Translations under genes and position numbers: made by a program
Part shown: in pieces, positions 1 through 35,674 of the stretch
How the letters are laid out: every line of letters starts with the position of its first letter
Numbering within the stretch: position 1 is the stretch's first letter
From: Bacteroidota bacterium
GTDB taxonomy: Bacteria > Bacteroidota > Ignavibacteria > UBA10030
Reading direction: 5' to 3'
DNA: 35,674 nucleotides
NCBI GenBank assembly: GCA_025454835.1
Contig: JALONQ010000027.1
Span: forward strand, 1 to 35,674
The notes under the pieces: generated by a model
The model's database searches: none
Told to the model about the DNA's origin: nothing
The model's input: only the letters and a program-made list of their open reading frames with translations

Positions 1-665
<665 letters not shown>

Positions 666-758
666 AGTTCTCGCCTCGCAAGAGGATGAGTAACTTCAAC
701 GATGAGGCCTTGTGACGATCGACCGCGGCCGTGCCACTTTTTCAAAGCACACGAAATC

Positions 759-772
759 TGTTCTTTTGACAA
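759..772 (+). promoter_or_regulatory. boxA-like antitermination site in the 16S-tRNA spacer
   Basis: TGTTCTTTTGACAA resembles the rrn boxA consensus (TGCTCTTTAACAA), the Nus-factor binding site on nascent pre-rRNA. It lies 13 bases upstream of tRNA-Ile. A near-identical copy sits at 1100-1112, ahead of 23S. The role is inferred from similarity and position. Confidence 0.55.
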
Positions 773-784
773 CTCGATCACACC

Positions 785-858
<74 letters not shown>

Positions 859-903
859 CGAGGCGTGCCTTTCCTGAGTGAGGGCACGTGTTCCCCGGCG
901 ATC

Positions 904-982
904 ATTGAAAATTGTAAAAGGTAAATTGGGAATTGACGAAGGTTGTCTTCCAATTTTCAATTTCCAATTGACAATTTACAAT
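904..982. repeat. AT-rich imperfect inverted repeat between the two spacer tRNAs
   Basis: Arm 904-936 matches the reverse complement of arm 950-982 at about 25 of 33 positions, with a loop of about 13 bases. Both arms are built from AATTG/CAATT words (ATTGAAAATTG, AATTTTCAATTTCC). The stretch is strikingly AT-rich next to GC-rich flanks and rRNA. It could fold into a long hairpin in the pre-rRNA or cruciform DNA. It contains no gene. Confidence 0.7.
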
Positions 983-987
983 GCTCC

Positions 988-1060
988 GGGGCTGTAGCTC
1001 AGTTGGGAGAGCACCAGCTTTGCAAGCTGGGGGTCAGGGGTTCGATCCCCCTCAGCTCCA
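988..1060 (+). tRNA. tRNA-Ala (anticodon TGC)
   Basis: Acceptor GGGGCTG (988-994) pairs with CAGCTCC (1053-1059) with one G-U, and the discriminator is A1060. The anticodon stem CCAGC/GCTGG encloses loop TTTGCAA, with TGC at 1021-1023. The D arm has GTAGCTCAGTTGGGAGAGC, and the T arm AGGGGTTCGATCCCCCT. CCA is not encoded. It is the second tRNA of the rRNA spacer. Confidence 0.97.
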
Positions 1061-1099
1061 CGAGTTTCACAATGCCCCTCGAAGGGTTTTGGGGTGTTT

Positions 1100-1112
1100 T
1101 GTTCTTTGACAA
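1100..1112 (+). promoter_or_regulatory. boxA-like antitermination site ahead of 23S
   Basis: TGTTCTTTGACAA matches the boxA core and the copy at 759-772, apart from one T. It sits between tRNA-Ala and 23S, where spacer boxA elements occur in other bacteria and are thought to reload antitermination factors before the long 23S gene. Confidence 0.55.
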
Positions 1113-1196
1113 TTCGGAAGACGTATTCAGACGAGTACGGTCAGTAGCGGTCTCGCTTTGGCGAGAAGCGCAAACGCCCGAAACATCTGGTACGAA

Positions 1197-1286
1197 GCGA
1201 TCCATTAATGTTTCTTCGTCCAATGTTGTATCGATGCACCTCCGCTCCGTCAATGTGGGGCGGGTACGTGTGTCAATAGATATTTC
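1197..1286 (+). other. 5' arm of the pre-23S processing stem
   Basis: This leader segment is complementary in blocks to the segment just after 23S. GCGATCC (1197-1203) pairs with GGATCGC (4306-4312). GTTGTATCGATG (1225-1236) pairs with CATCGATACAAC (4278-4289). ACCTCCGC (1238-1245) pairs with GCGGAGGT (4270-4277). AATAGA near 1275-1280 faces TCTATT at 4241-4246. Such a helix loops out 23S and is the usual RNase III substrate in rRNA maturation. Confidence 0.8.
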
Positions 1287-4236
<2,950 letters not shown>

Positions 4237-4312
4237 AATCTCTATTAACGCACAACCCCGCGCCACAGCGCGGAGGTCATCGATACAACCGTGGCGAAGC
4301 AACACGGATCGC
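4237..4312 (+). other. 3' arm of the pre-23S processing stem
   Basis: This is the complement of the 1197-1286 arm. The paired blocks are TCTATT (4241-4246), GCGGAGGT (4270-4277), CATCGATACAAC (4278-4289) and GGATCGC (4306-4312). It lies wholly between the 23S 3' end and 5S. Confidence 0.8.
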
Positions 4313-4334
4313 ATCTTCCAAATTGTCAGACATT

Positions 4335-4451
4335 TCTGGTGTCAATGTCGAGGGTGTTACACCTCTTCCCATTCCGAACAGAGCCGTTAAGCCCCTCGGA
4401 GCCGATGGTACTATGTGGGTAACTGCATGGGAGAGTAGGTCGATGCCAGAA
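4335..4451 (+). rRNA. rrf: 5S ribosomal RNA
   Basis: The terminal stem is formed by TTCTGG-type sequence at about 4335-4339 and CCAGA(A) at 4446-4451. Inside are the 5S signatures CACCTCTTCCCATTCCGAAC, AGAGCCGTTAAGCCC, GCCGATGGTACT and GGGAGAGTAGGTCG. The length of about 117 nt is normal. The ends may be off by one or two bases. Confidence 0.95.
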
Positions 4452-4459
4452 TTTTCTTT

Positions 4460-4488
4460 GAAGCCCCGGACATCTCGTCTGGGGCTTC
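4460..4488 (+). terminator. rRNA operon terminator hairpin
   Basis: GAAGCCCCGGAC (4460-4471) pairs with GTCTGGGGCTTC (4477-4488) over 12 bp (one G-T) around loop ATCTC. It is followed by ATCATTTCT, a modest T-rich tail. It lies 8 bases after 5S and ends the rrn operon. Confidence 0.85.
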
Positions 4489-4553
4489 ATCATTTCTGGC
4501 GCTGCTTCCCGAGAGAGATCGCGAAACCGCAGCCCCCTGCGTTACTCCGTTCC

Positions 4554-4582
4554 TTGCGCGCCCTCGCCGTTTTCCGTACGTT
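4554..4582 (+). promoter_or_regulatory. Predicted promoter of rlmN (leaderless start)
   Basis: The -35-like TTGCGC (4554-4559), a 17-base spacer and the -10-like TACGTT (4577-4582, followed by G) fit the pattern seen at seven other units here. Only six bases separate the -10 box from the rlmN ATG, so transcription would start at or next to the start codon. Confidence 0.6.
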
Positions 4583-4588
4583 GACGAC

Positions 4589-5716
4589 ATGTCCCGAACT
4601 TCGCTCACCGGATTGACGCTCGACGAACTCCGCACGTTCGTCATGGACCTCGGTGAGAAGCCGTACCGCGCCCACCAACTGTTCGCTTGGCTCTACAAGA
4701 ACGGCGTCAACGCCTTCAGCGACATGAGCGATCTTTCGAGGGACTTTCGGGATGTGCTCGAACGAGTCGCCGTCCCGGGCTCGCTCGAGCTCCTGACCAC
4801 TCGTCGATCCACCCGCGACGGCACCACGAAATTCCTCCTGCGGCTGCCCGACGATCTGGCCATCGAAGCGGTGCTCATACCGCCCGATGCCGATGCCCCC
4901 GATGTCGAACGCCGACTGACCCTCTGTGTCTCCACTCAAGTCGGTTGTCCGCTCGACTGCGCCTTCTGCGCCACTGGTACCATGGGCTTCTCCCGAAACC
5001 TTTCCGCCGGCGAGATCGTCGAACAGTACCTCTACGCACGACGCAACACCGATCGCCGCATCTCGAATATCGTCTTCATGGGCATGGGTGAGCCGATGCT
5101 CAACTATGACGAGGTCATGAAAGCGGTCGGAATCCTGACCGACAACCGGGGCGCACATCTGGGCGCCAGGCGCATCACGATCTCCACGGCCGGATACGTC
5201 AACCAGATCCGGCGCCTGGCCGACGAAGATCGCACCGTCAAATTGGCGCTCTCGCTGCATTCCCTCGACGAGGCGAAGCGTACAGCCCTGATGCCGATCA
5301 CGAAGAAGCATGGCATCACTGCGTTGACCGATGCGCTGGAGTACTACTATCGCCGCACGCGCATCCGTCCGACGTTGGAATACATTCCGTTCGAAGGATT
5401 CAACGATACCGACGCCGACGCCGACCTTCTCATCCGGTTCGCCCGCCGCGTGCCTTGCAAGGTGAACCTCATTCCGTTCCACTCGATCGAGTTCACGCGT
5501 CCGAGCGGATTCGCCGCGCAACTCAGGCCCAGCTCCGGAGCGCGGATCGAAGCGTTCGCCTCCCGTCTGCGCGATGCCCATCTGACCGTCATGGTCCGGA
5601 GCAGCGCCGGCGAGGACATCGAGGCCGCATGTGGACAACTGGCAGTCGCTGAAAGCGCTTCGCCTCGCCGCCTGCATGTCCGCGCGCCCAGAACCCCCGC
5701 ATCATCCCATCCCTGA
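4589..5716 (+). CDS. rlmN: Dual-specificity 23S rRNA (A2503)/tRNA (A37) C2-methyltransferase RlmN
   Basis: This radical-SAM methyltransferase adds a methyl group to C2 of adenine in 23S rRNA at A2503 and in some tRNAs at position 37. The protein has 375 residues, the usual length. The [4Fe-4S] motif CPLDCAFC supplies C120, C124 and C127. C113 in TLCVSTQ corresponds to the E. coli cysteine that forms the RNA adduct (C118), with the same 7-residue spacing. C348 in AACGQLA corresponds to the methyl-carrying C355. The SAM-binding segment NIVFMGMGEPMLNYDEV and the KVNLIPFH strand are also present. The gene follows the rRNA operon that contains its substrate (A3840 here) and has its own predicted promoter. 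It is probably co-transcribed with adk, 22 bases downstream. Confidence 0.96.
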   Translation: MSRTSLTGLTLDELRTFVMDLGEKPYRAHQLFAWLYKNGVNAFSDMSDLSRDFRDVLERVAVPGSLELLTTRRSTRDGTTKFLLRLPDDLAIEAVLIPPDADAPDVERRLTLCVSTQVGCPLDCAFCATGTMGFSRNLSAGEIVEQYLYARRNTDRRISNIVFMGMGEPMLNYDEVMKAVGILTDNRGAHLGARRITISTAGYVNQIRRLADEDRTVKLALSLHSLDEAKRTALMPITKKHGITALTDALEYYYRRTRIRPTLEYIPFEGFNDTDADADLLIRFARRVPCKVNLIPFHSIEFTRPSGFAAQLRPSSGARIEAFASRLRDAHLTVMVRSSAGEDIEAACGQLAVAESASPRRLHVRAPRTPASSHP

Positions 5717-5738
5717 CCATCTCTCCACCCTCACGACC

Positions 5739-6407
5739 ATGCGCATTATCCTGTTCGGCCCGCCGGGCGTCGGCAAGGGCACGCAAGCCAAGCTCCTCAT
5801 GGAGGAGTTCGAAAGCGTTCACATATCGACGGGCGACCTGCTTCGCGACGCCGTCAAGCGCCAGACTCCGCTGGGCGTGAAGGCGAAGCAATACATGGAG
5901 TCGGGGAATCTCGTTCCTGACGAGGTCGTCATCGGACTGATCGAAGAAGTGCTCGATTCGGAAAGGGCGCGGAACAGCTTCATTCTCGACGGATTCCCCC
6001 GAACGGTTGCCCAAGCGCGCGCTCTCGACCAGATGTTCGAACGCATGGGCATCACGCTCGACGGCGTCATGAGTCTGCGCGTCGATCACGACGAGGTCGT
6101 GCGTCGGCTGAACAACCGGCGCATGTGTCGCACGTGCGGTCGCATCTATAGCCTTGACAAACTCAAGGGGCTCGACGCCACGCAATGCCGTTCATGCGGC
6201 GGCGAACTCTACCATCGGGACGACGACAAGCCCGAGACGGTCAAACACCGGCTCGAGGTCTACCTGAAGTCGACGAAACCGCTGAAGGACTTCTACCGTC
6301 AAACCGGGCGCTTCGTCCAGATTGACGGCATGCAGGAGATCGGCTACGTCCACAAGATGATCCTCGACTGGGTGTACCGGTCGCGGGGTCCCAACGCCGC
6401 GTCGTGA
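5739..6407 (+). CDS. adk: Adenylate kinase, long form with zinc-type LID
   Basis: It interconverts ATP + AMP and 2 ADP in the cytoplasm. The chosen start is the ATG at 5739, giving MRIILFGPPGVGKGTQAK, because the P-loop of the family begins within a few residues of the N-terminus; the frame also stays open upstream into rlmN. The product has 222 residues. Visible motifs are the P-loop GPPGVGKGT, the AMP-binding DGFPRT and the long LID with two CxxC pairs (CRTCG and CRSCG), which predicts a structural zinc. No Shine-Dalgarno sequence precedes the ATG. The next gene overlaps by four bases (GTGA), so the two are translationally coupled. Confidence 0.96.
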   Translation: MRIILFGPPGVGKGTQAKLLMEEFESVHISTGDLLRDAVKRQTPLGVKAKQYMESGNLVPDEVVIGLIEEVLDSERARNSFILDGFPRTVAQARALDQMFERMGITLDGVMSLRVDHDEVVRRLNNRRMCRTCGRIYSLDKLKGLDATQCRSCGGELYHRDDDKPETVKHRLEVYLKSTKPLKDFYRQTGRFVQIDGMQEIGYVHKMILDWVYRSRGPNAAS

Positions 6408-7183
6408 ACGGTCCGCTTCGACTCATCCGGAGGCCCGAGAGGCGTCCTTTCGTTGTGGCGCACCGCGGACTGTCGGCGACGGCCCCGGAGAACACGCGTG
6501 CGGCCTTCCTCCGTGCGCTCGATGAAGGCGCAGATGCCATCGAACTCGATGTCCACCTCACGCGCGACGACCGAGTCGCCGTCATCCACGACCGCACGTT
6601 GCAACGCACGACGACCGGCAACGGACCGGTGCGATCCTATTCCAGCGCCGAGATCGCGATGCTCGATGCCGGATCATGGTTCGGCCCAGAGTTCTCGTCA
6701 GAGCGTATTCCGTTGCTGGAGGACGTCCTTGCGCTCTCCGCGGGTCGCTGCTGGATCAACGTCGAATTGAAATCACATTTCTTCGCCCGCGAGGTCCCCG
6801 AACACTACGCCCGAAGGGTGGTTGAAGTGGTCAAGACCTCCGGCATGCTCGATCGGGTGCTCTTCAGTTCGTTCGATCGCAGCTTGGTCGAATCCCTTCG
6901 GGCGGTAGAACCTGCAGCGACGACCGGGGTCCTCTACAACTGGCACTGGGATCTCTGGCGCACTCCATCGGCGATTGCCGCGCGGTCGGGGGCTTCCGCT
7001 TTCATCTGTTCGAGGACCGAATTGACCGACCGTCGCCTCCACGATGCCAGGGCGGCAGGCTTATCCGTGGCCGTCTACACGGTGAACGATCCCGAGGATG
7101 CCCTTCGGCAAGCCGATCGAGGCGTGGATGTCCTGATCTCCGATGCGCCTCATGTCATCCTCAGAGCTCTCGCGACGCGTTGA
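6404..7183 (+). CDS. Glycerophosphodiester phosphodiesterase family protein
   Basis: Enzymes of the GDPD family hydrolyse glycerophosphodiesters to sn-glycerol 3-phosphate and an alcohol. The 259-residue protein has the core motifs: VAHRGLSATAPENT (catalytic His with the following ENT), AIELDVHLTRDDRVAVIHD (Glu/Asp metal ligands and second His), LEDVL, WINVELK, and the late strand GLSVAVYTVND. No signal peptide is seen, so it is probably cytoplasmic. The start is the GTG at 6404, inside the adk stop (GTGA overlap). This spacing and the lack of a closer upstream alternative support the start and an rlmN-adk-GDPD operon. The substrate cannot be read from the sequence. Confidence 0.9.
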   Translation: MNGPLRLIRRPERRPFVVAHRGLSATAPENTRAAFLRALDEGADAIELDVHLTRDDRVAVIHDRTLQRTTTGNGPVRSYSSAEIAMLDAGSWFGPEFSSERIPLLEDVLALSAGRCWINVELKSHFFAREVPEHYARRVVEVVKTSGMLDRVLFSSFDRSLVESLRAVEPAATTGVLYNWHWDLWRTPSAIAARSGASAFICSRTELTDRRLHDARAAGLSVAVYTVNDPEDALRQADRGVDVLISDAPHVILRALATR

Positions 7184-7208
7184 ACACGCCGGGTGCCTTT
7201 CGTATATT
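7180..7208 (+). promoter_or_regulatory. Predicted promoter of the TPR-CHAT gene
   Basis: TTGAAC (7180-7185), a 17-base spacer and TATATT (7203-7208). It lies over the stop codon of the upstream gene and 27 bases ahead of the ATG at 7236. That spacing supports the 7236 start over in-frame codons further upstream. Confidence 0.65.
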
Positions 7209-7235
7209 CAACCAAGCCATCCTGCCACCTCCCAC

Positions 7236-9863
7236 ATGATCCTCCAGCGTCCACGCACCCGCCTCTGGCTTCCGCTCGTTCTGTGGCTGGCCTGGAGCGG
7301 CTGTGACGCAACCCCCGCTCCCGCTCCGCTTCCGGTCGAGCTCTTTGAGCAGGGCGTCGCGCTCGTCCAGAATGGAGATCTGGTGAACGCCGCCCCGCTG
7401 TTCGATGAAGCCGAACGACAATACGCTGCAGCGGGACGCCGGGATTTCCAGCTGCAGGCCCTCTCGTACGGTGCCCGCATCGCACGCGACCGTGGGTCGT
7501 TTCGCGATGCGCTCGACAAAGCTCGACGAGGCGCACGGCTGGCCCGCCAACTCGGCGATGTGCGCGCTGAAATGATGCATCGGTTGATCGAAGGAGAGGT
7601 GTACACCGCCGTAGGTCTTCCGTCCTCGGCGGCGCGTTCCTACGAGGAGGCCATCCGCCTGGCTGACACCTTCAACGAGCCTGCCGTCCAGGCCGAAGCG
7701 GAGATCGCACTCGCCGCTCTTCACCAACGACGTAGAGCCGCCGATGCAGCGGGCGATCGTTTCACGCTGGCGCTCACGCTCGCCCAGTCGGCCAAGCGGG
7801 ATGATATCGCCGCACAGGCGCTGCTGGGGCTCGCGGAGGTCTTCCTCGAAGGTCGCAAACCCGACGAAGCCGTCAATTCCGCCACCCAGGCCATCACGCT
7901 CGTCGACGGCGTCGGCCAACCCTTGCTGGCCGCCAAGCTCCGACTTCGATTCGGATCCCTGCTCGAATCGGCCCGGAACGTGAATGCCGCGCTGACGACG
8001 TATCGCGAAGGCGTGAATCTGCTCCGTCGTTCGCGCGCCGGTCGACAATTGGAGATCCAGATGTTGTACCGGATCGGCGAGCTGTATGCCAAGAACCAGC
8101 GGCCGGCCGAAGCCCGCAAGTACTTCAACGATGCCTACGAGATCGCGCGCCGCGAGCGGGATGCGATCGCACAAGCATATCTTGCGCTCCGTCTGCAGGA
8201 TGCGGACGCCGAGAACCTCACAGCCGAACAACGGGCGACCGCTTGGCCCCGTTTGGCCCGGGCCCACCTCGGGTTGGCCGACCAGTTCCGGTCCATAGGA
8301 CAAACTGCCGGTGAAGCGGCGGCGGCAGGACGTGCGGCAGAAGCGTTCCAGGCGATGGGAGACCAAGGCCGCTCAACTCGGCTCCTGAGGCGTGCGGCAA
8401 CGGTCGAGCGACTGAATCTGTTGTCCTATGCCGACCCCGTGCTCCATCGGCCGTACCTCGACCGGCTGGGTCCGAACGGCCGACAAGGACAATGGGCCGA
8501 TCGCCTCGCGGCTCGCGCCTTCGCGACCGACGCCGTCGTCGAAGGGCTGACGGTACTGGAACAGTACCGACAGTCCATTGCAGCCGATGGCTTCGAAGAA
8601 GCCGAGGTCGTGCTTCGACACCCCTCGCAGTCGGCAGCCGCAGCTGCATTGCGATCTGACTGGAGTGCGCTGCGCCTGGCGTCGGCGGAGTTCGGTGCCT
8701 CGCTCTCGCTGGGAGGTGATCCGGCTGCTTCTGCGCAGGCTTTGGCTGAGATCTATCGCGGAAGTCAGCAATTATTCAGGCGTGCGCAAGCGGTGGCGTC
8801 GGCATACCCGAACTACAGCCCCATCGTGCGGGCGGACAGCGTGTCGGTCGCCGGCATCCGGGGCTTCATCCCGCGCGGACTGACGGTCGTGGAATACCTC
8901 CACGACGGCACGTCGCTGGTGGCGGTGGCGATCACGAGGGAGGGCGCGAAGGTGTACCGGCAGCAGGTCGATGCGGCGTCGATCAAGGCCCACGTCGACG
9001 AATACTTGAGGCTGCTGCAGGACCCGCTGGTCTACACGGGTGGAGGCGGAGAGGCCAGTCTTGAACCGATGACCCGGTTTGCCGTTCTCTCAACTGAACT
9101 CTATGACCTGTTCATCCGGCCGCTCGAGCCAACGCTCGATCGCGGTATCGTCTTCATTGAGTCGGACCTGGTCGGGAAGCTTCCATTCCATGCGCTGGAG
9201 AAGCAGGATCGTGGTGGACGGGTCGGACATCTCATCGAATACGGCAGCGTCGACTACTTGTCATCATGGGCGGCGTTGCAGTATCCGACGCGGCCGGCTC
9301 TTCGAATGCAATCCATCGTTGCGTTCGGCAACCCGAGCGGTCGAAACTGGTCCACGGACTATGAACTCCGCGATATCAGGAGCTTCTTCCGTTTGGCCGA
9401 CATTGCCATCGGGCGCGACGCGACTTGGAGCGGACTGCGATCGAAGCGCCCTGACCTGCTGCAACTGGCCACGTCGTTCCGGCCGGGTTTGCCCATCTTC
9501 GGCACCTTTCTCGCCGCCGACTCGGCGCGCACCGACGCCACGATCGAGGTCGCGTTCGAACGACTCAGCGACATGACGCCGCCGCCCGTCGTCATCCTTT
9601 CGGATGACCTGAGCGACGCCGGCGGCCTTCGTCCTGAGCACGCCCTGTTGCTCCGCGTCAACGGCACGTCGGATATCTTCCTGAACCGGTGGACGGCCGA
9701 CCGCAAGGCCTCGAAGTTCTTCTCGGAGTTCTTCTTCACGCATCTCTCGAACGGACTGGCTCCCGGCGACGCCTACCGTCAGGCCCTGTTGAACCTGATC
9801 CGCACGCCCGATGTCAGCCATCCCCGGTCGTGGGCGCAGTTCTTCCATTTCGGCATCGGTTGA
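7236..9863 (+). CDS. TPR-repeat lipoprotein with a degenerate C-terminal CHAT domain
   Basis: From the ATG at 7236 the 875-residue product begins MILQRPRTRLWLPLVLWLAWSGC, a lipoprotein signal with the lipidated Cys at the end, so an envelope location is predicted. Residues about 35-440 are helical repeats of TPR type (for example ALVQNGDLVNAAPLFDEAE, ALLGLAEVFLEGRKPDEAVN, RIGELYAKNQRPAEARKYF). Residues about 560-875 align in order with CHAT caspase-like domains: VEYLHDGTSLVAVAI, GIVFIESDLVGKLPFHAL, the sheet around IVAFGNP, and the ending HPRSWAQFFHFGIG. The catalytic His segment (usually HxATHG) reads QLATSF, with S747 replacing His. The Cys segment (usually VVLSAC) reads VVILSDD, with D791 replacing Cys. 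It should therefore not be a protease. A scaffold or sensor role is inference. A hairpin terminator follows. Confidence 0.85.
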   Translation: MILQRPRTRLWLPLVLWLAWSGCDATPAPAPLPVELFEQGVALVQNGDLVNAAPLFDEAERQYAAAGRRDFQLQALSYGARIARDRGSFRDALDKARRGARLARQLGDVRAEMMHRLIEGEVYTAVGLPSSAARSYEEAIRLADTFNEPAVQAEAEIALAALHQRRRAADAAGDRFTLALTLAQSAKRDDIAAQALLGLAEVFLEGRKPDEAVNSATQAITLVDGVGQPLLAAKLRLRFGSLLESARNVNAALTTYREGVNLLRRSRAGRQLEIQMLYRIGELYAKNQRPAEARKYFNDAYEIARRERDAIAQAYLALRLQDADAENLTAEQRATAWPRLARAHLGLADQFRSIGQTAGEAAAAGRAAEAFQAMGDQGRSTRLLRRAATVERLNLLSYADPVLHRPYLDRLGPNGRQGQWADRLAARAFATDAVVEGLTVLEQYRQSIAADGFEEAEVVLRHPSQSAAAAALRSDWSALRLASAEFGASLSLGGDPAASAQALAEIYRGSQQLFRRAQAVASAYPNYSPIVRADSVSVAGIRGFIPRGLTVVEYLHDGTSLVAVAITREGAKVYRQQVDAASIKAHVDEYLRLLQDPLVYTGGGGEASLEPMTRFAVLSTELYDLFIRPLEPTLDRGIVFIESDLVGKLPFHALEKQDRGGRVGHLIEYGSVDYLSSWAALQYPTRPALRMQSIVAFGNPSGRNWSTDYELRDIRSFFRLADIAIGRDATWSGLRSKRPDLLQLATSFRPGLPIFGTFLAADSARTDATIEVAFERLSDMTPPPVVILSDDLSDAGGLRPEHALLLRVNGTSDIFLNRWTADRKASKFFSEFFFTHLSNGLAPGDAYRQALLNLIRTPDVSHPRSWAQFFHFGIG

Positions 9864-9887
9864 CCTGAGGACCGGCCTATCAACAGC

Positions 9888-9917
9888 GAAGGCGCAGCAT
9901 GATAGCTGCGCCTTCGT
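9888..9917. terminator. Bidirectional hairpin between convergent genes
   Basis: CGAAGGCGCAGC (9888-9899) and GCTGCGCCTTCG (9906-9917) form a perfect 12-bp stem around ATGATA. The plus-strand tail TCGTTCTCC is only moderately T-rich. It sits between the end of the CHAT gene (9863) and the end of the minus-strand gene (9944), and could serve both. Confidence 0.75.
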
Positions 9918-9943
9918 CGTTCTCCGGTGGAGTGGTCGAACAC

Positions 9944-10792
9944 CTATCGGCGGATCTTGACGCTTCCGAGTCCGGAGTCGATCCGGATATCCAGTCGCTT
10001 TCCGGAATCCCCGTAGCCGTCGGTCTCGTAGACCCCGCTCTTGGCACGCTTGAAGTCCCCCGCCAGGCTGAATTGTGAGAACCAGCCGTCGTCATACCGC
10101 ACCCGTGCGTGGATCGGTTCGGGGATCTCAACAACGATCGATCCGAGTCCGACGTCGATGGTGGCCTCGGCGTCATTGGCCAGCTCACCGCTGAAGTCAA
10201 GGCGGTACGATCCGATGCCCCCGCTGAAGGCCATTCGACGGAAATTGAGGTTCGAAAGGCCGTCGGCTGTGAATTTGGAGACGCCAGACTCGATTTCGAC
10301 GTTGTCGGCGGTGATCGGATTAGGTTCGTCACATCGCAGATGCACGTCGCTGGCGCCCGTCGAGATCCTCAACTCCTGCACTTTGAGACCGGTCAGGTCG
10401 AAATCTCCGCTGCCGGCGCCCAGCTCAACGTCGAAGGAGATGGGTACGCGGTCGGAGAACTGGACGATGATCCGACGATCGTTGATGTGCCGTTCCTTGT
10501 CCTGGAACACGGTGGACGAAGACTTCGAGCGGATACGGAGCTTGCCTCGCGACCCGCTCTCGTATTGCACATTCAGCCGGTCGCGGTCATCTTGGTTGTC
10601 ATCGTAGCGGACGACGGCGACCATGCCTTCTGGCGCGCGTTCAAAGACGAGGGTTCCGAAGGAAACGTCGATGATGACCGTCATCTCGCGTTCGTTCGTC
10701 AACGAGAACTGCTTCGTGACCGGTTGCGCGTGGAGGCTGGCGGCCAGGATCGACGCGAGGGCGAAACAGACGTATCGGAGGGAGTTTTTCAT
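9944..10792 (-). CDS. Exported protein with a toastrack/LiaF-like beta domain
   Basis: The start at 10792 gives MKNSLRYVCFALASILAASLHAQP, a clean signal peptide ending LHA-Q, so the 282-residue product is exported. The mature part is a repetitive beta protein. It has an N-terminal VIIDVSFGTLVFERA segment and a C-terminal series (ATIDVGLGSIVVEIP, LDIRIDSGLGSVKIRR) with the GxGxxxV/IxxP pattern of the LiaF C-terminal/DUF4097 toastrack group. Proteins of this group often attend membrane-stress regulators. Here the gene lies 71 bases downstream of an ECF sigma factor in the same direction and is probably co-transcribed. It may be a sensory or effector partner, but it lacks the membrane helix and cytoplasmic segment of a classical anti-sigma factor. 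The function is inferred. Confidence 0.7.
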   Translation of the reverse strand: MKNSLRYVCFALASILAASLHAQPVTKQFSLTNEREMTVIIDVSFGTLVFERAPEGMVAVVRYDDNQDDRDRLNVQYESGSRGKLRIRSKSSSTVFQDKERHINDRRIIVQFSDRVPISFDVELGAGSGDFDLTGLKVQELRISTGASDVHLRCDEPNPITADNVEIESGVSKFTADGLSNLNFRRMAFSGGIGSYRLDFSGELANDAEATIDVGLGSIVVEIPEPIHARVRYDDGWFSQFSLAGDFKRAKSGVYETDGYGDSGKRLDIRIDSGLGSVKIRR

Positions 10793-10863
10793 GGGAACAC
10801 GGCTCACAACAAGAGGATACGTCGCGCGCCAGCCGGAAGTTGCGCTGTCGGCCTCTGTAAGTC

Positions 10864-11523
10864 CTAGTAATGCTTCATCTTATCGCGAAGATGCTTGTAC
10901 AGCATCTCCCGGGCCCTGAAAATGTGGGCTTTCACGGTCCCGATGGGTAGTTTCAGCTGGCGGGCGATCTCGGCGTATTCTTTCTCTTCGGTGTGACGAA
11001 GAACGATGACCTGGCGGTATTTGGGTGGGAGGGCGTCGATAGCTTCCTGCAGCATGCGGGTCCGCTGGGTGTCGATGATCTCGCGGTCGGGCTCATATGT
11101 ACTGTCGGGCAGTTCGAAGAGATAGTCGCTGTCCTTCGACTCGATCGGCTTGTCGATCGAGAAGGTTTGCAGCTTCTTCTTGCGGATGTGGTCGATGCAG
11201 TTGTTCGTGGCGATCTTGTACAGCCACGTCGAGAAGGCGTACTCGTCGTTGAAACTGCGGAGGGAGCCGAAGGCCTTGATGAAAGCCTCTTGCGTGAGGT
11301 CCTCGACCTCGGCCCGACTGCGGATCATCCGGGAGATGAGGTTAAAGATCGCGTCGTGGTACTTCAGCCGGAGCCGTCGGAAGGCGCGCTGGTCGCCTTC
11401 GATGGCGTGCCGGATCAAGACGGAATCCTCGTCACGCGATTCCTGACGGCGGTCAACCGTCGGGGACGGGGGCGGAGGAGCGGCAGGAGAAGGAGGTCGG
11501 GATGTCGTTCGGGCCTTCGCCAT
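10864..11523 (-). CDS. ECF-type RNA polymerase sigma factor (sigma-70 family, RpoE-like)
   Basis: It redirects RNA polymerase to a small regulon, usually for envelope or stress responses. Region 2 is IRHAIEGDQRAFRRL...YHDAIFNLISRMIRSRAEVEDLTQEAFIKAF with the DLTQE core contact. Region 2.4 is STWLYKIATNNCIDHIRKKK. Region 4 is LPPKYRQVIVLRHTEEKEYAEIA with the helix-turn-helix RQLKLPIGTVKAHIFRAREML. The frame is open far upstream, but a promoter at 11552-11580 on this strand places the transcript start near 11545. The first usable codon is then the ATG at 11523, giving 219 residues after a low-complexity Pro-rich tail (residues 8-20). No anti-sigma factor gene of known type is adjacent; the downstream gene is the toastrack protein. 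Confidence 0.92.
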   Translation of the reverse strand: MAKARTTSRPPSPAAPPPPSPTVDRRQESRDEDSVLIRHAIEGDQRAFRRLRLKYHDAIFNLISRMIRSRAEVEDLTQEAFIKAFGSLRSFNDEYAFSTWLYKIATNNCIDHIRKKKLQTFSIDKPIESKDSDYLFELPDSTYEPDREIIDTQRTRMLQEAIDALPPKYRQVIVLRHTEEKEYAEIARQLKLPIGTVKAHIFRAREMLYKHLRDKMKHY

Positions 11524-11551
11524 CCGTTCGGCGCGGCGAGTGGAATGCTTC

Positions 11552-11580
11552 AACATAGCAAAAAGAGGACGGACCCGCAA
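11552..11580 (-). promoter_or_regulatory. Predicted promoter of the sigma factor gene
   Basis: On the minus strand TTGCGG (11580-11575), 17 bases and TATGTT (11557-11552). It shares a short divergent region with the tmk promoter. It decides the sigma factor start, because the upstream in-frame ATG at 11556 lies inside the -10 box. Confidence 0.6.
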
Positions 11581-11606
11581 CGTAGCGGATCGCCGCCGGG
11601 CATCCG

Positions 11607-11635
11607 TTGCATCCAGCGACGGCCTTTCGTACCTT
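11607..11635 (+). promoter_or_regulatory. Predicted promoter of tmk
   Basis: TTGCAT (11607-11612), 17 bases and TACCTT (11630-11635, followed by G). The tmk ATG is at 11646, so the mRNA leader would be only about four bases, near-leaderless. Confidence 0.6.
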
Positions 11636-11645
11636 GACCATCCGC

Positions 11646-12281
11646 ATGTCACTTTTTCTGACCTTCGAAGGCCTCGACTTCTCCGGCAAGTCCACGCAGG
11701 TGCGCCGCCTGGCCGACCGTCTGCGCTTGGCCCGGCGCGAGGTTCTTGTCCTGCGAGAACCGGGGGGCACGCCCGTCGGCGAGGCGATCCGGACCATCCT
11801 CCTCGATCGGTCAAACGCGTCCCTGACGCCATCCGCCGAGTTGTTCTTGTTCAGCGCAAGTCGCGCACAGCTCGTCGAGCAGGTCATTCGTCCAGCGTTG
11901 GCCGCGGGCACGGTCGTGGTCTGCGACCGATTTGTCGACTCGACAACCGCGTATCAGGGGGGCGGCCATGGCATCGACGCGGAGGTCATCGCCGCCGTCA
12001 ATCGCAGTGCGACCGGGGGTCTCGAACCCCACATGACCTTCTTCCTTGACCTGCCGGACGATGAAAGGCATCGCCGCCAGGTGGCGGCCAGCGTCGAGCG
12101 TGACCGGATGGAATCGAACTCGACGGAGTTCTACGCTCGGGTTCGCCGGGCGTTCCTCGAGCTTGCTGAACATGAATCGCGATTCAAACGGCTGGACGGC
12201 CTTCGCTCGGAGACCGACCTGGCCGACGAGATCTGGAACACGATCGAGCCAGAACTCCAACGACACGGAGCACGGATCTGA
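11646..12281 (+). CDS. tmk: Thymidylate kinase
   Basis: It phosphorylates dTMP to dTDP using ATP. The start at 11646 gives MSLFLTFEGLDFSGKSTQ, with the P-loop at the position typical of Tmk; upstream in-frame codons fall inside the promoter. The product has 211 residues. Motifs are P-loop FEGLDFSGKST, REPGGTPVGE, CDRFVDSTTAYQG (dTMP-binding DR with the YQG that follows), and a lid-region VERDRME. The P-loop variant GxDFSGKS replaces the more common GxDGxGKS. The next gene begins five bases after the stop, so tmk and the S41 peptidase form an operon. Confidence 0.94.
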   Translation: MSLFLTFEGLDFSGKSTQVRRLADRLRLARREVLVLREPGGTPVGEAIRTILLDRSNASLTPSAELFLFSASRAQLVEQVIRPALAAGTVVVCDRFVDSTTAYQGGGHGIDAEVIAAVNRSATGGLEPHMTFFLDLPDDERHRRQVAASVERDRMESNSTEFYARVRRAFLELAEHESRFKRLDGLRSETDLADEIWNTIEPELQRHGARI

Positions 12282-12286
12282 CCCCT

Positions 12287-13927
12287 ATGACACGACGGTA
12301 CTTCTTCCTATCCGGCGTGGCGGTCTTCGCCACGCTTCTGTTTGTGGCCGCCCAGGACGGCGAGCTGTTCTTCAGGATCAACCGGAGCATCGACCTCTTC
12401 GGCAAGGTCTACCGGGAGATCGTCCTTCAACACGTCGACGACGTGGATCCCGATCATCTGATGCGTCGGGGCATCAACGGGATGCTCGAAGGTCTGGATC
12501 CTTACACGGTGTTCATCGATGACAAGGAGAGCGACGAACTCGAGCTTGTGACGACCGGTCGCTATGGCGGCATCGGCATCAGCATCGGCATGCGCGACGG
12601 CGAGGTGGTCATCGTGAATCTCCTGGAAGGATTCTCAGCGTCGAAACAGGGGCTGCAGGTCGGCGATCGACTACTCGAGGTCGAGGGGACGGCGGTGTCG
12701 AAGCTGAAGCCGGAAGAGATCCGGCGACTGGTGCGCGGAGCCCCCGGCACCGAAGTGCGACTGAAGATCGCGCGTGAGGGCGATGCTGCTCCGCTGGAGT
12801 TTGTCTTGCTGCGCGAGGATATCCGCGTCCGCAATATCTCGTTCAGCGGCCTGGTGGAGCCCGGTATTGGGTACATTCGGTTGGAACGGTTCTCGCGCAC
12901 GGCCGGAGAGGACGTGCGCTCGGCCATGAAGGGGCTGAAGTCTTCCGGATCGCTGAAGGGCGTGGTGCTCGACTTGCGAGACAATCCGGGCGGACTGCTC
13001 GACATCGCCGTGGACGTCGTATCGGCCTTTGTGCCGGAAAGCAGTCTCGTCGTTTCAACGAAGGGGCGCCGGCGAGAGACGGAGCGCCGATACGTTACAG
13101 ACCAAGCCCCGCTCGTTCCCGACCTGCCTGTCGCCATCCTCGTGAACGGCAACAGCGCCAGCGCCAGCGAGATCGTGGCCGGCGCCGTGCAAGACCTGGA
13201 CCGCGGCGTTGTGGTTGGAACGCGGACCTTCGGCAAGGGACTCGTGCAGACGGTCTCTCGTCTCACAGAGACGGCGTCGCTCAAGATCACGACCGCCAGG
13301 TACTATACCCCTTCGGGTCGCTCGATACAGCTCCTGGACTACGCGCATCGATCGGCAGACGGGAAGGCTTCGACGATCCCCGACAGTCTGCGCCGGACCT
13401 TCAAGACCAAGAACGGGCGTTCCGTGTCGGAGGGCGGCGGGATCTCGCCGGACTCTGCGGTCGCCGAGCTGCCGGTCGGACCGTTCGTCGCCGCTCTGGC
13501 TCGCAAGGCCGTGTACTTCAAGTTTGTCACGTCGATGGCCGCGCGGGGCCGCCTGGACAGCACGACGCGGGTGACGGACCGCTTGATGGCCGATTTCGAA
13601 CGGTACCTTGATTCGACGGGATTTCAGTACGAGGAGGAGGCCGCGGAGGCGTTGCGTGAGCTTCGGTCGATCGCTGCGGACAGCCGGTATCAGCCTTCTT
13701 TCGTGGCGCAGCTTGAGACGTTGGAGAAGCTGGCGGCGGCTGAGAAGCGCAGATCGTTCGAGCGCTACCGTGACGAAGTGTGGAGAGGCCTGCACATGGA
13801 GCTTGCGGCCCGTTGGCAGGGCGAACGCGGCCGGATCCAGGCTTCGCTGGAGGGAGACCGTCAGTTGGGAGTGGCGGTAGGTCTGTTGAAGCAACCGTCC
13901 TCGTACGGGCGGCGACTTGCGCGCTGA
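12287..13927 (+). CDS. Carboxyl-terminal processing peptidase, family S41 (CtpA/Prc-like)
   Basis: Serine proteases of this family trim C-termini of envelope proteins in the periplasm. The 546-residue protein has an N-terminal signal or anchor (residues 5-22), a helical region, and a PDZ domain at about 88-165 (GIGISIGMRDGEVVIV, GLQVGDRLLEVEG). The S41 core is at about 190-345. The catalytic Ser/Lys dyad is S292 in NGNSASASEIVAGA and K317 in FGKGLVQT, 25 residues apart as in CtpB and Prc. The substrate-strand motif GVVLDLRDNPGGLL is present. A tail of about 200 residues (345-546), rich in Arg and Glu, follows with predicted helices and no known domain. The gene is coupled to tmk. Confidence 0.92.
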   Translation: MTRRYFFLSGVAVFATLLFVAAQDGELFFRINRSIDLFGKVYREIVLQHVDDVDPDHLMRRGINGMLEGLDPYTVFIDDKESDELELVTTGRYGGIGISIGMRDGEVVIVNLLEGFSASKQGLQVGDRLLEVEGTAVSKLKPEEIRRLVRGAPGTEVRLKIAREGDAAPLEFVLLREDIRVRNISFSGLVEPGIGYIRLERFSRTAGEDVRSAMKGLKSSGSLKGVVLDLRDNPGGLLDIAVDVVSAFVPESSLVVSTKGRRRETERRYVTDQAPLVPDLPVAILVNGNSASASEIVAGAVQDLDRGVVVGTRTFGKGLVQTVSRLTETASLKITTARYYTPSGRSIQLLDYAHRSADGKASTIPDSLRRTFKTKNGRSVSEGGGISPDSAVAELPVGPFVAALARKAVYFKFVTSMAARGRLDSTTRVTDRLMADFERYLDSTGFQYEEEAAEALRELRSIAADSRYQPSFVAQLETLEKLAAAEKRRSFERYRDEVWRGLHMELAARWQGERGRIQASLEGDRQLGVAVGLLKQPSSYGRRLAR

Positions 13928-13937
13928 CGGTCGCCGC
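13909..13937. terminator. Possible hairpin across two convergent stop codons
   Basis: GCGGCGAC (13909-13916) pairs with GTCGCCGC (13930-13937) around a 13-base loop. It overlaps the end of the plus-strand peptidase gene and touches the stop codon of the minus-strand kinase gene, which are only 9 bases apart. There is no T-tract, so termination is uncertain. Confidence 0.35.
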
Positions 13938-14575
13938 TAGAACATCTCGATCTGCGGCAACGCGCGCCGCACGAGGGCGGACACGTAGTCGAGGTCCTGG
14001 GGCCGATTGACGAAGTCGAGGTCGTCCGATGGGATGATCAGCAGTGGTCCGATCGTGTACCGCCGGATCCAATCCTCGTAATGACCGTTGAGGCGTTCGA
14101 GATACGCCCGCTCGATCCCCTTCTCGAAATCCCTTCCTCGCTTCCCGATCTGCCGTTCCAACGTGTCGACAGACGACCGAAGGTAGATCATGAGGTCGGG
14201 TGGCTTGAGGTATGCCATCATCACATGGAACAGCGAGACGTAGGTCGTGTAGTCCCGCTCCGTCATCCTTCCCATCTCGTACAAGTTCCGCGCAAAGATC
14301 TCGGCGTCCTCGTAAATGGACCGGTCCTGAATGACGGACGTGCCCGACTCCACGATCTGTTTGTGGCTCTTGAAGCGATTGGCGAGGAAGTAGATCTGGA
14401 GGTGGAACGACCACCGGAGCATATCGCCGTAGAAGTCGGCCAGGTACGGATTGTCCTCGACGGACTCGTAATACGGCTTCCAGGTGAACCGTTCGGCCAG
14501 GAGTCGGGTGAGAGACGACTTGCCGGCGCCGATGTTGCCGGCAATAGCGACGAACAACGGTCGCGTGGTGGCCAT
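13937..14575 (-). CDS. Deoxynucleoside kinase (deoxyadenosine/deoxyguanosine kinase type)
   Basis: It phosphorylates deoxynucleosides for salvage into dNTPs. The 212-residue protein begins MATTRPLFVAIAGNIGAGKSS, with the P-loop GNIGAGKSS of the dNK family. It has the substrate-site motif ESVEDNPYL, the DRSIYEDAEIFA block (family DRS motif), the PPDLMIYLRSSVDTLERQIGKRGRDFEK region containing the Arg-rich lid, and the YLERLNGHYEDW helix. Base specificity cannot be set from sequence. The start lies 12 bases after the STAS gene, so it is the last gene of the secD-secF-STAS-dNK run. It converges on the S41 peptidase gene with almost no space. Confidence 0.9.
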   Translation of the reverse strand: MATTRPLFVAIAGNIGAGKSSLTRLLAERFTWKPYYESVEDNPYLADFYGDMLRWSFHLQIYFLANRFKSHKQIVESGTSVIQDRSIYEDAEIFARNLYEMGRMTERDYTTYVSLFHVMMAYLKPPDLMIYLRSSVDTLERQIGKRGRDFEKGIERAYLERLNGHYEDWIRRYTIGPLLIIPSDDLDFVNRPQDLDYVSALVRRALPQIEMF

Positions 14576-14587
14576 GGGATGCGGGGG

Positions 14588-14929
14588 TTACTTGAAGGCC
14601 CCGACAGCGGCCTTGACCGTTTCGTGGACGTCGAAGAGGTTCGTCAACTTCGTCATCTCGAGAAGCGTTAGGACCTTTTTCGAGGCGCGCGCCAGCTTCA
14701 ACTCGCCGCCCCCTTTGCGCATCGTGCTCATACCGCCGATGAGCATTCCGAGGCCGGAGGAATTGATGAACTGCACATCGCCGAGGTCGATGATGACCTT
14801 CGTCTTCTTCGTCTCGAGGAGGCCGTGGAGCTGGTCGTTCAGGGTATTCGCGTCGGGGCCGCCGAGCACGTTGCCCGATAGACTGATGACGGTGACGCCC
14901 TGGACTTCCTTGGACGAAAACTGCATCAT
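14588..14929 (-). CDS. STAS-domain protein (anti-sigma factor antagonist family)
   Basis: The ATG at 14929 is preceded by a perfect GGAGG six bases upstream, which decides the start; a second ATG follows directly. The 113-residue product is a single STAS domain of SpoIIAA/RsbV type: VQGVTVISLSGNVLGG, KVIIDLGDVQFINSSGLGML. S58 in INSSGLG aligns with the serine phosphorylated by SpoIIAB/RsbW-type kinases. The family binds anti-sigma kinases and releases sigma factors, or acts in related partner switches. No such kinase or PP2C phosphatase gene lies within the window, so its partner is encoded elsewhere. It sits 23 bases after secF. Confidence 0.92.
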   Translation of the reverse strand: MMQFSSKEVQGVTVISLSGNVLGGPDANTLNDQLHGLLETKKTKVIIDLGDVQFINSSGLGMLIGGMSTMRKGGGELKLARASKKVLTLLEMTKLTNLFDVHETVKAAVGAFK

Positions 14930-14952
14930 GGCTGGCCTCCGCGAAAGTGCGT

Positions 14953-15885
14953 TCAAGCAGTGGCGCGCCCGGCCTGACGGGCAGGCAGGCGACGCGGCCA
15001 ATCGAGGACGATGGCGCTGGCGACGTAGATGGATGAATACGTGCCGGTCAGCTGGCCGATGACCAGCGTGAATGCGAACGCACGGGTCACTTCGCCCCCG
15101 AAGAACAGAAGGACGAAGAGCACGGCGAGGATCGTGCCGTTCGTGATGATCGTCCGGCCGAGCATCTCGTTGAGGCTCTTGTTCATGACCGACTTCAGGT
15201 CCATGGACCGGTAGAGTCGCTGATTCTCGCGGATCCGGTCGAAGACGACGACGGTGTCGTTGACCGAGACGCCGACGAGCGTCAGGAAGGCGGCGATGAC
15301 CTCGAGCGTGATCTCGAGGTTCAAACCGGGGATCACGCCGTTGATGATGACGATAACGCCCAGCGTCACGAGCACGTCATGAAACAGCGAAAGGACGGCA
15401 CCGACGCCGTAGGAGAACTTGAACCGCACCGCAACGTACAACATGATGGCCACGAGGCCCCACGCGATGGCGTAGAGTGCGTCTTCTCGGAGTTCCTTCC
15501 CGATCTTTGGGCTGATCTTGTACTGGCGCAGGATATCGAAACTGCCTGCGCCGTAAGTGCCCGCCAAGGCTTCCCGAATACGGTCGCCGACCACCGTACC
15601 TTCAGCTTGCTCGGTCGTCCGGATGATGATGTCCGTCGGTTCTCCGAACGTCTTGATCTCGGCCCCTTCAAGGCCCGAGGCGCTCAGTGCGGCGCGGATC
15701 TTGCCGATCTCCGGCGCCTGCTTGAAGCCGACGACGATCTCGGTACCGCCCAGGAAGTCGATGCCAAGGCTGACGCCCCGCACGAGGATCGCGACGAGAC
15801 CAGCGGCGATGACGATGCTCGAGACGATGTACCACAAGCCGCGCGAGTCGAGGAAGGGAATGTTCGTTGTTTTAAAGAGACGCAT
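14953..15885 (-). CDS. secF: Protein translocase subunit SecF
   Basis: With SecD it forms the inner-membrane RND-type complex that uses the proton gradient to assist late steps of Sec export. The 310-residue protein has TM1 at about 19-37, the SecF N-terminal motif GIDFLGGTEIVVGF, a periplasmic domain to about 130, and five further TM segments. These include ALYAIAWGLVAIMLYVAVRF, the conserved LFHDVLVTLGV, VGVSVNDTVVVFDRIRE and TIITNGTILAVLFVLLFFGG. The last residues LPARQAGRATA are encoded by a GC-rich REP-like palindrome (about 14972-14990) and look like added sequence. It lies 28 bases after secD, in one operon. Confidence 0.95.
   Translation of the reverse strand: MRLFKTTNIPFLDSRGLWYIVSSIVIAAGLVAILVRGVSLGIDFLGGTEIVVGFKQAPEIGKIRAALSASGLEGAEIKTFGEPTDIIIRTTEQAEGTVVGDRIREALAGTYGAGSFDILRQYKISPKIGKELREDALYAIAWGLVAIMLYVAVRFKFSYGVGAVLSLFHDVLVTLGVIVIINGVIPGLNLEITLEVIAAFLTLVGVSVNDTVVVFDRIRENQRLYRSMDLKSVMNKSLNEMLGRTIITNGTILAVLFVLLFFGGEVTRAFAFTLVIGQLTGTYSSIYVASAIVLDWPRRLPARQAGRATA
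14970..14992. repeat. REP-like palindromic word inside the 3' end of secF
   Basis: GCCTG ACGGG CAGGC, extended by a second AGGC, is a small GC-rich palindrome. It shares GGGCAGGC with the palindrome at 35503-35536. It is translated in secF as part of LPARQAGRA. Confidence 0.35.
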
Positions 15886-15913
15886 GTTGGATCCGTAAGA
15901 AAGGGAACGTGGC

Positions 15914-17806
15914 TCAGCCCATGTTCGGCTGGAGGCCGCGGTCGATCATGAAATCGAAGATGACGCGCGTAATGATGATGGCGCTGAACATCGACGCGGC
16001 GATGCCGATCATGAGGGTCATGGCAAAACCCTGGATCGGGCCCGAGCCGAACTGATACAGGATGACGCCCGTGAGCAAGGTCGTGACGTTCGAATCGAAG
16101 ATGGCGGTGAACGCCTTCGTGTAGCCGGCGTCGACGGCGGCCCGCAACGTCTTTCCGCCGCCCAACTCTTCGCGGATGCGCTCGTTGATGAGAACGTTGG
16201 CGTCGACGGCCATGCCGATCGTTAGCACGATGCCCGCGATGCCCGGGAGCGTGAGCGTTGCCTGGAACCCAGACATCACGCCGAGGATGAAGAGGATGTT
16301 GAAGGCCAACGCGACATCGGCGACGATGCCAGCCGTCCGATAGTAAAGGACCATGAAGAGGACAGTCACCAGCAAGGCGTAGCCCGTGGCGGACAGCCCG
16401 TTCCGGATCGAGTCTTCGCCGAGCGACGGACCGACCTCGCGCTGTTCGATGATCGACACGGGTGCGGGGAGTGCGCCAGCCCGAAGCACGATCTCAAGGA
16501 GGCGCGCTTCGGTCGGCGAATCCATGCCGGTGATGCGCGACCGGCCACCCATGATCTTGTTCTGGACGACGGGGGCGGAGAAGACGCCGCCGTCGAGGGC
16601 GATGGCAATGCGCTTGTTGATGTTTGCGCCGGTGATACGGGCCCACTCACGAGCGCCGTCGCTGTTCATCTCCATGTTGACGATGGGGCGGCTGTCCTCG
16701 GGGTCGGTGCTGGCGCGCGCATCAACGATGACCCCGCCCGTCAGCTCCGCGGCCTTTTTCACCGGGTAGATCGTGTAGTACTCAAGCCCGCCGTCGTCCT
16801 TGACCGTCTTGGCAGACCAGAGAAACTCAAAGTCGGGGGGGAGGAGGCGCAGGATGTCGGGCCGGGCCAAGAGCCGCAGGACCCGGTCGCGGTCCTTGCT
16901 GAGGACGAAGCCTTCGCCCGTTCCTCCGCGCGTTTCAGGCCGGACATAGGCAAAGAAGGGGTTCTCGCGGGCGAATCGAGCCTCTTCGGTTGTGTCTGTT
17001 GAAGCGGTTTGCGCGCCGCCGGTCAGTTCGGTGAGCGCATCGGTCGGCTTGCGGGGGGCTTGCGCGCTCACGGCCGGAGAAACGGAATCGCGGGCAGCAC
17101 CGGTCGAATCGATCTTGCCGGCGAGGTACTTGTTGATCGTCTCCATGACGCGGTAGGAGACCTGCGGGTCGCGCAGGAGCTTGAACTCGAGCTTGGCGGT
17201 GCCACGAAGCAATTGTCGGACCTCGCCCTCGTCCTTGACGCCAGGCAGCTCGACGATGATCCGGCGGGCCCCCTGCTTCTGAATGTTCGGTTCGGAGACC
17301 CGGTATTGGTCGACGCGGTTGCGAACGATCTCGATCGCGCGGTCGATCGCCGTTTCGGTTTCCAATTGCAGCTCGGCCATGATCCGGGCATCGTCGTCAC
17401 GGAGAGTGCCGTAGTAACGGCTGAGGCGAATGTCCCGTTGTTCGAACTTCTTGGCGAATGCCGGCACCAGGTCGAGTTCGCTGGTTTCTGCCTCGCGCCG
17501 CAGCTCGCTGATGATGGCCCGAAAATTGTCATCTTTGTTCTTGGCCAGGTCGTCCAGCAGCTGGATGACGTCGACCTCGAGCACGACGCGCATGCCACCC
17601 TGAAGGTCCAAGCCGAGCTTCATGCGCTTCGACCGGGCTTCCGCGATCGCGTCCTGGTTCGTTTCGAGGTAGGAGAGGCTGTCAGCGCCCGAGAGGTTGC
17701 TCAGCTGCGACCGGTAGGACCAATCCTGATAGGTTGGATACAGGAAGACCAGCGCGAGCGCCGTGGCGGCGACGATGAGGATGACGCGGGTGAGGTAGTT
17801 CTTCAC
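15914..17806 (-). CDS. secD: Protein translocase subunit SecD
   Basis: It partners SecF in proton-driven Sec export. The start chosen is the GTG at 17806 (VKNYLTRVILIVAATALALV), which has AGGAG nine bases upstream and puts TM1 at the N-terminus. An upstream in-frame ATG at 17887 lacks a ribosome site and would add 27 residues without a known role. The 630-residue product has the SecD motif GLDLQGGMRVVLEVD, periplasmic P1 segments (IVELPGVKDEGEVRQLLRGTAKLEF), and five C-terminal TM segments. These include YALLVTVLFMVLYY, TLPGIAGIVLTIGMAVDANVLI with its conserved Asp, and FDSNVTTLLTGVILY. A Ser/Thr/Ala-rich insertion at about 240-290 enlarges the periplasmic region. A promoter at 17913-17941 gives a leader of about 100 nt. 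Confidence 0.95.
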   Translation of the reverse strand: MKNYLTRVILIVAATALALVFLYPTYQDWSYRSQLSNLSGADSLSYLETNQDAIAEARSKRMKLGLDLQGGMRVVLEVDVIQLLDDLAKNKDDNFRAIISELRREAETSELDLVPAFAKKFEQRDIRLSRYYGTLRDDDARIMAELQLETETAIDRAIEIVRNRVDQYRVSEPNIQKQGARRIIVELPGVKDEGEVRQLLRGTAKLEFKLLRDPQVSYRVMETINKYLAGKIDSTGAARDSVSPAVSAQAPRKPTDALTELTGGAQTASTDTTEEARFARENPFFAYVRPETRGGTGEGFVLSKDRDRVLRLLARPDILRLLPPDFEFLWSAKTVKDDGGLEYYTIYPVKKAAELTGGVIVDARASTDPEDSRPIVNMEMNSDGAREWARITGANINKRIAIALDGGVFSAPVVQNKIMGGRSRITGMDSPTEARLLEIVLRAGALPAPVSIIEQREVGPSLGEDSIRNGLSATGYALLVTVLFMVLYYRTAGIVADVALAFNILFILGVMSGFQATLTLPGIAGIVLTIGMAVDANVLINERIREELGGGKTLRAAVDAGYTKAFTAIFDSNVTTLLTGVILYQFGSGPIQGFAMTLMIGIAASMFSAIIITRVIFDFMIDRGLQPNMG

Positions 17807-17912
17807 GACAGCAGACTCCTGCGAAGGCAGAGGATCGATGGCCTGACAAAAAAGCGCGAGCAGAGATGCGTCGCGCCGGAGGAGCACATCCGTAATGCAA
17901 AAAAGCGAGAAA

Positions 17913-17941
17913 AAATATACCGGAATGAAGGCCGAAAGTCA
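17913..17941 (-). promoter_or_regulatory. Predicted promoter of secD-secF-STAS-dNK
   Basis: On the minus strand TTGACT (17941-17936), 17 bases and TATATT (17918-17913). It is the best -35 match but one in the window. It lies back to back with the promoter of the PpiD-like gene, 10 bases away. Confidence 0.7.
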
Positions 17942-17951
17942 ACGGGAAACG

Positions 17952-17980
17952 TTGCTTCTCTGGCGATTCACGTCTATATT
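17952..17980 (+). promoter_or_regulatory. Predicted promoter of the PpiD-like gene and its operon
   Basis: TTGCTT (17952-17957), 17 bases and TATATT (17975-17980). A transcript starting near 17987 would have a leader of about 54 nt before the ATG at 18041. Confidence 0.65.
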
Positions 17981-18040
17981 TCATCTCTGTTGTGCGAAAA
18001 ACCGCGATGTGCTCATCAGAATAAGCCCAGGGTCACCGTC

Positions 18041-20146
18041 ATGCCGTTGATGTCCAGTATCCGCAAGAACCTCGCCACCATGTTCGCCGTGTTGGCGTTC
18101 CTGTTCATCCTCATGATCGTATTTGAATGGGGGATGGATCTCTCCGGACGCTCTGGCGGCTTTGCCGGCGGCGATCCGGACGCCATCGGCGAAGTGAACG
18201 GGCAGACGATCAGCTACAAGCAGTTTTCGGAGCTCGTGCGACGTGCGGCCGAGTCGCAGAAGTCTCAAACGGGCCAGGACCCGGATGAAGAGACCGAGCG
18301 AATGATCCGATCGCAGGTGTGGAACCAGATGGTTGAAGACATCCTCGTGCAGGATGAGATCAAGCGCCTGGGCATCACGGTCACCGACCAGGAGATCCGC
18401 GATGTTGTCCAGGGGCCGAATCCCCCCGAGTTCCTGACGTCGCAGTTCCGCGATTCGACGGGCACCTTCCGCCGCGACGCGTACCTTCAGGCGATGATGA
18501 ATCCCCAGAACAAGGACGCGTGGTTGCAGGTCGAAGAGATCATCCGCGAGCAGCAGAAGCGGTCGAAACTCCAGAGCCTCTTGCTTGCTTCCGTGGGCGT
18601 GGCCGAGAGCGATGTCCTGCGTCGCTTCATGGACCGGACCGCAGCGATGGACGTCGAATATGTTCTCTTCGACTTCAATCGTCTCGTGCCTGACACCGCC
18701 GTGACGGTCACCGACGACGATCTGGAGGCCGCCTACCGCAGCAATCCTGAGGATTTCAAAACGCGAGTCACGCGGCGCCTCAAGTATGTGAGCTTCAATC
18801 TTCAGGCGACCGCCATGGATACGGCGCAGGTGCTCGAAGAACTGGGTCGGCTTCGCGAGCAGGCCGTCGGCGGGACGGAGTTCACCGAGCTGGCCGGCAC
18901 ATATTCAGAGCGCCCACAATCGGACGCGTTCTTCAAGCGCGGAGAGCTGGGACGCGTGAAAGAAAAGGCCATCGCCGGCGCCCGAAAGGGTGACATCGTT
19001 GGTCCGGTCGCGGATGTCGACGGCATGCACCTCATCAAGCTCCTCGACGAGCGACAGGGCACACAGGAGTTCGTCAATGCCGCCCACATCCTGATCCGAC
19101 CGCTCCCCGGTCCGGACTCCGTGAAGGCGCTTGCGAAGGCCCGAGACCTGGCGCGTCAGGCGCGCGGTGGCGCCGATTTTGCGAAGCTGGCCCGCGAGAA
19201 TAGCGAAGACGGGTCCGCTGCCGAGGGCGGCGAACTGGGTTACACCGGCCGCGGCGGATGGGTCAAGCCGTTCGAAGACGCAGCGTTCGGAGCCCGTCCC
19301 GGACAGATCGTCGGACCGATCCGCTCGCAGTTCGGCTGGCACGTGATCAAGGTGCTCGGTCGCGACAAGCGGGAAGTACAGATATCGATCATCAGCATGC
19401 AGGTCAAAGCCAGCGCCCGCACGGTTGAGGATGCGTTCCGCAATGCGGATGACTTTGCGTATCTGGCGGACAAAGAGGGATTCGAGAAAGCAGCCGAGAT
19501 CGGCGGCTATGTTGTGCAGGAGACGCCTGAGTTCACGAAGGACGGCTTCATCCCCGGCATCGGCGCCAACGACATGGTGGCGTCGTTTGCGTTCAAGAGC
19601 GACATGGACGACCTCAGCCGTGCCATCACGCTGAGCAATGCCGTGGGTGTCTTCAAGGTGTCGGGTGTTCGCGAAGAAGGTGTGCGGCCGATGGAGGAAG
19701 TACTGCCGCAGGTCCGTTCGATCGCCTACCGAGAGAAGCGCCTCGCAAGAACGAAGGCCATGGCTGAGGCGTTCGTCCAGGGCCTGCAGGGCTCGACCGA
19801 CATCATCGCCGCTGCTCAAATGGACCGCAATCTGTTTGCCGCGCGGACGGGACCGTTCAAGCCGACCGACATGCCCTCCGGTGTCGGCCGCGATCCCCGC
19901 TTCATCGGCATGGCCCTGGCGTTGCCGATCGGCAGCGTTTCCTCGCCCGTCGAGGGTCAGCGCGGTCACTTCGTGATGAAGGTCGTGTCGCGGTCGCAGG
20001 TGGACACGGCCGCCTATGCCGTCGAGCGCGCGTCGCTGCAGAGTCAATTGCTCCAAGAGAAACAGAACCGCTTTCTGAGCGAATGGCAGAGGTCGCTGCG
20101 CGAGAACGCTACGATCGAAGACAACCGCGACCGGTTCTATCGCTGA
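18041..20146 (+). CDS. PpiD/SurA-like peptidyl-prolyl isomerase, membrane-anchored periplasmic chaperone
   Basis: The start at 18041 gives MPLMSSIRKNLATMFAVLAFLFILMIVFEWGMD, a single N-terminal membrane anchor, with AGGG eight bases upstream. The frame is open far upstream across the divergent secD gene, but that extension lies before the promoter. The 701-residue product has a SurA_N-type helical region (about 50-200). A degenerate parvulin-like module (about 230-340, ending GPVADVDGMHLIKLLDER) is followed by a canonical one (about 345-440: AAHILIRPLPGPDS, FAKLARENSEDGSAAEGGELGYTG, FGWHVIKVLG). The C-terminal part (450-701) matches the PpiD layout. It should help fold exported proteins near the Sec translocon, which fits its divergent position beside secD/secF. 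Three genes follow closely, probably in one operon. Confidence 0.9.
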   Translation: MPLMSSIRKNLATMFAVLAFLFILMIVFEWGMDLSGRSGGFAGGDPDAIGEVNGQTISYKQFSELVRRAAESQKSQTGQDPDEETERMIRSQVWNQMVEDILVQDEIKRLGITVTDQEIRDVVQGPNPPEFLTSQFRDSTGTFRRDAYLQAMMNPQNKDAWLQVEEIIREQQKRSKLQSLLLASVGVAESDVLRRFMDRTAAMDVEYVLFDFNRLVPDTAVTVTDDDLEAAYRSNPEDFKTRVTRRLKYVSFNLQATAMDTAQVLEELGRLREQAVGGTEFTELAGTYSERPQSDAFFKRGELGRVKEKAIAGARKGDIVGPVADVDGMHLIKLLDERQGTQEFVNAAHILIRPLPGPDSVKALAKARDLARQARGGADFAKLARENSEDGSAAEGGELGYTGRGGWVKPFEDAAFGARPGQIVGPIRSQFGWHVIKVLGRDKREVQISIISMQVKASARTVEDAFRNADDFAYLADKEGFEKAAEIGGYVVQETPEFTKDGFIPGIGANDMVASFAFKSDMDDLSRAITLSNAVGVFKVSGVREEGVRPMEEVLPQVRSIAYREKRLARTKAMAEAFVQGLQGSTDIIAAAQMDRNLFAARTGPFKPTDMPSGVGRDPRFIGMALALPIGSVSSPVEGQRGHFVMKVVSRSQVDTAAYAVERASLQSQLLQEKQNRFLSEWQRSLRENATIEDNRDRFYR

Positions 20147-20167
20147 GCCAGTCCCCTCCTGTGCCGT

Positions 20168-20926
20168 ATGCGCCGCTCCAGGCATAGCCGTTCCCCGGCG
20201 TCCCCGCGGCTTCGAGGCCTTCTGAACCTTCTGCTGTTCGTCTCGCTCGCCGGCTCGGCTGTGGCCCAGCCGGCGGCGTTTCCTTTCATCCTGCGCGCCA
20301 CCGCCACGTCCGGCGCGAAGGTCTTCCCGAATCCCACGTCGCCTTCTTCGACGATCCGCAACACATCGGTACCCGTCAGTGGCTGGTACGGCGGTGCTGC
20401 GGAGATCCTCATTCCCTTCACTTCCGAACTCTCCGTCACCGCCAACGTCGAGTATCTGCGCTCGATCGATGAAGGCCTCCGTCCCATCTCGCTCGGGGGC
20501 GCATTGGAAACGGTCCCCGTTCGCGACGGCTACGTGGTCGTTCCGGTCGAGGCCGGCATCGCCGTCAGCATCCCGGTCAGCGACGAGGTCTATCGACTTC
20601 TGATGTCGGGCGGGTTCGGGGTCACGTTCGTCTCGCGCATTCAAGAGGTGGCCGGGGTCAGCGCCCGGACCGAAGGCCTACCTGCGGCGTACGGCATCTT
20701 CGTCGGCGTCGCCTTCGAGGCGAAGATCTGGCCCGGCGTGTACGGCCATCTCTCCACCCGCTTTCGCGACCCCGAAGCGAACGTCACAACCCGCTACCCA
20801 CAGCCTACCGCGTTCTATCAAGGACGAACGCTCCTGCTTCCGTCGGAGCCGACGACCACGCGCCTCAACCTCGACGGCCTTTCGATCTCTGCGGGCGTGA
20901 TGGTGGACCTCGAACGCCTCTTCTGA
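20168..20926 (+). CDS. Exported protein, probable outer-membrane beta-barrel (unidentified)
   Basis: The 252-residue protein starts with a basic stretch and a hydrophobic core (LLNLLLFVSLAGSAVAQ), a signal peptide cleaved near residue 33-34. The mature part alternates polar and hydrophobic residues in short strands (LSVTANVEYLRSI, GYVVVPVEAGIAVSIPVSDEV, YRLLMSGGFGVTFVSRI, YGIFVGVAFEAKIWPGVYGHLSTRF, LDGLSISAGVMVDLERLF). It ends in Phe, as many outer-membrane barrels do. I do not recognise a specific family. It lies 21 bases after the PpiD-like gene and 12 before aroK, so it is probably co-transcribed. A link with the upstream chaperone as folding client is possible. Confidence 0.75.
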   Translation: MRRSRHSRSPASPRLRGLLNLLLFVSLAGSAVAQPAAFPFILRATATSGAKVFPNPTSPSSTIRNTSVPVSGWYGGAAEILIPFTSELSVTANVEYLRSIDEGLRPISLGGALETVPVRDGYVVVPVEAGIAVSIPVSDEVYRLLMSGGFGVTFVSRIQEVAGVSARTEGLPAAYGIFVGVAFEAKIWPGVYGHLSTRFRDPEANVTTRYPQPTAFYQGRTLLLPSEPTTTRLNLDGLSISAGVMVDLERLF

Positions 20927-20938
20927 CCTCCGAGAGCC

Positions 20939-21514
20939 ATGGGCCCCACCGCTCCATCCTCTCCCGCTCGTTCCACCGGACGGAAACTCATTTTCCTCAC
21001 CGGCTTCATGGGAAGCGGGAAGAGCACGATCGGCCCGATCCTCGCCAACACGCTGGGCTATGATTTCGTGGACGTCGACCGGCTCATCGAAGCCAAGGCC
21101 CACGCGCGGGTCGTGCAGATCTTCGAGCGGGACGGTGAGCAACGCTTTCGCGAACTGGAGCACGAGGTTTTGCAGGAGGTTGCCGCCCGCGACCATTGTA
21201 TCGTCTCGCTCGGGGGCGGGACCATCGCCAATGAACAGAATTTCTCGCTCATCAGGGAGAACGGGATCATCGTGTACCTGCGACTGGAGCCCGACGAGAT
21301 CTACCAGCGTGTCCACCACCGTCCGGACCGTCCGCTCCTCTGGGACGCGTCGGGCAACTTGTTGTCGGCCGACCAACTACAGGAACGCATCCGACAACTT
21401 CTTGCGGACCGTGAACGCTACTACAATCAGGCTGACGTGGTCGTGCCCTCCGACCGGCGCCGCGTCGGGGTGACGGTGGACGAGATCGTGAGGCGGCTGC
21501 GGGGGTACGTATGA
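20939..21514 (+). CDS. aroK: Shikimate kinase
   Basis: It phosphorylates shikimate at the 3-OH in the pathway to chorismate. The 191-residue protein has a short N-terminal extension (about 15 residues, Pro/Ser-rich), then FLTGFMGSGKSTIG (P-loop), FVDVDRLIE (the DxD shikimate/Mg site), RFRELE (shikimate Arg), SLGGGT (the GGG motif), a lid HHRPDRPLLW, and RERYYNQAD near the end. The ATG at 20939 is the only upstream Met. The start of aroB overlaps the stop by four bases (ATGA). Confidence 0.96.
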   Translation: MGPTAPSSPARSTGRKLIFLTGFMGSGKSTIGPILANTLGYDFVDVDRLIEAKAHARVVQIFERDGEQRFRELEHEVLQEVAARDHCIVSLGGGTIANEQNFSLIRENGIIVYLRLEPDEIYQRVHHRPDRPLLWDASGNLLSADQLQERIRQLLADRERYYNQADVVVPSDRRRVGVTVDEIVRRLRGYV

Positions 21515-22617
21515 GTGCACGATCCATGACCAAAACGATCCGTGTCGGCGTTCCCGGTGCGTCCCACGATGTCGTGATCGGATACGACATCTTGCAGTAT
21601 CTTCCGCGGGCGCTTCGTCGGGTCGGTGTGGGTCCGACGATCGGTGTCGTCACCGATTCCACGGTCGCCCGTACGTGGCTGGGACCGCTCCGCCGTGCTT
21701 TGGAGGCGAGTGGTCATTCGGTCATTCCTGTGGTGCTGAGGCCCGGCGAGCGACGGAAGACGCTGCAGACCGTCGGGTCGGTGTGCGGTCGACTGCTCCG
21801 CGCGGGTGTCGGACGCGACGGATGCATCCTCGCCCTGGGCGGAGGCGTCATCGGCGATCTGGCTGGATTCGTGGCGGCGACGTATCAGCGAGGCATTCCG
21901 GTCGTGCAGGTGCCGACGACGTTGCTGGCGCAAGTGGACAGCGCTCTTGGCGGCAAGGTGGGCGTCAATCACGCGCTCGGGAAGAACATGATCGGCGCCT
22001 TCCATCAGCCGACGCTGGTCTGGAGCGATACGGCCTGTCTTCGTACATTGCCGCGTCGCGAGCTGATCGGGGGGCTTGGCGAGGTCGTCAAGTATGGCAT
22101 CATAAGCGATCGCCGGCTCTTCGAGTGGCTGGAGTCGAATCTCGATCGCGTGTTCGCGCTCAGCGCTGCGGGGCTCCGCTTCGTCGTCGAACGGTCGGCG
22201 TCGATCAAGGCCCGTGTCGTCGCCGCCGACGAACGCGAACACGGCCTCCGCGTGATCCTGAATCATGGACATACCGTCGGCCACGCACTCGAAGCGGCAG
22301 CGGGGTACGGGCGGTTGCGGCACGGCGAGGCCGTTCTCCTCGGAATGCGCATCGAGGCGCAGATCGCGGCGTGGATGGGACTCCTCTCGGAGGAGCATCG
22401 TCGGCGCATCGTCGGCCTCATCGACCGGGTGCCGGTGGCGGCGCCCCGGCTCTCGCTGGCGCGTGTGCTCGGTCACATGGGCCGCGACAAGAAGAACCGC
22501 CGGGGCGTCATGCGCTTCGTGCTCGCGACGGCGATCGGCCGCGTGCAGGTGGTGGAGCGGGTCGATCCCGCGCTCATCGCCGATGCCATTCGTGCGAGCG
22601 TGCGGACGAGGGGCTGA
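21511..22617 (+). CDS. aroB: 3-dehydroquinate synthase
   Basis: It converts DAHP to 3-dehydroquinate, the second step of the shikimate pathway, using NAD and a divalent metal. The 368-residue protein has the NAD-binding LALGGGVIGDLAGFVAATY, the phosphate and substrate site VPTTLLAQVDSALGGKVGVNH, the metal ligand Glu in GGLGEVVKYG, and metal-binding His residues in LNHGHTVGHALE. It starts at 21511 in the ATGA overlap with aroK. A second Met five codons on (MTKTIRVG) is an alternative. It is the last gene of the PpiD-envelope protein-aroK-aroB run. Confidence 0.97.
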   Translation: MSARSMTKTIRVGVPGASHDVVIGYDILQYLPRALRRVGVGPTIGVVTDSTVARTWLGPLRRALEASGHSVIPVVLRPGERRKTLQTVGSVCGRLLRAGVGRDGCILALGGGVIGDLAGFVAATYQRGIPVVQVPTTLLAQVDSALGGKVGVNHALGKNMIGAFHQPTLVWSDTACLRTLPRRELIGGLGEVVKYGIISDRRLFEWLESNLDRVFALSAAGLRFVVERSASIKARVVAADEREHGLRVILNHGHTVGHALEAAAGYGRLRHGEAVLLGMRIEAQIAAWMGLLSEEHRRRIVGLIDRVPVAAPRLSLARVLGHMGRDKKNRRGVMRFVLATAIGRVQVVERVDPALIADAIRASVRTRG

Positions 22618-22716
22618 TTCCCATTCTCACGAACCTGTGACGCTGCGTCATAGGATATGTTCCTCCTGCCTCGTACCTTCTCCTATCGAGTACACCGTCC
22701 CCTCCGCTCAACGCCA

Positions 22717-24528
22717 ATGACCATTCGATACGTCCTTCTGGCCTTGTTCATTCTCCTTTCGCTCGGCTCCGCGCAATCGCCCAAGCGAGAGTTCCGCGCA
22801 GCATGGATCGCCACTGTGGTGAATGTCGACTGGCCTCTCTCCGGCGACACCGATCCCAACTCCCAACGAAGCTCGCTCCGCGCGATCTACGATTCCCTCG
22901 CGCGGATCGGTATGAACGCGGTCGTTTTCCAGGTGCGCCCGTCGGCGGATGCATTGTATCCGTCCACGATTGAACCGTGGTCGCAGTGGCTGACAGGTAC
23001 GCAGGGGGTTGCGCCGGCGACCGCGTGGGATCCACTGCAGTATGCCATCGAGCAAGCGCGTGCGTACGGGTTCGAGTTTCATGCCTGGTTCAATCCATAC
23101 CGGACGGTTGTCAACACATCGAACTCCAGTATCGCGCCCACACATATATCGGTGACTCATCCTGAATGGAACCTCACATTTGGGACGCTCAAGATGCTCG
23201 ATCCGGGCTTGCCCGAGGTGCGGGCGTATGTGACCTCGGTGATCATGGATGTTGTGCGTCGCTATGACATCGACGGGGTTCACTTCGACGACTATTTCTA
23301 TCCCTACAGCGGTGTCACGACGGAAGATCAGGCGAGCTACGCGACATACGGGGGCGGTCTGCCGATCGCCGATTGGCGGCGGCAGAACGTGAACCAACTC
23401 ATCAAGATGGTGCACGACAGCGTCAAAGCGGTGAAGCCAAAGGTCAAGTTCGGCATCAGCCCGTTCGGCATATGGAGGAACGAGACGTCGGATCCGGCCG
23501 GATCGGCGACATACGGGACACAATCATACAGCGCTTTGTATGCGGATACCCGCTACTGGTTGCAGCAGGGCTGGGTCGACTACATGAATCCCCAGATCTA
23601 CTGGTATATCGGAAGGTCCGACGCGAACTACCAAGTGCTGGTGCCGTGGTGGAATCAGAATGCGAACGGCCGGCACATCTACGTCGGCCATGGAACATGG
23701 CACGCCTTCGACTTTGGTTGGGGCGCAAAGGAGATCGTGAACCAGATCAACCTCAATCGAACGTATCCCAATGTGCTCGGGAGCGTCCATTTCAGCGCAA
23801 AGTGGTTTGTCCGGAGTTCTATCAGTGGCATCGATGTGGTCGGCAAGAAGTTGAACGACAGCCTCAAGGGCCTTGTCTACCAGCAACGGGCATTGCGGCC
23901 AACGATGAGCTGGATCGACGACGTACCGCCGAGCCCGCCTGAGAGCGTGACCATCCAACGTTTCACCGGCTTCGGCCGGGTAAGGTCAAAGCCGTCCCCG
24001 GTGGCGAGCGACGGCGAAAGTCCGACGGAATATCTGCTCTATCGCTCTTTTTCGCTTCCGATCGACCTCAATGATATGCGTAACGTTGTCGCGCGTGGCG
24101 GGTCGATCGACTACATCGAGGACACGCGATTCTTCTACGCGTGGGAGACCGCCTGGTTCTGCGTGACCGCCCTCGATCGTCACCACAACGAGAGCGCCCC
24201 GAGCAACATCATGGGTCTGACCACGAGCGGCACGGTGGGCGTGGAGACCACACCCGAAGTACCGCTGGCCGAGCGTCTTCACCAGAACTTCCCGAATCCG
24301 TTCAACCCGGCGACCGTCATCGCCTTCGAGCTCGCCCGCGAAGCGTATGTGACGCTCCGCGTCTACGACGTGCTGGGACGCGAAGTGGCGACGCTGTGGG
24401 ATGGCATCGCGCTGGCCGGGTACCGTCAGGTGACGTTCGACGCGCGCGGTCTTCCGAGCGGTACGTACTTTGCCCGGATGACGGCTGGAGATCGGGTGGA
24501 GACGAAACGGATGCAGCTCGTCCGATAG
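22717..24528 (+). CDS. Secreted DUF187/GHL10 glycoside hydrolase with type IX secretion sorting tail
   Basis: The start at 22717 gives MTIRYVLLALFILLSLGSAQ, a typical signal peptide; an upstream in-frame ATG at 22657 would bury it. The 603-residue protein has the GHL10 (DUF187) fold at about 23-385: FRAAWIATVVNVDWP, GMNAVVFQVRPSADALYPS, FEFHAWFNPYRTV, DIDGVHFDDYFYPY, KFGISPFGIWRN, WVDYMNPQIYW. The family includes E. coli DigH (YddW), which cleaves peptidoglycan glycans lacking stem peptides. An Fn3-like beta region follows (about 400-510). The last 80 residues are the type IX sorting domain (QNFPNPFNPATVI, LRVYDVLGREVATL, LPSGTYFARM, KRMQLVR). It should pass the inner membrane by Sec and the outer membrane by the type IX system. 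Peptidoglycan as substrate is inference. Confidence 0.92.
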   Translation: MTIRYVLLALFILLSLGSAQSPKREFRAAWIATVVNVDWPLSGDTDPNSQRSSLRAIYDSLARIGMNAVVFQVRPSADALYPSTIEPWSQWLTGTQGVAPATAWDPLQYAIEQARAYGFEFHAWFNPYRTVVNTSNSSIAPTHISVTHPEWNLTFGTLKMLDPGLPEVRAYVTSVIMDVVRRYDIDGVHFDDYFYPYSGVTTEDQASYATYGGGLPIADWRRQNVNQLIKMVHDSVKAVKPKVKFGISPFGIWRNETSDPAGSATYGTQSYSALYADTRYWLQQGWVDYMNPQIYWYIGRSDANYQVLVPWWNQNANGRHIYVGHGTWHAFDFGWGAKEIVNQINLNRTYPNVLGSVHFSAKWFVRSSISGIDVVGKKLNDSLKGLVYQQRALRPTMSWIDDVPPSPPESVTIQRFTGFGRVRSKPSPVASDGESPTEYLLYRSFSLPIDLNDMRNVVARGGSIDYIEDTRFFYAWETAWFCVTALDRHHNESAPSNIMGLTTSGTVGVETTPEVPLAERLHQNFPNPFNPATVIAFELAREAYVTLRVYDVLGREVATLWDGIALAGYRQVTFDARGLPSGTYFARMTAGDRVETKRMQLVR

Positions 24529-24713
24529 GGAGCGGAATGGAGCAGGAGAAGAGGAGGGATGGAGGAGAGGAGTTCGGTGCGAAGAACCAGAGGCAGGAGT
24601 AGTGGGGTAAAACCCGCCGAACCTCGCAGAGCGTTCTGGTGAGGGCTACCCGTTATCGCGAGTCGTTTGAGTCCATGAGGCGGGAAAGGTCCGAGAGAAG
24701 CTTATGACGAAAA
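24529..24713 (+). other. 3' untranslated segment: purine-rich run then a possible structured stretch
   Basis: Bases 24526-24572 are nearly all purines (AGGAGAAGAGGAGGGATGG). They are followed by CCCGCC (24613-24618) and GGCGGG (24679-24684), which could close a 72-base structure containing a CCTC/GAGG helix. A hairpin terminator follows at 24714. No open reading frame of note is present. The region could be a plain 3' UTR or hold a small RNA. Confidence 0.35.
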
Positions 24714-24734
24714 AACCCGGAGATGATCCGGGTT
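24714..24734. terminator. Bidirectional Rho-independent terminator
   Basis: AACCCGGA (24714-24721) pairs with TCCGGGTT (24727-24734) around GATGA. On the minus strand the hairpin runs into TTTTTT, a strong signal for the end of the lpxH-PBP1A unit. On the plus strand CTTTCGTTTGG follows, weaker, for the hydrolase gene. Confidence 0.85.
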
Positions 24735-24805
24735 CTTTCGTTTGGAGTGTGCTGATTTTGACGCCTCTTTGGAGTTTGGAATGTCTGGCGTTTGGTACGT
24801 TTCCT

Positions 24806-27118
24806 TCACCACGTGATCTTGCTCCGCTTTCTCACCGCATCTTCTCCTTCGTTCCACTGCTCCGACGTGTGCTTCTCGCACAGGCCGATAGGGTACTTAG
24901 CGTTGAAGAGCTCGGATGCTTTGTCAGGACAGAATTCTCGGGCCTTTTTCTTGGTCTCGACGCAGATGGTGTCCTCGATGACGCCGTCGGGCTTGTTGAA
25001 GTTCTCGAGCGGCAGTCCGATGTCGGGATCGTCGTACGTATACTGCATGAAGCGACCCCATATCGGCGCGGCGGCCCGTCCGCCCTGACCGTCGTTGCTC
25101 CGGAACTTGATCCGGTTGTCGTCAAATCCCACCCACGCTCCCGCCGCAAGGCGCGGGGTGAATCCCACGAACCAAGCGTCGCCGTAGTCGTTGGTCGTTC
25201 CGGTCTTGCCTGCCGCCGGTCCGTCGTAGAACGTCCGAATGGCGCGGGTGGCCGTCCCGCCGTTCACGACGCCGCGCAGGAGGTCCGTCATCAGGTAGGC
25301 CGTTTCCTTGCTGAGCACCTCCCGTTTTTCCGGACCGGTTCGCTCGATGACATTGCCGTCCTTGTCCTCGATGCGGAGGATGGAGACGGGTGAAACATAG
25401 ACACCTTCGTTGGCGAACACGCCATAGGACGAGACGAGGTCAAGCGGGACGACTTCGACCGACCCGAGGGCGATCGATTCATACGGAGGGATCTGCGTGC
25501 GAATGCCCATGCGTTCCGCGTAGTCGGCCACCTGCTTGGCCGGCGCGATCTCGAGAATGGCGCGGACGGTCACCAGATTGATCGACAGTTTCAGGGCATC
25601 GCGCAGCGTGTACTTGCCGCCGACGGTCCGGTCGTAGTTGCTCGGCGTCCAACGGGTCCCGTCGGGCATGGGGATCGTCACCGGCTGATTGAGGAGCTCG
25701 TAGCAGGCCGGGTAGCCGTTGTCGAGTGCGACGGTGTAGACGAACGGCTTGAACGCCGAGCCTGGCTGGCGCCGGATCTGCGTCACATGGTTCAGGCCAT
25801 ACTTGAAGTTCCTGAAGTTACGTCCCCCGACCATGGCCATGATGCCGCCGGAGTGCGGATCGATGACGACGAACCCCACCTCGATCCGCTGCGTCATCCG
25901 CTTGACGGAATCGGTGAAGGCGGGGTTCGTGCGGAAGGCGTGGATGACGCTGTCGCGCTGGTCGGCGTTGCGTGAGCGGCGGTAGGCGTCGCTTTCGCGG
26001 ATCGTCTTGACGATGTTGTCCTCGAGGATGTCGGGATGTTCGGCCCAATTCCACGTGGAATCGAACAATGCCTGGAACGCTGGCAAGTGCTCCTCGACGG
26101 CCCTGTTGGCGTGCCGTTGCATGCGGCTGTCGACGGTGGTATAGACGCGCAGACCGTCGCGGTAGATGTCGAAACCGTACTGCTCCGCCTTTCGCTGGAG
26201 CTGACGCCGGACGAGCTCGACGAAATGCGGCGCGGTGCCGGCCCGGAAGTCGGAGTCCATCGACTGGATCTGGAGCGAATCAGCGCGAACGGCCGCCACG
26301 GAATCTGCCGACAGAAGACCCTCGCGGAGCATCTGGCCGAGGACGACGGCTCGGCGGTTGAGGGCGCGTTCGGGGTGATTGATGGGATCATAGTATCCCG
26401 GGCCGCGCAGCATCCCGATCAGGAGCGTGTATTCACCGGTCTGGAGCTCCAAGGCCGATTTTCCGAAGTACGTCCTCGCGGCCGACTCGATGCCGTAGGC
26501 GCCCCGGCCGTACCACACGACATTGAGATAGAGTTCGAGGATCTCGTCCTTGGTGAAGTTCCGTTCGATTTGGATGGACGTGAAGGCTTCCCGGATCTTC
26601 CGGGTGAATTTGTCGAAGATGTTCCGGTCGCGCCATTTCAGGTACAGATTGCGCGACAACTGCATCGTGATAGTACTGGCCCCTTCGGCATCGAGGTCGA
26701 AGGCCATGATATTCTTGATGAAGGCCTTGCCGATCCGGGTGACATGGAGACCCCAGTGGTTATAGAACTGCTTGTCTTCGGTCGCCACGAGCCCGGCGAT
26801 AAGCCCGGGAGGAAGCTGGCTGAGCGTCACGCGGGAGCGGTTCTTGTAGAAGATCTCGTCGAGCAACTCCCCGTCGATCCCGTAGATCTTCGTCGAAAGC
26901 TCTGGCCGAGGGTTCTCGAGCTCTTCCAGTGAAGGGAGCCCGTCGATGATGTAGACGGTGTACCAGGTGCCGAGGACGACGACGACGGCGAGGGCGGCGA
27001 TGACTGCGAGGATCGATCGCAGCGACCAGCGGCGGGAGCCACGGGCCTTGCGTCGGCGGTACTCGGGGTCGTTGAAATACCGCTGCATCTCGTCGGAGCT
27101 ATAGTGGGTGGATGCCAT
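24806..27118 (-). CDS. Class A penicillin-binding protein (PBP1A-type glycosyltransferase/transpeptidase)
   Basis: It polymerises lipid II into glycan strands and cross-links them at the inner membrane. The 770-residue protein has a basic cytoplasmic tail, one TM (about 35-57), then the GT51 domain. That domain contains VATEDKQFYNHWG (catalytic Glu114), EGASTITMQLSRNLYL, RKIREAFTSIQIERNFTKDEILELYLN and VWYGRGAYGIESAARTYFGKSA. The transpeptidase carries PGSAFKPF (S454, K457), SIN (S512-N514) and KTGTT (K638). All key residues are intact. The C-terminal segment has Cys-containing stretches (EDTICVETKKKAREFCP, KYPIGLCEKH) seen in some Bacteroidota PBPs. It begins nine bases after lpxH and ends at a strong terminator. 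Confidence 0.95.
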   Translation of the reverse strand: MASTHYSSDEMQRYFNDPEYRRRKARGSRRWSLRSILAVIAALAVVVVLGTWYTVYIIDGLPSLEELENPRPELSTKIYGIDGELLDEIFYKNRSRVTLSQLPPGLIAGLVATEDKQFYNHWGLHVTRIGKAFIKNIMAFDLDAEGASTITMQLSRNLYLKWRDRNIFDKFTRKIREAFTSIQIERNFTKDEILELYLNVVWYGRGAYGIESAARTYFGKSALELQTGEYTLLIGMLRGPGYYDPINHPERALNRRAVVLGQMLREGLLSADSVAAVRADSLQIQSMDSDFRAGTAPHFVELVRRQLQRKAEQYGFDIYRDGLRVYTTVDSRMQRHANRAVEEHLPAFQALFDSTWNWAEHPDILEDNIVKTIRESDAYRRSRNADQRDSVIHAFRTNPAFTDSVKRMTQRIEVGFVVIDPHSGGIMAMVGGRNFRNFKYGLNHVTQIRRQPGSAFKPFVYTVALDNGYPACYELLNQPVTIPMPDGTRWTPSNYDRTVGGKYTLRDALKLSINLVTVRAILEIAPAKQVADYAERMGIRTQIPPYESIALGSVEVVPLDLVSSYGVFANEGVYVSPVSILRIEDKDGNVIERTGPEKREVLSKETAYLMTDLLRGVVNGGTATRAIRTFYDGPAAGKTGTTNDYGDAWFVGFTPRLAAGAWVGFDDNRIKFRSNDGQGGRAAAPIWGRFMQYTYDDPDIGLPLENFNKPDGVIEDTICVETKKKAREFCPDKASELFNAKYPIGLCEKHTSEQWNEGEDAVRKRSKITW

Positions 27119-27127
27119 GATCGTGGG

Positions 27128-27931
27128 TCAGTCGCGGAACCGCCGGAGCGATATCCGCTGGCCGTCGAAGACGGCGTAGGTGCACTCGTCGATCCAGTCG
27201 CCGAGGTTCACATACGTCCCGTGCTCGTAGCGCTCAAAATGCGATTGATGATTGTGGCCCATGACGACAACGTCGACGCCGTTCCGGATGCGCTGACGTG
27301 CGAACTCCACCATGTCGTTCCCCTCATACACCTTCTTTCCGGTGTGCTGCCGGCTTGTCTTTGAGGACCAACGGGCCAGCCAGCCGGTCAGGTCGGGATG
27401 GAGAAGGGAGAAGAGAAAGACGTTCACCTTGTTCCGGAGAACGGCCTTGAGGATGCGATAACCGGTATCGTTGCGCAGCAAACCATCGCCATGGTGGATC
27501 AGGAAGTGCTTGCCGTAGAGGTCCCGTTCGATCGGGTCGGGACAAACCTCGATGCCGAACTCCTGCTCGAAATAGTCCCGCATCCAGAAATCATGATTCC
27601 CGACGACGTAGGTGATCCCAACCCCCTTGTCGCGCAGCGCGGCCAGGGCACCGAGCACGCGCACATGTCCTTTTGGCACGACCGACCGATACTCGAACCA
27701 GTAGTCGAACAGGTCTCCGACAATAAAGACGTGCTCGGCGCGACGTCCGATCCTTTGGAGGAACCGGACGACGCGGTCTTCTTTTGCGCGGTCCTCCTCG
27801 CGGGAACCGAGGCCCAAGTGCGCATCTGAGAAGAAGACGATGGGGCGGCGGGGGCGCCGTATCTGTGGTTTCGACGGGGTCACAACTTTGCAAGGTCGCA
27901 AAAATCGACCGTAAATCAAAGATTCGGCCAT
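27128..27931 (-). CDS. lpxH: UDP-2,3-diacylglucosamine diphosphatase (LpxH-type metallophosphoesterase)
   Basis: It hydrolyses UDP-2,3-diacylglucosamine to lipid X in lipid A synthesis at the inner-membrane face. The 267-residue protein has the full calcineurin-like metal set: FSDAHLG, VGDLFDYWFE, VVGNHDFWM, IHHGDG and MGHNHQSHF. The spacing between them and segments such as LLHPDLTGWLARW are as in LpxH homologues. Its presence implies a lipid A-bearing outer membrane. The ATG at 27931 adds about 28 residues before the first strand, and a GTG at 27883 is an alternative start; neither has a clear ribosome site. It is followed nine bases on by the PBP1A gene. Confidence 0.85.
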   Translation of the reverse strand: MAESLIYGRFLRPCKVVTPSKPQIRRPRRPIVFFSDAHLGLGSREEDRAKEDRVVRFLQRIGRRAEHVFIVGDLFDYWFEYRSVVPKGHVRVLGALAALRDKGVGITYVVGNHDFWMRDYFEQEFGIEVCPDPIERDLYGKHFLIHHGDGLLRNDTGYRILKAVLRNKVNVFLFSLLHPDLTGWLARWSSKTSRQHTGKKVYEGNDMVEFARQRIRNGVDVVVMGHNHQSHFERYEHGTYVNLGDWIDECTYAVFDGQRISLRRFRD

Positions 27932-28453
27932 TCAGCGGATCAGCGACGTACGGCGCCAGAAGGGTTGGCGGTCCCACCTTCGCTCTCCAAGCGTCAGCGG
28001 GAGTGAGACACACCGCAGGGCAAAGTCTTTGACGGCCCTGGAATGGCGCGGCGACCGACCGCGAGGATCCGATCGACCCGCCGTGTCACGACCCGACCGG
28101 AGAGGTCGAGATGCGAGCGATTGCGCTCATGCACGTCGATGAGATTAGAGGGGATCGGGAAGTCCGGCGGATGGCGTGCTCTGCGGGGACGAGGAACTTG
28201 GGGACAAGCCACGCCGGGCATGGATCCACTCGCGCACAACGCGCACACGAAGGCCGAGGTCATACTCCCGACGTCCACGCGGCTCCCGTAACTTTGCGGA
28301 GGGGTTGTTCGGCAGATCGAACTCGCACGTCGCATCGCCGCACTGGATCGCCACCGCGATCGCGGAGCCGTGTGCGGGTGCCGACGCGGGGCGCCAGCGG
28401 ATCACACGAGGACACCCATGTTCGGGATAGACCGGCGCATCGATCGGCGGTCC
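27932..28453. other. Gene-poor gap of about 520 bases
   Basis: This gap lies between two minus-strand genes. It contains short open frames on both strands (for example minus 28145-28405 and 27994-28335), but they overlap each other, have no recognisable motifs, and are Arg/Ser/Pro-rich as expected of GC-rich noncoding frames. The minus frame ending at 28145 (GDATCEFDLPNN, LGLRVRVVREWIH) has a less random look and could be part of a decayed gene. I see no tRNA, clear terminator or promoter matching the local consensus here. Confidence 0.4.
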
Positions 28454-29938
28454 TCAGGACACAGAACTCGTCGGCGGGAGGATCACGCGAAAGGTGCTGC
28501 CGCCGCCGACCGTGCTTTCGACCTCGATGGAGCCGTTGTGCGCTTCGGCGATCCATTTAGCGATTGACAGTCCGAGCCCGCTTCCCGGCGGCGATTCGCG
28601 GCCTTCTCGAAGGACGCGATGGAAGCGATCGAAGATGCGCGGCTGTTCATCGGCGGGAATGCCGATGCCGGTGTCCGACACAGCGATGACGGCCTGGCCA
28701 CCCCGTCGCGTGAGCGAAAGTCGGACCGCGCCGCCGTCGGGGGTATACTTCACCGCGTTGTCGATGAGATTGAGGAAGAGCTGGCGGAGCCGGAGCGGAT
28801 CGCCGACGACGGCGATGGGCTCGACGGGGTCGAAGGTAACAGTGATGCGCTGGGGTGCGGCGAGCATCTTCGCGTCCTCGAGGAGCTGGGTGAGCAGTTC
28901 GTGGAGCGGCACCTCGGAGAGGTCAAGGGCATGCCGGCCCACATCGCTCCGGACGAGCGACATGAGCCCTTCGACGATCGATGAGAGACGAACGAGCTCG
29001 TCCCTGAGGCTGGAGAGGAGCTCGCGCGTCTCGGCGCTGAGGCGCTTGCCCCGCAAAGCGACGTCGACCTCTCCCCGCATGATCGTCAACGGCGTGCGAA
29101 GTTCGTGCGACGCGTCGGCCGAGAACTGCTGGACCTGTGCGAACGAGGATTGCAGGCGTCCGATCATGTCGTTGAACTGCGCGCTGAGGCGGCCGAGCTC
29201 GTCGTCGACGCGCGCGGGCGGCAGGCGCCGCGTCAGGTTCTGGGCGGTGATCTCGCGCACTGCGGTCGTGATCTCATCGACGGGCTTCAACGACTTATGG
29301 GCGAGGAACCAGCCGCCGATTACGGAGATGAGAAACGCGAGCGGAGCGAAGTACCGGAAAGCCACAAATAGACTGTCAAGAACCTCGTTGACCGACTGCA
29401 GCGGGTAGCCGACGTAGATCTTCACGTAGTCGTTCTGCGTCACGGCCATCCGGATCTCCTCACCGCCGGGCATCGTGCTTGTGACGACCCGGATCCACTT
29501 GTACGGCATCTGCGGCCAATCGAGGCGCTTCGTGCCGAGCGTCTGCGAGGCGTAGAGCAGGTCGCCATTCCGGTCGAGGATCTGGATATAGTGACTCCGA
29601 GGCGTGAGCAGCGTGTGGCGGTAGATCTCACGCCACATCGCGTCGGTCTCGTCGTCGACGGCCAGCGAATCGCCGGGCGGGGCCGGTTGCTGGGCCGCGG
29701 TCTTGCGGAGCTCGCGGAGCTCGAGGATCGCCGCGCGCTTGAGCCGCACGCGCTTGGCTTTCGGCTCAATGAAGTCGTTGACCCACCGAACCTCGTTATG
29801 GAGCGATTCGTCGAGGTTCTCGATGAGGGCCGCCCTCGTGACGAAGGTCGCCGACACGCCGGTGATGAGCAATGTCATGCCCAGGCCGAGCGCGTACCAT
29901 GCAGTGAGACGATTGCGGATGGAGCGGATCTTGATCAC
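28454..29938 (-). CDS. Sensor histidine kinase (CusS/BaeS-like, HAMP-HisKA-HATPase)
   Basis: This membrane sensor should phosphorylate the response regulator encoded just upstream in its operon. The 494-residue protein has TM1 at about 12-34 and a periplasmic sensor of about 155 residues that includes YIQILDRNGDLLYAS and a PYKWIRVVTSTMPGGEEIRM strand pair. TM2 lies at about 192-213, followed by a HAMP linker (SLKPVDEITTAVREITAQNLTRRLP). HisKA has H278 in FSADASHELRTPLT. The ATPase has the N box NLIDNAVKY, G1 DTGIGIP, F box FDRF and G2 GSGLGLSIAK. All catalytic boxes are intact. Its ATG overlaps the regulator stop by four bases (ATGA). The signal is unknown; the layout resembles copper/envelope sensors. 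Confidence 0.95.
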   Translation of the reverse strand: MIKIRSIRNRLTAWYALGLGMTLLITGVSATFVTRAALIENLDESLHNEVRWVNDFIEPKAKRVRLKRAAILELRELRKTAAQQPAPPGDSLAVDDETDAMWREIYRHTLLTPRSHYIQILDRNGDLLYASQTLGTKRLDWPQMPYKWIRVVTSTMPGGEEIRMAVTQNDYVKIYVGYPLQSVNEVLDSLFVAFRYFAPLAFLISVIGGWFLAHKSLKPVDEITTAVREITAQNLTRRLPPARVDDELGRLSAQFNDMIGRLQSSFAQVQQFSADASHELRTPLTIMRGEVDVALRGKRLSAETRELLSSLRDELVRLSSIVEGLMSLVRSDVGRHALDLSEVPLHELLTQLLEDAKMLAAPQRITVTFDPVEPIAVVGDPLRLRQLFLNLIDNAVKYTPDGGAVRLSLTRRGGQAVIAVSDTGIGIPADEQPRIFDRFHRVLREGRESPPGSGLGLSIAKWIAEAHNGSIEVESTVGGGSTFRVILPPTSSVS

Positions 29939-30618
29939 GCCGTCCCGTTGCGGTCTTCAAGAATGTATCCCTTGCCCCGCTCCGTATGGAGGAGCTTGCT
30001 CGGGTAGCCGGCGTCGATCTTTTTGCGCACGTGGTTCACGTAGACGTCAACGATGTTTGTACCGGGGTCGAAATCGTATCCCCAGACCTCCCGGGCCAGA
30101 TCAAGGCGTGAGACCATCTTTCCGGCATGCCGCATGAGGTACTCCAGGAGGCTGTACTCGCGGGCGGTGAGATCGATCGAACGGTCGCCACGGAGGGCCT
30201 TGTGGCTCACCGTGTCGAGCTGGAGGTCGCCGACGCGGAGTTCAGTGCGCGTCTTTGAGCGGCGGAGGAGCGAGCGTACGCGAGCCAGCAGGACCTCGAA
30301 CGAGAAGGGCTTCGTGAGATAGTCGTCGGCGCCGAGGTCGAGCCCTCCGACGATGTCCTCGGTGGTGCTGCGGGCCGTCAGCAGAAGCACGGGGGTCACG
30401 ACACCGTCGGCGCGCAGGTCCTTGAGGATCTCGAAACCGTTCTTGCGGGGCAGGAGGACGTCGAGGATGATGAGATCGAAAGACTCGGAGCGGGCCTTGC
30501 GCTCGCCGCTCGGGCCATCGGGGGCCGTATCGACGACGTAGCCCTCCGTCTCGAGGCCGCGACGGAGGAACCTCGCAACCTTCACCTCATCTTCAACGAC
30601 CAGGATCTTGAGCGCCAT
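29935..30618 (-). CDS. OmpR/PhoB-family response regulator
   Basis: It is the DNA-binding output of the two-component pair. The 227-residue protein has a receiver domain (1-118) with the acidic pocket VVEDE and phospho-acceptor D53 in LIILDVLLP, the switch LLLTARST, and Lys in LTKPF. A winged-helix domain follows (about 128-222: LRVGDLQLDTVSHKA, LTAREYSLLEYLMRHAGKMVSR, NIVDVYVNHVRKKID, LLHTERGKGYIL). The kinase gene overlaps its stop. A TTGACA-N17-TACTTT promoter lies directly upstream, in the short region divergent from the TRAP operon. The regulator may therefore act on the neighbouring transporter, which is inference from position. Confidence 0.95.
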   Translation of the reverse strand: MALKILVVEDEVKVARFLRRGLETEGYVVDTAPDGPSGERKARSESFDLIILDVLLPRKNGFEILKDLRADGVVTPVLLLTARSTTEDIVGGLDLGADDYLTKPFSFEVLLARVRSLLRRSKTRTELRVGDLQLDTVSHKALRGDRSIDLTAREYSLLEYLMRHAGKMVSRLDLAREVWGYDFDPGTNIVDVYVNHVRKKIDAGYPSKLLHTERGKGYILEDRNGTA

Positions 30619-30641
30619 GCGATTCGGAACGAACGGTGGGC

Positions 30642-30670
30642 AAAGTACCTTGAAAACGACCGACTGTCAA
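30642..30670 (-). promoter_or_regulatory. Predicted promoter of the two-component operon
   Basis: On the minus strand TTGACA (30670-30665, a perfect -35), 17 bases and TACTTT (30647-30642, followed by G). It is the closest to consensus in the window, 24 bases ahead of the ATG. Confidence 0.75.
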
Positions 30671-30684
30671 TCGGGCATCATCAT

Positions 30685-30712
30685 TTGAGGGGGGCGGAAT
30701 TTTGGGTATATT
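30685..30712 (+). promoter_or_regulatory. Predicted promoter of the TRAP operon
   Basis: TTGAGG (30685-30690), a 16-base spacer and TATATT (30707-30712). It is divergent from and 14 bases away from the two-component promoter, so one bound regulator could affect both. Confidence 0.65.
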
Positions 30713-30724
30713 TTCCATCCTGTC

Positions 30725-31594
30725 ATGAGACCTCACATGCGTTCAACCGCGATCGTTCTTGCGCTCGCTCTGACTCTGTCCGGCTGTATCCAGACCATTG
30801 CCATTCGGACGGTCGGCGGCATTATGGAGCACGGCTTCGCCGCCTTCAACGAAGAGGCAGACCTCGGAATCGCCCGTGAAGGGCTCAGCGGCAATCTCAA
30901 GCTGCTGGAAGCTCTCATCAAAGGGGACCCGAAGAACGAGAAGTTGCTCCTGTTCGCCGCTCAGGGCTACAGCGCCTATGCGCTGGCCTTCGTCGAAGAC
31001 GACAGCGTGGAACGAGCCCGGCCCCTCTACCTTCGGGCCCGCGAATACGCGTTCCGCATCCTGGAGCAGAAGATGGATCTGCGGGCCGCTCTGGCCGGCG
31101 ACCTTGAAGAACTGCGCTTGGCTGTGGATCGCCTGTCCGACGACGATGTGCCCGCGGTCTTCTGGGCCGCATTCTCGTGGGGAGCGTTCATCAACATCAG
31201 CCGTACGGACCTGACGGCCATGGGAGACCTGTCGAAGGTAGATGTCCTCATGGCGTTTGTCCACAAGCGTCAGCCTTCGTACTATTACGGCGGGTCGGAC
31301 GCGTATTTTGGGTCGATCCAAGGAACCATACCTGCCGTACTTGGGGGCCGGCCCGACCTTTCGAAGTCCCACTTTGAAAAGGCGATGTCCTATTCGCAGG
31401 GCCGATTCCTCATCGTGCAGGTGATGTTCGCCAAGACGTACTGCGTGCAGGTGCAGGACCGCGAGTTGTTCGAGAAGCTGCTCAGCGGCGTGCTCGAAGC
31501 GTCACTCGACGACATGCCCGAAGCTCGACTTCCGAACGCGATGGCGAAGAAGAAGGCTGAACGATTGCTGGCGGAGATCGACGAACTGTTTTGA
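30725..31594 (+). CDS. TRAP transporter TatT-component lipoprotein
   Basis: The product (289 residues from 30725, or 285 from the ATG at 30737) opens with a lipoprotein signal, ALALTLSGC, so it should be a lipid-anchored periplasmic protein. The body is all-helical and TPR-like: LLEALIKGDPKNEKLLLFAAQGYSAYALAFVEDD, ARPLYLRAREYAFRILE, VFWAAFSWGAFINIS, and YGGSDAYFGSIQGTIPAVLGGRPDLSKSHFEKAM. This matches the TatT family (Treponema pallidum Tp0956), which partners a TRAP binding protein. The order T-P-Q-M here is the diagnostic arrangement of these tetratricopeptide-associated TRAP systems. The predicted transcript start (about 30719) lies so close that the 30737 ATG may be the real start. Confidence 0.85.
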   Translation: MRPHMRSTAIVLALALTLSGCIQTIAIRTVGGIMEHGFAAFNEEADLGIAREGLSGNLKLLEALIKGDPKNEKLLLFAAQGYSAYALAFVEDDSVERARPLYLRAREYAFRILEQKMDLRAALAGDLEELRLAVDRLSDDDVPAVFWAAFSWGAFINISRTDLTAMGDLSKVDVLMAFVHKRQPSYYYGGSDAYFGSIQGTIPAVLGGRPDLSKSHFEKAMSYSQGRFLIVQVMFAKTYCVQVQDRELFEKLLSGVLEASLDDMPEARLPNAMAKKKAERLLAEIDELF

Positions 31595-31659
31595 AATGAT
31601 GGAGCTGAGACGTGTTCAGTGGACGGTCGTCCGACGTCAATCAAAAGCGGGACATCATT
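31595..31659 (+). promoter_or_regulatory. Nested inverted repeats between the T and P genes of the TRAP operon
   Basis: AATGATG (31595-31601) pairs with CATCATT (31653-31659). Inside, GACGT (31609-31613) pairs with ACGTC (31634-31638), and within that GGAC (31621-31624) pairs with GTCC (31629-31632). The gap carries no gene or matching promoter. The structure could stabilise the mRNA or adjust the ratio of lipoprotein to binding protein. That role is inference. Confidence 0.45.
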
Positions 31660-31684
31660 GAGACATTGACAGAAGAGTGAAACC

Positions 31685-32707
31685 ATGACGTTGAGAACCG
31701 TGACGCTGTTGACTCGAATGGCCATCATGGCTGCGGCAGCGCTCCTGTTGTTCGGAACATCATCGGCACAACAGTATACGATCAAGTTTGCCACGGTGGC
31801 GCCGGACGGCAGCACATGGATGAAGCTGTTGAGGGAGTATGACGAGGCGATCCGGAAGGAATCGGGCGGCCGGGTGAGGTTCCGGACGTATCCGGGGGGC
31901 GTGCAGGGAAAAGAGCAGGACGTTCTCCGGAAGATCACCATCGGTCAGCTCCAATCGGGCGGATTTACGGGGGTCGGCATGGGGGAGGTCGCGCCGGCCG
32001 TGCGCATTCTCGACGCGCCGTTCCTCTTCCGTACGCGGGCTGAAGTGGACCACATTCTGGAAAAGTTCACGCCCGAGTTCGAGAAGGCCTTCAACGACGG
32101 CGGATATGTGCTGCTGGGATGGGCCGAAGTGGGATTTGTCCACGTCTTCACGAACTCCGAGATCAAGTCTCCCGACGACCTGCGGAGACTCAAGCTTTGG
32201 ACGTGGGAAGGGGACCCGCTGGCGCAGGCGGCCTTCCGGGCGCTGAATTTGAGTCCGATCCCCTTGTCGCTCGAGAATGTGCTCTCTTCGCTGCAGACCG
32301 GGCTGATCGACGCGTTCTACACCTCTCCGTATGCTGGCCTGTCGCTTCAGTGGTTCACCCGGGCAAAGTTCATGGTGAATGTTCCGCTGGCCAACGCCAT
32401 GGGGGGCGTGCTGATCTCCAAGAAGTACTTCGACACGATGCCCGCCGACCTGCAGCAGATCGTGCTGAAGAACGGCCGAACCTACCTGCGACGGTTGACG
32501 GAGCTGAGCCGTCAGGACAACGACGCGGCTGTCAAGGAGTTCCAGAAGCGTGGTATCAAGATCCTCGAGGCCAAGGAATCCGACCTCAAGATCTATCAAG
32601 ATGCCGGCGTCAAGGCCCGTCGCGAATTGGCGGGAAAGATGTACAGCGAAGACCTGATGAGGCGTATCGAGACCGCGCTTGCCGAGTTACGGAAGAATGC
32701 GAAGTGA
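31685..32707 (+). CDS. TRAP transporter substrate-binding protein (DctP family, TatP-like)
   Basis: It should capture a ligand in the periplasm and pass it to the DctQ/DctM pair. The 340-residue protein has a signal peptide (RMAIMAAAALLLFGTSSAQQ). The DctP fold follows: IKFATVAPDGSTWMKLL, SGGRVRFRTYPGGVQGKEQD, RILDAPFLFRT, and PIPLSLENVLSSLQTGLIDAFYTSP, where the last block is the family signature region. In most DctP proteins the LKLRV strand carries the Arg that grips the ligand carboxylate (as in SiaP); here the strand reads LKLWTW with W172 at that position. The ligand may thus not be a simple carboxylate, in line with TatT partnership. GAAGAG precedes the ATG at a workable distance. Confidence 0.92.
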   Translation: MTLRTVTLLTRMAIMAAAALLLFGTSSAQQYTIKFATVAPDGSTWMKLLREYDEAIRKESGGRVRFRTYPGGVQGKEQDVLRKITIGQLQSGGFTGVGMGEVAPAVRILDAPFLFRTRAEVDHILEKFTPEFEKAFNDGGYVLLGWAEVGFVHVFTNSEIKSPDDLRRLKLWTWEGDPLAQAAFRALNLSPIPLSLENVLSSLQTGLIDAFYTSPYAGLSLQWFTRAKFMVNVPLANAMGGVLISKKYFDTMPADLQQIVLKNGRTYLRRLTELSRQDNDAAVKEFQKRGIKILEAKESDLKIYQDAGVKARRELAGKMYSEDLMRRIETALAELRKNAK

Positions 32708-32711
32708 CGGC

Positions 32712-33206
32712 ATGAAGATCCTGCTCAAGATCGACCGGGCTTTCGCGTCAGTCGAAGGAGCCCTGCTCATCCTTCTCCTGTCGGTGATGATCCTGCTGGC
32801 GTTCGTCCAGGTCGTCCTCCGGAACGCCTTCCATGAGGGGTTCATCTGGGCCGACATTCTCCTGCGGCATCTCGTCCTTTGGATCGGCATCCTGGGGGCC
32901 GCTCTCGCGGCGAGTCAGCAGCGGCACATCACCGTTGACGCCCTTACCCGGTTCCTGCCGCCGCGCCTTCGGCTTGGCGTACTGGCCTTTGCCCAGCTCT
33001 TTGCCGTGGCAGTCTGCGTTGTGCTGGCGGACGCCGCGGTGACGTTCGTGCGAAACGACCTGGCCTTCGGCTCCACGGTGTACGGTGAGGTGCCCGCCTG
33101 GACAAGCCAGATCATCATTCCGGTCGGGTTCGCCCTTCTCGCGTTCCATTTCCTCGTGCGTGCCCTTGAGAACGCCGTGGCGGCGTACCGCGGAGGAGAG
33201 CGATGA
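32712..33206 (+). CDS. TRAP transporter small permease (DctQ family)
   Basis: It is the small membrane subunit that supports the DctM channel. From the ATG at 32712, four bases after the DctP stop, the 164-residue protein begins MKILLKIDRAFASVEGALLI. An upstream in-frame start would overlap the binding-protein gene and add charged residues. It has four hydrophobic segments: about 16-35, 45-62 (HLVLWIGILGAALAASQQRHITVD, the conserved DctQ core), 85-105, and 130-150. The downstream gene overlaps it by four bases (ATGA). Confidence 0.93.
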   Translation: MKILLKIDRAFASVEGALLILLLSVMILLAFVQVVLRNAFHEGFIWADILLRHLVLWIGILGAALAASQQRHITVDALTRFLPPRLRLGVLAFAQLFAVAVCVVLADAAVTFVRNDLAFGSTVYGEVPAWTSQIIIPVGFALLAFHFLVRALENAVAAYRGGER

Positions 33207-34483
33207 AGTCTTGGCTCATCGTCGCTGCGCTCGTGCTCCTGGCCCTTGCTGGCGCGCCGTTGTTCACGATCATCGGCGCGATCGCCCTCTACGGGTTCTC
33301 CACCGTCGGCACCGACAGTTCGGCGGTCATCATCGAGCTCTACCGCATCGCCGACTCAGCACCGCTCATCGCGATCCCGCTCTTCACCTTCGCCGGCTAT
33401 CTGCTCGCGGAGAGCCGCTCTCCGCAGCGTCTCGTCAACCTCACGAAGTCGCTCGTCGGTTGGATCCCCGGGGGCATTGCGTTCGTCGTGCTCGTCGTGT
33501 GCGCATTCTTCACGGCCTTCACAGGGGCCTCGGGCGTGACGATCGTTGCGCTCGGCGGCCTGCTCCTGCCGATGCTCGTGGAGCAGAAGTATCCTGAGAG
33601 ATTCTCGATGGGACTCATCACGGCGTCCGGCAGCATCGGTCTGCTGTTCCCGCCCAGTTTGCCCATCATTATCTACGGCCTTGTCGCCTCGGTGAGCGTG
33701 GATCAGCTCTTCGTCGCCGGGACCTTGCCGGGCGTGTTGCTCGTCGCCATCCTCACGACCTACGGGATCCACGTCGGTATCAAGGCGAAGGTTCCGCGCA
33801 TCGCGTTCTCGTGGTCGAATCTCTGGTCGTCGGTCCGGGCGGCGTCATGGGAGATCCCGCTGCCGATCATCGTGGTGGGGGGTATCTACGGAGGGTGGTT
33901 CACGGCTACGGAGGCCGCGGCCATCACGGCGTTCTATGTGTTCGTCGTGGAGGTCTTCGTCTACCGCGATCTCACGCTGTTTGGGGATGTGCCGCGTGTC
34001 ATGAAAGAAAGCATGGTGCTGGTCGGCGCCATCCTCGCGATCCTCGGGGTGGCGTTCGGCCTGACGAACTACCTGATCGACCAGGAAGTACCGCAGCAGC
34101 TGTTCGAGCTGGTGAAGGAGCGCGTCTCCGACCCGCTCACGTTCCTGCTGATCCTGAACGTGTTCCTCATCGTCGTCGGCATGATGATGGATATCTTCTC
34201 GGCCACCATCGTCGTCGTGCCGCTCATCCTGCCGATCGCGCGGGAGTTCAACATCGATCCGGTGCATCTGGGGATCATCTTCCTGACGAATCTCGAGATC
34301 GGCTACCTGACGCCTCCCGTCGGGCTCAACATCTTTCTCTCGAGCCTTCGGTTCGGCAAGCCGGTCTTTACCATCGTCCGGTCCGTTCTCGTCTTCATTC
34401 TGCTTGAGCTCGTGGCTCTCGGGATCATCACCTACTACCCGGACCTCAGTTTGTGGCTGGTGAGGGCGTTAGGAACACAGTAG
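33203..34483 (+). CDS. TRAP transporter large permease (DctM family)
   Basis: This is the main ion-coupled transport subunit (usually Na+-driven) of the TRAP system. The 426-residue protein has about 12 hydrophobic segments. It has the DctM motifs IPLFTFAGYLLAES, FFTAFTGASGVTIVALGGLLLPML, GLITASGSIGLLFPPSLPIIIYG, YGGWFTATEAAAITAFY, and EIGYLTPPVGLNIFLSS. These include the two helix-breaking hairpin regions of the family. The start overlaps the DctQ stop. No TRAP metabolic genes lie nearby, so the substrate is not indicated by context. A purine-rich run follows the stop. Confidence 0.95.
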   Translation: MKSWLIVAALVLLALAGAPLFTIIGAIALYGFSTVGTDSSAVIIELYRIADSAPLIAIPLFTFAGYLLAESRSPQRLVNLTKSLVGWIPGGIAFVVLVVCAFFTAFTGASGVTIVALGGLLLPMLVEQKYPERFSMGLITASGSIGLLFPPSLPIIIYGLVASVSVDQLFVAGTLPGVLLVAILTTYGIHVGIKAKVPRIAFSWSNLWSSVRAASWEIPLPIIVVGGIYGGWFTATEAAAITAFYVFVVEVFVYRDLTLFGDVPRVMKESMVLVGAILAILGVAFGLTNYLIDQEVPQQLFELVKERVSDPLTFLLILNVFLIVVGMMMDIFSATIVVVPLILPIAREFNIDPVHLGIIFLTNLEIGYLTPPVGLNIFLSSLRFGKPVFTIVRSVLVFILLELVALGIITYYPDLSLWLVRALGTQ

Positions 34484-34608
34484 AGATCGCGAGAGGTGAG
34501 AGGAGGGAGGAGTGAGGTGGAGTGAAGGTGACCTTGAAACCAACGCGTCAGAGTCCTCCGCTGCATCAAGATCCCCCCCGCACCCCCTTTGACGTTCACT
34601 GTCCACCT
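34484..34608. other. Convergent intergenic gap with a purine-rich run
   Basis: Bases 34491-34530 are almost all purines with scattered T (GAGAGGTGAGAGGAGGGAGG). The rest contains a C-run (TCCCCCCCGC near 34570). I see no convincing hairpin terminator for either neighbour. The run resembles the one at 24526-24572 in both composition and position after a plus-strand stop. Confidence 0.5.
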
Positions 34609-35433
34609 CTACAATGATCTCCGCAGGCCTAGGCTCCACGTGAACCGCGTGGAGGATGAGGCCAGGTCCGACGGCGAGTACATCAGTCCCGGCATGGCCG
34701 AAACCGACCACCCATTGCCGAGGGGGACGATCAGAACGACCATGCCGTCGATGCTCGAAAGGCCCGTGACCGTGGCGGTGGTGGATACGAGCCCTGCATT
34801 CCGGCCTCGGTCGCGTTTCAACGAAGAGGCGGTGACCGTCTGGGAGCCGACCGATAACGAGACGATCGGCAACACGCTGAATCCCTCACCGGCAATGAAC
34901 AGCGAGGCATCGACCGAGGCGTAGGTCGCCCCCTCGCCGCCAAAGTAGCGGTCGAGGTCGGCGCCGAACGACCAGACGTCACCGTCGAAGGCGACCGCGA
35001 TGGTGGCCGATGTCGGCGAGGATGCGGAGGGATTGGTGGAGCCGGCGGGATACCAGGTGCGGACCAACGAGAACGCGAGATTCCAGGCCTCGGAAACCGC
35101 CAGCTCGTACTCGCCCATCAGCGAGGTCCGTTGCGCCGTCCACGGATCGGGTTGGATGGCCGCGCTGAGACCCAGCGAGAACCCTCCTTCGCAGGCCAAC
35201 CTGCCACCGGCCACGAACGTGATGCGCTCCGGCGCTGCATCGATGCCGTATTGTGACAGACGGCTCATCGCGCGAAGGGAGAGACTGCCGAACCAGGACG
35301 AGGGGTCGTCGCCCCCGTCAACCTGCGCCGCGGCCGGCGCCGGAGCCGCGGTCAGCAGCACGAGCGCCGCGATGAAACTCCAAGGGCCCCTCCCGCAACA
35401 GAAGGGACCCTCGTGCCTGGCGTGCGAACGCAT
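34609..35433 (-). CDS. Exported protein, probable outer-membrane beta-barrel (unidentified)
   Basis: The 274-residue product starts with a Cys- and Arg-containing n-region, then FIAALVLLTAAPAPAAAQ, a signal peptide ending near residue 36. The mature part is Gly/Ser-rich with alternating strands: FGSLSLRAMSRL, RITFVAGGRLACEGGFSLGLSAAI, EYELAVSEAWNLAFSLVRTWYP, ATIAVAFDGDVWSFGADLDRYFG, GEGFSVLPIVSLSVGSQTVTASSL, GMVVLIVPLGNGWSVSAMPGLMYSP, and FTWSLGLRRSL. The pattern suits an outer-membrane barrel, though the end is not Phe/Trp. I do not recognise a family. Its ATG is three bases from the palindromic element at 35437, so its promoter would lie in or beyond that element. Confidence 0.7.
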   Translation of the reverse strand: MRSHARHEGPFCCGRGPWSFIAALVLLTAAPAPAAAQVDGGDDPSSWFGSLSLRAMSRLSQYGIDAAPERITFVAGGRLACEGGFSLGLSAAIQPDPWTAQRTSLMGEYELAVSEAWNLAFSLVRTWYPAGSTNPSASSPTSATIAVAFDGDVWSFGADLDRYFGGEGATYASVDASLFIAGEGFSVLPIVSLSVGSQTVTASSLKRDRGRNAGLVSTTATVTGLSSIDGMVVLIVPLGNGWSVSAMPGLMYSPSDLASSSTRFTWSLGLRRSL

Positions 35434-35436
35434 GAT

Positions 35437-35580
35437 CTAGTGCCGTTTCCCATAACACTTATTGTGCGGCATGTGAAAGAAGTATGGGAAACGAGCACTA
35501 GTGCCTGCCCGCCGATCATGAATCCGAAGGGCAGGCGGGCTCGCTTCCCACACAAGATTTCTTTCGAGAAGCGGCACTAG
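35437..35580. mobile_element. Nested palindromic element, MITE- or REP-like
   Basis: The 144-bp unit is bounded by perfect 9-bp inverted repeats, CTAGTGCCG (35437-35445) and CGGCACTAG (35572-35580). Inside lie CTAGTGC...GCACTAG (35437-35443/35495-35501) with TTTCCCATA (35446-35454) facing TATGGGAAA (35483-35491). A second palindrome is GCCTGCCC (35503-35510)/GGGCAGGC (35529-35536). The two flanks are also related in inverted orientation (GAAAGAA...TGGGAA.CGAG on both). It has no coding capacity. Such architecture fits a non-autonomous mobile element or REP cluster. Confidence 0.6.
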
Positions 35581-35674
35581 CAGGATGCTGAAAAATGGTC
35601 GATTACCAACTTCGAGTTGAGTTGGGTGCGTTTGAACGAAGCTGCGGCACGCTGAGCGCGTCCCTCATCGTGCA
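35577..35674 (-). CDS. Possible C-terminal end of an ORF entering from the right edge (unidentified)
   Basis: A minus-strand frame is open from the window edge to a TAG at 35579-35577, ending ...NSKLVIDHFSASC. The 32 visible residues are too few for recognition. The stop codon falls inside the right-hand terminal repeat, as happens when a transposase gene runs to the end of its insertion sequence, but the identity is speculative and the frame may be chance. Confidence 0.2.
   Translation of the reverse strand, partial: HDEGRAQRAAASFKRTQLNSKLVIDHFSASC

What the first reader, a model, noticed from the sequence alone, without database searches (positions are those of the whole stretch)
30725..34483. 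Tetratricopeptide-associated TRAP transporter (T-P-Q-M) whose binding protein lacks the usual substrate Arg
Seen: four genes in tight order with a TatT-like lipoprotein first, and W172 in the strand (LKLWTW) where DctP proteins normally carry the ligand-binding Arg (LKLRV). Known: in Treponema, TatT (Tp0956) binds the TRAP binding protein (Tp0957), and a non-polar ligand has been suggested. Inference: this bacterium imports a ligand that is not a classical carboxylate, delivered by the lipoprotein.
Basis: partly seen in the sequence, partly recalled or inferred. Interest (0 to 1): 0.6.

Follow-up and report, generated by a model that had tools for sequence, protein, structure and literature searches.

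The report
Lipid-type TRAP importer with tryptophan gate
This bacterium carries a four-part importer of a known but poorly understood kind, whose binding protein has a tryptophan where ordinary relatives hold the arginine that grips acid nutrients; the same tryptophan recurs in most of the linked relatives read here, so it probably carries something greasy rather than an acid.

Summary
Window 30725-34483 (+) encodes TatT, DctP, DctQ and DctM (T-P-Q-M), and W172 of P sits where classical DctPs hold the ligand arginine. The T model matches TatT/Tp0956 closely (Z 29.9). So this is a TPAT, a transporter class described in 2012, and the only DctP-type TRAP found in this Ignavibacteria-type genome.

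What is added: (1) the second conserved DctP arginine is lost too (V152). (2) W172 is no oddity: 74 of 74 readable T-adjacent P's from named genomes have W-x-W, and 26 of 28 in the Desulfobacteraceae phylum have W. Published Tp0957 has Ala; 29 Spirochaete-phylum P's vary (A, G, S, I, L, F, C, V, W). (3) With gate columns removed, 60 non-Arg P's form one side of a branch, with one Arg/non-Arg change. (4) A separate set of 7 TatT-linked systems, 5 of them in the Spirochaete phylum, keeps both arginines, so TatT alone does not predict a hydrophobic ligand.

Best reading: import of a non-carboxylate, probably lipid-like ligand handed from T to P. The ligand is unknown.

The parts
30725..31594 (+). 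T: TatT-like (TRAP T-component) lipoprotein, 289 aa; start could be 30737
   Evidence: PF16811 E 7e-75; phmmer to Tp0956 E 6.1e-13 and 8g52 E 1.5e-16; model Z 29.9 to 4di3_A, 29.7 to 8g52_A, 29.4 to 3u64
31685..32707 (+). P: DctP-family binding protein, 340 aa, signal peptide without lipobox
   Evidence: PF03480 E 6e-42; model TM 0.85 to Tp0957 3u65_A and 0.90 to 4p47
32138..32140 (+). codon of V152 in P, the place of another Arg conserved in DctPs (SiaP R127 by recall)
   Evidence: R in the five printed solved homologues; V/I/L/A in 74 of 74 readable T-adjacent contig P's
32198..32200 (+). codon of W172 in P, the place of the Arg gate (SiaP Arg-147)
   Evidence: strand in model
32204..32206 (+). 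codon of W174, two residues on in the same strand
   Evidence: W in 74 of 74 readable contig P's, 16 of 28 and 3 of 29 in the two phylum draws, 0 of 10 unlinked Arg-type P's
32712..33206 (+). Q: DctQ small permease, 164 aa
   Evidence: PF04290 E 2.5e-24
33203..34483 (+). M: DctM large permease, 426 aa, 4-base overlap with Q
   Evidence: PF06808 E 6.5e-80, TIGR00786 E 9e-107
28454..30618 (-). Divergent two-component system (response regulator 29935-30618, HAMP histidine kinase 28454-29938), possible regulator of the operon (inference)
   Evidence: Pfam; clusters holding the regulator and the kinase are both found in 30 of 80 contig loci

Best explanation
The locus is a complete TPAT: a TRAP importer with a TatT lipoprotein. 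T, an all-helical TPR-like protein with a central pore in its studied relative, takes a largely non-polar ligand in the periplasm and hands it to P. P closes over it in a DctP cleft whose two conserved arginine places are V152 and W172, and delivers it to the Q-M permease, which drives uptake with an ion gradient. Shown here: the four families, gene order, predicted folds of T and P, absence of both arginines, and the conservation and single change of the gate on the trees. Taken from print: T-P binding with pore and cleft aligned, and a hydrophobic ligand as a suggestion (Treponema). Inferred: that W172 faces the cleft, that the ligand is lipid-like, and the direction and coupling. Because the system is mostly single-copy and near-universal in this order and no catabolic neighbour was seen, a housekeeping role (for example envelope lipid salvage) is more likely than use of one food source.
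For: Families and order. T fold equals TatT. P fold is DctP, with Tp0957 among the matches. V152 and W172 replace both arginines. W-x-W in 74 of 74 readable T-adjacent contig P's. T-unlinked DctPs mostly hold Arg: L114-L117 and L119 in TatT-bearing genomes, L173-L177 in the window's relatives, and 26 of 31 aligned plus 4 by eye. Non-Arg P's are one side of a branch, 100/100, with gate columns removed. TatT match in 38 of 41 genomes of the order, own included; 31 of the 41 have exactly one DctP match. Hydrophobic pore and cleft in T. pallidum as reviewed in PMC5812351 (passages). A TAtT-family relative, BstC, binds sterols (PMC10942540 passages).
Against: No ligand, no complex model and no coordinates: the direction of the W172 side chain was not seen. 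Seven TatT-linked systems keep both arginines, so TatT does not by itself mean a hydrophobic cargo. T also occurs without an adjacent P (6 of the 30 best Spirochaete-phylum loci; L097, L099, L105; many weak T matches), and W-type P's occur without a T nearby (L122, L134, L139, L141, 8 kb read). The neighbourhood gives no substrate clue. BstC is a distant relative (Z 19.4). A DctP without the Arg can bind a polar ligand: ethanolamine in Csal_0678 (PMC4646407 passage).
Confidence: 0.6

Rival explanations
1. Non-Arg pocket for a small cationic or quaternary-amine ligand: W172 and W174 form an aromatic box, as in betaine-type binding proteins (recalled), rather than a lipid pocket.
For: Two Trp two residues apart in one strand. 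A DctP without the Arg binds ethanolamine (PMC4646407 passage). A few TatT-linked P's have an acid at place 152 (D in L262, D and E in L265).
Against: The acids next to W174 are not specific to this class: E175 is also in 5 of 10 unlinked Arg-type P's, and D177 stands opposite Ser in 8 of those 10, just before a helix, as an N-cap would. Trp is lost in many Spirochaete-phylum TPATs that keep T. The pore of the studied TatT is hydrophobic.
Confidence: 0.15
2. A carboxylate importer after all: another cationic residue (R107, or R82/K83) holds the acid group, so the ligand is an acid such as a fatty acid.
For: R107 is R in 74 of 74 readable contig P's and K83 is K in 75 of 75; K83 is kept in 28 of 28 and 27 of 29 in the two phylum draws. 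A fatty acid would satisfy both a hydrophobic tail and an acid head.
Against: R107 is R in 0 of 29 Spirochaete-phylum P's and 9 of 28 in the Desulfobacteraceae phylum. K83 lies in a helix by the model and could serve T, Q or M contacts; it is R in L303 and L in one P of L265, and it also occurs in two unlinked Arg-type P's, L294 and L295.
Confidence: 0.2
3. The operon has lost transport and acts as an envelope or signalling scaffold.
For: Some T genes stand without P, so T may have other uses.
Against: All four genes are found in order in 64 of 80 contig loci; Q and M of the window score far above the Pfam cut-offs. No test of selection was made.
Confidence: 0.03

Closest known systems
Treponema pallidum TPAT (TatT Tp0956, TatP(T) Tp0957, TatQM)
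   Same: T-family lipoprotein with the same fold (Z 29.4-29.9), DctP-fold P without the Arg, linked genes
   Different: Tp0957 has Ala at the gate, not Trp (passages); the locus taken for it (L143, a 1.1 Mb genome, identity inferred) reads IALSSLDS where the window reads LWTWEGD. The review speaks of one DctQM homologue; here Q and M are separate genes. P here has no lipobox (0 of 76 W-type P's by a simple pattern)
SiaP / classical DctP-type TRAP binding proteins
   Same: Fold (TM 0.78-0.90 over the 50 rows shown), P-Q-M set
   Different: Both conserved arginines replaced (V152, W172); TatT added; K83 where 10 unlinked Arg-type P's have Leu, Ala or Gln
PDB 8g52 'bacterial TPAT family transporter' (2023)
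   Same: T fold, Z 29.7, and best sequence match of T in the PDB
   Different: Only the T-type protein is in the entry; a library search for its code found no structural-biology paper
BstC sterol-binding protein (7t1s)
   Same: Distant T-family fold, Z 19.4; hydrophobic cavity (passages)
   Different: Linked with BstA/BstB and sterol genes, not with a TRAP permease
Arg-bearing TatT-linked TRAPs found here (L211, L239, L240, L246-L248, L311)
   Same: PF16811-family T next to P; Q and M follow in L211, L239, L240 and L246-L248
   Different: P keeps both arginines; P, and T where tested, fall apart from the non-Arg class

Membership tests
TPAT (TPR-protein-associated TRAP transporter) | T-component of the TAtT family beside the TRAP genes | tested here: met
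   PF16811 E 7e-75, score 252.2, cut-off 26.5 bits
TPAT (TPR-protein-associated TRAP transporter) | T has the TatT fold | tested here: met
   Model pLDDT 93.6; Z 29.9, rmsd 2.0, 255 aligned to 4di3_A
TPAT (TPR-protein-associated TRAP transporter) | P is a DctP-fold protein, as a rule lacking the gate Arg | tested here: met
   W172 in place of Arg
TPAT (TPR-protein-associated TRAP transporter) | T is a lipoprotein | tested here: met
   Lipobox LTLSGC by sequence; a [GAS]C at the expected distance in 78 of 80 contig T's
TPAT (TPR-protein-associated TRAP transporter) | P is a lipoprotein, as reported for Treponema | tested here: not met
   No lipobox in the window P or in any of 76 W-type P's by a simple pattern; a similar pattern also missed 23 of 23 Spirochaete-phylum P's, so the test is weak. 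Not treated as defining
TPAT (TPR-protein-associated TRAP transporter) | T binds P, pore aligned with cleft | not testable with these tools
   No complex prediction offered
TPAT (TPR-protein-associated TRAP transporter) | Hydrophobic ligand | not testable with these tools
   Suggested in print, unproven
Classical carboxylate DctP-TRAP | Gate Arg in P (SiaP Arg-147) | tested here: not met
   W172
Classical carboxylate DctP-TRAP | DctP fold and P-Q-M set | tested here: met
TAXI-TRAP | TAXI-type binding protein, usually fused QM | tested here: not met
   P matches DctP alone in Pfam up to E 0.1; Q and M are separate genes
BstC sterol-trafficking system | T-family protein beside BstA/BstB and sterol genes | tested here: not met
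   The adjacent genes scanned are TRAP genes and a two-component system; sterol genes elsewhere in the genome were not searched for

The most novel reading that the evidence does not exclude
TatT was recruited to an Arg-bearing TRAP binding protein, and in one lineage the two pocket arginines were replaced once by an aliphatic residue and a tryptophan, turning a carboxylate importer into a lipid importer. That Trp-gate class spread across many phyla as a housekeeping envelope-lipid uptake system. The alanine of Treponema, the only studied case I know of, is a late, derived state. The Arg-keeping TatT-linked class is the surviving sister.
Probability: 0.33. Interest if true: 0.75.

Novelty: new variant of a known kind. 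Interest (0 to 1): 0.5.

Why it matters
What TPATs carry has been open since 2012, and the studied example comes from a spirochaete with a reduced genome. The survey suggests that its alanine gate is unusual: Trp is the commonest state read here and the parsimony ancestor of the non-Arg class. It also gives matched material for a test, namely non-Arg and Arg-bearing TatT-linked binding proteins that can be compared for ligand. In 31 of 41 genomes of this order one DctP match is all there is, and it is W-type next to TatT in the 30 loci read, which points to a role unlike the usual many-copy catabolic uptake.

Tried and rejected
Neighbourhood clustering for a substrate pathway found, among 80 contig loci: response regulator 32 and kinase 30, a calcineurin-like phosphoesterase 16, a penicillin-binding protein 16, all four together 13; a PD40/Peptidase-MA protein in 18 and a ferritin-like product (by eye) in 11. 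Among the clusters listed I saw no catabolic gene; only the 25 largest were printed, and many loci are close kin.

A plasmid search with T gave no match. Chance or alignment artefact for W172 was rejected. A gate unique to this bacterium was rejected. 'TatT implies loss of Arg' was rejected.

Alignment slips: L296 and L298-L300 print L at the gate but show KVR/KIR further on in the printed segment, so I read them as Arg by eye; the two used in the tree (L298, L299) aligned as R there. L292 has Cys. L138/L140 is one short protein that did not align at the gate; it was listed as non-R and is not counted in my text. The 30 classical loci are the best-scoring ones, so they lean to classical DctPs.

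Rows dropped before the trees: only 21 of 74 contig P's went in from the start; 32 rows (near-copies, long or doubtful ones) were dropped and 9 added, where L262, L265 and L269 were also left out; 10 more, L116, L119, L122 and L134 among them, were dropped and 21 added, with 16 of the 31 classical P's. The first quick tree needed two Arg/non-Arg changes, because L138 fell among the Arg rows. T linkage needs two changes on the tree, because L141 (W, no T nearby) lies within the T-linked set. L311's T is not in the T tree.

W-type P's without T in the stretch read: L122/L213, L134/L214, L139/L215 and L141/L216 (8 kb), plus L132/L217 and L212, which end at contig ends. Six of the 30 best Spirochaete-phylum T loci had no P; all six lie by a reductase-like gene, by eye. 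L151 and L220 gave no usable P.

The Deka 2012 and Brautigam 2012 papers are not held, so what they say of Trp gates is unread. Paper searches. None listed a paper on a Trp gate in TRAP binding proteins, but most subscription papers are missing, and only 25 of 708 papers were shown. All five papers used were seen as passages only (PMC5812351, PMC4646407, PMC10942540, PMC11931723, PMC8407342).
Full report
OBSERVATION. The window holds, on the + strand, T (30725-31594), P (31685-32707), Q (32712-33206) and M (33203-34483). Pfam names them TAtT, DctP, DctQ and DctM with strong E-values. In the five solved DctPs whose alignments one search prints, the residue opposite W172 is Arg, and the residue opposite V152 is also Arg (GFRN, GSRS, GFRH, GTRN, GARS). 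The P model (71 sequences, pLDDT 94.6) has a strand at mature 141-144, that is residues 171-174.

THE SYSTEM. The T model (79 sequences, pLDDT 93.6) matches TatT of T. pallidum at Z 29.9 (4di3_A, rmsd 2.0, 255 residues) and 29.4 (3u64), and 8g52_A at 29.7; the sterol binder BstC (7t1s) comes next at 19.4. The P model matches DctP proteins in general, Tp0957 included (3u65_A, TM 0.85). The genome (3.2 Mb, listed as 100% complete) has one TAtT match and one DctP match, both in this operon; TAXI-type TRAPs were not searched for. Near relatives are named Ignavibacteria. Among 41 genomes of the same order (own included), 38 have a TAtT match and 38 a DctP match; 31 of the 41 have exactly one DctP match and 7 have more. 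In all 30 loci read, P lies next to T on the same strand. One T-less genome (G038) has a W-type P at a contig end. In a draw of 296 genomes of the phylum, own order included, 20 had a match, 16 above the family cut-off.

THE GATE ACROSS TatT-LINKED SYSTEMS. A scan of named genomes with the T alignment kept the best 80 of 169 relatives. P follows T in 75 of 80 and T-P-Q-M is in order in 64 of 80; some of the rest are cut by contig ends. One of the 75 P's (L069) is cut before the gate; the other 74 all have W-x-W, as does the window. They come from records named Ignavibacteria, Bacteroidetes, Chlorobi, KSB1, Calditrichota, Deferribacteres, Desulfobacterales, Deltaproteobacteria, Spirochaetaceae, Caldisericaceae and Anammoxibacter. 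The scan favours relatives of this T, so I also drew genomes by phylum with PF16811. In the phylum of L107 (Desulfobacteraceae) 61 of 148 genomes match; of the 30 loci taken, 28 P's could be read: W 26, F 1, Y 1. In the phylum of L096 (Spirochaetaceae) 105 of 247 match; the 30 best loci and 13 more were read, giving 29 distinct T-linked P's: A6 I4 G4 S4 L3 F3 W2 C2 V1 (L172 is a copy of L135, also W, and is counted elsewhere). In the phylum of L101 (Anammoxibacter) 10 of 59 match; among the loci read, W in L302, L303, L306, L308 (= L312) and L309, F in L301, and R in L311; seven loci had no P in the stretch.

CONTROLS. Twelve genomes that hold a TatT were searched for all their DctPs. Those with no T in the flank and readable at the gate are Arg in L114-L117 and L119, and W in L122, L132, L134, L139 and L141. 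In relatives of the window, the extra DctPs read (L173-L177) are all Arg. Of 31 T-unlinked DctPs from the Desulfobacteraceae phylum (best-scoring loci, 59 genomes searched), 26 align Arg, four more read Arg by eye after an alignment slip, and one has Cys. Place 152 is R in 8 of 10 unlinked Arg-type P's. It is V, I, A or L in all 74 readable contig P's and never R in the 28 and 29 P's of the two phylum draws; in three further T-linked P's it is D or E (L262, L265 twice).

A SECOND CLASS WITH ARGININE. Weaker and middling PF16811 matches were then read (40 regions, and L211). Six T-P-Q-M operons have a divergent T and a P with both arginines: L211 (own family, in a genome that also has the W-type system) and L239, L240, L246, L247 and L248 (Spirochaete phylum). 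A seventh, L311, has T and P with both arginines; its Q and M were not read. In the same batch the other T-linked P's have W (L265 twice, L267, L268, L269 twice, L270) or L (L262), and most remaining T matches had no P in the stretch. This goes against using TatT alone as a sign of a hydrophobic cargo. The T of L211 is a family member by score (99 bits, cut-off 26.5).

HISTORY. With the gate columns and site 152 left out, a careful tree of 89 P's (22 T-unlinked Arg, 7 T-linked Arg, 60 non-Arg, of which L141 has no T nearby) puts each set on one side of a branch: 100/96, 99/92 and 100/100 (ultrafast bootstrap/SH-aLRT); Arg/non-Arg needs one change. A tree of 78 rows agrees; the first quick tree, with a fragment and long rows in it, needed two. 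Rooted on the Arg rows, parsimony at the single gate site of the 78-row tree gives W for the ancestor of the non-Arg P's. The root is an assumption, and classical DctPs are far more diverse than the 22 used. In a quick T tree (79 rows) the T's of six Arg-type systems are parted from all T's of non-Arg systems by a branch with SH-aLRT 100, but they lie there with P-less weak T's. So T and P differ together.

MECHANISM. The most likely working is that of the TPAT model in print: TatT receives a ligand, its pore faces the P cleft, and P passes it to the permease (PMC5812351 passages; the original papers were not readable). The arginine is needed for high-affinity carboxylate binding in SiaP, and its absence goes with atypical ligands (PMC4646407 passages). 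A P with neither arginine, a Trp and a Val in their places, and a partner whose studied relative has a hydrophobic pore, most likely binds a largely non-polar molecule. The neighbouring E175 and D177 are not evidence for a cation site: E175 is common in Arg-type P's too, and D177 stands where a helix begins, opposite Ser in the Arg-type. A fatty acid held by R107 or K83 stays possible. R107 is invariant in the contig P's but not in other TPATs; K83 is nearly invariant in the non-Arg TPATs (exceptions: two of 29, L303, one P of L265) and could equally be a contact to T or the permease.

COMPARISON AND NOVELTY. That TPATs exist, that TatP(T) lacks the Arg, and that a hydrophobic ligand is suspected are all known. 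A Methylocaldum TPAT was noted in 2025 (PMC11931723 passage). [quoted passage not shown] Trp as the common and probably ancestral TPAT state, the joint loss of both arginines in a single change, and the Arg-keeping TatT-linked class appeared in none of the passages I read; the searches were made, and the two founding papers were not available. I file the locus as a TPAT, Trp-gate variant.

LIMITS. No ligand, no complex and no coordinates. Counts are of sampled or best-scoring loci, and many contig loci are close kin. Phylum names rest on record titles. On checking I lowered confidence in the best explanation from 0.62 to 0.60, because the W-type P's without a nearby T are now weighed against it.

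Noticed in passing
L211 (G004:C17:17500-24500), 1081-4904 -: A second T-P-Q-M operon in a genome of the window's own family, with a divergent TatT and a P that keeps both arginines; five more such operons in the Spirochaete phylum and one T-P pair in the Anammoxibacter phylum (L311).
   Followed up: yes
L152, L154, L155, L162, L164, L166 and L099: Spirochaete and Leptospira-type TatT genes without a binding protein nearby, each beside a reductase-like gene (by eye); in the Leptospiraceae genome a W-type P lies elsewhere (L122/L213).
   Followed up: partly
L214, L215, L216 (Anammoxibacter genome G330): Three further W-type binding proteins with no TatT within the 8 kb read, in a genome with one TatT match: several P's may share one T.
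   Followed up: partly
window 24806-30618: Two-component system, calcineurin-like phosphoesterase (LpxH-like by eye) and class A penicillin-binding protein run divergently from the operon; clusters of all four proteins are found together in 13 of the 80 contig loci, close kin for the most part.
   Followed up: partly
window 1-4451: End of 16S rRNA, tRNA-Ile, tRNA-Ala, 23S and 5S rRNA at the start of the window (an ordinary rRNA operon).
   Followed up: no
L262, L263, L265, L269, L270: Other gene orders: two adjacent W-type binding proteins beside one TatT (L265, L269), Q-M before T (L263, L269, L270), T after M (L262).
   Followed up: no
P residue 83 (window 31931-31933): Lys nearly invariant in non-Arg TPAT binding proteins (75 of 75, 28 of 28, 27 of 29) and absent from the seven Arg-keeping TatT-linked ones; unexplained, perhaps a contact to T or the permease.
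   Followed up: partly
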